DNA of 38,378 nt from a virus: positions 1 through 38,378 of the IMG/VR virus record IMGVR_UViG_3300007519_000032, one strand, 5' to 3'. Of this stretch, positions 1-38,378 are shown piece by piece. The stretch's first letter is position 1. Every line of letters starts with the position of its first letter. The notes beneath the pieces are model-generated. The model made no database searches and was not told the origin of the DNA. It saw nothing but the letters and a program-made list of their open reading frames with translations. Position numbers and translations under genes: made by a program.

Positions 1-60
1 AAGTGGGGGGGGAGGGGGGGGGGGGGGGGGGGGGGGGGGGAGGGAAACCAACAGGGGGGG
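1..60. other. Poly-G left terminus, probable artefact
   Basis: Positions 5-12 and 14-40 are uninterrupted G runs, followed by further short G runs to position 60. Nothing codes here. Two-colour sequencing chemistry reports dark cycles as G, and contigs extended into such reads end this way. The opposite end of the window also finishes in a G run. The first solid sequence starts at about 61, so the true phage end is probably not shown. A genuine G-rich terminus cannot be excluded because the next 750 bases are also G/T-rich. Confidence 0.7.
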
Positions 61-181
61 TGGTGAGATATTGATTGGTTAGGTGGGGGAACAAAAATAG
101 TCCCAAAGGGGGGATGTGATATAGAATGCTCAGAATACTCAGACATGAGGGGTTTAGGGTGGGGTGTAAGGCTGTGGGTCC

Positions 182-211
182 GTAAGCCTAGTGAAGCTTA
201 GCGAAGCCTAG
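182..211 (+). repeat. Three tandem 10-bp units (NNAAGCYTAG)
   Basis: Three consecutive 10-bp units, GTAAGCCTAG, TGAAGCTTAG and CGAAGCCTAG, occupy 182-191, 192-201 and 202-211. They lie in the gene-free left end, 50 bp before a second tandem array of 12-bp units. Short iterated sequences near a phage end can be protein-binding sites for replication, packaging or terminal recombination. No function is shown here. Confidence 0.75.
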
Positions 212-260
212 TAAGATAAGCATTAAGGTTCTGATTAGGCTGTAAGGCATACTTTAATAT

Positions 261-320
261 GCGGTAGCTTATGCGGTAGCTTGCGTGGTGACTTGCATGG
301 TAGCTTGGGTGGTAGCTTGG
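261..320 (+). repeat. Five degenerate tandem 12-bp units (GYGGTAGCTTGS)
   Basis: Five head-to-tail 12-bp units fill 261-320: GCGGTAGCTTAT, GCGGTAGCTTGC, GTGGTGACTTGC, ATGGTAGCTTGG and GTGGTAGCTTGG. The core GGTAGCTT is kept in four of the five. The array ends 16 bp before a TTGACA box and 51 bp before the first gene. Iteron-like arrays are typical of replication origins, pac/cos-proximal binding sites and transcription-factor arrays. The position at the genome end, two genes before the putative small terminase, fits a packaging or origin role, but that is inference. Confidence 0.8.
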
Positions 321-335
321 GTTTTAAGAATAACC

Positions 336-364
336 TTGACAATGGGTGGTTGGGTGGGTAGGCT
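336..364 (+). promoter_or_regulatory. Possible sigma70-type promoter for the left-end gene
   Basis: A perfect TTGACA lies at 336-341, followed by a 17-bp spacer and TAGGCT at 359-364, a 3/6 match to TATAAT. The ATG of the first gene is at 371, so the transcript would be nearly leaderless. The TAG-type -10 resembles TAGGGT and TAGTAT in two other candidate promoters (36003-36032 and 9743-9772), which raises confidence a little. Confidence 0.35.
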
Positions 365-370
365 CAAAAG

Positions 371-637
371 ATGAAGAACAATTTCGATACTTCGGCTACT
401 TCATCGGTTCCTTTGCTTTTGTCAATTATTCAGGGGATGGATGATCGGATCAAGGTTTTGGAGGCGCGTGAAAATCGGGATTACTTTGGGAAGCTGACAA
501 AGGAGGAGGCTTGTGCTCGGTTAGTTCTTCTGGATGATTTATTTCATAAAGGTAAGCGCGAGGGTTTTAAGGAATTTGAGGAAGAGAGAGCAGCAATGGA
601 TTCATACAAAGCAAAGGGGGTGGAGGATGGGGCATAA
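371..637 (+). CDS. Small hypothetical protein (88 aa)
   Basis: This 88-aa protein was not recognised. It starts MKNNFDTSAT. Residues from about 25 on are charged and predicted helical, with Lys/Glu-rich stretches (KLTKEEACAR, GKREGFKEFEEERAA) suggesting a helical or coiled-coil protein. No membrane segment or signal peptide is visible. It is the first gene of the rightward arm, just after a repeat array and a TTGACA box. There is no obvious Shine-Dalgarno sequence. It is separated by a 165-bp G-rich gap from the putative small terminase. Its position before the terminase genes is compatible with a packaging accessory, but that is guesswork. A different frame is also open over 534-791, but its composition is poor. 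Confidence 0.55.
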   Translation: MKNNFDTSATSSVPLLLSIIQGMDDRIKVLEARENRDYFGKLTKEEACARLVLLDDLFHKGKREGFKEFEEERAAMDSYKAKGVEDGA

Positions 638-703
638 AAGATGGATGGGGTTATTGGGGACGTGGGGGTCGACGCCTACCGTGATTTACGTTTTGCCGTC
701 TAT

Positions 704-764
704 GGGGTTAGATAGGGTTAGGACGGGTAGTGGGGTTGTGTGGGTGTTATGGGTGGCTTGGGGG
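704..764 (+). other. G-run array with two overlapping canonical G-quadruplex motifs
   Basis: Seven runs of three or more G occur in 61 bases: 704-707, 715-717, 725-727, 732-735, 742-744, 751-753 and 760-764, with spacers of 4 to 7 nt. Runs 1-4 and runs 4-7 each satisfy the G3+N1-7 quadruplex rule. More G runs lie at about 627-665. The gap 638-802 has no convincing gene and sits directly upstream of the putative small terminase. Quadruplexes could affect transcription, replication or terminase recognition. The motif is plain in the sequence; any role is inferred. Confidence 0.7.
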
Positions 765-802
765 CGGTGGTATTTTGAGGTCGGGAATTAAATCAAGAAA
801 CT

Positions 803-1438
803 ATGAGCAAGGTTAAGAAGATTAAGAAGATTAACAAGGTTAACAAGGTCAACAAGGTCAACACGATTGTGTCCGATAGTATTAAGGTTCTTAGTCCTAG
901 GTTGAACTGGAAGTTCGTGGAGCACACTGATCCTAAGAATGCGGCATTAGCTTTAGAGCTTTTGGCGCAAGGGGACAGGTATGACGAGGTCAAGGAGAAG
1001 ACGGGGATAGGCTTTACGGCCCTTGCGGGGCTTAGGGTGAGGCACCAAGGGGCATTAGACGAGAGAAGGGCTTCTTTGGCTCAGGATGGGTTCCAGATGG
1101 CCGAGCAGCTCAGGATGCTGGTGCAGCGCAGGGCTGAGATGCTTGCGGATAACGATGATGAGCTCAGGAAGGTGAACATCAAGGATTTGGTCCTGAGTAA
1201 TGCGATTGCGCAAGATAAAGCATTTAATGCTCTCGGGGAGAACAAAGTAGTGATTGAGCACCGGAAGGAGAAGCTGAGTATTGAGGATGCGCGTCGGATG
1301 ATCCAAGAGGCGCGTGAGGAGCTAGCCAAGGGTGAGATTAACGTCAGTGCGGTTATTCTGGAGGTAGATGATGAAGGATCCTTTAATAAGGAAATTCTTA
1401 ATAAAGGATCCGGGGCCGTGGAGGCAATGGATGTTTAA
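803..1438 (+). CDS. Putative terminase small subunit / HTH DNA-binding protein
   Basis: This 211-aa protein is probably the DNA-recognition subunit of the packaging motor. Residues about 45-80 form a helix-turn-helix-like segment (GDRYDEVKEKTGIGFTALAG), followed by long charged helices at about 85-165, an arrangement typical of small terminases. The first 20 residues are an unusual basic K-V/I-N/K repeat encoded by six tandem 9-bp units. The 3' end carries a long inverted repeat and overlaps the methyltransferase start by 8 bp (ATGTTTAA). The large terminase lies about 1.2 kb downstream with a methyltransferase and two small genes between, so the usual terS-terL pair is interrupted. Identification rests on the HTH, the size and the context; no signature residue proves it, and a transcriptional regulator is the alternative. 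Confidence 0.6.
   Translation: MSKVKKIKKINKVNKVNKVNTIVSDSIKVLSPRLNWKFVEHTDPKNAALALELLAQGDRYDEVKEKTGIGFTALAGLRVRHQGALDERRASLAQDGFQMAEQLRMLVQRRAEMLADNDDELRKVNIKDLVLSNAIAQDKAFNALGENKVVIEHRKEKLSIEDARRMIQEAREELAKGEINVSAVILEVDDEGSFNKEILNKGSGAVEAMDV
809..862 (+). repeat. Six in-frame 9-bp tandem units in the putative terS 5' end
   Basis: Six 9-bp units lie at 809-862: AAGGTTAAG, AAGATTAAG, AAGATTAAC, AAGGTTAAC, AAGGTCAAC and AAGGTCAAC. They encode Lys-(Val/Ile)-(Lys/Asn) six times. The unit is a multiple of three, so copy-number changes keep the frame. The result is a basic, flexible N-terminal tail that could contact DNA. Confidence 0.9.
1376..1411. repeat. Long inverted repeat at the end of putative terS, upstream of the methyltransferase start
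   Basis: The arms GGATCCTTTAATAAG (1376-1390) and CTTAATAAAGGATCC (1397-1411) pair at 14 of 15 positions around a 6-nt loop, and each arm ends in the palindrome GGATCC. The structure lies inside coding sequence, 9 bp before the GGAGG that serves the methyltransferase start at 1431. In mRNA it would be a strong hairpin next to the ribosome-binding site. The GATC-containing palindromes could also be methylation targets. It has no T-tract, so it is not a classical terminator. Confidence 0.8.
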
Positions 1439-2159
1439 GTTATTGCATGGTGACTGCTTAGACGTGATGCGCGGGATTGAAGATGCCAGTGTTGACATGG
1501 TCTGCACCGACCCGCCTTATGGCACGACTGCCTGCAAGTGGGATTCCGTCATTCCATTTGAACCCATGTGGGCGCAACTCAAGCGGATCGTGAAGCCGAA
1601 AGGGGCGATTGTGCTGACGGCATCGCAGCCATTTACGTCGGCGCTGGTGATGAGTAATCTTGAGATGTTCAAGTATGAATGGATTTGGGATAAGCATATA
1701 CCAAGAGGGTTTCAGGTAGCAAAGTATAGACCCATGATGAAACACGAAAACGTTATTGTGTTTGGATGTAAAGCAGTCAATTACTTTCCACAAAAGACCA
1801 TCAGAGATAAGCCCGTTACGGTCAAGAATTATTCAAAGAAAAATAAGGTTTCGAGCAACGATATAGGAAAATATAATGACAGCGGCAAAAAGTTTACTTA
1901 CACTCACAAGTCTCCTGACAGTATGCTTGTGGGATTATGGGAGCCTAACGCGGGAAAGGTGCACCCAACACAAAAGCCTGTCGCGCTGATGGAATACCTG
2001 ATCCGCACCTACACTAACGAAGGCGAGACAGTCCTTGACTTCACGATGGGCAGCGGAACGACTGGTGTTGCGTGTAAGAATCTATCTCGTAGCTTTATAG
2101 GCATAGAAAAGGACGAAGAGTATTTTAAGATAGCCGAGGAAAGGATTAGCAGTGTTTAA
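1431..2159 (+). CDS. DNA adenine-N6/cytosine-N4 methyltransferase, beta class
   Basis: This 242-aa S-adenosylmethionine-dependent DNA methyltransferase probably protects phage DNA from restriction or marks it for packaging. The catalytic motif TDPPYG lies at residues 26-31 and the AdoMet motif DFTMGSGTTG at 203-212. The order catalytic motif, target-recognition region, AdoMet motif is that of the beta group. The start at 1431 is chosen because it follows GGAGG at 1420-1424 by 6 nt and the protein then begins at the family's usual MFKLLHGDC; an upstream in-frame ATG at 1368 would add 21 unrelated residues. It overlaps the previous gene by 8 bp. Codons about 85-165, the likely target-recognition domain, are clearly more A/T-rich than the flanks, suggesting domain replacement. 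Confidence 0.9.
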   Translation: MFKLLHGDCLDVMRGIEDASVDMVCTDPPYGTTACKWDSVIPFEPMWAQLKRIVKPKGAIVLTASQPFTSALVMSNLEMFKYEWIWDKHIPRGFQVAKYRPMMKHENVIVFGCKAVNYFPQKTIRDKPVTVKNYSKKNKVSSNDIGKYNDSGKKFTYTHKSPDSMLVGLWEPNAGKVHPTQKPVALMEYLIRTYTNEGETVLDFTMGSGTTGVACKNLSRSFIGIEKDEEYFKIAEERISSV

Positions 2160-2328
2160 GTTCAAGCTTGGGTCCGTTGTTTATCACAAGATTGGGGAGA
2201 TGAAAGGGATGGTGGTTTACCATATTAGTGGTTTCTCTGGAATGAGTTACGTTATTGTTTGGAGTGATTTAACGTCCAGTGAGCACTGTGAAGAAGAACT
2301 AGGAACTGATCGGGAAAGCTATGAGTAA
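2152..2328 (+). CDS. Small conserved-type phage protein (58 aa, GTG start)
   Basis: A 58-codon gene starts at GTG 2152 and ends at TAA 2326-2328. The start is supported by AAGGA 6 nt upstream and by an 8-bp overlap with the methyltransferase stop (GTGTTTAA). The protein begins MFKFKLGSVVYHKIGEMKGM and continues with a beta-rich pattern (MVVYHISGF, SYVIVWSDL), similar in style to small phage proteins of the form 'FKLGDEVxHKxxGxxGxV...YxVxW', which suggest a small SH3-like barrel. That resemblance is from memory. It overlaps the next gene by 8 bp (ATGAGTAA), so the three cistrons are translationally linked. Confidence 0.7.
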   Translation: MFKFKLGSVVYHKIGEMKGMVVYHISGFSGMSYVIVWSDLTSSEHCEEELGTDRESYE

Positions 2329-2581
2329 TATCAACGGAACCGAAGACATTACGGATACGTTTCGTCCTAGTTACACTGACTACGGTTGGAGTTTAGAGGA
2401 AATAAGCCAAGTGTTATCTCATAACGGGAAGTCTTCCAGCAAGATTACGAGAGCAGACGGCACGGTTATCTACGTGCCAGAGAATCCCGATAAGCGGCGA
2501 CCGCATCAAGTCCTTAAACCGACTAGTCCTAGTAAGCACCAAAAGGAAGAGTTAACGACTGAAAGGGAGAGTTATTTATGA
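2321..2581 (+). CDS. Hypothetical protein upstream of terL (86 aa)
   Basis: This 86-aa protein was not recognised. It starts by an 8-bp overlap with the preceding small gene and ends in an ATGA overlap with a 15-codon minicistron. The sequence has a mixed polar N-terminus, a short segment with SLEEISQVLSHNGK, and a basic/proline C-terminus (DKRRPHQVLKPTSPSKHQKE). A 36-bp stretch encoding that C-terminus is duplicated near the 5' end of the large terminase (83% identity), so the two proteins share a VLKP-type segment. It may be a terminase accessory, but only the position and this duplication point that way. Confidence 0.65.
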   Translation: MSNINGTEDITDTFRPSYTDYGWSLEEISQVLSHNGKSSSKITRADGTVIYVPENPDKRRPHQVLKPTSPSKHQKEELTTERESYL

Positions 2582-2665
2582 ATTGCCGGAAATACTGCCC
2601 TCTTTTCCCTGCAAGAATTTTATGAATTGGCGAGCGCATCCAGTCCTTAAACCTCCGACTCCTAG
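2497..2665 (+). repeat. 36-bp direct duplication linking the upstream gene and terL
   Basis: Positions 2497-2532 and 2630-2665 match at 30 of 36 bases. The copies encode RRPHQVLKPTSPS at the end of the 86-aa protein and the similar WRAHPVLKPPTPS at the start of the large terminase. Homology begins just after the ATG at 2622, so the duplication covers the terminase's first codons. It looks like a tandem segmental duplication that created or re-created the terminase 5' end. Confidence 0.8.
2578..2625 (+). CDS. 15-codon minicistron bridging to terL (tentative)
   Basis: ATG 2578 overlaps the stop of the previous gene (ATGA), and its own stop TGA 2623-2625 overlaps the ATG of the large terminase at 2622 (ATGA again). 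A GGGAG lies 8 nt before ATG 2578. The peptide would be MNCRKYCPLFPARIL. It could deliver ribosomes to the terminase start by termination-reinitiation. It might instead be a chance frame, with the terminase starting at TTG 2583. Confidence 0.35.
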   Translation: MNCRKYCPLFPARIL

Positions 2666-4229
2666 CGAGTTAGCCAAGATGGAGCCCGAGAGGGTTCTTG
2701 AGCTATGGGAGGCTTACCATGAGGCGATTGAGAACTCCTTGAAAGACCCGTATCGGTATGGCTTTAGCCTTCCTCATTGGGAATACGCTAATAAAGCGTT
2801 ACGGATGTTCAGGACGGCGTTGCTTTTTGGGGCGAACCGTTCCGGGAAGACGGCGTTCGCTGCTAAGAAAGTCGTAGAGGCGGCGATCAAGAACCCGAAG
2901 TCCTTGATTTATTGTTTCAGCCAGAACAAAGAAATTAGCGTAGTTGTTCAGCAAAGTGCTGTGTATAATGCACTTCCGTTAGAATTCAAGAGCCGGATGC
3001 TGACAAAAATTGAGAACATCAATTACAGTTTCAAGAACGGGTTCACGGATAACAAGCTGGTCTTCCCGAACGGGAGCATGATTATTTTCAAGTTCTATAC
3101 TCAATGGATTCAAGATGATACGATTCTTGAGGGTATGGAGCTAGGCAGTCCAGAGCCGACAACGGATAACATGGGCGCATGGCTGGACGAGTATTTGATG
3201 GGCATGGACTTAATTGACCGTTTGTATCTCCGGTTAGCCACGCATAACGCAAAGCTCATTATCAGCTTTACCCCGAAGGACGGGGAGACGGAGACGGTTA
3301 AGAATTACCGAGATACGGCTAAGACGATTGAGACACGATCCGTATCCGAGGGGCTAAGTAAGCCAAGGACTGTTCCGTATTACCAAGAGAACGCCAAGAT
3401 GAACACGGGGATTGTTTACTTTCACAGTAAGGACAATCCGTGGTCAGGGTATGGATCCCTCTTGGAGCAATGCGTTGCAAAAGAGGACGATGATTACACC
3501 ATTACGGCTTTGTATGGCGTGCCTACTAGCATGAGTGGGAGCAAGTTCCCTAATTTCTCACCAGAGGTTAACGTCATAAAGCACGAGATGATTCCAAGGA
3601 AAGGAGTTACGAGGTATATGGTGCTTGATCCTGCTGGGAGAAAGAACTGGTTCATGTGCTGGATTGCCGTGGACGCCACGGAGACTTATTATGTTTACAG
3701 GGAGTGGCCGGATATAAACGTAGGCCAATGGGCTAAATGGCACGGGGGGAAGATTATTGGTGGAGAAGGATCTAAGGGGCTAGGTTACGGCGTTAAGGAT
3801 TACATTGACCTTATTGAAAGGTCTGAGGACCAAGAAGAGATACTGGAGCGTTTAATTGACCCGAGGTTAGGGTCCGCGAGGTATTCTAAAGGGGATGGGG
3901 CTAGTTCTATTATCGAAGACCTTGCGGATAACGGATTAATCTTTATCCCTGCGCCGGGGCTAGACATCGACGATGGGTTACAAGCCCTCCAGACCAAGAT
4001 GGCGTATAGCAAGAAAAAGCCAATTGATTCCCTTAATCGTCCGCATTTTTACATCTCGGACCGCTGTGAGAACATTATTCATGCTTTACAAGAATACACG
4101 GCAGAGGGTGGGCCTGATGAAGCATGGAAAGACCCAATTGACGTAATTCGGTATGCGGCAATTGCTGGGATTAATTACATAGATGAACAGGCCATGAAGG
4201 CAAAATCTAACAAACGCGGCGGATACTGA
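2622..4229 (+). CDS. terL: Terminase large subunit
   Basis: The ATP-driven packaging motor and headful/end-cutting nuclease, about 535 aa. The N-terminal ATPase has a Walker A P-loop GANRSGKT at about residues 70-77 and a Walker B-like GAWLDEYL near 185-192, with a coupling-type SFTPKDGET near 216-224. The C-terminal RNase H-like nuclease begins around MVLDPAGRKN (about 333-342), with further acidic residues in YSKGDGASS and DPIDVIRYA. Length and order match large terminases. The ATG at 2622 overlaps a minicistron stop. An alternative TTG start at 2583 adds 13 residues and cannot be excluded. A hairpin follows the stop, then a small gene and the portal region. Confidence 0.93.
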   Translation: MNWRAHPVLKPPTPSELAKMEPERVLELWEAYHEAIENSLKDPYRYGFSLPHWEYANKALRMFRTALLFGANRSGKTAFAAKKVVEAAIKNPKSLIYCFSQNKEISVVVQQSAVYNALPLEFKSRMLTKIENINYSFKNGFTDNKLVFPNGSMIIFKFYTQWIQDDTILEGMELGSPEPTTDNMGAWLDEYLMGMDLIDRLYLRLATHNAKLIISFTPKDGETETVKNYRDTAKTIETRSVSEGLSKPRTVPYYQENAKMNTGIVYFHSKDNPWSGYGSLLEQCVAKEDDDYTITALYGVPTSMSGSKFPNFSPEVNVIKHEMIPRKGVTRYMVLDPAGRKNWFMCWIAVDATETYYVYREWPDINVGQWAKWHGGKIIGGEGSKGLGYGVKDYIDLIERSEDQEEILERLIDPRLGSARYSKGDGASSIIEDLADNGLIFIPAPGLDIDDGLQALQTKMAYSKKKPIDSLNRPHFYISDRCENIIHALQEYTAEGGPDEAWKDPIDVIRYAAIAGINYIDEQAMKAKSNKRGGY

Positions 4230-4254
4230 GCCGATAAGGCCATCTAATCGGCTC
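4228..4254 (+). other. Hairpin straddling the terL stop
   Basis: Perfect 8-bp arms GAGCCGAT (4228-4235) and ATCGGCTC (4247-4254) flank an 11-nt loop, beginning inside the terL stop codon. No T-tract follows, so this is not a classical rho-independent terminator. An mRNA-processing or stabilising hairpin, or a weak attenuator, is more likely. Confidence 0.5.
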
Positions 4255-4262
4255 ACAAAATA

Positions 4263-4649
4263 ATGAAAGTTAAACTAACAAACCTAGCTAAGAAACTCGG
4301 GATTACTTACGCCGAGGCGGACGAAATCAAGACCCTAAAGATTGACTCTGGGGATTGCTCTGGGAAAGGAAAGAACACATGGCTGACGGAGGAAGCGGCG
4401 GCTAAATTCACACTAGCCGTAGAGGTTCCTTCGGTTGTCCCGATTAACTTAATCGGAATGGTTATCCACGGGGCACCTAATCCGAACTGGCTTTTTGCCA
4501 AAATTGAAGGCTTAGAGGGGAAGTGGCCCATTGTGGTTCCTCGCCGTCTTCATGGTAAGCTAATAGGTAAGAAGATACCAATTCATGCGATTACGGATGC
4601 CAAAGGAACAACTTACCGATATGCCTCGCTTACTGGACGTTACCTCTGA
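4263..4649 (+). CDS. Hypothetical protein between terL and portal (128 aa)
   Basis: This 128-aa protein was not recognised. Residues 1-50 look like a small helix-turn-helix or DNA-reader segment (LTNLAKKLGITYAEADEIKT). The rest is beta-rich with hydrophobic strands (VPINLIGMVI, WPIVVPRRLHGKLIGKKI), with no signal peptide or clear membrane span. It starts 8 nt after a hairpin and has no Shine-Dalgarno sequence. Its end overlaps the next small gene by 29 bp. Location between the terminase and portal suggests a head or packaging-related role, which is inference only. Confidence 0.7.
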   Translation: MKVKLTNLAKKLGITYAEADEIKTLKIDSGDCSGKGKNTWLTEEAAAKFTLAVEVPSVVPINLIGMVIHGAPNPNWLFAKIEGLEGKWPIVVPRRLHGKLIGKKIPIHAITDAKGTTYRYASLTGRYL

Positions 4650-4824
4650 CCCTGCTTGGAAAGATGAGCAAATGGATCGGTTACTTGGATTTGAAATCCT
4701 CAAAAAGATATGTATGGCCGACCCTGATCCAATACCCCCTGCGTTACTTGCTGATAAGATAGGTCTTAACAAAGGCTTTTCTTACGTTATGATTGAATCT
4801 ATTTCCCGAAAACTGAAAGCCTAA
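4621..4824 (+). CDS. Small hypothetical protein (67 aa)
   Basis: A 67-aa product beginning MPRLLDVTSDPAWKDEQMDR, overlapping the previous gene by 29 bp and ending 7 bp before the portal ATG. An in-frame ATG at 4585 would add 12 residues; 4621 is preferred because it keeps the overlap smaller and gives a natural N-terminus. The C-terminal half (PPALLADKIGLNKGFSYVMI) resembles a helix-turn-helix, but this is not diagnostic. Function unknown. Confidence 0.6.
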   Translation: MPRLLDVTSDPAWKDEQMDRLLGFEILKKICMADPDPIPPALLADKIGLNKGFSYVMIESISRKLKA

Positions 4825-4831
4825 CACTGAC

Positions 4832-6928
4832 ATGGATAACGAATCTCTCGAAGAGCACGAAGCTTTAACATATAAACTCAAAGAGCCGAATGTCCTTTTG
4901 TTGAAAAAGGCTTACGACACGACCTTGAATGAGCTTCAAGGCTATCTGGATCAATGTCGTCAGAATTACGACGACCGCCGGAACTACTGGCCGGGTAAGA
5001 GTCGGGACATGAGAAAGCACGGGGCTGATGCGTTCCCTTGGGAAGGTTCTTCCGATATGGAGGCTCATGTAATTGACGAGCGCATTAACTCTTACGTGGC
5101 GTTATTTGTCGGGGCTATGAATCGGGCTAATATCCGAGCTTACCCAGTCGAGGTGAACGATGTTGGTCGGGCTAGGGTTGTTAGCTCTTTCCTGAAATGG
5201 ATGCTGAGTTCTTATATTCCTCGCTTTAAGAAAGAGATGGAGCTTTCCGCTAATTATCTCTTAGAGCGCGGACTAGCAATTACTTACTGCGGTTGGGATA
5301 AGCAAAGCAATACTTATGAGCAAAAGATTAGCTTAGAGCAAATCGCCCAAGCAAGCCCAAAACTAGCGCAAGGTGTCCTTGATGGTTCTGCTGACGAGAT
5401 GCTTACGCAGCAATTACAGCAAGCATACCCAGCCACGAGTAACAAAAAGGCTAAGAAGGCACTTAATGACCTCAGAAAAACGGGTGTAGCAATCATTAGC
5501 GTTAAGCGTAATCAAGTCAATCGGCCTATGGTTCAAACGCTGACGCCTGACGGGGACTTTTTCTTTCCGGCTTATGTTACGGATCCACAGCGTGCTCCTT
5601 ATTGTTTCTGGAGGACGTATTACACTCCTCAAGAATTACTTAACAAAGTTGCAACCGAAGGATGGGACCAAGATTGGGTGGATTACGTTATCGAGCATTA
5701 CAAAGGTGTAAACATTTTGACCATTGAGGAGCAAAATCAAGGTCGCCGCTCGATTAATCTTACGGATTCGTCGTATTCAGCGGAGGATTTGATTGAGGTT
5801 ATTTACGGATACCAAAGACTCGTCGATTACGAAGATGGTTCTCAAGGCATTTACTGCACGGTATTCCACCGCGAACTTTCGACGAAGATCAAGGACTCCC
5901 CTCAGTATGCTAAGTTTGAACTCCTTAACGGATACGAGGATTACCCCGTTATTGTGACTAAGCTATTCGAGGACTCGAAGCGTCTTTACGATACCCAAGC
6001 ATTTCCAGAACTCCTTCGTGGTAGCCAATGGCAAACAAAGATTGAGCGCGATTCTCGCATAGACAGGAACTCAATGGCCACGCTGCCACCAATTATGCAC
6101 CCCGTGGGGAATGCTCCCTCGGATTGGCGTCCGGGCGGCTTTATCCCTTATCGCCGTCAAGGGGAATTCATGTTCGGTCCACAGCCTCAATACAACCCCG
6201 GATCAATGGAGATGGAACAAACCATGCTCAAGGTGGCTGACGGATTAGTTGGACTTGATTCTAACAGAGTCGATTCTACGGACATCCGTCGTTACTTTGT
6301 CGAAAAGTTCCTTTTTCACGTTCAAAGCGTTATCAAGATGTGCTTTAAGAACTTCCAGCGATTCGGCCCTGACGAGACTTGGTTCCGCGTTACGGGAACG
6401 CCGGACCCACAGAAGTTCAGCAAAGGCGATCCTGATGAAAACTTCGACATCATGCTGGGTTACGACGTCTTGAATAACGATCCCGAGACCGTTGAGAAAA
6501 AGCTACAAGCAATGCTGAGTCTTTCCCAGATTGACAAAAATGGTCGGATTGACATGGATGCATTTATTGACCTAGCAGCTAATGCAATTGATCCTATCGC
6601 CGCTGATGCTATCCTTCAACCTAAAGAGCAAGGCTCGCAGCAAGTGGTTAAGTTTGTTACTGACGATCTTACGAAAATCTTTGCTGGCATTGAGGTTCCT
6701 GCACGAGCTAACGGGGCGCAGATTGCAATGCAGGTCATTCAGCAATACGCTCAACAGCCCGATATTACCCAAAGGTTCCAAGCGGACGAAGCATTCAAGG
6801 GACGCTTGGAGAAATACGCTGGCCAATACCAGTTCATGATGCAGCAAGCCCAGAACGCTGAGATCGGTAAGACAGGGACGGCCCCCGCAAGCGTCGGCCA
6901 AGTCCAGACCCAAGGGATGCAAAGTTAA
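4832..6928 (+). CDS. Portal (head-tail connector) protein
   Basis: At 698 aa, this is the dodecameric channel through which DNA enters and leaves the head. The size, the gene order after terL and before scaffold/capsid, and the sequence character fit podoviral portals: an N-terminal part with RNYWPGKSRDMRKHGADAFP and ANIRAYPVEVND, an acidic central domain, and a long helical C-terminus. The last about 80 residues are Gln/Ala-rich (MQVIQQYAQQ, QYQFMMQQAQ), like portal barrels or crowns. It starts at ATG 4832 without a visible Shine-Dalgarno sequence. An 85-bp gap with no gene follows before the next cistron. Confidence 0.88.
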   Translation: MDNESLEEHEALTYKLKEPNVLLLKKAYDTTLNELQGYLDQCRQNYDDRRNYWPGKSRDMRKHGADAFPWEGSSDMEAHVIDERINSYVALFVGAMNRANIRAYPVEVNDVGRARVVSSFLKWMLSSYIPRFKKEMELSANYLLERGLAITYCGWDKQSNTYEQKISLEQIAQASPKLAQGVLDGSADEMLTQQLQQAYPATSNKKAKKALNDLRKTGVAIISVKRNQVNRPMVQTLTPDGDFFFPAYVTDPQRAPYCFWRTYYTPQELLNKVATEGWDQDWVDYVIEHYKGVNILTIEEQNQGRRSINLTDSSYSAEDLIEVIYGYQRLVDYEDGSQGIYCTVFHRELSTKIKDSPQYAKFELLNGYEDYPVIVTKLFEDSKRLYDTQAFPELLRGSQWQTKIERDSRIDRNSMATLPPIMHPVGNAPSDWRPGGFIPYRRQGEFMFGPQPQYNPGSMEMEQTMLKVADGLVGLDSNRVDSTDIRRYFVEKFLFHVQSVIKMCFKNFQRFGPDETWFRVTGTPDPQKFSKGDPDENFDIMLGYDVLNNDPETVEKKLQAMLSLSQIDKNGRIDMDAFIDLAANAIDPIAADAILQPKEQGSQQVVKFVTDDLTKIFAGIEVPARANGAQIAMQVIQQYAQQPDITQRFQADEAFKGRLEKYAGQYQFMMQQAQNAEIGKTGTAPASVGQVQTQGMQS

Positions 6929-7013
6929 CCCCATGCCAACGGCCAACCACGAATCAACTAGCCTATAATAAAATTAACGAACTCAGCATTTAGCCACTCA
7001 GCCACTTACCATC

Positions 7014-7325
7014 ATGGGCACTAGCACGACTTACAATAACAATAACTTTATTCTCTCAACAAATGCGTCTTACGCCGTCCCTTCGTTTAACGCTAGACCA
7101 CAGATCACCGTAAAGAATACGGCTTCAACGAATATCACCTTGACCGCCACGGGATCGGAGACGATTGACGGTTCGGCTACGCTGGTCCTCAAGGGTCTCG
7201 CTGCTGTTAACTTAGTCAAAGGCGAGAACGAAGCCGGCGAGATTGAGTGGGTCGTTACGGCGTCTGGCGATGCCGCGCGAATCACTGACGGCGTTGCAAC
7301 GCTAAACTTCGGCGCGGGGCAATGA
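7014..7325 (+). CDS. Small virion (decoration-like) protein, 103 aa
   Basis: A 103-aa beta-rich protein with Asn/Thr/Ala-rich strands. The segment ITLTATGSETIDGSATLVLK resembles a motif common in phage capsid-decoration and tail-accessory proteins, where a short 'ETIDG' turn joins beta strands. There is no signal peptide or membrane segment. It starts without a Shine-Dalgarno sequence and overlaps the next gene by 4 bp (ATGA at 7322). With the next two genes it forms a compact block between portal and scaffold, a common site for head decoration or fibre proteins. Exact role unknown. Confidence 0.7.
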   Translation: MGTSTTYNNNNFILSTNASYAVPSFNARPQITVKNTASTNITLTATGSETIDGSATLVLKGLAAVNLVKGENEAGEIEWVVTASGDAARITDGVATLNFGAGQ

Positions 7326-7552
7326 CGGCGCAGGCGGTGGTTACGGGGCAGGCAGGTGTCGAGGCAGATTCAAGGGTTTTTGTTGCAATGAATATCGCCG
7401 AGACGGATGAGCATTCGGTTGATGATATGCTGGTTGACCCGATCCGGCTTGCCGTGCATTCACTGGTTATGGGTGTCGGTTTTACAATCTACGGCGCGAT
7501 GGATAACTCTCGCGCAAACGGAACCTACGGAATCAATTGGAGGGTGGCATAA
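7322..7552 (+). CDS. Hypothetical small virion-cluster protein (76 aa)
   Basis: This 76-aa protein was not recognised. It begins MTAQAVVTGQAGVEADSRVF and ends with GTYGINWRVA. The middle is mixed hydrophobic (RLAVHSLVMGVGFTIYG) but looks amphipathic rather than a clean membrane span. It is coupled at both ends: an ATGA overlap with the 103-aa gene, and a stop directly abutting the ATG of the 475-aa gene (TAAATG). Its operon position suggests a virion role. Confidence 0.65.
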   Translation: MTAQAVVTGQAGVEADSRVFVAMNIAETDEHSVDDMLVDPIRLAVHSLVMGVGFTIYGAMDNSRANGTYGINWRVA

Positions 7553-8980
7553 ATGGCTGTTGAAATTAAATCTGGTGCGTCTAGTGACCTGCAAACTGTT
7601 GACGCGGTAAGCAAAGCCGCTCGCGTTACGCTCTACGACAGCGATGGGCAAGAGGTTGTGCCGTCCGTTCCAGTCGTCATTGTGGTCGCTAACGTCACCG
7701 CCCTAAACAATGACCTTATCGCCTCATTTGACGCTTCCGCCTACAAGTTTATTTCGGTGCAATTTACTGGCACGTGGGTGGGTTCGGTTCAATTCCAAGG
7801 CTCAAACGATAACGGGACGTTCGTCCCCATTGTGGTTCAGAAAACAGGAGTTGTTCTTGACCCTTACACCCTGACAGCGACAGCGAATGGCGTTATCAAG
7901 GTGCCAGTGTTGTTCAAGTTCTTGCGGGTGCGGGTAACAGCCTACACGTCTGGCACTGTTGAGGGCTTTGCTTTTGGATTTAGAGAATCGAACGATACAG
8001 GGCAGATTTCCGCAACGGGTACAGTGGCACTGACAGAAGAGACAACAAAAGTTATCGGTACAGTTAATGTTGCCCAAGCGCCATCGTTTATCACGGGCAC
8101 GATAACCGCCTCAGATACCAATGCTGTCGCACCTGCGGGTGATGGCGTGCTTGTGTCGGGCGCTCCTAGTGCTAACTCGACCGTGGTTTTAGAAGGCACT
8201 ACAGAAGATTCCGCGTGGATTGTAGAAATTTCCGGCACATTGGGCGGTGCGACGTTTTATTTTGAAGCGTCCGTAAGCTCGACCAACGGTGTTGATGGTG
8301 GCTGGACTAACATCAATGGCAGGCAAACTGGAGTTGTGAACACGATTCTCGCTGGTAATACTACAGTCGGTGGGGTGTATCGAGGTAATACCGCAGGCAC
8401 TAAATACTTCCGTGTCCGCGCTGTTGGTGGTACAGGCACAAATGCTACGGTTTACATCCGCAACAGCTACGGCACTGGCGTTGTATTCCTGAACGCCTCT
8501 ATCCCTGCTGGCACTAACGTGATCGGTTCTGTAGGTGTAGCGGCTGGGCAGACGATTAATGTTGGCAACTTCCCAGCAGCCTCGCCAATATCATCGGCCA
8601 CAAGCTCGATAGCAATAGGCCACAGCACGGTTCCGTTAATACCGTTATTCATACTAGGCGCGGCGGGCGCGGTGAACGTGAACTCGGTCTCCATCCGCAA
8701 CGTGCCAGCTATCTTGCGCACCGTGGTATTCACGAACTACGCGGCCACCGCAAGGCATTTCAAGCTATATAACACGGCCTCGGTCCCGGTAGCTGGGGCT
8801 GGAACACCTGTCATCGTATGCAGCCTCCCATCAGGCGGGACGTTGGTTTATCCGCTGCCTATTGAGGGCTTCGCGTTTAGCCTTGGCATCGGGGCAACCA
8901 TGACGCTGGGGGCCGCAAATAACGATACGACACCAACAGCGACGGCACCCGACTTTTCCGTGTCGCTGATCTCAACATAA
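7553..8980 (+). CDS. Virion structural protein, fibre- or decoration-like (475 aa)
   Basis: A 475-aa, Thr/Val/Ala/Gly-rich, beta-dominated protein. The N-terminus IKSGASSDLQTVDAVSKAARVTLYDSDG is of a type seen in phage virion proteins that carry serial beta-sandwich modules. Similar strand-rich blocks recur (FISVQFTGTWVGSVQFQGS; SAWIVEISGTLGGATFYFEAS; YFRVRAVGGTGTNATVYIRN), suggesting at least two related domains of about 100-150 residues before a C-terminal domain. It directly follows the 76-aa gene. Likely a head decoration or host-contact fibre; the family name is not certain. It is the last gene before a reverse-strand insert. Confidence 0.7.
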   Translation: MAVEIKSGASSDLQTVDAVSKAARVTLYDSDGQEVVPSVPVVIVVANVTALNNDLIASFDASAYKFISVQFTGTWVGSVQFQGSNDNGTFVPIVVQKTGVVLDPYTLTATANGVIKVPVLFKFLRVRVTAYTSGTVEGFAFGFRESNDTGQISATGTVALTEETTKVIGTVNVAQAPSFITGTITASDTNAVAPAGDGVLVSGAPSANSTVVLEGTTEDSAWIVEISGTLGGATFYFEASVSSTNGVDGGWTNINGRQTGVVNTILAGNTTVGGVYRGNTAGTKYFRVRAVGGTGTNATVYIRNSYGTGVVFLNASIPAGTNVIGSVGVAAGQTINVGNFPAASPISSATSSIAIGHSTVPLIPLFILGAAGAVNVNSVSIRNVPAILRTVVFTNYAATARHFKLYNTASVPVAGAGTPVIVCSLPSGGTLVYPLPIEGFAFSLGIGATMTLGAANNDTTPTATAPDFSVSLIST

Positions 8981-9010
8981 TACGGCCTTTACGGGTCTAG
9001 CGTCAGGTGC

Positions 9011-9220
9011 TTACTGGTGCCGAGCGAATAACACTTCAGAGTTCACCATTTTAAGAATTTGGTCATAAGCTAGGATTTGACCGCTAATCTGCATTACGTC
9101 ATCTACCTTAGCTTGAAATAAGCTAGAGATTGCTTCCTCGCGGAGGAAATAAATCTGGTGAATGAACTCAGAGAATTCTTGGTAGTTACTAAGAGATGTA
9201 ATTGATTTGGTAATGTCCAT
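9011..9220 (-). CDS. Small hypothetical protein in a reverse-strand insert (69 aa)
   Basis: A 69-aa, mostly helical protein starting MDITKSITSLSNYQEFSEFI and containing REEAISSLFQ and MQISGQILAYDQILKMVNSE. It resembles, from memory, small conserved proteins of metagenomic podoviruses that carry an 'ISGxILxYDxIL' motif near head genes. No membrane segment. It is encoded opposite to its neighbours, downstream of a minus-strand terminator, so it may have its own promoter in the 9221-9330 gap. Function unknown. Confidence 0.7.
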   Translation of the reverse strand: MDITKSITSLSNYQEFSEFIHQIYFLREEAISSLFQAKVDDVMQISGQILAYDQILKMVNSEVLFARHQ

Positions 9221-9278
9221 GTAATTAAAAGAAGTTAAGGAAGTTAAAAGAGGTATGAAGTAGCGAAAAATAAAAGAA

Positions 9279-9295
9279 CCCCTTAAAGAAAGGGG
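9279..9295 (-). terminator. Rho-independent terminator on the minus strand
   Basis: Arms CCCCTT (9279-9284) and AAGGGG (9290-9295) pair perfectly around a 5-nt loop. Read on the minus strand the hairpin is followed by the T-rich TTCTTTTATTTTT, as expected after the two genes 9521-9721 and 9331-9528. On the plus strand no T-tract follows. Confidence 0.6.
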
Positions 9296-9330
9296 GAGTC
9301 TGAGGGGGGGATAGCATTTCTGTCAAGCAA

Positions 9331-9528
9331 TTAATCCTTTGTTACGGAAATAATTTCCATTCTCTTGAATATCCGGCTCATACGGAATTTAACAGCATCC
9401 TCGTTTTCATCTAACACAATGGTTTCTCCTGAGCACAAGACCTCGTGCCCTTGGAAGCGTTCTGAGCCAGAGCGTATCCACTCGCGCCACTCTACGCGGT
9501 ATTTGTTAAGGTTCATTCGGTTAAACAT
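9331..9528 (-). CDS. Hypothetical protein in a reverse-strand insert (65 aa)
   Basis: A 65-aa basic protein beginning MFNRMNLNKYRVEWREWIRS. Aromatic and charged residues dominate and there is no signal peptide. Its start overlaps the stop of the upstream minus-strand gene by 8 bp (ATGTTTAA), the same junction used at 1431-1438. A terminator-like hairpin lies about 35 bp past its stop. Not recognised. Confidence 0.65.
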   Translation of the reverse strand: MFNRMNLNKYRVEWREWIRSGSERFQGHEVLCSGETIVLDENEDAVKFRMSRIFKRMEIISVTKD

Positions 9529-9721
9529 TACGCTCCTTCATCTTGCGGATAGCTCCCGCAAGGAACTCGGGTGGGTTTTTACGGCTGTATTCAAAGATAG
9601 GGTTAAGCTTAATGATTAACTCACCCGCTCGATTCCGAGTCATACTCTGAGCGTCACGAAAATGTTCTGGGGCTACCCAGTCAAACTGTGTGGGTGGACG
9701 AGGCTTACTATTCATAGGCAT
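9521..9721 (-). CDS. Hypothetical protein in a reverse-strand insert (66 aa)
   Basis: A 66-aa basic protein, MPMNSKPRPPTQFDWVAPEH at its N-terminus, with a helical C-terminal half (AGAIRKMKERNV). It is the first gene of the reverse-strand insert. On the minus strand a TTGACA box lies about 20 nt upstream of the ATG, so its transcript might be almost leaderless. Not recognised. The two-gene unit plus terminator looks like a moron-type insertion between the virion and scaffold genes. Confidence 0.65.
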   Translation of the reverse strand: MPMNSKPRPPTQFDWVAPEHFRDAQSMTRNRAGELIIKLNPIFEYSRKNPPEFLAGAIRKMKERNV

Positions 9722-9742
9722 AAGTTAATAATCTCCTAGTTT

Positions 9743-9772
9743 TTGTCAAGCACCAAAAACCCTTGTTAGTAT
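9743..9772 (+). promoter_or_regulatory. Candidate promoter for scaffold and capsid genes
   Basis: TTGTCA at 9743-9748, an 18-bp spacer and TAGTAT at 9767-9772 lie 42 bp before the scaffold ATG, in the divergent gap between minus- and plus-strand genes. The spacer contains CAAAAACCCTTGT, closely resembling CGAAAACCTTGTGC in the promoter at 36003-36032, which also has an 18-bp spacer. The shared spacer makes a chance match less likely. Confidence 0.5.
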
Positions 9773-9814
9773 GATGTTAAGCAGTCGCTCAGGCGCAAAG
9801 AGAGCGGATTCAAA

Positions 9815-10918
9815 ATGATTAACGAAGTCACTACCACGAACGCTGACGTGGATAAAGTTCCAGCGGTAAAGTCTAATATCACGGCTGAGATGTTCGCCTC
9901 TCAACGTGTAGCGGCAAGGATGAAGGCCCAAAAACCTGACGCCACGCCCGATAAACCGGAGCTAAAGGACTCCCTAGAGCCAAAGGAACCCCATCGAGAA
10001 ACGGAAAGCAAGGAACCCGAGGAGCTAGAGGAACCAAAAGCCGAGGAAGTCCAAGATGTTCATTCCAAAGAAATTGATTTAGGAACAATGTCAGAAGCGG
10101 AACTCCGTGAACTGGCTGACAAATTAGGTAGTCGTGCGGTTGCTAGATTCGGTGAGCTTACAGCTAAACGAAAACAAGCAGAAGAACGGCTTGCGGTCCT
10201 TGAGGCTAAACTTAATGAAGTCCAGCAGCCAAAGATTGACCCGCTTATTACTAAAAAAACAGAGATTAATCCGTATGCTAATATAAAGACCCTTCCTGAC
10301 CTTCAGGCGAAAGCCCGAGAGTTAGACGAGGCGATTGAGTGGGCTGAGGATGTTCTCTGGAATAACGACCATATGGCTGCTGATGATTCAGTGGCGGTGG
10401 TTGATGGTAATGATGTTTCAAAAGCGCAAGTCCGAAAGGTTTTCCGCGATGCACAAAAGGCTCGCAAGGAACACCTTCCAGCTCAACTAGCATTTCTTCG
10501 TGCTAAAGAGCAGCGTAATGCGCTCAAGGGGCAAATGACAGCGGCGGCACACAAAGAGCTATTATGGCTTGATGGGGAAGATAACGATGTGCGTAAGCAA
10601 TACGAGGCTCTCCGTGAGTCCCCGGTGCTTAGGCAAGCCGTAGAAGCCGTTCCAGAGCTTGAACCGTATATGGAATACATGGTGGCACACGCCGCTAACT
10701 CCATTTATGGGCGCAAGGAAATCAGGATTGATTCTAAACCAAGTTTAAGCGCAGACCCTCCGTATAATCCCGGTTCGTCTTCCGCAGGAAGTGAAAGGCC
10801 TGAGTCCAAAACGACTAAGGTTATCAAGGACATCCAAAACCGATTCAAGACTACAGGCGACGCTAAGGACTTTGTTGCTCTCCGTACTGAACAACTCTCT
10901 AAACGTAAATCTATCTAA
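9815..10918 (+). CDS. Capsid scaffolding protein (probable)
   Basis: A 367-aa, highly charged, Glu/Lys-rich protein located directly before the major capsid gene, the usual scaffold position. Residues about 45-85 are dominated by repeating Glu/Lys/Pro (KPELKDSLEPKEPHRETESK), and long helices with heptad-like character follow (AKRKQAEERLAVLEAKLNEV). The C-terminus is basic (RTEQLSKRKSI), as in scaffolds that bind capsid through a basic C-terminal tail. No protease motif is visible, so it is probably not a fused prohead protease. No Shine-Dalgarno sequence. A candidate promoter precedes it. Confidence 0.8.
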   Translation: MINEVTTTNADVDKVPAVKSNITAEMFASQRVAARMKAQKPDATPDKPELKDSLEPKEPHRETESKEPEELEEPKAEEVQDVHSKEIDLGTMSEAELRELADKLGSRAVARFGELTAKRKQAEERLAVLEAKLNEVQQPKIDPLITKKTEINPYANIKTLPDLQAKARELDEAIEWAEDVLWNNDHMAADDSVAVVDGNDVSKAQVRKVFRDAQKARKEHLPAQLAFLRAKEQRNALKGQMTAAAHKELLWLDGEDNDVRKQYEALRESPVLRQAVEAVPELEPYMEYMVAHAANSIYGRKEIRIDSKPSLSADPPYNPGSSSAGSERPESKTTKVIKDIQNRFKTTGDAKDFVALRTEQLSKRKSI

Positions 10919-10927
10919 TCCTGCCTT

Positions 10928-11911
10928 ATGGCCTTTTCAAACACTTACGACACTACTAATAATGGTTCAGCGGTTTCTAACCGTGAAGACCTTCTGGACG
11001 TATTGACGATTCTTGCTCCGCAAGAAACGCCCGTCCTTTCTTCGGCTTCTAAGTCGAAAGCCACCGCGACATTTGTCGAGTGGACCGTTGACAGCCTTTC
11101 TTCCCCAGTTACGACTGGCGTTGCTGAAGGTGCTGATGTTACCTCCTTTACGGACAAGTTTTCTAACCGCGCTCGGTTAGGTAATTACGTCCAGAAATTC
11201 CGTCGTGATTACATGGTTTCTGATCTTCAGAACGCCGTGGATTCCGTTGGCCCAGCCAAGGTTGCACAAGCCGAGAGCAAAGCTGTCCGCGAAATTAAAC
11301 GCGACATCGAAGCTACTCTTTGTTCGACTAATGACCGTTCTGTTGAGAATGGTGCTGGCACGTCTTACGGTATGCGTGGATTGGGTGACTGGATTGATTC
11401 TGGCGGTCCTTTTGATGTTCCTTCGGATTATCGGACTCCTGCCGCTTCGATTCACGCCATTGGCGCACTTACGGAAACTGTTTTCAATAACCTGATTACC
11501 TCGATTTATCGGGTATCGGGAACGACTAACAGCCTTACGTTGGTTGCTGACACGGCTCTTCGCCGCATCATCAGTGACTTTGCTCGCACTTCGGCTTCTG
11601 GCGATTACAGCGTGCGTCAAGTTAGTTATCCCGGTGGTTCGGGCGAAATCAAGCTCGCTGTTGACATGTATTCGTCTGACCACGGTCAGGTGTCCATCGT
11701 TAACATGAACCCTGATTGCGCTCCTGATACGACGAACAAAGACACTGGTTACCTTATCAATCCTGATTTCCTCAGTGTTGCCGAGTTGATTACTCTGGGT
11801 TCTAGCCGTCTGCCAAATCTTGGTGGTGGCGAGCGTGGTTATGTGGATTTCACTGGCACGGTTTGTGTCAAACATCCCGGCGCGTTCGGTAAAATCACCG
11901 CCATCAGCTAA
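10928..11911 (+). CDS. Major capsid protein, DUF5309/HK97-fold type
   Basis: A 327-aa capsid protein. The N-terminus (NREDLLDVLTILAPQETPVLS) followed by TFVEWTVDSL and the EGADVTSF segment is characteristic, from memory, of the DUF5309 (SU10-like) capsid family with an HK97 fold. The rest is a mix of helix and beta strands ending in VCVKHPGAFGKITAIS. It follows the scaffold by 9 bp, starts without a Shine-Dalgarno sequence, and is followed by a tiny gene remnant and a strong terminator, as expected for the most highly expressed late transcript. Confidence 0.9.
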   Translation: MAFSNTYDTTNNGSAVSNREDLLDVLTILAPQETPVLSSASKSKATATFVEWTVDSLSSPVTTGVAEGADVTSFTDKFSNRARLGNYVQKFRRDYMVSDLQNAVDSVGPAKVAQAESKAVREIKRDIEATLCSTNDRSVENGAGTSYGMRGLGDWIDSGGPFDVPSDYRTPAASIHAIGALTETVFNNLITSIYRVSGTTNSLTLVADTALRRIISDFARTSASGDYSVRQVSYPGGSGEIKLAVDMYSSDHGQVSIVNMNPDCAPDTTNKDTGYLINPDFLSVAELITLGSSRLPNLGGGERGYVDFTGTVCVKHPGAFGKITAIS

Positions 11912-11952
11912 CCCTTAACGGAGATAATCCATCATGCCTAAACTTACCGTAA

Positions 11953-12039
11953 ATGACCGATGCGGCTGTCGCGTCGTTGACCGCTGGTAAATGGACTATC
12001 GGTATCCGTATGTGGAATCTCGCCCAGTTCACTAAGTAA
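11953..12039 (+). CDS. Tiny protein or frameshifted gene after the capsid (28 aa)
   Basis: A 28-codon frame from ATG 11953 to TAA 12039 encodes a sensible peptide ending GKWTIGIRMWNLAQFTK. An upstream ATG at 11934, preceded by GGAG, opens MPKLTVND in another frame and stops early at 11990. Joining MPKLTVND to DAAVASLTAG by a single-base frame change would give a 34-aa protein, so there is either a sequencing or natural frameshift, or two overlapping tiny frames. Location between capsid and terminator suggests a capsid-associated small protein. Confidence 0.45.
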   Translation: MTDAAVASLTAGKWTIGIRMWNLAQFTK

Positions 12040-12074
12040 CTAGCAGTCCCGCACGGGAAATCCTTGCTAATATG

Positions 12075-12111
12075 GGGGTGTGGCTTTAAGCTGCGCCCCT
12101 TTATTATTTTT
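12075..12111 (+). terminator. Strong rho-independent terminator after the capsid gene
   Basis: A 10-bp stem with GU pairs (GGGGTGTGGC at 12075-12084, GCTGCGCCCC at 12090-12099) closes a 5-nt TTTAA loop and is followed by TTTATTATTTTT. This is a textbook intrinsic terminator on the plus strand, placed right after the capsid gene and the tiny frame. Read-through would be needed for tail genes, giving graded expression. Confidence 0.85.
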
Positions 12112-12121
12112 AAAAATAAGC

Positions 12122-12430
12122 ATGAATTTTATTACGTCATTCCCAAAATACAGCGACGGAGAAGTCAACAAAGCCTTGATGCGAGAATTAACCCAAGGAC
12201 TTGAGCTAAAAAAGCAATGGGAAAATCGGCGCGAGCTTCAGGCTGCTGAGGAAGCTAAGCAAAGTCGAGGGATGAAGGAAATCGCCGGACTAGGTCGGCA
12301 TGTTGCCAGCATCCCTAGTTGGGAGTTCTACCGCTTGAAGGACAAATACGGGCACGCTGAGATCCACTCTAAGGAATTCCTCAAGGACTTCCAAAAACGG
12401 TTTCCTCATCTTTCACCTAACAAGATATAA
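12122..12430 (+). CDS. Small conserved-type head-tail region protein (102 aa)
   Basis: A 102-aa helical protein, MNFITSFPKYSDGEVNKALM at the start, with a charged central helix (RRELQAAEEAKQSRGMKEIA) and C-terminal KDFQKRFPHLSP. Similar proteins sit between capsid and tail-tube adaptor genes in uncultured podoviruses, from memory. Start 12122 is preferred over the upstream GTG at 12080, because that lies inside the terminator hairpin. The gene starts in the T/A-rich terminator tail without a Shine-Dalgarno sequence and ends 2 bp before the adaptor gene. Role unknown; a head-completion role is plausible. Confidence 0.7.
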   Translation: MNFITSFPKYSDGEVNKALMRELTQGLELKKQWENRRELQAAEEAKQSRGMKEIAGLGRHVASIPSWEFYRLKDKYGHAEIHSKEFLKDFQKRFPHLSPNKI

Positions 12431-12432
12431 AT

Positions 12433-13293
12433 ATGGCAGTTAAGACTTACACGGACCTTTACGCATTAATCTCCGCGCTTGCCGGGGTTAGTGACTTCAC
12501 TACGTCAGAGCAAACAAACATCCTTGCTTTTGCAAATCGTAGGCTTTATCAAGCTTACCGGACCTCCCCGATGTGGAGCCGATACATTGTGGGTGCTCAA
12601 GCGCGGCCAGCAAGTAACAACATTATCGCCGAGAGCTTTACGGGTATAAGCGCGAACATTACGACTGCAACCCGCAATGGATCAACCGTTACCGTGGTGG
12701 CTTCTGCTGCCGTGGACTTTGTGGCGGGAATGTATGTAACCGTGGCGGGTTTAAGCGGAACCGTGAGTCCTAATGGATCATATCAAGTTACCGAAGTTGA
12801 CAAGACTACGGTTACGGACGATACGTTCACTTACGACTTAGTAACAACTAACACGGCTTCTGAGACTTACACTGGCTCAGGGACCGCCATAGCGGACACT
12901 ATCCCGGATATTGACAGTTATAGCCGTATATGGGGGAATGATCCATTGGACTTGAACTCAGCGATTGAATACGAGTTCTACGTTAGTTCGGATGGGGCGC
13001 ACGTTATCGGTAACAACAGGGCACTCAAAGGGTTCTGGGTTGGCTTTACGAAGGCTTGGGACGGGCCGTATACGACCGCTTCGACGAGCATCCCCCTTGA
13101 GTTCTTTTATTACGCGGCGCACTCAGCTTACGCTGACTTCCTAAAAATGGACGGGCAGAACGATAAGGGAGGGATAGAAGAACAAGTTGCTCAACAATTC
13201 TTAATGCTAGAATTAGAGAAAGCTCAACATCAGCGTAACAACAACGCTTTGTTCCGCAGAATCTCAACTTACGTCTCCCGATCTAACCGATAA
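12433..13293 (+). CDS. Head-tail adaptor, tail tubular protein A (gp11)-like
   Basis: A 286-aa protein in the position of podoviral gp11/tail-tube A. The N-terminal helical segment (TYTDLYALISALAGVSDFTT) and the C-terminal LKMDGQNDKGGIEEQVAQQF helices are typical of adaptor proteins that bind the portal. Between about residues 70 and 155 there is an extra beta-rich module (NGSTVTVVASAAVDFVAGMY ... DTFTYDLVTTN), which splits the adaptor and resembles modules in the nozzle protein at 17023. It has no Shine-Dalgarno sequence and is followed by two small virion genes. Confidence 0.75.
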   Translation: MAVKTYTDLYALISALAGVSDFTTSEQTNILAFANRRLYQAYRTSPMWSRYIVGAQARPASNNIIAESFTGISANITTATRNGSTVTVVASAAVDFVAGMYVTVAGLSGTVSPNGSYQVTEVDKTTVTDDTFTYDLVTTNTASETYTGSGTAIADTIPDIDSYSRIWGNDPLDLNSAIEYEFYVSSDGAHVIGNNRALKGFWVGFTKAWDGPYTTASTSIPLEFFYYAAHSAYADFLKMDGQNDKGGIEEQVAQQFLMLELEKAQHQRNNNALFRRISTYVSRSNR

Positions 13294-13298
13294 CTCAA

Positions 13299-13622
13299 AT
13301 GGCTAACTCTCGCATCGTTAATACTCCCTCACAAGCTATTCCTCAAGACGGAGCTTCTCATACGCAAAGAACCGTAGGGGCTTCAGCCGTTTCCTTAATC
13401 GACCACACGTTACTGGCAGACACCACGCACGTTCTGTTACAGTTCACGGATGCTAACTGCCGGGTTACGTTCGACGGATCGGATCCAACGAGCATCAAGG
13501 GATTTGTTTACCTTAACGGTTCCACTGCTTATTTGACGCACTCTATGGCTGCTGCTGCTAAGGGCATCCGTGATGACGCGACTGACGTTATCCTTGAAAT
13601 CCAAGAACTTAACTTCCGGTAA
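13299..13622 (+). CDS. Small virion-cluster protein (107 aa)
   Basis: A 107-aa beta-rich protein starting MANSRIVNTPSQAIPQDGAS, with THVLLQFTDANCRVTFDGSD and GFVYLNGSTAYLTHSMAAAA suggesting a small beta-sandwich. It is like small head or tail accessory proteins that lie between adaptor and fibre genes. No membrane segment. It begins 5 bp after the adaptor stop and ends in a TAATG overlap with the next gene. Not assigned to a named family. Confidence 0.65.
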   Translation: MANSRIVNTPSQAIPQDGASHTQRTVGASAVSLIDHTLLADTTHVLLQFTDANCRVTFDGSDPTSIKGFVYLNGSTAYLTHSMAAAAKGIRDDATDVILEIQELNFR

Positions 13623-13834
13623 TGGCTAAGACGTTCGAGTCAGTCTTGATGGTTCCCTCGGATGTCGTAAGGCAAAGCTTTAGACCCGCGTTTTCAGATA
13701 GAGAGTTTTACTCGGACGTTATCATGTCCCAGCCTGATTATACGGGGACGGTGGTTATCGAAGGGTTTTTTGTGGATGACCTAGGTAATTCTTTTATTAG
13801 CAGCTCAGGGGACTTTTTAATCGCAGCATCTTAA
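13622..13834 (+). CDS. Small virion-cluster protein (70 aa)
   Basis: A 70-aa protein, MAKTFESVLMVPSDVVRQSF, with aromatic residues and short strands (GTVVIEGFFVDDLGNSF). It overlaps the stop of the 107-aa gene by one base (TAATG at 13620-13624) and precedes the tail fibre gene by 12 bp. The tight coupling supports a real gene. Role unknown. Confidence 0.6.
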   Translation: MAKTFESVLMVPSDVVRQSFRPAFSDREFYSDVIMSQPDYTGTVVIEGFFVDDLGNSFISSSGDFLIAAS

Positions 13835-13846
13835 CGGTAAAACAAC

Positions 13847-15262
13847 ATGGCAAACCTTAGAATCAAAGACATCACGACCACAGCGTCGTCAACGGCATCT
13901 GGGGAATATCTCGCCATTGATGGGCTAGCTAACGGAACCCGCAAGCTCTCCGCTACCGCCCCTACGTTCGCTGGTGCTGTTACTGCTACGGGTGGATTTG
14001 TTGGTGCGTTAACTGGTAACGCGGATACTGTTACTACGAACGCAAATCTTACGGGAACCGTTACGAGCACAGGGAATACTACGGCCATTGCTAATGGTGC
14101 GATTTCTAACGCGATGTTGGCAAATGCGGCGGTCGCTAATTTGAGCGGCACTAACACGGGGGACAATACCGTTGCGACCTCCGGCGCAGCGACGACGGCG
14201 GAGACACTACTGACGGCGCGGAACATTAACGGGGTGGCTTTTGATGGCAGCGCGGCAATCACCATCAACGCCGTAGACGCCACGGCGCGACTGGCGTCCA
14301 GTGCCGTTTCCGCTTACGGGCTTACGCTGGTCGATGACGCCGACGCTGCCACTGCTCGCACCACGCTCGGCCTCGGCACGTTGGCCACTCAAAGCGGAAC
14401 ATTTTCAGGCACAAGCAGTGGCGCGAACACTGGCGACCAAACCACGATTACGGGCAACGCAGGCACCGCCACGGCTCTGGCCACCTCCCGAACCATCGGC
14501 GGGTCCAGTTTTGACGGCAGTGCAAATGTTACATCATTCCCGGCTCCCGGCGCAATCGGCGGGACCACGCCCAGCACAGGCGCGTTCACGACGCTGAGTG
14601 CGAGCGGCGAGGTAACGATTACCGCCGCTGGTGGAGTCCTCAATTTTAGCGGCGCGAGCTTTGGACACATCAAGTCAACGGGTGACATCTATGTTAACCC
14701 CGCCCTCACCAAGACGCTCGTTCTAGGCGCAGATAATCAAGTTACCATTGGCACAAGCGGCTTCGCCGTCACGGGGAAAGTTACGGCGAGCAATGGAGTT
14801 ACTAGCACGGGAGCCCGGATTGAGTCCACATTGACCTACGGGCCGATGTATTACAGTAACGAAAACAACACCGATAATGTTAATCGTTCTTCGTTTACCT
14901 TCGCCAGAGGCGCATCGACTGTCGGTCAAATCGTCACAAACAACACCTCGACCGCTTACAACACCTCATCTGACTATCGCCTCAAGACTATCACGGGTGC
15001 TGTCGCTAATAGCGGTGCGCTAATTGATGCGCTCTTGCCGAAAGTTGGAACGTGGAAATCGGGTGGAACTCCGTTCACTGGCTTCTTGGCTCACGAATTT
15101 GCTGATGTATTCCCTTTATCCGTTACTGGAGAAAAGGATGCAGAAGATGAAGACGGAAACCCAATTCATCAATCAATGCAGGCCAGCTCATCTGAGGTCA
15201 TCGCGGTCTTGGTTGCAGAGCTGCAAGATGTCCGCGCTCGCTTGACATCTTTGGAAGCCTAA
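13847..15262 (+). CDS. Tail fibre/spike with C-terminal S74 intramolecular chaperone
   Basis: A 471-aa host-recognition fibre. The N-terminal region (ANLRIKDITTTASSTASGEY) and the repeats at about 55-230, with motifs such as ARNINGVAFDGSAAI and SRTIGGSSFDGSANV, are typical trimeric phage fibre repeats. The last 97 residues form a peptidase S74 (Intramolecular chaperone) domain starting SDYRLKTITG at about residue 375; the Ser in SDxRLK is the usual self-cleavage site. The domain ends EVIAVLVAELQDVRARLTSL, a coiled-coil. Positions about 14160-14780 are more GC-rich than the neighbouring late genes, consistent with module exchange. Confidence 0.92.
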   Translation: MANLRIKDITTTASSTASGEYLAIDGLANGTRKLSATAPTFAGAVTATGGFVGALTGNADTVTTNANLTGTVTSTGNTTAIANGAISNAMLANAAVANLSGTNTGDNTVATSGAATTAETLLTARNINGVAFDGSAAITINAVDATARLASSAVSAYGLTLVDDADAATARTTLGLGTLATQSGTFSGTSSGANTGDQTTITGNAGTATALATSRTIGGSSFDGSANVTSFPAPGAIGGTTPSTGAFTTLSASGEVTITAAGGVLNFSGASFGHIKSTGDIYVNPALTKTLVLGADNQVTIGTSGFAVTGKVTASNGVTSTGARIESTLTYGPMYYSNENNTDNVNRSSFTFARGASTVGQIVTNNTSTAYNTSSDYRLKTITGAVANSGALIDALLPKVGTWKSGGTPFTGFLAHEFADVFPLSVTGEKDAEDEDGNPIHQSMQASSSEVIAVLVAELQDVRARLTSLEA

Positions 15263-15276
15263 CAGAACATCTTTGT

Positions 15277-15411
15277 ATGACTACCAACGAAGCAATTAAT
15301 ATTTTCGCCCAAGTAGAGCAGAAGTTCGTCTGTGATGGCGCATCCCATGACGTCTTAAAAGAAGCTATCCGCGTGATAGCTGATGCCTTGGCTCCAGAGC
15401 CAAAGGAGTAA
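15277..15411 (+). CDS. Small hypothetical protein (44 aa)
   Basis: A 44-codon gene from ATG 15277 to TAA 15411. The predicted helical product begins MTTNEAINIFAQVEQKFVCD and ends ADALAPEPKE. It resembles, from memory, short helical proteins found just after fibre genes in podoviruses. It has no Shine-Dalgarno sequence itself, but its last codons (AAAGGAG at 15402-15408) form the ribosome-binding site of the following lipoprotein gene. Function unknown. Confidence 0.6.
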   Translation: MTTNEAINIFAQVEQKFVCDGASHDVLKEAIRVIADALAPEPKE

Positions 15412-15417
15412 TCGTGA

Positions 15418-16110
15418 ATGAGAACCGGAAGAATTACACTGAGTTTACTCTCAGCGATTGCATTCCTGTTTCTTACTGCATGTCAGATGGCTCAGTGGCG
15501 GGTTCTCCAAGAAAAGATTGACCCTGAGTTAGCGGAGAAGCCAGAAAAGCAAATCGAGGCGGAACGCCAAGGGGCGCAGTTTATTCGGGATAAGTCGGCA
15601 ACCTTAGAAGCAGATCCCGAAAAGCAAGTCCAAGAGATACACTCCGTAGCTGTTCCCCTTTCCGATAGCCTAGGAGTCCCTAAGTCCGTAATCGAGGTAG
15701 ATGACTCGCAGAAGGCCATAAAGGCCTTAGAAAGGGGTCTATTGGCTGAACAAGCACGCGCAGAGGAGTGGAAAGCATTTGCGAAGAAGTATGCTTACAA
15801 AGAACTAGAAGATACCGGAGTTAACCTCTTTACGCCTACAGCCCTCCTCGGGTTCGCCGGGATCGCGGCTTTGTGCATCTTTGTCCCCGGATTCCTGACC
15901 TTCCTTTTGTTCGTTATCCGCAGAATGAGGACTGGCCTGCAGCAAGTCACGCAAGCCGTCGAGCAATACAAAATAGAGAAACCCAAAGAAGCAAAGGTTC
16001 TAGGCGAGCATTTGTCTTCAGCGATGGACGCAACGACCAAGAAGCTAATCAAGGGACACCGCGCTAAGGTCGATTATTCTAACTTAATGGAAATTAAGGG
16101 GGGCGGGTGA
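15418..16110 (+). CDS. Lipoprotein with internal membrane span, unimolecular spanin-like
   Basis: A 230-aa protein with an N-terminal lipoprotein signal (MRTGRITLSLLSAIAFLFLT, then AC; lipobox LTAC with Cys22), a long charged helical periplasmic region (about 30-135) and a membrane segment at about 141-167, then a basic, helical 60-residue tail. A lipid anchor plus a C-terminal membrane span is the layout of unimolecular spanins that fuse outer and inner membranes at lysis, although the cytoplasmic tail is long. It follows AAAGGAG by 9 nt. A GTG start at 15414 in another frame also lies 5 nt from that site. It overlaps the next gene by 4 bp. Confidence 0.55.
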   Translation: MRTGRITLSLLSAIAFLFLTACQMAQWRVLQEKIDPELAEKPEKQIEAERQGAQFIRDKSATLEADPEKQVQEIHSVAVPLSDSLGVPKSVIEVDDSQKAIKALERGLLAEQARAEEWKAFAKKYAYKELEDTGVNLFTPTALLGFAGIAALCIFVPGFLTFLLFVIRRMRTGLQQVTQAVEQYKIEKPKEAKVLGEHLSSAMDATTKKLIKGHRAKVDYSNLMEIKGGG

Positions 16111-16679
16111 GCGTCCGCCATGACCGCAATTACCGTAGTTGGGACGGCGGCGGGGATGATCCACCTGACTTTGACTTAATCCTCGACCCCGTGGCCGACG
16201 GATGGAGGGAAGGTAGCTGGTCCGATACTGCTAAGTTTTACCAAAGAGAGGACCAAGTTTATCGGAGCATCCAGATTGTAATCGGCGGGGCGGAAGATTG
16301 CGTAGACGTAGGCTCTAAGACTAATCGTTGCGAATTCATTGATTTCGTTACTTGCTCGGGTGGGCAATACCACTTGACCCTCAAGGGCGGCTCAAGCGAC
16401 AACCTTTTCGCTAACTGGTATCTTTATAACTCCGGTGATACCGTGGACATCGAGATCGGGAACTGGTCAAGCTCGGACTTCACTAAGTCGCAAAGGAATA
16501 CCTTCGACAGTTGGCGCAAGTTCGGCGATAAGCCCGTGACTTATTGTTACAGATTAGGGTGCAAACCGTTATTTATCAACACAAAGGCAAAGCATCTTTT
16601 GTTCAGGTCAATCGGGCTAACCGTTTACTGGTGGAGTAAATTCTTCCTGCATAATGTATTAAAGGTGTCTGACAAATAA
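16107..16679 (+). CDS. Phage protein of unknown function in the lysis-type cluster (190 aa)
   Basis: A 190-aa protein, GTG start at 16107 overlapping the lipoprotein stop (GTGA). The N-terminus is Asp/Gly-rich (YRSWDGGGDDPPDFDLILDP). Repeating beta turns (GGAEDCVDVGSKTNRCEFID; GGQYHLTLKGGSSDNLFANW; GDTVDIEIGNWSS) look like rungs of a short right-handed beta-helix. The C-terminus LLFRSIGLTVYWWSKFFLHN is hydrophobic and could touch a membrane. Similar proteins lie near holin genes of other phages, from memory, but no function is established. It has no endolysin catalytic motif I recognise. Confidence 0.6.
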   Translation: MSVRHDRNYRSWDGGGDDPPDFDLILDPVADGWREGSWSDTAKFYQREDQVYRSIQIVIGGAEDCVDVGSKTNRCEFIDFVTCSGGQYHLTLKGGSSDNLFANWYLYNSGDTVDIEIGNWSSSDFTKSQRNTFDSWRKFGDKPVTYCYRLGCKPLFINTKAKHLLFRSIGLTVYWWSKFFLHNVLKVSDK

Positions 16680-16687
16680 TCTTAATT

Positions 16688-17005
16688 ATGAGCAATGATG
16701 TAAAACTAAGTGTAGAAAAAACGTGGGTTCCAGTGGGAACCACGGCTGCTATCTGCGCCTCAATTGCGTGCATGGCTTTTTACTTAGCCAATTTAGTCTC
16801 GGGCTTAGAGCGAAAGATTGAACTAGGGAACCTAGAGCAAAGTGCCCGGATCGCCTCAATCGTGGATGAGTTAACCCGCCGAAACCTGACTCGTTACACT
16901 TATGAAGAAGCTCAAGAGGCTTGGGTTTCCTTCGAGTTAAGTAACCGTGACAAAGATCTGAAATACCCTGATATTCGGGCGATTAAGAAAGCTCACACTA
17001 AGTAA
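16688..17005 (+). CDS. Small membrane protein, holin or spanin-type candidate (105 aa)
   Basis: A 105-aa protein with one clear membrane segment at about residues 16-38 (VGTTAAICASIACMAFYLAN), preceded by a charged N-terminus and followed by a helical, charged C-terminal domain (LSRYTYEEAQ-type region, DKDLKYPDIRAIKKAHTK). One span and a soluble helix fit a class III-type holin, an i-spanin or another lysis-cluster membrane protein. It is 8 bp after the 190-aa gene and 17 bp before the tail nozzle gene. No Shine-Dalgarno sequence. Identity is inferred from topology and context. Confidence 0.5.
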   Translation: MSNDVKLSVEKTWVPVGTTAAICASIACMAFYLANLVSGLERKIELGNLEQSARIASIVDELTRRNLTRYTYEEAQEAWVSFELSNRDKDLKYPDIRAIKKAHTK

Positions 17006-17022
17006 GACTTTATTCAAATTCG

Positions 17023-19206
17023 ATGCCAAGATACCCCAAATCAGGAAATAATGACTCCCCGATTGTAGACGAAGGAGATCGTGGGTTCACGAGAATGAAC
17101 CAACGGATGCGGCCTGACCAGCTCCAGCCTAGCGAGGTTGCCCTTTCCCAGAACGGACGGATGGGGATTGATGGGTCTTGGCAACCACGAAAAGGGATTG
17201 ATAACTTCGGCCCGACTATCTCAAGCGGAACGGACGTATTAACTTTTCCTTTTTATCTTTATGCCGACGCAACACCTTCGTCCGTAACCACCGGAAGCAA
17301 CTTAATCACGGTTAATTTCGCTGCGCCCGAGGTCTTTTATACCGGAACCGTAGTGGGCGTGTCTGGTATCACAGGAGTTACTCCTGATCCTAACGGAAAC
17401 AGAACCATAACTGTAACGGCAGGAACCCCCGGAGCAGTCACGCAGTTCACTTATCCGTTAACGGCTTCCGCTGGCACCGCTGCTGGAACTATCGTTATCG
17501 GCACTGGTTCAATTATCGCCGCGACTAATCAAGTCTTTGGCTCTTGTTTGTTTTCGGATGCCTCCGCATCTAGCGCAGAATATATCCTCTTAGCGCAGAA
17601 CGAATCCTGCATTGCAGTTAAGATAAGCGACAAAAGCACCGTAACGATTGCTTACCCCGCCGGGGTTACGATCTCTAGCCCCGTAGACATGAAACAAGCC
17701 TTTAACAAGGTTTACCTTTTCCGAGACAGTGTCACGGCCTTAGTCTGGAATGGGTCCATCAGCGGATCTCCTGCCTTTACTTTAGTTCCTAATGGTGCTT
17801 ACACGCAACCATTGGTCTTAACAGCATCTAACAACACGGCAAACGTCGCTGGCGTAGTTACGGTAACAGAGACGGCTCACGGGCTTTTAGTCGGTGACAA
17901 AGTAAAGATTATGGATGCTGGCACGACCCCGTTGATCCTAGGGGATACTTATACCGTAGCCACGGTCCCCGGACCTAACTCCTTTACTTTCTTTGCTAGT
18001 GCTGATGCTTTTACGGCCACATCGGTCGTGATCGGCATGAAACAATCCATCGGTCTTGGCTTCACGCATATGCCTTGCCCCCCGTGGGGCATTTATCACC
18101 AACGCCGTCTTTGGATGCCGTTTAATTACGTGTCAACTGGCACTTCCGGCAGTCCGACTATTACGGATAGAGGGGTTCGTGATGAAATTATTGCTTCAGA
18201 TATCCTTGATGCTGATACATTTGACCAAATCCAGAACCAATTCAAGATAGCCTCTGGGTCCGCTGATTACGTCGTCGCAATGCAGCAATTTGCGGATGAT
18301 AACATCTTGATCTTTTGCCGGAACTCGATTCATGTCATTGCAGGAATCTCTGGTGAACTTCAAAACGCGGTAGTCAAAGAGATTACCCGCGAGGTTGGCT
18401 GCGTTAGCCGGAAGTCAATTGCCCAAATCGGGAATCAAATCTTCTTCTTATCAGACAACGGCGTTTACTCCGTAGACTTCGGAGACCTTTATAACCTTCG
18501 CGGGTCTTCTTTGCCTCTCTCTGAGGCCATTCAACCCTTAGTGGACCGGATTAACCCGACTTACGCGCTTAATTCAGTCGGCGTTTATCACGATAACCGT
18601 TACTGGATATTTGTCCCCTTGGATGCCTCATCGGTTAATAACGCTTGCTTCGTTTACAACATGCTGAACCAAGGTTGGGAGTCCTTGGACATCGTGGAGC
18701 AATCAGGATGGGATGTTAGTGACGTAATTCGGACAAGTGCTGGCGCGATTAACAAGCTTTACACGGTTTCTAGTTTCGGCGGGATTCACTTAATCGACTC
18801 CAGAGTTGATGACAGGGATAACCTTTTGCTCCAGCCCGGAGGGATTGTGACATCGTATTACATCCCCTCTAAGCTAACCACGCGAATGTTTACTCAGAAC
18901 ACAATGGACCGCAAGAGGTTCAATAGCTTTGAGTTACACATTGAAAGCGCTTCCTCTAATACCGCTGACGCCGTCCTGACCTTTGAGACGGAGAATCCAG
19001 ACCGCACCGTAACCTTGAGTTCGGTCGCTACTCTCCTTGGCCACGTCTTGCCCGTATCCGAGGATGCTTCGATTCGCGGACGTATCGGGAACCTCCGAGG
19101 TTATGGCGGTCAAATGACAATCACGCCATCACAAGGCCGACCAAAGGCAAGAATGATTAAGGTATCATCTCAACTAACCGATCCACCTATCTCCTCTAAG
19201 GAATAA
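17023..19206 (+). CDS. Tail nozzle / tail tubular protein B (gp12)-like
   Basis: A 727-aa protein, likely the distal tail tube or nozzle. The N-terminus (DEGDRGFTRMNQRMRPDQLQ, ENGRMGIDGSWQPRKGIDNF-like) and the blocks ADYVVAMQQFADDNILIFCR, FLSDNGVYSVDFGDLY and DNRYWIFVPLDASSVNNACF match podoviral tail-tube B or gp10-type propeller proteins. Two extra beta modules are visible, at about residues 85-165 and 265-325 (VVTVTETAHGLLVGDKVKIM ... SFTFFAS), similar in pattern to the insert in the adaptor at 12433. Size and downstream internal virion genes support the assignment. Confidence 0.8.
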   Translation: MPRYPKSGNNDSPIVDEGDRGFTRMNQRMRPDQLQPSEVALSQNGRMGIDGSWQPRKGIDNFGPTISSGTDVLTFPFYLYADATPSSVTTGSNLITVNFAAPEVFYTGTVVGVSGITGVTPDPNGNRTITVTAGTPGAVTQFTYPLTASAGTAAGTIVIGTGSIIAATNQVFGSCLFSDASASSAEYILLAQNESCIAVKISDKSTVTIAYPAGVTISSPVDMKQAFNKVYLFRDSVTALVWNGSISGSPAFTLVPNGAYTQPLVLTASNNTANVAGVVTVTETAHGLLVGDKVKIMDAGTTPLILGDTYTVATVPGPNSFTFFASADAFTATSVVIGMKQSIGLGFTHMPCPPWGIYHQRRLWMPFNYVSTGTSGSPTITDRGVRDEIIASDILDADTFDQIQNQFKIASGSADYVVAMQQFADDNILIFCRNSIHVIAGISGELQNAVVKEITREVGCVSRKSIAQIGNQIFFLSDNGVYSVDFGDLYNLRGSSLPLSEAIQPLVDRINPTYALNSVGVYHDNRYWIFVPLDASSVNNACFVYNMLNQGWESLDIVEQSGWDVSDVIRTSAGAINKLYTVSSFGGIHLIDSRVDDRDNLLLQPGGIVTSYYIPSKLTTRMFTQNTMDRKRFNSFELHIESASSNTADAVLTFETENPDRTVTLSSVATLLGHVLPVSEDASIRGRIGNLRGYGGQMTITPSQGRPKARMIKVSSQLTDPPISSKE

Positions 19207-19234
19207 TACTTTCTGCTAGAATAAAAGAACCACC

Positions 19235-19852
19235 ATGGCTGTCACAATAACTGGAAATACATTTGCAACCGCTGACCAAGTAACGGCGACTAAGCTAAAT
19301 GACTCAGTTAACTCCGCTACGTTTGCCGCTGGGGCCGTGGATAACTCCACGACGCAACTTTCAGGCGGTGCTATTATCGTCAGGGATGGTGGTATTACGA
19401 CGGCCAAGCTCGCCACCACCAACACAGGCACCGCATTGCAGGTTCTCCGAGTCAACGCAGGCGCGACGGCTCTTGAGTATACGTCAGCTTTGAAGGCCAC
19501 GGTCTTAGGCAGCGGCACCCAAACGACAACGTCCAGCTCTTACGTTGACGTTTCTACGATGTCATTAACAATGACAACTACGGGCGGAGATGTATTGTTG
19601 TTGGTGTCTTTCCCGATAAATGCATCTGCTGGTGGAGAGACCACCACAACCATAAACCTTGATGGTGTGGACGGTAGCGTTCTATCCACTTCACAAGTCG
19701 CTCAGGCAATAGTAACTTACCACGTTTATTACAGTAGTCTATCGGCGGCATCTCATACTTGGAAGCTGCGATTCAGGAACTCTGCATCAGCGTCAACCAG
19801 CGTAAATATGGCTGCGACAGTTGGAAGAATAACAGCGATTCAGCTCCTCTAA
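19235..19852 (+). CDS. Fibre-like virion protein (205 aa)
   Basis: A 205-aa Thr/Ala/Ser-rich beta protein. The N-terminus (ITGNTFATADQVTATKLNDS) and the DGGITTAKLATTNTGTALQV segment are typical of phage tail fibre or collar proteins. The C-terminal half forms a compact beta-sandwich (DVLLLVSFPINASAGGETTT). It lies between the nozzle and the internal virion genes, so a short fibre or tail-tip component is likely. It ends with a TAA that abuts the ATG/GTG of the next gene. Confidence 0.65.
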   Translation: MAVTITGNTFATADQVTATKLNDSVNSATFAAGAVDNSTTQLSGGAIIVRDGGITTAKLATTNTGTALQVLRVNAGATALEYTSALKATVLGSGTQTTTSSSYVDVSTMSLTMTTTGGDVLLLVSFPINASAGGETTTTINLDGVDGSVLSTSQVAQAIVTYHVYYSSLSAASHTWKLRFRNSASASTSVNMAATVGRITAIQLL

Positions 19853-19854
19853 AT

Positions 19855-20193
19855 GTGTCAGCAATACGAAACGCTATCGAACTTTACGGATCAGATTTTA
19901 GTCGTGTGCATGGTATCTACTTGGAGCATGGCTATACTTATTCAGACCCGGATATTCTTGCTCTTGCACGGCCCTGCTGTATTGCACGCCCTCAGTCGTG
20001 GGTTGAATTACGGGATGCGGACGCTTGGTGGGTTCAGTTGGTCATTGGGCATGGTGCTCTTGCAGCTCTTTATAATCACTTGCCTTTCCCTCTCCCTAAA
20101 ATTGGATGGGCACGAGACTTTAACGGAAAAAGAGAAGAAAGATTTTACGATTTCCAAAGACTCAAATCGCTTTTAATCAAAACTAAGACTTAA
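19855..20193 (+). CDS. Conserved-type hypothetical protein (112 aa, GTG start)
   Basis: A 112-aa protein from GTG 19855, beginning MSAIRNAIELYGSDFSRVHG and containing YTYSDPDILALARPCC and DADAWWVQLVIGHGAL, with PFPLPKIGWARDFNGKREER near the end. The frame has good codon use and follows the previous stop by 2 bp. It recalls small phage proteins with 'AWxVQLxxG' and 'LPxxGW' motifs of unknown function. An overlapping frame from ATG 19853 (107 aa) has atypical composition and was judged a shadow. No catalytic motif recognised. Confidence 0.6.
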   Translation: MSAIRNAIELYGSDFSRVHGIYLEHGYTYSDPDILALARPCCIARPQSWVELRDADAWWVQLVIGHGALAALYNHLPFPLPKIGWARDFNGKREERFYDFQRLKSLLIKTKT

Positions 20194-20204
20194 TACTTTT
20201 CACA

Positions 20205-21398
20205 ATGGGATCAACCACAGTCCAAGCCCCCGCTCCACCTCCAGCTCCTACCCCTATTGATCCCGGTAAGGCGGCACTTGATTACACGCGGTCAATGGCA
20301 GACACCGAGCTACAGAAGACGCTCTTGGAGAGCGAGCGGACTTATCGCCCACAGTATAACGAGCTTAATCTAGCGGATTACAATACTTACCTCAGGGGGA
20401 CCGGAAATCAAATGGGGATGATCGGCTTGAGCGAATTAGCTACGCGAGCGCAAAGCCAACAGAACGCTGATGCTCAATCCTTCCAACGGCAAGCGGATAT
20501 TAATGATGTTTCCCGTCTAGGTTCTCAGGCGAGTGAAGCGTTTATGCTTGCAAACCCCGCACTTGCGGCGCAAATGCAGCGAGCTACGGCTTTAAGCGTT
20601 GATCAAAATATCCAAAACGTGGGCCGTGGAGCCCTTGGGGATCAGCTTTACTCTCAAGCGCAAGCCTCTACGGGCTTAGGTGCTACGGGGCAAGCCCTTG
20701 ATGCTCGAGCTCAGGAATTTGCTAAATCCACGGGTAAGTTAACTCCGCAAGAGATGCGAGACCTTGAACAAGGGGTCCGTGGGTCTTATGCTTCAAGGGG
20801 CCGCGCAATGGATAACTCCGCTATCGGCGCAGAGAGTTACTCAAGGCTTGCTAATCAGCGTCAGCGCATGATGGAAGACCTCGGGATGTCCCAAAATCTG
20901 AACCAAGGGAACCAAAACGAGCTTAATTCTAACCGTGGTTTCGCGCAAGGGATTCAGCAAAACGACCTTTCGCGGATGTTTAATAACCAGCAACTTCAAT
21001 CTGCTGGGTTAGCCCAAGACCGTGGTTACGGCTTGCAACTCGCCGCAATGCAGCAAGGCATCGCCTCTGATCCCTTTATGGCTATTCTTGGCCGTCCTTC
21101 GAGTGCTCCCGGTATGGGGCAAGCGGCTTCTCAGTTTGCGTCTGGCTTGGCTGGTTCTCAGCAAGGACCGCAGTTGTTTGATCCGAACGCTGGTATCAAT
21201 CTTGCGCTCAAGGACTCTGCTAATACGGCTAATTACAATAGCGCAATCTTTGGTGCTCAAGCCGGACTCGCGGGGGCTCAATCTCAAGCTAAGGGGGCTA
21301 TGTATGGTGGCTTAATGAGTGGCCTTGGCGCACTTGGTAGTGGTATATCAGGAGGTGCCGGAGCGGCGGGGGGTTTCGGAAAACTATTCGGTCGATAA
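20205..21398 (+). CDS. Internal virion protein, Gln/Ala-rich (397 aa)
   Basis: A 397-aa protein with a proline-rich N-terminus (VQAPAPPPAPTPIDPGKAAL), long Gln/Ala/Asn-rich helices (QNADAQSFQRQADINDVSRL; MSQNLNQGNQNELN) and a glycine-rich, membrane-prone C-terminus (MYGGLMSGLGALGSGISG). This composition is typical of podoviral internal core or ejected proteins that help DNA cross the envelope. It is followed by two more large proteins of the same style. Family name not certain. Confidence 0.7.
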   Translation: MGSTTVQAPAPPPAPTPIDPGKAALDYTRSMADTELQKTLLESERTYRPQYNELNLADYNTYLRGTGNQMGMIGLSELATRAQSQQNADAQSFQRQADINDVSRLGSQASEAFMLANPALAAQMQRATALSVDQNIQNVGRGALGDQLYSQAQASTGLGATGQALDARAQEFAKSTGKLTPQEMRDLEQGVRGSYASRGRAMDNSAIGAESYSRLANQRQRMMEDLGMSQNLNQGNQNELNSNRGFAQGIQQNDLSRMFNNQQLQSAGLAQDRGYGLQLAAMQQGIASDPFMAILGRPSSAPGMGQAASQFASGLAGSQQGPQLFDPNAGINLALKDSANTANYNSAIFGAQAGLAGAQSQAKGAMYGGLMSGLGALGSGISGGAGAAGGFGKLFGR

Positions 21399-21427
21399 CT
21401 CAATGACTTTAATTAAGGAACTTTCTA

Positions 21428-22786
21428 ATGGCTAAATTTGGCGAAGGTGTAAACGCACAGCTTGGGGCAACGAATTATAACGCTTACCTCCAAGGTGCGC
21501 TTCAAGGTGCCCAAGGCGTAGCTCGTGGCGGTGAGCTAATGGGCCAAGGGATTGCTAATGTAGGGAGTAGCATTGCTGGTGGGATTAAGGAATACCAGCA
21601 AAACAAGAAGAATAACCAAGCCCTAGAGGGGTCGGTGAAGTCAACATTGAAGCTCTTCGAGTCCGTTGATAACCTAGAGGGGGTCAGTCCAGAAATTAAG
21701 GCTCAAGCACTATCCGCAAGCAAACAGCTTACTGACCCTGATACGCCATTAGCAGTTAGGGCCGCATTTGCACAGCAGTCGCGATCAGATTTAGGTGAAC
21801 TAATGAAACTCGGGCAGGGCGCAAGAGAAGAGAAGGTAAAGAACGAAACTTACGAGCTTTATAGCACGTTAGCGAGAACACGCGGACAGGTCGATAGCGA
21901 TTTCGTTAATAAATTCAGTCCAGAGGCGCAAGCTAACGCTTCTAAGCTCTTTTACGCTTCCGAAAACCTCAAGAGACAGAACGAAAAGCTAAGAGCCGAG
22001 GCAACCGCACTTGGTAAACCAAGCGTTAAAGATCCTTCAGCTTACAGCGCATCTTATAACGCAGGGGTGCAAGAGTTTACCGAAAGAATGAATAGGCTCC
22101 CAAATGGTAAAGAACTTCAAACCATTGCAGCGAAAGCCAAGGTTGACTCATCCACTCCGGTGTTTTTATCAGCAGACGACCAACTTAAACTTGATGCCAG
22201 AAAGCTAGAACAAGCGGATACAATAAACAGGTCGTCTAAGTTTTTAAACGACGTAAGCGATAATGCAATTGAAGCTTCTAATCAAGCTAATGATATTTCT
22301 CAAACAAGAAAGCTTTTGGCTTCGGAAACGACCCAAACAGGGTGGGGACAAGAAACCTTAACCACGGTCCGTTCTTTTGCTTCCAGAATTGGCATGGAAA
22401 ACGCCGATTTAGCGGACCAGCAAGCCCTTGAATCTTATGTAAGCACGGATGCGCTCAGGCAGACGAGGTTATTGATGAGCAAGCAGGGCAGCATAACAGA
22501 GGGTGAACGTGCTCGCGTAGACAAAACATCGATGGGCATCGGCAAGGAAAAGGGCACGTTGAACAAATTGCTTGATTTGCGTGAAGCCTTAACCAATAGA
22601 AGTATTGGGGCTGAGCTAGAAAGGCAACGCCTGTATGACGAGGGAAAATCAGTCTCGGATACAGCAGAGGGTGTTCGCCGTTGGTATCAAAAAAACTCGA
22701 TTACTTCTATTTTGAATGGAATTGTTATGAGTCCGGGAAGCTCATTTAAATTCCCCAGTGGGGCAACGGTTAGAAGAATTGATTAA
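21428..22786 (+). CDS. Internal virion protein (452 aa)
   Basis: A 452-aa, mostly helical, Ala/Gln/Lys-rich protein, probably a core or ejected virion protein. It begins MAKFGEGVNAQLGATNYNAY, with LQGALQGAQGVARGGELMGQ and a Gly-rich amphipathic start (IANVGSSIAGGIKEYQQNKK), followed by long charged coiled-coil regions. It starts after AGGA 8 nt upstream, one of the few late genes with a Shine-Dalgarno sequence. It overlaps the 983-aa gene by one base (TAATG). No enzyme motif recognised. Confidence 0.7.
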   Translation: MAKFGEGVNAQLGATNYNAYLQGALQGAQGVARGGELMGQGIANVGSSIAGGIKEYQQNKKNNQALEGSVKSTLKLFESVDNLEGVSPEIKAQALSASKQLTDPDTPLAVRAAFAQQSRSDLGELMKLGQGAREEKVKNETYELYSTLARTRGQVDSDFVNKFSPEAQANASKLFYASENLKRQNEKLRAEATALGKPSVKDPSAYSASYNAGVQEFTERMNRLPNGKELQTIAAKAKVDSSTPVFLSADDQLKLDARKLEQADTINRSSKFLNDVSDNAIEASNQANDISQTRKLLASETTQTGWGQETLTTVRSFASRIGMENADLADQQALESYVSTDALRQTRLLMSKQGSITEGERARVDKTSMGIGKEKGTLNKLLDLREALTNRSIGAELERQRLYDEGKSVSDTAEGVRRWYQKNSITSILNGIVMSPGSSFKFPSGATVRRID

Positions 22787-25737
22787 TGCCAACTTATAAG
22801 ATTAATGACAAGACGTTCAGTTCTGATAAAGAATTGACGCAAGATGAGTTAGCTCAACTAGCCGGCACTGCCCCGAGCCAACCCCAAACGGATCAAACAC
22901 CCCAAGCAACGCAACCACAACAGCGTTCGTTTACTGAGTCGTTAGGCGGCGCGTTAACGGATATAAGGCAAGCCGAAGAGCCCGGCGTATTTACGAATAA
23001 AGACAGGTATCCTACTGCACGCTCAACGATTACGGGCATGACTCCTAGCGAAGCGCAACGGCGCGGCGAAGAAGGAATCGGGGCATTATCCCAATTGTCT
23101 GCTACGCTTGCTAGATACGGTGTTCCTATTATTGCTACAACGGCTGCTGCTTCTGCTGCACCTGCTACTGTTCTGGGAGCGCTTACGGTTGGCGCAATAG
23201 GGTTTATTTCTGGTTCTTTGGGTGAAAAGGTCGCGGAAGACTTAGAAATATATTCAGGCGCTAGAACAGAGACGAGCGGAAGGGAGATTGTTGCCTCTGG
23301 CGTGGCAAACGCAGCCCCTATATCAATGGTAGGTGGGCCACTTATGAGGGCGGCATCTAACACGATGTCATTAACCGGAACAAGTGAATTGGCTAGGTTT
23401 ATAACAGTCGGTAAAGAGCATTACTCGCCTAAGCCAGAGAGCTTTCTTGATGCTTCTTTGCGATACGGCTTGCCTTTTGTTCTAGGATCGCTTTCTGGTT
23501 TATCTGCAAGGACTTCTTCCAAGACGAAGAGTGCGGGGATTATTAGAGACGAGCTTACCGCTAAACGCGGCGGCGGTGGAGTGACGCTCAGCGAGGTCCG
23601 TCCAGAATACGTTGCGAAGGAAGCCTCGCGGGTCGAGGCAGGTAACAAGAACGCCATTAAATCGCTATGGAGCATTAGCTCAAATATTGGTGAAGAAATA
23701 ATGAAGATCGGTGATATACCCGACACTTCCGGTTTAGCGCGGGACTTATCTTCTAATATCGGTGAACTCAAGCGGGTTCAATCGGCTGCTGTTAATGCCC
23801 GTGATGACGCACAAAGGCTCATGCAGGCATCGGAAAAGGCCAAGCTTAACTTTTCAGAGAAAGCGCCGGGATTGGAGGCTCGCGCCAAGGTCGCCGCTCT
23901 GGAAGCGACAAAACTAGAGGTTGTTTACCATAAAAACGTTCAAGAACTCTTCGGCGGCAACCTAAAGCCGTTTACTGATATTCAAAAAGGCGTCAGGAAC
24001 GAAACGGTTCAGCGAATCGTTAATGAGTCCGACGACGTAATGAAGGTGCATGTAAAAGAGGCTTATGCAAACACAGGGCTTAATGCTAATTCACCCGTCT
24101 TGAATGACGAAGCATTTTATGCAGCGGTATCGCGAGCTAAAGGGAGAGGCGGTGTTTTGTTCGATAACAGCATCAGGAAGGATGTTATTGAGGTATACAA
24201 AGATTTCCATGCTAAGCGATCAGTTGACAATGCTATATCGCTAGGTGACTTTCAGCGATTCAGGGGCGAGGTTTATGACGGCTTACTCAAGAAGGGAATG
24301 TCAGAAGGTGCCGCAAAGAGACTGGCTGGTGAGGCTTACGGAGTCCTTAATGATGCTGCTGAGCATACGCTTGGATCGCTTAATCCCGGAGCCCTTCCTA
24401 GGTGGAAAGCGGCTGACGCATTAGCACGAGCTAGGTTTGCGGCTAACGAGAGCCCCGTTATCGAGATGATTAAGTCAGGAGACTCTGACGCTATCTTCGA
24501 TTACATCACCAAGAATGGGTTTAATGTCTTTAACAGGGAAGTATCTTCGTATAGGCATCTTATCGCCTCAACAGGAAACCCCTTAGATGCCGCAGCCGTC
24601 AAGTTAGCATCCGAAACTGGAGATTCGTTTGTTAGCATGTTGAACGACACTGTAAATGAGACACTTTTCAGAAGGAACGCTTCAGTTGCTAGCGGTTTCC
24701 GCGAGGGGTTTGTTGCTTACGACATACCGGGAATTATTAAGGATACGGAAAAACTAGCAGGCGCAGGGTTCCCGATTTCCTCAATGGATGCCAAGGGTCT
24801 TCAGTCCTTAGCGCGGATACAATCATCAGGAACGGTGAACGGGTTCAGCGTTGACCAAATCAATAAGTTTTACGGTCTCGCTGCTCAGGTTGGCATCCCG
24901 AAGGCAGAGGCCATGACGATATTCGAGAGGCATTACGCGCAAGCGCTGATAACGAATGGTTACAGTTCGTCCAAACGCTCACTCGCGCTTGCTAACGCGG
25001 CTTCCAAAAAGGCTAACCTTACCTCTCAGGAAGCAAATGTTTTAATGGCTCAGGCGCAGAATGATCCTCTTGTTGTGTTTATGTCTGGAACTGGTGCCAA
25101 ATTAAGCCAAGATATGGCTAATAATGGAAACTTTGTCCAGCGCGTTCTCTCTTTGCCGTCGGGGACTGCTCGTGAAATGATGGAATCTCTTGAGAGGGCG
25201 GGAAGGTATGGGGATGCAGACAGGCTAAGGTCAGCTGCGTCAGGAACCGTCTTGCAGCAGTTCGAGCCAACCGCGAACGGATATTTACAAGCAGACATAG
25301 GCAAAATAAGCGATTTCTTTTACAGGAAGGGTGGAGAGTTCACTGACAGGCGGAACACCTTGCGCGCCATTTTAGGGACAAAGGGTTACGATAATTTAGA
25401 GTCCATTATCCCCCGAACCGCTCGTGGAATAAACGAAACCAGATTGCGACTTAGTCCTCCCGGTGGCAGAGACACCCTTTTCCCTGTTAAAGCTAGGGCT
25501 GGTGGTCCTTTTGGTGCTATTTACGCGAGCGCACAAGAAATATCTGATTTCGCCAAGAACACGCGCTATAATTATCTTTATCGCCGTTACGTTGATCCTA
25601 AATACGCTGGGGCGTTTGCACAGAGGGCAGGCGATGCGGATAAGATCGTAGGTAGCAACCCTGTTCTTTCTCTGGTCATGCGGTTAGCAGACGAAGACGA
25701 CGCTGTGTTTGGCAAAGGGCAAGACGGCCCTCGTTAA
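22786..25737 (+). CDS. Large internal virion (ejection) protein (983 aa)
   Basis: A 983-aa protein, the longest gene, at the end of the late arm as in other podoviruses. Residues about 1-65 are Gln/Thr/Pro-rich; about 105-150 are hydrophobic, Ala/Gly-rich and membrane-prone (PIIATTAAASAAPATVLGAL, VGAIGFISGSLGEKVA), and long helices fill the rest. This fits an ejected protein that forms a channel or periplasmic tunnel. No transglycosylase or protease motif was seen, which is noteworthy because ejection proteins often carry a lysozyme-like domain. Its stop is 7 bp before a bidirectional terminator. Confidence 0.75.
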   Translation: MPTYKINDKTFSSDKELTQDELAQLAGTAPSQPQTDQTPQATQPQQRSFTESLGGALTDIRQAEEPGVFTNKDRYPTARSTITGMTPSEAQRRGEEGIGALSQLSATLARYGVPIIATTAAASAAPATVLGALTVGAIGFISGSLGEKVAEDLEIYSGARTETSGREIVASGVANAAPISMVGGPLMRAASNTMSLTGTSELARFITVGKEHYSPKPESFLDASLRYGLPFVLGSLSGLSARTSSKTKSAGIIRDELTAKRGGGGVTLSEVRPEYVAKEASRVEAGNKNAIKSLWSISSNIGEEIMKIGDIPDTSGLARDLSSNIGELKRVQSAAVNARDDAQRLMQASEKAKLNFSEKAPGLEARAKVAALEATKLEVVYHKNVQELFGGNLKPFTDIQKGVRNETVQRIVNESDDVMKVHVKEAYANTGLNANSPVLNDEAFYAAVSRAKGRGGVLFDNSIRKDVIEVYKDFHAKRSVDNAISLGDFQRFRGEVYDGLLKKGMSEGAAKRLAGEAYGVLNDAAEHTLGSLNPGALPRWKAADALARARFAANESPVIEMIKSGDSDAIFDYITKNGFNVFNREVSSYRHLIASTGNPLDAAAVKLASETGDSFVSMLNDTVNETLFRRNASVASGFREGFVAYDIPGIIKDTEKLAGAGFPISSMDAKGLQSLARIQSSGTVNGFSVDQINKFYGLAAQVGIPKAEAMTIFERHYAQALITNGYSSSKRSLALANAASKKANLTSQEANVLMAQAQNDPLVVFMSGTGAKLSQDMANNGNFVQRVLSLPSGTAREMMESLERAGRYGDADRLRSAASGTVLQQFEPTANGYLQADIGKISDFFYRKGGEFTDRRNTLRAILGTKGYDNLESIIPRTARGINETRLRLSPPGGRDTLFPVKARAGGPFGAIYASAQEISDFAKNTRYNYLYRRYVDPKYAGAFAQRAGDADKIVGSNPVLSLVMRLADEDDAVFGKGQDGPR

Positions 25738-25744
25738 ACGAGAA

Positions 25745-25763
25745 AAGCCCCAGAAAGGGGCTT
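25745..25763. terminator. Bidirectional terminator between convergent late and early arms
   Basis: AAGCCCC (25745-25751) and GGGGCTT (25757-25763) pair perfectly over 7 bp around a 5-nt loop. On the minus strand the hairpin is followed by TTCTCG after a short T run; on the plus strand by AAAACG. It lies between the end of the rightward late genes (25737) and the end of the leftward early genes (25820), so it should stop transcripts from both. Confidence 0.8.
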
Positions 25764-25819
25764 AAAACGTCCGTATGGGGCATCGGGGCATCCGTCCGTA
25801 ATAAGAACGGGGGAATTAA

Positions 25820-26515
25820 TCAAAACGGAATACCTTCTTCGTCTGCTTCTTCGTATTCTACCTCAGGGGCGGGGGGGCGAACATGAGCACGAGGGGCGGT
25901 GTCGCTAGCCTGCCCCCGGACGCTGCGCTCACCGAACCACCAAAGGGCACCCCACTCAGGTGCTTGAAGCGCGGCCTTAATGGCAAAATCTTCCCCGAAC
26001 TCTTCTTTGAATGCTCCGTAAACCTCACGGGCCAGTCCGGCCCACGCTTGAGCAAGCTCTTGGCTGTTTAACCCTTTCTGGGAATCAACGGACTTATGCA
26101 CCGTGGTCGTATTCGGGGAAGAATACGTCTTGGAGTAAGGCTTAGAAGGGCGAGGAGGGTGAGCTTGCATTTTCTGGCTATGATCTTGCGCTGCTTGCTG
26201 CGCTGGAGGCTGATCTCCATCTGCCGCTGAAACAGTGACATTACCCCCGACTCCCGCTTGCGGGTGCCCGTTCCAGTCGTCCTTGCGCTGGATGCTGAAG
26301 CCCTTCCCCTTTCCCTCGACACTCAGCTTGACCCGAGCACCGTTCCAAGCAGAGAACAAGTCCGCGTTACAAGAGAGATTGATTTTATCGTCCCCGTCTT
26401 CCAATAGTGCGGTATAAAAGCCGAACTTAGGGTTCTTAGGGAACTTAATAACACCGACCAAGGGTTCGTTGATGAAGTCCTTGGGTGCTGCTTGGATTGC
26501 GTGTTGGATGCTCAT
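25820..26515 (-). CDS. Single-stranded DNA-binding protein (SSB-like)
   Basis: A 231-aa protein with an N-terminal beta-rich, OB-fold-like region (about 10-80; FGFYTALLEDGDDKINLSCN, ARVKLSVEGKGKGFSIQRKD), a Gln/Pro/Ser linker (about 95-145), a helical segment with conserved aromatic residues (ALQAPEWGALWWFGER), and an acidic C-terminus EYEEADEEGIPF. The acidic tail ending in a hydrophobic tip is the hallmark of SSB proteins, used to recruit replication partners. It is the last gene of the leftward operon, 130 bp upstream of nothing but the terminator. Its leader is A-rich without a Shine-Dalgarno sequence. Confidence 0.75.
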   Translation of the reverse strand: MSIQHAIQAAPKDFINEPLVGVIKFPKNPKFGFYTALLEDGDDKINLSCNADLFSAWNGARVKLSVEGKGKGFSIQRKDDWNGHPQAGVGGNVTVSAADGDQPPAQQAAQDHSQKMQAHPPRPSKPYSKTYSSPNTTTVHKSVDSQKGLNSQELAQAWAGLAREVYGAFKEEFGEDFAIKAALQAPEWGALWWFGERSVRGQASDTAPRAHVRPPAPEVEYEEADEEGIPF

Positions 26516-26588
26516 TTGATTTGTTGATTCGTTTTTGTTGAATAAGTTTTATTCGATTGATGAATTCTTGGTTAATTCCGGTCCGGCG

Positions 26589-27383
26589 TCAAGCCTTTTT
26601 GTCTTTTTGCTCGGCTCTCCACTCAAGATACTTCCCGTGCTGGGATTCGTTTATCTGGTAATACCGTCCGGTTTGCTTGCATTGCATGGCGTATTGAACC
26701 GTCCCGGCAGCAGTTACTCTCTTCTTGTTTACACAGACGTTAGTTCCGCCGCCGAATGGGCTCTCCCACTTATCCTTGCCGTTCAGGACGCCAGCGTGGG
26801 TCTTATGAGGCATTACGGATGCTAATTTAAGGTAAACCTCTTGGAGCATCAGAACATCTCGCTTGCAATAAGTAACCATTTCCCTCAAGGATGCTTGGTT
26901 GTTATCCAAGAGAATCTTCTTCCAAAGGTCGAACGTGGTCTTGATCTTACCACCGACGCCTAAGAACTTCCCGATGTAATCTAATCGGTTTGAGTTAAAG
27001 TAAAACTTCCGCCGCGCCCAAGCTAGAGTGTCAATCGTTTTGTAAGAAGGGAACGTAGGGATCCCGTGAAACAAGCAACGAGTCTTAATCCATGGGAGGT
27101 CGAAGCGGTCTCCGTTATGACCGACTAACTCATCCGCTTGATTAGCAACTTCAATGAACTCTGTTAATGCTTTCTTGTCGCACTGGTCCTTGTCCCATTG
27201 AACAAATTGAACCGTTTTCTCGTGTTCCCATTTGTAACAAATGCAAATAATCGCACGCTCTTTGATGATGCTATCCGGTTGGATACTTAACTTGTATCCG
27301 GCCCTCCAGAACATCCCGACGTTCGGGGATGTTTCTATGTCAAAAAAGAGGCGGTTAACACGGTCAGGTTTTTGAGATTTCAT
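26589..27383 (-). CDS. Stand-alone 3'-5' exonuclease, DnaQ/RNase H-like DEDDy type
   Basis: A 264-aa exonuclease resembling the proofreading domain of family B polymerases but without a polymerase. Motif I is FFDIETS (Asp15, Glu17), motif II HNGDRFDLPW (Asp95), and motif III YCKRDVLML (Tyr172, Asp176; the YxxxD form). Residues about 200-264 form an additional C-terminal basic region with Cys residues (GGGTNVCVNKKRVTAAGTVQ; KQTGRYYQINE). It may degrade host DNA or process phage DNA ends. The start is preceded by four tandem 7-nt units containing AAGGA. It lies between the SSB and an HTH gene in the leftward operon. Confidence 0.85.
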   Translation of the reverse strand: MKSQKPDRVNRLFFDIETSPNVGMFWRAGYKLSIQPDSIIKERAIICICYKWEHEKTVQFVQWDKDQCDKKALTEFIEVANQADELVGHNGDRFDLPWIKTRCLFHGIPTFPSYKTIDTLAWARRKFYFNSNRLDYIGKFLGVGGKIKTTFDLWKKILLDNNQASLREMVTYCKRDVLMLQEVYLKLASVMPHKTHAGVLNGKDKWESPFGGGTNVCVNKKRVTAAGTVQYAMQCKQTGRYYQINESQHGKYLEWRAEQKDKKA

Positions 27384-27389
27384 TTTGTT

Positions 27390-27417
27390 ATTCCTTATTA
27401 CTTATTCCTTATTCCTT
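27390..27417 (-). repeat. Four tandem 7-nt Shine-Dalgarno-bearing units before the exonuclease
   Basis: Reading the minus strand toward the ATG at 27383, four 7-nt units follow each other: AAGGAAT, AAGGAAT, AAGTAAT and AAGGAAT, at 27417-27390. Three contain AAGGA; the last ends 6 nt before the ATG. The array extends just into the 3' end of the upstream HTH gene at 27416. It could load several ribosomes or act as a standby site. Confidence 0.8.
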
Positions 27418-27856
27418 ATGCTGATGCTTTTACGGCATTGCCGTATGATTTATGCTTACGGCAGATTGCCCTGACAGCCCCGAGGGGGATGCCTGTGGCT
27501 TGTGAGATTGACTTCATTGGCAAGAGTTCTTTCCTTCTGAATCTTAGGGCTAAGATCTTGTTAACTTCTTCCTTTGTGACGCTTTTAACCAAAGCATCGT
27601 CCGAGAAAATGGTTCCGCTTTTTCGCGCTTGGCTCAAAATGGAAACGACTAAGCTATACGAGCACTTGAACTCTCTGGCGATGTCTTCCAAAAGCCCACC
27701 ATTGAGCTTGCTGGTGACGATGTCCTTCCTTGCCTTTGCCGAGATGCGCTCTTCCGCGAAACCTACGTTGCTTCCCGCCATTAGCTTAGGCCCGAAGCTT
27801 CTAACGAGCCATAGGCAATTAGCGGCGGTTTCCGCTTGGGTATTACCTTGAAACAT
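27416..27856 (-). CDS. Double helix-turn-helix DNA-binding protein (146 aa)
   Basis: A 146-aa basic protein with two HTH-like segments: about 56-75 (LEDIAREFKCSYSLVVSILS) and about 114-134 (MKSISQATGIPLGAVRAICR). The spacing and basic charge suggest a sequence-specific DNA-binding regulator or origin-binding protein. The N-terminal 25 residues are less charged and an internal Met at 26 might be the true start. It overlaps the upstream 70-aa gene by 14 bp. It could be a transcription regulator of the early operon or bind repeats in the intergenic regions; that link is inferred only. Confidence 0.65.
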   Translation of the reverse strand: MFQGNTQAETAANCLWLVRSFGPKLMAGSNVGFAEERISAKARKDIVTSKLNGGLLEDIAREFKCSYSLVVSILSQARKSGTIFSDDALVKSVTKEEVNKILALRFRRKELLPMKSISQATGIPLGAVRAICRKHKSYGNAVKASA

Positions 27857-28055
27857 CGGGCGAGTATTGAAGGTTATCGTTAATCGAGATAAGCCCGTGC
27901 AAGACGGTTATGAACACTTTGTTCCTCTCGGATGTTCGGAAGATGTTGATTTCATCCCCTGAGTCGATAGCGCAAAGCATATCACTTACGGCGTAATCCG
28001 TGAGCTTCTGGAGGTTTGTCTTGAATTGGTCTGTTTTCGTTAGTTCTGATTTCAT
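27843..28055 (-). CDS. Hypothetical early protein (70 aa)
   Basis: A 70-aa protein beginning MKSELTKTDQFKTNLQKLTD, mixed helix and charged turns, with VFITVLHGLISINDNLQ near the C-terminus. No known motif or membrane segment. Its A-rich leader (AACAAATCAGAATG) is similar to the SSB leader (AACAAATCAAATG). It overlaps the HTH gene by 14 bp, so the two are probably co-translated. Not recognised. Confidence 0.6.
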   Translation of the reverse strand: MKSELTKTDQFKTNLQKLTDYAVSDMLCAIDSGDEINIFRTSERNKVFITVLHGLISINDNLQYSPDVSR

Positions 28056-28074
28056 TCTGATTTGTTAGTTATTC

Positions 28075-28389
28075 TTACTTGAGTAAAAGATACCCTTTGG
28101 CGTAAGCCCACTTAGGGTTCCGGTGAATATTGTCATGCATTTCACGGCTGACCGCAAGCCAATACTGCGTATCGAGTAACATCTTCCCGACGCGGCCTTT
28201 TCTGTGGTGTATATCCGTGGCTTCGGGGCATCCGTTAATCCCAGCAGTCTTTAAGCACTCCGTGGCGTGCTCCCTGAGCCAGACCTCGCAGTAAGGATGA
28301 TCCACTAAGTAAGCTTTCCTGAGCTTGGAATACTCCTTTAGCTCAAGGGCTCTCTTAGTGCTGACCTTGCGTAACGGCGTGCGTTTCAT
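28075..28389 (-). CDS. HNH-like nuclease (104 aa, probable)
   Basis: A 104-aa basic protein with a Cys/His pattern of a small HNH nuclease. YCEVWLREHATECL gives a possible zinc Cys pair, ATDIHHRKGRVGKML contains the HH catalytic pair, and MHDNIHRNPKWAYAKGYLL gives the Asn/His of the third motif. The start at 28389 is preferred over 28416 because it overlaps the upstream stop by ATGA, and the product then begins MKRTPLRKVS, a common start for phage HNH proteins. It could nick DNA during recombination, replication or packaging. Not a free-standing intron enzyme, because no interrupted gene is evident. Confidence 0.7.
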   Translation of the reverse strand: MKRTPLRKVSTKRALELKEYSKLRKAYLVDHPYCEVWLREHATECLKTAGINGCPEATDIHHRKGRVGKMLLDTQYWLAVSREMHDNIHRNPKWAYAKGYLLLK

Positions 28390-28604
28390 TCCGTGTCCTT
28401 GGGCGCAACTTCCCATTCAAGAAATTCCTTAATGTCATCGCAAAGCAATAGATACACTGTTAAATCGCTAGGATTTCTCCTCCCCCAAATACCTTTCCCC
28501 CATTGGGGAATTAAATGATAAGTCAATCCGTCGTCGGGGTAAACGAAGCGTAAGTCGGTGATGTTTGCGTCTCTAGGTAAGTCTTTAATTTTCATAATCG
28601 CCAT
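28386..28604 (-). CDS. Hypothetical early protein (72 aa)
   Basis: A 72-aa protein from ATG 28604 (or an in-frame ATG at 28595, giving MKIKDLPRDANITDLRFVYP). It has a beta-rich pattern with YHLIPQWGKGIWGRR and an acidic C-terminus (LEWEVAPKDTE). It ends in an ATGA overlap with the HNH-like gene and overlaps the preceding 27-aa gene by 11-20 bp. The tight overlaps suggest a small operon of coupled genes. Not recognised. Confidence 0.6.
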   Translation of the reverse strand: MAIMKIKDLPRDANITDLRFVYPDDGLTYHLIPQWGKGIWGRRNPSDLTVYLLLCDDIKEFLEWEVAPKDTE

Positions 28605-28668
28605 TTTGTCCTGCCGTGTAAGCTTGTTTCATGGCCTTGCGGTCAATCCACTCTTGGAACGACCTCAT
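28585..28668 (-). CDS. 27-aa peptide with a KAMKQAYTAGQ tail
   Basis: Starting at ATG 28668 the frame encodes a 27-aa peptide with FQEWIDRKAMKQAYTAGQ. It overlaps the upstream membrane-protein stop by ATGA at 28665-28668, which favours this start over an ATG at 28791. The tail is encoded by a 33-bp sequence repeated exactly in the gene ending at 28871, where the same KAMKQAYTAGQ appears after FEEWF. It looks like a duplicated fragment of that protein. Confidence 0.5.
   Translation of the reverse strand: MRSFQEWIDRKAMKQAYTAGQNGDYEN
28610..28642 (-). repeat. 33-bp exact repeat, copy 1 (encodes KAMKQAYTAGQ)
   Basis: Positions 28610-28642 are identical to 28890-28922 over 33 bp. Both copies are read on the minus strand in the same frame and encode the same 11-residue C-terminal sequence. 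The repeat shows a recent duplication or gene conversion between the two small genes. Confidence 0.9.
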
Positions 28669-28874
28669 CGCATTAATAGGAAATGAATGGCTATGCCAAC
28701 TGAGAAGGTTGCGACGATTGCCATTCCTATGAAATGAACGAGGCACATATCTCGGGCAAAGCGGCGAAGGTTTTTCTCCCTTTCTATCCAATGCTTTATA
28801 TCCGTTTTGTATGGTTCGGGTATTTCCGAAAATTTGCAGTGCATGTATTCCGGTGGGATTGGTCGCTCCTTCAT
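28665..28874 (-). CDS. Small membrane protein (69 aa)
   Basis: A 69-aa protein with a charged, soluble N-terminal part (MKERPIPPEYMHCKFSEIPE) and a clear membrane segment near residues 46-66 (HFIGMAIVATFSVGIAIHFL), ending LMR. It overlaps the upstream gene by ATGA (28871-28874) and the downstream 27-aa peptide by ATGA (28665-28668), so it is embedded in a translationally coupled string. The topology suggests an N-terminal cytoplasmic domain and a C-terminal anchor, or a small early membrane effector. Not recognised. Confidence 0.65.
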   Translation of the reverse strand: MKERPIPPEYMHCKFSEIPEPYKTDIKHWIEREKNLRRFARDMCLVHFIGMAIVATFSVGIAIHFLLMR

Positions 28875-29077
28875 GGCGAGTCTCCTTGACCTGCCGTGTA
28901 AGCTTGTTTCATGGCCTTGCGGAAGTTCGCTCGTGTAAGCGTGACTTGATCCTTACTCAGGAGAGGAAGCCCAGAAGTAAGGGACGTGAACCATTCTTCA
29001 AAGCTTTGCGTGGCCATCGGTGTCTTCCTGACGCCTGAGTTCGTCCCGAATAATTCATGGAAGGATAAAGGTTTCAT
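28871..29077 (-). CDS. Hypothetical early protein with FEEWF and KAMKQAYTAGQ (68 aa)
   Basis: A 68-aa protein if started at ATG 29077 (MKPLSFHELFGTNSGVRKTP); a later in-frame ATG at 29017 would give 48 aa beginning MATQSFEEWF. The sequence SFEEWF and the tail FRKAMKQAYTAGQ are of a type common in small phage proteins that end in 'F-W ... A-x-x-AGQ'. The tail copy is duplicated in the 27-aa peptide at 28585. It overlaps the membrane-protein gene by ATGA. Confidence 0.55.
   Translation of the reverse strand: MKPLSFHELFGTNSGVRKTPMATQSFEEWFTSLTSGLPLLSKDQVTLTRANFRKAMKQAYTAGQGDSP
28890..28922 (-). repeat. 33-bp exact repeat, copy 2 (encodes KAMKQAYTAGQ)
   Basis: Partner of the repeat at 28610-28642. 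The copies are 280 bp apart in direct orientation, so recombination between them would delete the small membrane protein gene. Confidence 0.9.
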
Positions 29078-29081
29078 TCGA

Positions 29082-29354
29082 TTAATCCGTATCGCTTGAA
29101 CCCATCCAAAGACCATCTAGCCCCAAGCTAATATCTTTAAGCGCGTCTATCCCTGCCTCTAACCGCTTCTTTAGCTCAGCAATCTCAGCATCCGCTTCGG
29201 CTAGTTCTAGCTCTAGCTCCCGAGCGTCCACATACGGGACGTAATCCATGCAGCTCTTGTGTCCTTCGGCGTCATTGAACTCGCCGCGATATGTCCATAC
29301 GGCTACGGAGTCCATACGGGGGGATAACGATCTCTCTTCTTCGATGTCTTTCAT
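29082..29354 (-). CDS. Acidic coiled-coil early protein (90 aa)
   Basis: A 90-aa protein. Residues about 46-75 are a Glu/Ala/Leu-rich heptad segment (ARELELELAEADAEIAELKK) that should form a coiled coil; the N-terminal half holds an aromatic patch (VAVWTYRGEF). The ATG at 29354 follows two tandem 12-nt leaders of the form CCAAGGAATTAA and CCAAGGAATAAC, the second giving AAGGA 5 nt upstream. No known function. Confidence 0.65.
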   Translation of the reverse strand: MKDIEEERSLSPRMDSVAVWTYRGEFNDAEGHKSCMDYVPYVDARELELELAEADAEIAELKKRLEAGIDALKDISLGLDGLWMGSSDTD

Positions 29355-29355
29355 G

Positions 29356-29643
29356 TTATTCCTTGGTTAATTCCTTGGTTGATTCTGTGTCGTTCCAGTA
29401 AGGTCGGACTTCTTTAGCCCAGCGGTTCCTAAATGATTCTTCTCCATCGTCACAGCTTACAAGCCAATCTACTCGTTCCACCATATCGGCGGCTTGCCTT
29501 AAAGTGTGCTCCGCTTCACGGAATTTATTCAGAATATCAGGCGGGTAATCCCGGCGTGAATTATTCGTTCTTATCAAGCGGTCAATATCGTCCGCGATTT
29601 CCTCAATTCGGTATTGGTTATAATCGAAATGTCCTCCACTCAT
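29356..29643 (-). CDS. Conserved phage protein, MSGGHFDYNQYRIEEIADDI type (95 aa)
   Basis: A 95-aa helical, acidic protein. The N-terminal MSGGHFDYNQYRIEEIADDI and the C-terminal WLVSCDDGEESFRNRW belong to a small family common in diverse phages, from memory, of unknown function. It probably binds a partner rather than catalysing a reaction. It has AAGGA 8 nt upstream of the ATG, ends 2 bp before the next gene's start, and follows the helicase gene in the leftward operon. Confidence 0.8.
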   Translation of the reverse strand: MSGGHFDYNQYRIEEIADDIDRLIRTNNSRRDYPPDILNKFREAEHTLRQAADMVERVDWLVSCDDGEESFRNRWAKEVRPYWNDTESTKELTKE

Positions 29644-29659
29644 ATTTATTCCTTGGTTT

Positions 29660-30925
29660 TTACGTTTCTGTGAACTTAGTATACTTTGCGATAAATTTGC
29701 ATTTCGTCTTCCCGAGCGGACCGTCTCTCATCTTTAGCTGGATAAGCTCCGTCTCGAAAATTGATCCGTTAATGTCTTGCTCTAAGCCAGCCGAGTCCTT
29801 AACAGGACGGTGTAAGGCAATGATCCGGTGAGCATCTTCCTCGATACTCCCTGAGTCCCGGAAGTCCGTCCTTGCTGGTGCTCTGTTGTCTCTTTCATTT
29901 CCACGGTTTAATTGTGCCGCAACTACTAAAGCGCAGTCAAGCGTTTTCCGTAACGGAATCATGGCTTTGCTAAGTGCGGTCATTTTCTCGTATTGCCCGT
30001 TCTTAGAGGCCGATTTCATCCCGATCAATCCCATGTAATCAATGAAGACGACATCCGGCTTGAAGTTCACAGCTAAGAGCCTGCATCTTGCCTCGATTTG
30101 GTCAAGGGTAAGATCGCGGTCGAAGATGACTAAAGGCTTGTCGTAAAGGGAGTTCACTTTATCCCGGAGCCTCTGGACCTTAATCGGGAACTCGTCCCTG
30201 AGGTGCCGAAGATTAACCTCTGCTGCTTGAGCGGACATTTGCAAGACAACAGCACGGCTCGAAGTCTCTAGCGTGAACATGGCTACCCGCTTGCCCCGTC
30301 CTAGATTAAATGCCGCCATTTGGTTAATAAAGGAACTCTTCCCCGTGGAGGTTCTGGCCCCGATGACAACATACTCGTGAGACTGAATCCCCGTGGCAGC
30401 GTTATCGAAGTCCGGAAGCCCCGTGAAGATTAAGTCATCTTCAACGCCTGTATCTTGAAGGCCTTTATCCATCCAATTAAGCGCGGACCCCAGAATGTCC
30501 TTCATGCTCTCCTCACGGTGCTCCGTAGGTCTCATAATAAGCTGGAGGTTGTCCACTTCTGCCTTAATATCCGCATACGGGGACTCATCCGCGATCCGGT
30601 TAGCAATATCCTCCACGGCTGGTTTGACTTGTCGCAGGATACCTGCTTCTAGGACTTGGCGAAGGGACTGCTTCCCGAAAGCCGTAGTCGGCGCAGCGTT
30701 CTCGCATTCCAGAATCTCATTCATGGGGCATGTCTTCCCCATACTCAGGTAAAGCGCGGTTACGTCCGTTCCTCTGTTCTCTGCCCTCGATGTCAAGATA
30801 GCAACCCAGAGGTCTTTGCGCTCAACGGAGGTAAAATAGGACTCGTTAAGCCCGTCTTGAATAGCTAGATCGACTAATGCGGCGTCTTTGATGCACGAGC
30901 CAAGGAAGATTTTTTCTGTGTTCAT
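29660..30925 (-). CDS. Replicative DnaB-type helicase
   Basis: A 421-aa RecA-like hexameric helicase that unwinds DNA at the fork. It has an N-terminal helical domain (about 1-140), Walker A GARTSTGKS at about 189-197, Walker B DVVFIDYMGL at about 291-300, the AQLNRGNE motif (about 337-344) and DFRDSGSIEEDAHRII (about 354-369). Start 30925 is chosen because MNTEKIFLGSCIKDAALVDL is a normal DnaB-like N-terminus and it lies one base after the upstream methyltransferase stop; 30994 would add 23 unrelated residues and overlap it. There is no primase domain, so a host primase may be recruited. The 5' end is duplicated at the methyltransferase start. Confidence 0.92.
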   Translation of the reverse strand: MNTEKIFLGSCIKDAALVDLAIQDGLNESYFTSVERKDLWVAILTSRAENRGTDVTALYLSMGKTCPMNEILECENAAPTTAFGKQSLRQVLEAGILRQVKPAVEDIANRIADESPYADIKAEVDNLQLIMRPTEHREESMKDILGSALNWMDKGLQDTGVEDDLIFTGLPDFDNAATGIQSHEYVVIGARTSTGKSSFINQMAAFNLGRGKRVAMFTLETSSRAVVLQMSAQAAEVNLRHLRDEFPIKVQRLRDKVNSLYDKPLVIFDRDLTLDQIEARCRLLAVNFKPDVVFIDYMGLIGMKSASKNGQYEKMTALSKAMIPLRKTLDCALVVAAQLNRGNERDNRAPARTDFRDSGSIEEDAHRIIALHRPVKDSAGLEQDINGSIFETELIQLKMRDGPLGKTKCKFIAKYTKFTET

Positions 30926-30928
30926 GTT
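30910..30928 (-). repeat. 19-bp duplicated translation-start segment, copy at helicase
   Basis: Positions 30910-30928 and 31598-31616 are identical over 19 bp, read on the minus strand as AAC-ATGAACACAGAAAAAA, including the ATG and the codons for Met-Asn-Thr-Glu-Lys. One copy starts the helicase, the other the methyltransferase. The exact match suggests that a start cassette was copied. Confidence 0.9.
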
Positions 30929-31613
30929 AAAATGAGAATACCTCTTGTCCCATGCGACGTGCCGCGATCTCGCAATATCTTTCCTCGCGTTCAATCATCA
31001 CGCACTTGCGGCCAAGGTCTTTGCATGCGCGGCCCGTCGTGCCAGAACCAGCGAATGGGTCGAGGACGGTCCCCCTATCGGGGCAATGTAAATGAACAAG
31101 CCTTGCCCACGCCTTGATCGGCTTTGAGCACGGATGCTCTTTACAGGAAGGCGGCTCTGTCAGCACAAAAGAACATGGTCGCCCAAGGTTCTTTTCTGCC
31201 ATGTGCGAGACGCCGTAATATAGAATGGGTTGTGAGTCCATATTCCCCCATGCCTGCATCCCAGAAGCGGCAGGCTGATAGAAGCACCCGAAGCTCTGAG
31301 CCTGTGGATATAGGTCGAGGTTTCGGCATCCCGGCGTAATAACTCCGCTTCTGCACACATCAAGACAGAGGCGTATCACCGGAACGCAAACAGTTCTGAC
31401 GGTTTCTCGTGTGTCGTTAAAGCAATCCGTGTATGCGCCCTTCGCCCTTGCCTTACTTGTCGTGCCGCGACCTCCATCAATCCCATACGGCGGATCTGTC
31501 AGCAACAAATCAAACCGCCCCAGCGTCGGCACGATTTCGCGGCAATCACCGTGGATTAGAAATACCGAATCATCCTCGTAATATGGCTTAGGTAATGTTT
31601 TTTCTGTGTTCAT
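30927..31613 (-). CDS. DNA methyltransferase, N6-adenine/N4-cytosine type, beta class
   Basis: A 228-aa AdoMet-dependent methyltransferase, the second in this phage. The catalytic motif LLTDPPYGID lies at about 37-46 and the AdoMet motif DPFAGSGTTG at about 185-194, again in beta-class order. The middle region (about 95-160) is cysteine-rich and unlike the first enzyme, so the two probably methylate different sites. It is not a close copy of the gene at 1431. It sits directly upstream of the helicase in the replication cassette, consistent with early protection of phage DNA. It has no Shine-Dalgarno sequence; the start lies in the duplicated 19-bp cassette. Confidence 0.9.
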   Translation of the reverse strand: MNTEKTLPKPYYEDDSVFLIHGDCREIVPTLGRFDLLLTDPPYGIDGGRGTTSKARAKGAYTDCFNDTRETVRTVCVPVIRLCLDVCRSGVITPGCRNLDLYPQAQSFGCFYQPAASGMQAWGNMDSQPILYYGVSHMAEKNLGRPCSFVLTEPPSCKEHPCSKPIKAWARLVHLHCPDRGTVLDPFAGSGTTGRACKDLGRKCVMIEREERYCEIAARRMGQEVFSF

Positions 31614-31616
31614 GTT
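31598..31616 (-). repeat. 19-bp duplicated translation-start segment, copy at methyltransferase
   Basis: Partner of the repeat at 30910-30928. Both copies lie in the same orientation 688 bp apart, so recombination between them would cleanly delete the methyltransferase while keeping the helicase in frame with its start. Confidence 0.9.
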
Positions 31617-31656
31617 TACGTTAATTAAGTTAATGGCCGAACAATCGCATTAGAGC

Positions 31657-31932
31657 CTATCCCTCTCGGGAAGGCTCAATCGCTGTTTTAGCCAGATCAG
31701 AAAGCCTGCCGATGATCTCAAAGGCTTCATCCTCGATGTCACCCCGCCAGCGGTCGCTCGGGGCGATCATCAGGTGCAGTCCAGACTCGCCTTTCCGTCG
31801 CGCAATCCATATCGAATCCCCCCAGAATTGGAGATCCGCGACGTATCCGTTCACGCAGCGATTGATGTTGGCTCCGCACGAGGTTTCAGAGTCTTTTACT
31901 TTGATTTGAGCGTGTGATGTGATTATGTCCAT
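31657..31932 (-). CDS. Hypothetical early protein (91 aa)
   Basis: A 91-aa protein from ATG 31932, beginning MDIITSHAQIKVKDSETSCG. It is beta-rich with Trp and Arg (FWGDSIWIARRKGESGLHLM) and an acidic helical C-terminus (DIEDEAFEIIGRLSDLAKTA). A TTG at 31938 would add two residues. The gap upstream contains a 6-bp hairpin. Not recognised. It lies between the methyltransferase and the PD-(D/E)XK nuclease. Confidence 0.6.
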   Translation of the reverse strand: MDIITSHAQIKVKDSETSCGANINRCVNGYVADLQFWGDSIWIARRKGESGLHLMIAPSDRWRGDIEDEAFEIIGRLSDLAKTAIEPSREG

Positions 31933-31960
31933 AAGCAAGAAAGGCTAACAAGTGGATGCT

Positions 31961-31980
31961 GGCAACGGCGGGAAGTTGCC
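31961..31980. other. Hairpin in the leader between nuclease and 91-aa gene
   Basis: GGCAAC (31961-31966) and GTTGCC (31975-31980) pair over 6 bp with an 8-nt loop. On the plus strand TGTTTTGTT follows, on the minus strand AGCATCC, so it is not a clear terminator for the leftward transcript. It may process or stabilise the mRNA. Confidence 0.4.
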
Positions 31981-32034
31981 TGTTTTGTTATACGGCTTGT
32001 GTTCATTCGTTATTTGTTATTCGCGAATACCGAA

Positions 32035-32865
32035 TTATTTCTGGCGAGGGTCATACTTGGCTCTCCACCTAAACAAAGCAAGGCAATGCTTGAACATCGT
32101 CCAACTTTCTTTCAATTGTTCGTAATCCCACTTAACAACGTCAACCCGTCCCGGCTCTGTCGTGGAGATGTAAACATTGTAACCAATGGCTTTTTCTCCG
32201 ATGGGGTAATCGTAAGAAGTCCCCCAGAAGGCCGCGATGTAAGCCGCAATCTGCAAAGGCTGGGGTTCTGTTGGTTCAACTTCCTTACCGGGCTTCGTGC
32301 GCTTGGTCTTGAAGTCCAAGACCCCGTAGCTCGTTGGGGACTTAAAGATAATATCAGCGGTCCCTGCATACCCGTAAGGGTTATTCACAACTACCCTTTC
32401 GGCGTGCATAATCTCGATGCCTAGTTTCTCAATCGCCCGTGCCGTTGGGAGCACGAATTCATTAGAAGAAAAAGGAACCCCGTTTACGTCGATCAATGTT
32501 TCGCCGTAAGTCAACGGCTCCGCGTAATAAGATTCCAGCGCAGCGTGGACTTGCGTGCCGATAGCGGCTGCACCGCCTGCATCTTTGCCGGACTCCTCTG
32601 CCATAGAGCGGAAGTAATCATCGAATGGCTCGCCGGATCCCGGAGGGGAGTTAAAGCAAGCCTGTGCCATTTGCTGGGACTTGTAATAGTCCAACGCAGG
32701 CGCAGAGAGAATCTTCGTGCAAGCGGAGACGGAAGGGAGAAGCTCTTGCTTGCGTGCATCCTTGATGTTAGTCGCTCGCGTAGTGTTCTTGGCGTTAGGT
32801 CCGCAGGCTTGAGTGTGACGGGGCTCCCCGGCGCGTGTGTAATAATGACTGCTTTCTTGGCTCAT
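32035..32865 (-). CDS. PD-(D/E)XK (RecB/Cas4-like) exonuclease
   Basis: A 276-aa nuclease of the PD-(D/E)XK superfamily. The helical motif with His107 (GTQVHAALES), GYAGTADIIFK (Asp171), GVLDFKTKR (Asp184, Lys186) and QPLQIAAYIA (Gln205, Tyr209) match RecB-like phage exonucleases. It probably recombines, degrades or matures DNA ends together with the SSB-like and exonuclease proteins. The start follows AAGGA by 6 nt, and its ATGA overlaps the upstream SWIM-protein stop. The N-terminal 40 residues are polar and may be flexible. A clear recombination-type gene in the replication cassette. Confidence 0.88.
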   Translation of the reverse strand: MSQESSHYYTRAGEPRHTQACGPNAKNTTRATNIKDARKQELLPSVSACTKILSAPALDYYKSQQMAQACFNSPPGSGEPFDDYFRSMAEESGKDAGGAAAIGTQVHAALESYYAEPLTYGETLIDVNGVPFSSNEFVLPTARAIEKLGIEIMHAERVVVNNPYGYAGTADIIFKSPTSYGVLDFKTKRTKPGKEVEPTEPQPLQIAAYIAAFWGTSYDYPIGEKAIGYNVYISTTEPGRVDVVKWDYEQLKESWTMFKHCLALFRWRAKYDPRQK

Positions 32866-33161
32866 TTTTTATCCTTTTGTTCGTAAATTTCTTTAACGTC
32901 AACCTTGAGTATATTTGCAACGGCGGAAATGCTCATGAAGTAATGCACTTGCCCGATGTGCTTGCAAACTGTCCTATCTGGGTATCCATACTGGATGATT
33001 TTCTTCCCACCGTCAAGCAAAGGCTGACAGCGAAAGCGGAAATCTGCACAAGTGCAAGCACCTCGCCCTCCGTTTGCTAGTAAGTCCACGGAGTAATCCA
33101 AAGGATCGTCAGCGGACCCAACCCAAAAGGTCATCCGGTCCCCTGAGTAAGAAACAGTCAC
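32862..33161 (-). CDS. SWIM zinc-finger protein (99 aa, GTG start)
   Basis: A 99-aa protein with the zinc-binding pattern ACTCADFRFRCQP ... RTVCKHIGQV, that is Cys-x-Cys followed about 30 residues later by Cys-x-His, the SWIM signature. SWIM domains bind DNA or proteins. The start is GTG 33161, preceded by an AAGGAGG 4-5 nt upstream, the best ribosome-binding site in the region. It overlaps a 13-codon minicistron by GTGA and the nuclease gene by ATGA. Pairing with the PD-(D/E)XK nuclease suggests a shared DNA-processing role. Confidence 0.8.
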   Translation of the reverse strand: MTVSYSGDRMTFWVGSADDPLDYSVDLLANGGRGACTCADFRFRCQPLLDGGKKIIQYGYPDRTVCKHIGQVHYFMSISAVANILKVDVKEIYEQKDKK

Positions 33162-33199
33162 TCATCCTCCTTCGCTTGCATGGCGGCGTGTGCGCTCAT
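33158..33199 (-). CDS. 13-codon minicistron upstream of the SWIM gene (tentative)
   Basis: ATG 33199 overlaps the stop of the upstream 103-aa gene (ATGA), and its TGA at 33158-33160 overlaps the GTG of the SWIM gene (GTGA). The peptide would be MSAHAAMQAKEDE, and its codons contain the AAGGAGG used by the SWIM gene. It could serve as a ribosome conveyor, as proposed for the minicistron before terL. Confidence 0.4.
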   Translation of the reverse strand: MSAHAAMQAKEDE

Positions 33200-33507
33200 T
33201 TCCATATCCCCCGGTTGCGGATTTTCTGGTCAAAAACGGCGACGCCCTTGATCGCGTAGAGTAGAGCCTCGCGGCCCGTTTCCGTTGCGATGCCATATTC
33301 ATCGCAGATGATCGAAATTGGATCGGGGGAGGTGACGCGGACGAACTCGAAAACCTCGTTCCCCGTGATTAGCTCGCCGACGAAATGCTTTTCAAGGGGT
33401 TCATAATCCCCGTCTTCGTCGAGGGGCGACGCGAAATGAACGTAGTCCGTGGCTCGGAGGGTTTCCCCGACTCCTAACGTTCTTGAGTTTTCTGAGTTAG
33501 GTGTCAT
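33196..33507 (-). CDS. Hypothetical early protein (103 aa)
   Basis: A 103-aa protein beginning MTPNSENSRTLGVGETLRAT from ATG 33507, chosen because it lies 1 nt after the upstream stop; 33546 would overlap that gene. It has beta strands and acidic loops (DEDGDYEPLEKHFVGELITG), and VFDQKIRNRGIWK at the end. The first line GTLxxTDYVHF-type suggests a small beta protein, but no family is recognised. It overlaps the 13-codon minicistron by ATGA. Confidence 0.6.
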   Translation of the reverse strand: MTPNSENSRTLGVGETLRATDYVHFASPLDEDGDYEPLEKHFVGELITGNEVFEFVRVTSPDPISIICDEYGIATETGREALLYAIKGVAVFDQKIRNRGIWK

Positions 33508-33508
33508 A

Positions 33509-33811
33509 TTATGATTTTGCGTTTTGTTTCCCGATGGCCTTTTCAAGCCCTTTATGGACGGATTCTAGCTGTTCTGAAAGGGCTTTCAGGTCATCGCATC
33601 CCTCGCCGCATTTATCCTGTATAATGCCCTTAACGGCGGCGAAAGCCGATCCGAAGAAGCCTAGTTCTGTCTTTGACGTGTAAGCGCATCCCTTCTCCCC
33701 GACTAGCTTGCCTTTGACTATGAAGTCCCTTTGATAAACTTTATCTTGAAAGCGCAAGAGCTTCCAGTTCGAGTGATCTTCTCTTTCGATTGTGTAATTT
33801 TCGTATTTCAT
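33509..33811 (-). CDS. Hypothetical early protein (100 aa)
   Basis: A 100-aa protein from ATG 33811 (MKYENYTIEREDHSNWKLLR), which overlaps the upstream Imm5-like gene by ATGA at 33808-33811; the longer frame from 33847 is less likely. It has a charged beta-rich N-terminal half and a helical, acidic C-terminal half (CDDLKALSEQLESVHKGLEK). Not recognised. It is coupled to the alanine-rich protein before it, which may be functionally relevant. Confidence 0.6.
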   Translation of the reverse strand: MKYENYTIEREDHSNWKLLRFQDKVYQRDFIVKGKLVGEKGCAYTSKTELGFFGSAFAAVKGIIQDKCGEGCDDLKALSEQLESVHKGLEKAIGKQNAKS

Positions 33812-34413
33812 GGTTTTGGGTAGTATAATTTGACGATTACTGCGCATTCTTTTAGTGTGTCTTTTGTCGCGGCGTCGGCGGCGGCGACGGCGGCGAAGAC
33901 GGCGTCGGTATATGCAGCGTCACGGGCGGCGGCGGCGGAGTAGACTGAGGCGAAGACGGCGGCGTCGGCAGCGTAGGTGGCGTAGGCGGAGCGGGCTGCT
34001 GGGGAGGTGCCGAAGGCGGCGTCGGCGGCGGCGACGGCGGCGTCGGCGTCGGCGGCGGCGTAGGCGTAGGCGGAGGCGGCGGTATATGCTGCGTTACGGG
34101 CGGCGGCCAACGCTGCGTCCGTTATTTCACCCCGACTCCACGCTTCGCACGCATCTAGGCATTCCCGCATGCGGTGATCGCCGGGATGCTTATTTTCGTA
34201 AATTGGCAAGACCAGCCGGGCGCATTGCGCGGCCACGAAAACCAGCTTGCGGCGTTGGTCTAACGTCCGGCATTTGTGCGCTGCAAGCCAAAGCAACCAG
34301 TCCCCTCGGTCGCAGGCGTCCCATGCCTGTTGGAGTGAATCGTAACCGTCCGCAAAGATGACGGCTTCGCTGCACGCATGGAGTCTGCGTAAGTATTTTA
34401 TGTGAGCTTTCAT
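33808..34413 (-). CDS. Imm5-like alanine-rich repeat protein (201 aa)
   Basis: A 201-aa protein. The N-terminal half (LHACSEAVIFADGYDSLQQA, ACDRGDWLLWLAAHK, RRKLVFVAAQCARLVLP, ECLDACEAWSRGEITDA) matches, from memory, proteins annotated as 'putative immunity protein' of the Imm5 type in phages and bacteria. The C-terminal half is Ala/Tyr/Asp-rich helical repeats (AAYTAASAYAYAAADADAAV and similar). The DNA there is an extreme GCG/GTA-type low-complexity tract with a duplicated 27-bp segment. Immunity proteins normally neutralise a toxin. Here no toxin gene is visible. Whether the fold is really Imm5 needs a profile search. Confidence 0.6.
   Translation of the reverse strand: MKAHIKYLRRLHACSEAVIFADGYDSLQQAWDACDRGDWLLWLAAHKCRTLDQRRKLVFVAAQCARLVLPIYENKHPGDHRMRECLDACEAWSRGEITDAALAAARNAAYTAASAYAYAAADADAAVAAADAAFGTSPAARSAYATYAADAAVFASVYSAAAARDAAYTDAVFAAVAAADAATKDTLKECAVIVKLYYPKP
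33869..34042. repeat. GC-rich low-complexity tract with duplicated 27-bp segment
   Basis: The 27 bp at 33869-33895 recur exactly at 34016-34042, embedded in a tract of GGC/GTC/GTA triplets spanning about 33869-34110. It encodes the alanine-rich repeats of the Imm5-like protein. Such triplet tracts expand and contract by slippage. The same style of tract occurs in the genes at 34724 and 37122. Confidence 0.85.
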
Positions 34414-34727
34414 TTCATCCCTGCCGCTTTAGAATAAGGGCTGATCTTCGCGGCGATCCACGCAGGAAGGAAGCGAAGGAACCTTCGGACCTTACCCCGG
34501 CCCACGTATTCGCAATTCACTATTTCCACGTATCGCTCTGTGCTGACCGTTCCATCATCATACCCGACTTGGATTCGCGATAGCGATGGCCAATTCTGGA
34601 GGACTACGGCGGATGACTCCGCGAATGTCTCCAGCCAGTCACCGGGGCGTAATCTGGATATGTAGATGCCCCTTGTGCTCAATTTGCTACTGAGTTTGAA
34701 TAAATTTTTCTCTGATTTAGTGTTCAT
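34410..34727 (-). CDS. Hypothetical early protein (105 aa)
   Basis: A 105-aa basic protein, MNTKSEKNLFKLSSKLSTRG, with a beta-rich centre (WPSLSRIQVGYDDGTVSTER) and a C-terminal hydrophobic basic segment (GRGKVRRFLRFLPAWIAAKI). The C-terminus could be an amphipathic helix. ATGA overlaps join it to the genes on both sides (34410-34413 and 34724-34727). Not recognised. Confidence 0.6.
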   Translation of the reverse strand: MNTKSEKNLFKLSSKLSTRGIYISRLRPGDWLETFAESSAVVLQNWPSLSRIQVGYDDGTVSTERYVEIVNCEYVGRGKVRRFLRFLPAWIAAKISPYSKAAGMK

Positions 34728-34960
34728 TTTTGTTTTTTTGTGTTTTGGGCGTCGTAGGCGGCGGCGGTGGCGTAATAGGCGTCATAGGCGACACGGGCTG
34801 CGTCGTAGGCTCGGAAGGCGTCACGTGTTGCAGTTGGGGAGTCTTGGCGGGTTAGGGGGTGTCGGATGGCTAGGTGTGCTTCACGGGCCGCTCGGTAGGT
34901 GGCTAGGGCTTCGTCGCGGGTGGCCTTCGCGTCGGCGGTGGTTATGGGTTTTGGATTCAT
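34724..34960 (-). CDS. Alanine-rich repeat protein (78 aa)
   Basis: A 78-aa protein rich in Ala, Tyr and Asp, with AYDAARVAYDAYYATAAAYD at its C-terminus, likely a helical repeat rod. It resembles the C-terminal repeat half of the Imm5-like protein and the tail of the protein at 37122, but has no Imm5-type N-terminal half. AAGGA precedes its ATG by 5-6 nt, and ATGA overlaps join it to both neighbours. Function unknown; a repeat-module satellite. Confidence 0.6.
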   Translation of the reverse strand: MNPKPITTADAKATRDEALATYRAAREAHLAIRHPLTRQDSPTATRDAFRAYDAARVAYDAYYATAAAYDAQNTKKQK

Positions 34961-35349
34961 GTTTTTCCTTTAGTTTTGGTTGACTTCGCTTTCGTGCGCT
35001 TCGCCTTGGCCCTTTTGGCCCTTAAAGCTTTCTTTTCCTCCGGCGTCTTATGAGCGGGATGGATAAAATCATAAGGCTTTTCTTGGAGGTATATCCAAAG
35101 CCCTAGCAAGCAATCGAGGTAGTCCGCCCCTTGGTTCTTGAGTCCGACCCTTATAAATGCGTTACGGACCTTCCCTTCCCACGAATTCGACGCCCTGCGC
35201 AAAACGCCTCGAACTAGCCCTGTTGCATGGTCATGGTCTAAACAAGGAGAGGACAGCGTAAGGTTACTTATGGGGCAGATCCCCCCTTGCTCGCCGATTA
35301 ACCGCGCTTTAAGCAGCTTGGCGTCTTTTACGGTGAGCTTAGGTTTCAT
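34957..35349 (-). CDS. Endonuclease VII-like (Holliday-junction/recombination) nuclease
   Basis: A 130-aa protein of the recombination endonuclease VII family that resolves branched DNA. The core CLDHDHATGLVRGVLRRASN (about 36-55) contains the His/Asp motif LDHDH and the catalytic Asn region. Usually four zinc Cys flank the core; here only CPIS (Cys25) and a Cys at 36 are present, and the CxxC partners are Ser, so the zinc site may be lost as in a known phage subfamily. The last 25 residues are Lys-rich (KAKRTKAKSTKTKGKT), probably DNA-binding. It is the first gene of the leftward operon after the long regulatory gap. Confidence 0.8.
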   Translation of the reverse strand: MKPKLTVKDAKLLKARLIGEQGGICPISNLTLSSPCLDHDHATGLVRGVLRRASNSWEGKVRNAFIRVGLKNQGADYLDCLLGLWIYLQEKPYDFIHPAHKTPEEKKALRAKRAKAKRTKAKSTKTKGKT

Positions 35350-35642
35350 CTTCTTAATCCTGATCTTCTTTTTTGCTGAGGTAAAGGGTGATTTCCTTGG
35401 TTCAGTGCATTATTACGCTTACTTATCCACGGCTTTCTTGAGCAGTGCTGGTTCTAATCTGGTTCTAATTTGAATCAATTAGAATTAAAAACGCATTAAA
35501 CCGTCCTTGATTACTGAGTAATTAGGCAATAAGGGTTTAATTGGGTTATAAATGATTAGAATCTGTTAAAGTGTTAAATTCTTAACCTCTTAATTCTCCC
35601 CGAATAAGCATATTGTAAAAACGTGCTTCCCTTCGGTTTACA
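35350..35642. promoter_or_regulatory. AT-rich operator/origin-like region upstream of the leftward operon
   Basis: About 290 bp with no convincing gene. The 11-bp unit CTGGTTCTAAT is tandemly duplicated at about 35448-35469. A perfect 8-bp inverted repeat TTCTAATT (35463-35470) / AATTAGAA (35477-35484) with a 6-nt spacer follows, and ATTAGAATC recurs at 35555-35563. The stretch 35460-35600 is very A/T-rich compared with its surroundings. Repeated TTCTAAT/ATTAGAA boxes plus AT-richness suggest operators for an early regulator or an origin. No clear -10/-35 pair was found here. Confidence 0.5.
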
Positions 35643-35756
35643 GAGAGACTTTCTGGCATTTCTGCCAGCTTTTAGCTCTGACGCTGAATCCCCCCGTGGT
35701 CTGCTTCCCTTTCGGATACTTTCGGTCGTTTCTGACCTAGTCGGCTAAAGTCTCTC
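35643..35756. ncRNA. Candidate structured RNA with closing stem and branched interior
   Basis: A 10-bp perfect closing stem joins GAGAGACTTT (35643-35652) and AAAGTCTCTC (35747-35756). Inside, a 6-bp hairpin CTGGCA/TGCCAG (35653-35668, TTTC loop) stacks directly on it. AGC (35673-35675) can pair with GCT (35744-35746), and GGTC/GACC forms another hairpin (about 35724-35737). Multibranched closure over 114 nt without coding potential suggests a folded RNA or a leader element of the early transcript. The active strand is uncertain. Confidence 0.4.
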
Positions 35757-35888
35757 ACAAAGGCCACTAGGATTTTATTCCACAACAGGATCAACGGCGA
35801 GCCTTTTCTATGGGTTCCGCGCCCCATGTCCTTTATTCTAGGCCAAGAGAGCCACGTCAGTTATCGGAGGGTTAATACAACCGCCCGA
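35757..35888. other. Second structured stretch with imperfect stems, no gene
   Basis: No coding frame is convincing. GGCC with a nearby CTAGGA (about 35762-35772) can pair with a later TTCTAGGCC (about 35836-35844) with a bulge. ATGGG and CCCAT (about 35811-35828) form an inner hairpin. TCGGAGGGTT and AACCGCCCGA (about 35863-35888) form a stem with a 2x2 mismatch. With the preceding element this makes a 250-bp highly structured gap. Confidence 0.35.
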
Positions 35889-35904
35889 TCATTATAACGT
35901 AGGC

Positions 35905-35941
35905 AAAAAAAATGCCCCTGAGTGGTAACGCACCCAGAGGC
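35905..35941 (-). terminator. Rho-independent terminator on the minus strand
   Basis: On the minus strand GCCTCTGGGTG and CACTCAGGGGC form an 11-bp stem with two GU pairs (35914-35941), a 6-nt loop and a following run of eight T (35905-35912) after one A. GU pairs work only on the minus strand, fixing the orientation. The terminator precedes the early leftward operon and follows the right-end genes. Confidence 0.8.
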
Positions 35942-35996
35942 TGCGAGTCGGTCCTTAACGGGACAAGACAAGCAAAATCAAAACGCGTTACCGTCT
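35905..35996 (-). ncRNA. Candidate ~90-nt RNA or attenuated leader, promoter to terminator
   Basis: On the minus strand a promoter (36003-36032) is followed only about 90 nt later by an intrinsic terminator, with no gene between. Predicted transcription start is near 35996. The RNA has a small hairpin (GTCC/GGAC at about 35951-35964) and the terminator stem. Its 5' end contains GGTAACGC (35985-35992, minus strand), perfectly complementary to GCGTTACC (35924-35931, minus strand) in the terminator loop, an arrangement for a pseudoknot or antiterminator. It may be a small regulatory RNA or an attenuator controlling the long leftward operon. Confidence 0.45.
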
Positions 35997-36002
35997 ATCC
36001 TT

Positions 36003-36032
36003 ACCCTAGCACAAGGTTTTCGTGGTTGTCAA
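36003..36032 (-). promoter_or_regulatory. Strong candidate sigma70-type promoter, minus strand
   Basis: On the minus strand a perfect TTGACA (36032-36027), an 18-bp spacer and TAGGGT (36008-36003) with an upstream TG (extended -10) form a promoter firing leftward. Its spacer motif CGAAAACCTTGTGC matches the spacer of the promoter at 9743-9772. The TSS would be near 35996. The next gene on the minus strand starts only at 35349, beyond a terminator at 35905-35941. Confidence 0.6.
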
Positions 36033-36048
36033 TCATTTTCTTATTTTC

Positions 36049-36279
36049 TTATTTTCGGATTGCGCCTAGGGTGCATCCGCCGTTAGAGTAATGGGTGATT
36101 CCAAATCGCCCATCGCTTGATTTACTCGGCAACCCCATACCGGAAGCCACCTTGGCCGACAAAACGCTCGCACGGGTATCTAAACCGCCCGTGTCGGGCA
36201 GGCTAGTTACCCCGGCCATGCCGATCTCCCAAAGTTTTGCGGATAAGCCGCTTGATTCATTAGTTAAAGATTCATCCAT
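36049..36279 (-). CDS. Hypothetical early protein (76 aa)
   Basis: A 76-aa protein beginning MDESLTNESSGLSAKLWEIG, Ser/Gly-rich with GVTSLPDTGGLDTRASVLSA and HYSNGGCTLGAIRK at the end. AAGGA lies 6 nt before the ATG, supporting this strand; an overlapping plus-strand frame (36095-36349) has no such site. No known family or membrane segment. It is about 16 bp upstream of the strong leftward promoter, so its 3' end abuts the regulatory region. Not recognised. Confidence 0.55.
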   Translation of the reverse strand: MDESLTNESSGLSAKLWEIGMAGVTSLPDTGGLDTRASVLSAKVASGMGLPSKSSDGRFGITHYSNGGCTLGAIRK

Positions 36280-36351
36280 AAAAGATCCTTGTTTACGTCC
36301 TTACGTTGTTTTTCACGAGGGGAAGAACCTGACTTGGCTCATTCATTAGTG

Positions 36352-36483
36352 TTAATCCTCGCCGCCGCCGTCACGGAGCCATTCGCGCCACTCGCGGCCC
36401 CCGAAAATGTAAGCCAATACCCAGTAAACGCAAGCCAAAAGCGCAAGCGGGACGAATACTATTGATAATAGCGTTTTCTTCAT
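36352..36483 (-). CDS. Small membrane protein (43 aa)
   Basis: A 43-codon gene from ATG 36483 to TAA 36352. The product has a basic start (MKKT), a clear membrane segment at about 5-27 (LLSIVFVPLALLACVYWVLA) and a charged C-terminus REWREWLRDGGGED. It is too short for many gene finders. The overlapping 83-aa frame in 36371-36622 is a shadow. A single-pass early membrane peptide; function unknown. Confidence 0.65.
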   Translation of the reverse strand: MKKTLLSIVFVPLALLACVYWVLAYIFGGREWREWLRDGGGED

Positions 36484-36515
36484 ATTTGTCGGAATTTATG
36501 TTATAAGTTCGCAAC

Positions 36516-36668
36516 TTACTGACAAGAAGCAACTTCCGCGAAGTAACGCCCGAGTTCTTGCGCGGTCTTAACCGAAAGCCAAGAACCTTCCGCTTCGCTG
36601 ACCTGACAGAGCGCGGAAACAACTTCCGCCTCTGTTTCCGTGTCTTCTGGTTTATGCGTGGTTTTCAT
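36516..36668 (-). CDS. Small hypothetical protein (50 aa)
   Basis: A 50-codon gene from ATG 36668 to TAA 36516. It begins MKTTHKPEDTETEAEVVSAL and continues CQVSEAEGSWLSVKTAQELG, with RYFAEVASCQ at the end; the C-terminal half is probably helical. It lies 2 bp after the stop of the next upstream gene and is too short for many gene finders. Tight spacing and good codon pattern support it. Not recognised. Confidence 0.65.
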   Translation of the reverse strand: MKTTHKPEDTETEAEVVSALCQVSEAEGSWLSVKTAQELGRYFAEVASCQ

Positions 36669-36670
36669 CT

Positions 36671-37000
36671 TCAAAAACCCTGAATGACAATTCCTCCATC
36701 GAATTCGATGACTTGCGTATTGTCGCGCAGGTACTCCATCGCGGCCCCTTCTTTTTCGTCCTCTTCTAGGTCGTCAATCCCGGCGTCATACCCAGCGTCA
36801 TTGATGCAGTCTAGGGCTGACACGTATTCTGAGTAGTCGCAGCAAATTGCGATGGGGTCGAATTCAAGCTCTTCACCCCCGTCCTCCTCATATCCTTCTA
36901 GGTATTCGAAAATGGCCTCAAGCGCGGCCCAACTGAAATTTTCGGGCCGGATTTGCTTGAAGCGGTGGCAGAACTGTGAACTGTTGAGTGTTTCTTTCAT
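36671..37000 (-). CDS. Acidic conserved-type early protein (109 aa)
   Basis: A 109-aa strongly acidic protein with EYLEGYEEDGGEELEFDPIA, CCDYSEYVSALDCI and the C-terminal NTQVIEFDGGIVIQGF. The combination FDPIAxCCxYSEY and EFDGGxIIQ is typical, from memory, of a small protein family spread through many phages; its function is unknown. Acidic proteins of this size in early regions can mimic DNA or inhibit host enzymes, but nothing here proves it. It is followed closely by the 50-aa gene. Confidence 0.75.
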   Translation of the reverse strand: MKETLNSSQFCHRFKQIRPENFSWAALEAIFEYLEGYEEDGGEELEFDPIAICCDYSEYVSALDCINDAGYDAGIDDLEEDEKEGAAMEYLRDNTQVIEFDGGIVIQGF

Positions 37001-37047
37001 GATTTTATTTGTTTATTTGTTTGTTTTTTGGTCTTAACGAGAGGGAT

Positions 37048-37125
37048 TCAAAAGCAAGCCGCGAAAAAGAAGGCAAGGGCAATGCCAATCGCGCAGCAAG
37101 CGAGGGTTTCAAGTAGGGCTTTCAT
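37048..37125 (-). CDS. 25-aa membrane peptide
   Basis: A 25-codon gene from ATG 37125, overlapping the preceding gene by ATGA (37122-37125). The peptide is MKALLETLACCAIGIALAFF plus five more hydrophobic or Cys residues, a single membrane span with no tail. It could insert in the inner membrane. It is too short for standard gene finding, but the coupling supports it. Function unknown. Confidence 0.5.
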   Translation of the reverse strand: MKALLETLACCAIGIALAFFFAACF

Positions 37126-37487
37126 TTTGCGGCGTCTAGGGCGTCGGTGTATGCGGCAAAGGCCGCGTCGGCGCGGTCGGATGCGTCTAGGGCGTCGCGA
37201 ACGGCGGCGGCGGCGAGGTCGGCGGCGGCGATTTCAGCGCTTGCTTCGATCATCTCGTAAGCCTCTTCGGAGTAGCCGTTATGGCTCTGCCCCTGAAAGT
37301 GCATTAAAGAGCAGTCGGAGCCATTCCAGACCGCCACGGACATTGAGGATTGGCCGACTTCTTCGGCCCAATATATTTCACCCTCGGCGGTAAGAACTAG
37401 CCGATGCCAATTTGAGCCCATAGACAATTCGTAAGCCGTTGCGGCTTCGGCGGTGATTTCTTCGATGATTTCTTCGATGGTTTTCAT
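37122..37487 (-). CDS. Early protein with alanine-rich C-terminal repeats (121 aa)
   Basis: A 121-aa protein, MKTIEEIIEEITAEAATAYE at the start, with a beta-rich centre (HRLVLTAEGEIYWAEEVGQS; CSLMHFQGQSHNGYSEEAYE) and an Ala/Asp-rich C-terminal helix (about 85-121, AAFAAYTDALDAAK) similar to repeats in the proteins at 33808 and 34724. It has an A-rich leader (about 19 nt) downstream of a hairpin with an AAAAC loop, and overlaps the 25-aa peptide by ATGA. Not recognised. Confidence 0.65.
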   Translation of the reverse strand: MKTIEEIIEEITAEAATAYELSMGSNWHRLVLTAEGEIYWAEEVGQSSMSVAVWNGSDCSLMHFQGQSHNGYSEEAYEMIEASAEIAAADLAAAAVRDALDASDRADAAFAAYTDALDAAK

Positions 37488-37506
37488 TTTGTTTTTGTTT
37501 GTTTTT

Positions 37507-37562
37507 CCGGCACGTTTTGCGCCGGATTGAGAGCATCATTCAGATCAGCGCAAGAGCGTCAA
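37507..37562 (-). promoter_or_regulatory. Promoter and 5'-leader hairpin module, copy 1
   Basis: On the minus strand CTTGACGC (37563-37556), with TTGACG at 37562-37557, is followed 16 bp later by AATGAT (a 4/6 -10) and, 31 bp further downstream of the motif, a hairpin CCGGCGC / GTGCCGG (37525-37507) with loop AAAAC. An A-rich stretch then leads to the ATG at 37487. The hairpin and leader closely match the module at 38230-38248. Confidence 0.5.
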
Positions 37563-37683
37563 GCACTTTTCTATTTATTTTTTCCGCCGCCCCCCAAGCA
37601 TCATGCACAGTAAACTCGATCAGTGTATCCTGCATCACCCACTAATCACGGCACCTTAAGCAACGAGCAAGCTCCTAGGTAAG

Positions 37684-37711
37684 GGCAATCAGGCTAGGCT
37701 AGGCAATCAGG
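37684..37711. repeat. 10-bp direct repeat GGCAATCAGG with a CTAGGCTA core
   Basis: GGCAATCAGG occurs at 37684-37693 and at 37702-37711, separated by CTAGGCTA. TGTCGGGC is also duplicated nearby (about 37733-37760). The gap 37563-37890 has no convincing gene and holds only these repeats and the palindromes below. An origin, operator or packaging role is possible but not shown. Confidence 0.65.
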
Positions 37712-37810
37712 TCCGTAATCGTGGAGGGTATGCTGTCGGGCGTAGCGTGTCGGGCCTAAATCGTTCACCCTCCCTCCCCCACTAAGCCAGAAAACCCCGT
37801 GTTTTTTCGC

Positions 37811-37824
37811 GACTTACATAAGTG
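37811..37824. promoter_or_regulatory. Palindromic operator-like site, copy 1
   Basis: GACTTACATAAGTG, a near-perfect 14-bp palindrome, pairs with the perfect copy at 37872-37885. Start-to-start spacing is 61 bp, close to six helical turns, so both sites face the same side of the helix. This suits a dimeric regulator binding cooperatively or looping DNA. Confidence 0.55.
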
Positions 37825-37865
37825 CCCTGTTTTTCGTTTCATAGGTAAAAGGCAACATTGTCCAC

Positions 37866-37898
37866 CGTGCCGACTTACGTAAGTCATTTTTGGGCACG
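37866..37898. promoter_or_regulatory. Palindromic operator-like site, copy 2, nested in an outer repeat
   Basis: GACTTACGTAAGTC (37872-37885) is a perfect 14-bp palindrome. It is framed by CGTGCC (37866-37871) and GGCACG (37893-37898), giving a nested palindrome or cruciform. Both features lie between two minus-strand genes, just past the terminator. A binding site for a repressor, or an origin element, is likely; the regulator could be the nearby winged-helix protein. Confidence 0.6.
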
Positions 37899-37924
37899 AA
37901 AAAAGCCGCCCGGTGAGGAGCGGC
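37899..37924 (-). terminator. Rho-independent terminator after the right-end gene
   Basis: On the minus strand GCCGC and GCGGC (37924-37905) form a 5-bp stem around a 10-nt loop, followed by a run of six T (37904-37899). It closes the transcript of the winged-helix-like gene at 37951-38190, and sits immediately before the nested palindrome. Confidence 0.7.
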
Positions 37925-37950
37925 CTTGGCTTGGTTAAGGTTGCGAGAGG

Positions 37951-38190
37951 TTAGTCTAGTTGAATTTCATGGCTCGCCGCTAGGGCGCGGCCTGCCCCCG
38001 TGAAGCAAATCCATGTATTTCCCTCGGCAGTCTGTGTTCTGATTAGCCCTGCCTGTTTGAGTTGCGTGAGGTTCCCGCGGCCCTCGACGTCACCGCCGAC
38101 ATTGCCGCCCACCAGAGGTGTGCCAGACCAGTTTCCCGCGTCGCGTGCGTAGGCGAGGAAGAGTTCGAGTGATTTGCTAGTAATGCTCAT
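37951..38190 (-). CDS. Winged-helix-like early regulator (79 aa)
   Basis: A 79-aa protein beginning MSITSKSLELFLAYARDAGN and containing WSGTPLVGGNVGG, GRGNLTQLKQAGLIRTQTAE and GNTWICFTGAGRALA. The GNLTxLKxAGL and following strand-turn-strand pattern resembles small winged-helix proteins found in many phages, from memory, and probably binds DNA. It is the rightmost gene, with a leader hairpin shared with the gene at 37487, and is followed by a terminator and by palindromic operator-like sites. It is a good candidate for the regulator acting at those sites, but this is inference. Confidence 0.7.
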   Translation of the reverse strand: MSITSKSLELFLAYARDAGNWSGTPLVGGNVGGDVEGRGNLTQLKQAGLIRTQTAEGNTWICFTGAGRALAASHEIQLD

Positions 38191-38229
38191 GAGTTTGTTT
38201 TGTTTGTCATATTTGTATGTGGTTTATTC

Positions 38230-38286
38230 CCAGAGCGTTTTGCTCTGGACTGCACGCACTCAATCAGTCACCCTTCATCGCGTCAA
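38230..38286 (-). promoter_or_regulatory. Promoter and 5'-leader hairpin module, copy 2
   Basis: On the minus strand CTTGACGC (38287-38280) is followed about 31 bp downstream by a perfect 7-bp hairpin CCAGAGC / GCTCTGG (38248-38230) with loop AAAAC. An A-rich leader leads to the ATG at 38190. The TTGACG box matches copy 1; its -10 is weak (TTGAGT at 17 bp). The loop and stem length match copy 1, while the stem bases differ compensatorily. Confidence 0.5.
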
Positions 38287-38310
38287 GACTTTCTTTCAAT
38301 CATTTTCACC

Positions 38311-38347
38311 CATTAGCAATCCTAATCAATCATTAGATCGCCTAATG
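38311..38347. repeat. Two 20-bp-spaced inverted repeats near the right end
   Basis: CATTAG ... CTAAT occurs at 38311-38326 and again, with a perfect 6-bp stem CATTAG/CTAATG, at 38331-38347; the two units are 20 bp apart. They lie within 35 bp of the poly-G end, so they may be terminal binding sites. No function is shown. Confidence 0.7.
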
Positions 38348-38356
38348 CACGAGAGC

Positions 38357-38371
38357 GGGGGGGGGGGGGGG
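38357..38371. other. Poly-G right terminus, probable artefact
   Basis: Fifteen consecutive G at 38357-38371, followed by AACACAC. This mirrors the left end and most probably reflects poly-G read artefacts or an assembly end. The true genome end may be missing here. Confidence 0.7.
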
Positions 38372-38378
38372 AACACAC

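Follow-up and report, generated by a model that had tools for sequence, protein, structure and literature searches.

In this work, a short non-coding RNA unit was recognized on the minus strand of the virus record IMGVR_UViG_3300007519_000032, whose whole stretch of 38,378 bases was analysed and is called the window here. Judged by sequence comparison, this unit is a member of a conserved RNA family whose pseudoknot is formed by covarying kissing loops, and the candidate RNA appears to be encoded by the window phage and by more than a dozen relatives. A 5' hairpin and the hairpin of an intrinsic terminator carry 6-7-nt loops which, as shown by comparison of the relatives, are predicted to form a complete Watson-Crick kissing helix.

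Promoter, terminator and fold of the unit

By direct reading of the minus strand, a -35 element TTGACA (36027-36032) is followed after an 18-nt spacer by a -10 element TAGGGT (36003-36008) with TGC immediately 5' of it (extended -10), as the earlier note on this DNA had described. The -10 element matches TATAAT at only three of the six positions, which is why the promoter is absent from the consensus-scan list. The putative RNA would start at about 35996 and end at 35905 (minus strand), an extent consistent with the match to the relatives-only model R1 described below, and would thus be about 92 nt long (92-94 nt were folded). The terminator that had been placed about 90 nt past the promoter is also present: the 92-nt unit (35996-35905) ends in a strong terminator with a tract of eight T (35905-35912), and no ORF of at least 60 aa lies between promoter and terminator, in agreement with the claim that no gene is found there. 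The unit was further said to stand upstream of the whole leftward replication operon. The operon does lie downstream in the same direction, its first gene starting at 35349, which is 556 nt beyond the terminator and past another possibly structured stretch. As leftward ORFs (36049-38190) also occur upstream, the unit is inside the leftward region and not at its head. The leftward block comprises a DnaB-like helicase, an exonuclease, a methyltransferase and an endonuclease VII, and the window also encodes an SU10-like major capsid protein and portal and a large terminase.

The RNA is predicted to fold into three hairpins (MFE -33.8 kcal/mol, z -3.6). The first, H1 (35981-35996, minus strand), has the stem AGACG/CGUUU and the loop GUAACG (35991-35986), and H2 (GUCC-CGUUAA-GGAC, 35951-35964) is located in the linker. 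The terminator hairpin H3 (35914-35941), obtained both from the fold and from the terminator scan, has an 11-bp stem (35941-35931/35924-35914) and the loop CGUUAC (35930-35925), which pairs letter for letter with that of H1. The 8-nt complement reported previously, in which GGTAACGC (35992-35985) pairs perfectly with GCGTTACC (35931-35924), therefore corresponds to two exactly matching hairpin loops, and the window unit shows the defining feature of the family, namely perfect complementarity between the loop of its 5' hairpin and that of its own terminator. Both 6-nt loop cores are wholly unpaired in the predicted fold. Since the complement is centred on these two loops, the predicted geometry is that of a kissing loop and not of a stem swap. 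When the 55-nt upstream segment was shuffled with its dinucleotides preserved, a match of at least 8 nt to the loop region arose in 63 of 20,000 shuffles (about 0.3%). Such a frequency is low, yet for a feature selected by eye it leaves room for an ordinary promoter and terminator with a chance complement, the unit merely insulating the operon from upstream transcription. The window sequence alone is only suggestive, and the case for the pseudoknot rests on covariation in the relatives.

Relatives of the unit

Relatives were collected with the terminase as query, which gave 80 loci in IMG/VR. The longer records from these loci were searched for the helicase, present in 17 of 42, and the regions preceding the operon were then compared. 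No blast-level similarity was found between these upstream stretches and the window unit. A terminator scan of the same stretches yielded homologous terminators, upstream of which there is a like arrangement with different loops. The set was widened by pattern scans and by a descriptor based on a hairpin loop complementary to the terminator loop. Applied to 1.3 Mb of related DNA, this descriptor gave 14 hits, which include the units (two of the hits, L015 and L132, are isolated and non-members by context, and several others are one place under two locus names), and no hit was obtained in block-shuffled DNA. Related uncultured podovirus contigs bear the unit upstream of the helicase operon.

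At least ten distinct loop pairs occur across the family, all of them perfectly complementary. The 6-nt pairs of type 1 are GUAACG/CGUUAC (the window), GUGACU/AGUCAC, CUGACA/UGUCAG, AUGACA/UGUCAU and AUGACG/CGUCAU, and the 7-nt pairs of type 2 are GUACAAG/CUUGUAC, GAACUAG/CUAGUUC, GAAUCAG/CUGAUUC, GUACUAG/CUAGUAC and GAACAAG/CUUGUUC. The predicted RNA is longer in the relatives (105-110 nt, versus about 92 nt in the window), and the linker in the units measures 40-55 nt. The promoter of the relatives has the form AAACC-NN-TTGACA-12-TATAATCC, with TTGACA only 12 nt before TATAAT-like boxes, a spacing which departs from the 18 nt of the window and from the usual sigma-70 spacing. In several relatives the motif runs into the 3' end of the gene that precedes it, whose stop codon is the TAA of TATAAT; the motif is nevertheless kept outside the upstream gene in L136 and L146, so coding constraint alone does not account for it. 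The T tract is weaker in some relatives (CTTTCTT, TTTTCTTTT).

The nearest relatives of the helicase (L099, L107 and L108, 53-54% identity) have no kissing-terminator unit; a candidate in L099 was rejected because it is the terminator of a gene and the matching hairpin lies within an ORF. Relatives of the neighbouring gene p109 are without the unit as well. At a similar place in L111 and L112 (G013 and G016), a promoter-like TTGACG/16/TATGGT is followed by about 100 nt, a strong terminator and a long, apparently structured noncoding stretch, and no kissing loop complement was found in this promoter-terminator stretch. In L124 (G043), two inverted copies of the unit with different loop types were observed together with two helicases in opposite orientation. 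Its interpretation as one phage with two copies was dropped, since the opposed helicases indicate a probably chimeric or inverted assembly. An exact-pattern search of IMG/VR for the window terminator and a search of IMG/VR with the helicase as query gave no match, and no endonuclease VII was found in the records from the terminase query.

Covariation of the loop pair

A covarying complement in related phages, which the earlier note had named as a check on its proposal, was found. In type 1 (n = 6), H1, the kissing helix and H3 together comprise 132 cells, every one of them paired, and seven pairs are changed on both sides, although kinship among the sequences inflates such counts and independent events are fewer than cells. 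Standard pairing of H1 is kept in all six sequences, three of the six pairs of the kissing helix are changed on both sides, and so are three pairs of the H3 stem, which is 100% paired. Pairing of the kissing helix is likewise 100% in type 2 (n = 10), and three of its seven pairs carry changes on both sides; the middle hairpin is variable there, and a shared helix tested at this position pairs in 68% of cells only. The covariation score was reached by no shuffle, and sliding the partners by 1-3 columns lowers the pairing to 36-57%. Because the loop letters change in step between phages, the contact can be regarded as real, and the ten different perfect loop pairs cannot, as sequences, be explained by inheritance alone. 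The pseudoknot, which had been put forward as one of two options, is thus strongly supported by the covarying loop pairs. Furthermore, 12 cells of type 1 are G-U on the leftward strand, where every cell is paired; they would be A-C mismatches on the opposite strand, and the leftward strand is therefore the RNA.

Homology was also examined with the covariance model R1, made from five type 1 relatives with the window left out. Its best match in the window is 36001-35908 (37.7 bits, E 5.5e-7), and the next has E 1.6; E-values of such models are rough, but this gap is wide. Given this homology and the covariation over ten loop types, a chance complement between an ordinary promoter and terminator is very improbable. 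The matches of the model to type 2 are not convincing (E 0.35-0.8), so the link between type 1 and type 2 rests on position, promoter, architecture and the downstream RNA.

The other option raised for the complement, a competing antiterminator that opens the stem, is unsupported. In half of the ten loop types (type 2), the complement coincides with the 7-nt loops and enters neither stem, and in type 1 it reaches, on each side, one or two closing pairs beyond the loops. A complement of this extent would not displace the 11-bp terminator stem, and the MFE structure retains the terminator. No alternative pairing that displaces the terminator stem, as in a classical attenuator, was found in the unit. 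The supported geometry is that of a predicted kissing complex which leaves both stems intact.

Neighbouring noncoding stretches

In most relatives (e.g., L106, L104, L102, L149, L151, L157, L101 and L110), a second noncoding region of about 300 nt begins within a few bases of the terminator. The first domain of this downstream RNA consists of four helices, one of them a pseudoknot; all of its 135 cells are paired, and 17 double changes were counted. The model of this RNA (R2) finds 29 places in the related set, and it matches neither the window nor L100, in which an 86-aa ORF stands between the unit and the leader. A scan of genome contigs with the downstream motif gave no match. The later part of the downstream RNA falls into two sequence classes, which have been swapped between contigs.

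Outside the unit, at the position of the covarying downstream RNA of the relatives, a candidate structured stretch of the window (35643-35758) is enclosed by a 10-bp perfect inverted repeat (GAGAGACTTT/AAAGTCTCTC) and contains, on the minus strand, several small hairpins with GAAA loops. Compared with shuffles its fold is modestly more stable (z -2.7, and z -2.9 for the other strand), so neither strand is singled out. A likeness to signal recognition particle RNA, noticed by eye, was abandoned as no Rfam match was obtained for it even at E 10. Just upstream of the endonuclease VII gene, the A+T-rich stretch 35448-35600 carries a tandem 11-nt repeat (CTGGTTCTAAT) and inverted repeats (TTCTAATT/AATTAGAA) and is a possible replication origin or operator. 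Elsewhere in the related set, a second conserved promoter-like motif consists of TTGACA, an 18-nt spacer and TACAATCCATACGC (L101, L103, L110, L115, L154, L156, L159-L162 and others); in L101 it stands, in the rightward direction, ahead of a small gene before the terminase. Long G runs at both ends of the contig (1-30 and 38350-38378) are likely sequencing or assembly artefacts, and the genes at the ends need careful reading.

Possible function of the RNA

The earlier note had left the choice between a small regulatory RNA and an attenuation switch of the operon. The sequence data fit either function. We lean towards a stand-alone, kissing-locked phage small RNA, and hypothesize that the unit encodes a short non-coding phage RNA, transcribed from its own promoter and terminated at its own intrinsic terminator. 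In this process, the 5' hairpin would fold first and its loop would capture that of the terminator upon emergence from the polymerase. H1, the kissing helix and the terminator stem would then form a rod that ties both ends of the RNA together, and the compact molecule, resistant to unfolding and to exonucleases, could act as a separate small RNA in infection. With less certainty, the loop contact may also tune read-through towards the leader and replication operon that follow. A free small RNA is preferred because of the own promoter, the own terminator and the modular conservation. In the window and L100 the unit persists with a different downstream module, which favours an autonomous RNA and a separable module. 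In L104 and L106, the loop word has no conspicuous third partner in the vicinity of the unit, the word being only as frequent as the two loops. On the other hand, several observations count against the stand-alone RNA, namely the loop-word counts in L056 and L110 (four versus about one expected), the poor -10 element of the window, the TTGACA only 12 nt from TATAAT in the relatives, the fixed place before a structured leader and operon, and the weak T tracts. The last two also fit a role in cis.

Such a role would be that of a regulated terminator, in which contact with the 5' hairpin alters termination and determines how much transcription passes through the structured leader to the replication operon, and a phage or host factor, or the stage of infection, could shift the balance. 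It is the chief rival reading but a rather unlikely one. The relatives do have a covarying structured RNA a few nt after the terminator and then the operon in the same direction, and the T tracts of several members are imperfect. Moreover, in several relatives the T tract can pair with A-rich sequence just downstream, e.g., CUUUUG/CAAAAG in L136 and CUUUUU/AAAAAG in L101, so a read-through RNA would fold differently. However, the type 2 kissing complement stays outside the terminator stem, and hence no classical antiterminator is formed, and conservation of the downstream module does not extend to the window or L100. Unlikely, too, is a new class of phage RNA in which the upstream hairpin docks on the loop of the nascent intrinsic terminator and controls termination, while the loop pair drifts under selection for self-recognition only.

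Comparison with known systems

Nothing credible was found in Rfam at gathering and permissive thresholds for the window and for the relatives L106, L146 and L100. The family spanning the unit most closely in the permissive search was the PyrR-type attenuator RF00515, which scored 18.2 bits (E 7.6) where 54 are required; this chance match arises because both have hairpins followed by a terminator. In cultured phages, megablast and distant blastn gave only small fragments of the kind expected by chance, 5% of the query in all. In the open-access literature, searched at the level of titles and abstracts, no comparable unit was found to be described. From its sequence we judge it to be a new RNA family that varies the known themes of kissing loops, promoter-terminator units and phage small RNAs.

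The pRNA of phi29-type phages, itself a phage RNA about 100-170 nt long, has two complementary loops whose sequences covary among the phages that carry it, and the present RNA resembles it in these loops. Unlike in pRNA, one of the loops is here the terminator loop and the kissing helix has 6-7 bp, and the window phage, which has an ordinary terminase, is not of the phi29 kind. As in that system, pairing between molecules might produce dimers or rings for packaging, replication or another assembly, with loop drift separating related phages. Loop identity indeed differs between otherwise similar units, and covariation is blind to whether pairing occurs within one molecule or between identical molecules. 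We nevertheless consider this improbable, since the linker of 40-55 nt permits simple pairing inside one molecule, the large terminase is of ordinary length (548 aa), and the phi29 pRNA family RF00044 gave no match at the gathering threshold in the window or at E up to 10 in 35350-36100.

The PR'-tR' (6S RNA) units of lambda consist of a promoter, a short untranslated RNA, a terminator and then an operon, and are read through with Q. The window unit has the same order of elements; unlike PR'-tR', it precedes replication genes and not late genes, and a conserved 5' hairpin that kisses the terminator is not known for the lambda unit. The put element of HK022 is a 5' hairpin in a phage leader RNA that acts on the polymerase and on many terminators. 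The 5' hairpin described here could likewise influence termination in cis, although it would pair specifically with the loop of the single following terminator. In ColE1 RNAI-RNAII and other antisense kissing pairs, complementary loops of 6-7 nt drift in pairs. The recognition between loops, their length and the paired drift are shared with our unit, but the partners come from opposite strands in those systems, whereas here both loops are in one transcript.

The finding marks a noncoding locus in a widespread, uncultured group of podoviruses, whose relatives bear a second pseudoknotted RNA. It represents a conserved candidate phage RNA whose architecture is unusual and well supported, in which the terminator hairpin is part of a tertiary fold beyond its use as a stop signal. 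With about 100 nt and interchangeable loop pairs, the unit may serve as a system for asking whether co-transcriptional tertiary contacts can set the strength of a terminator or protect the ends of an RNA.
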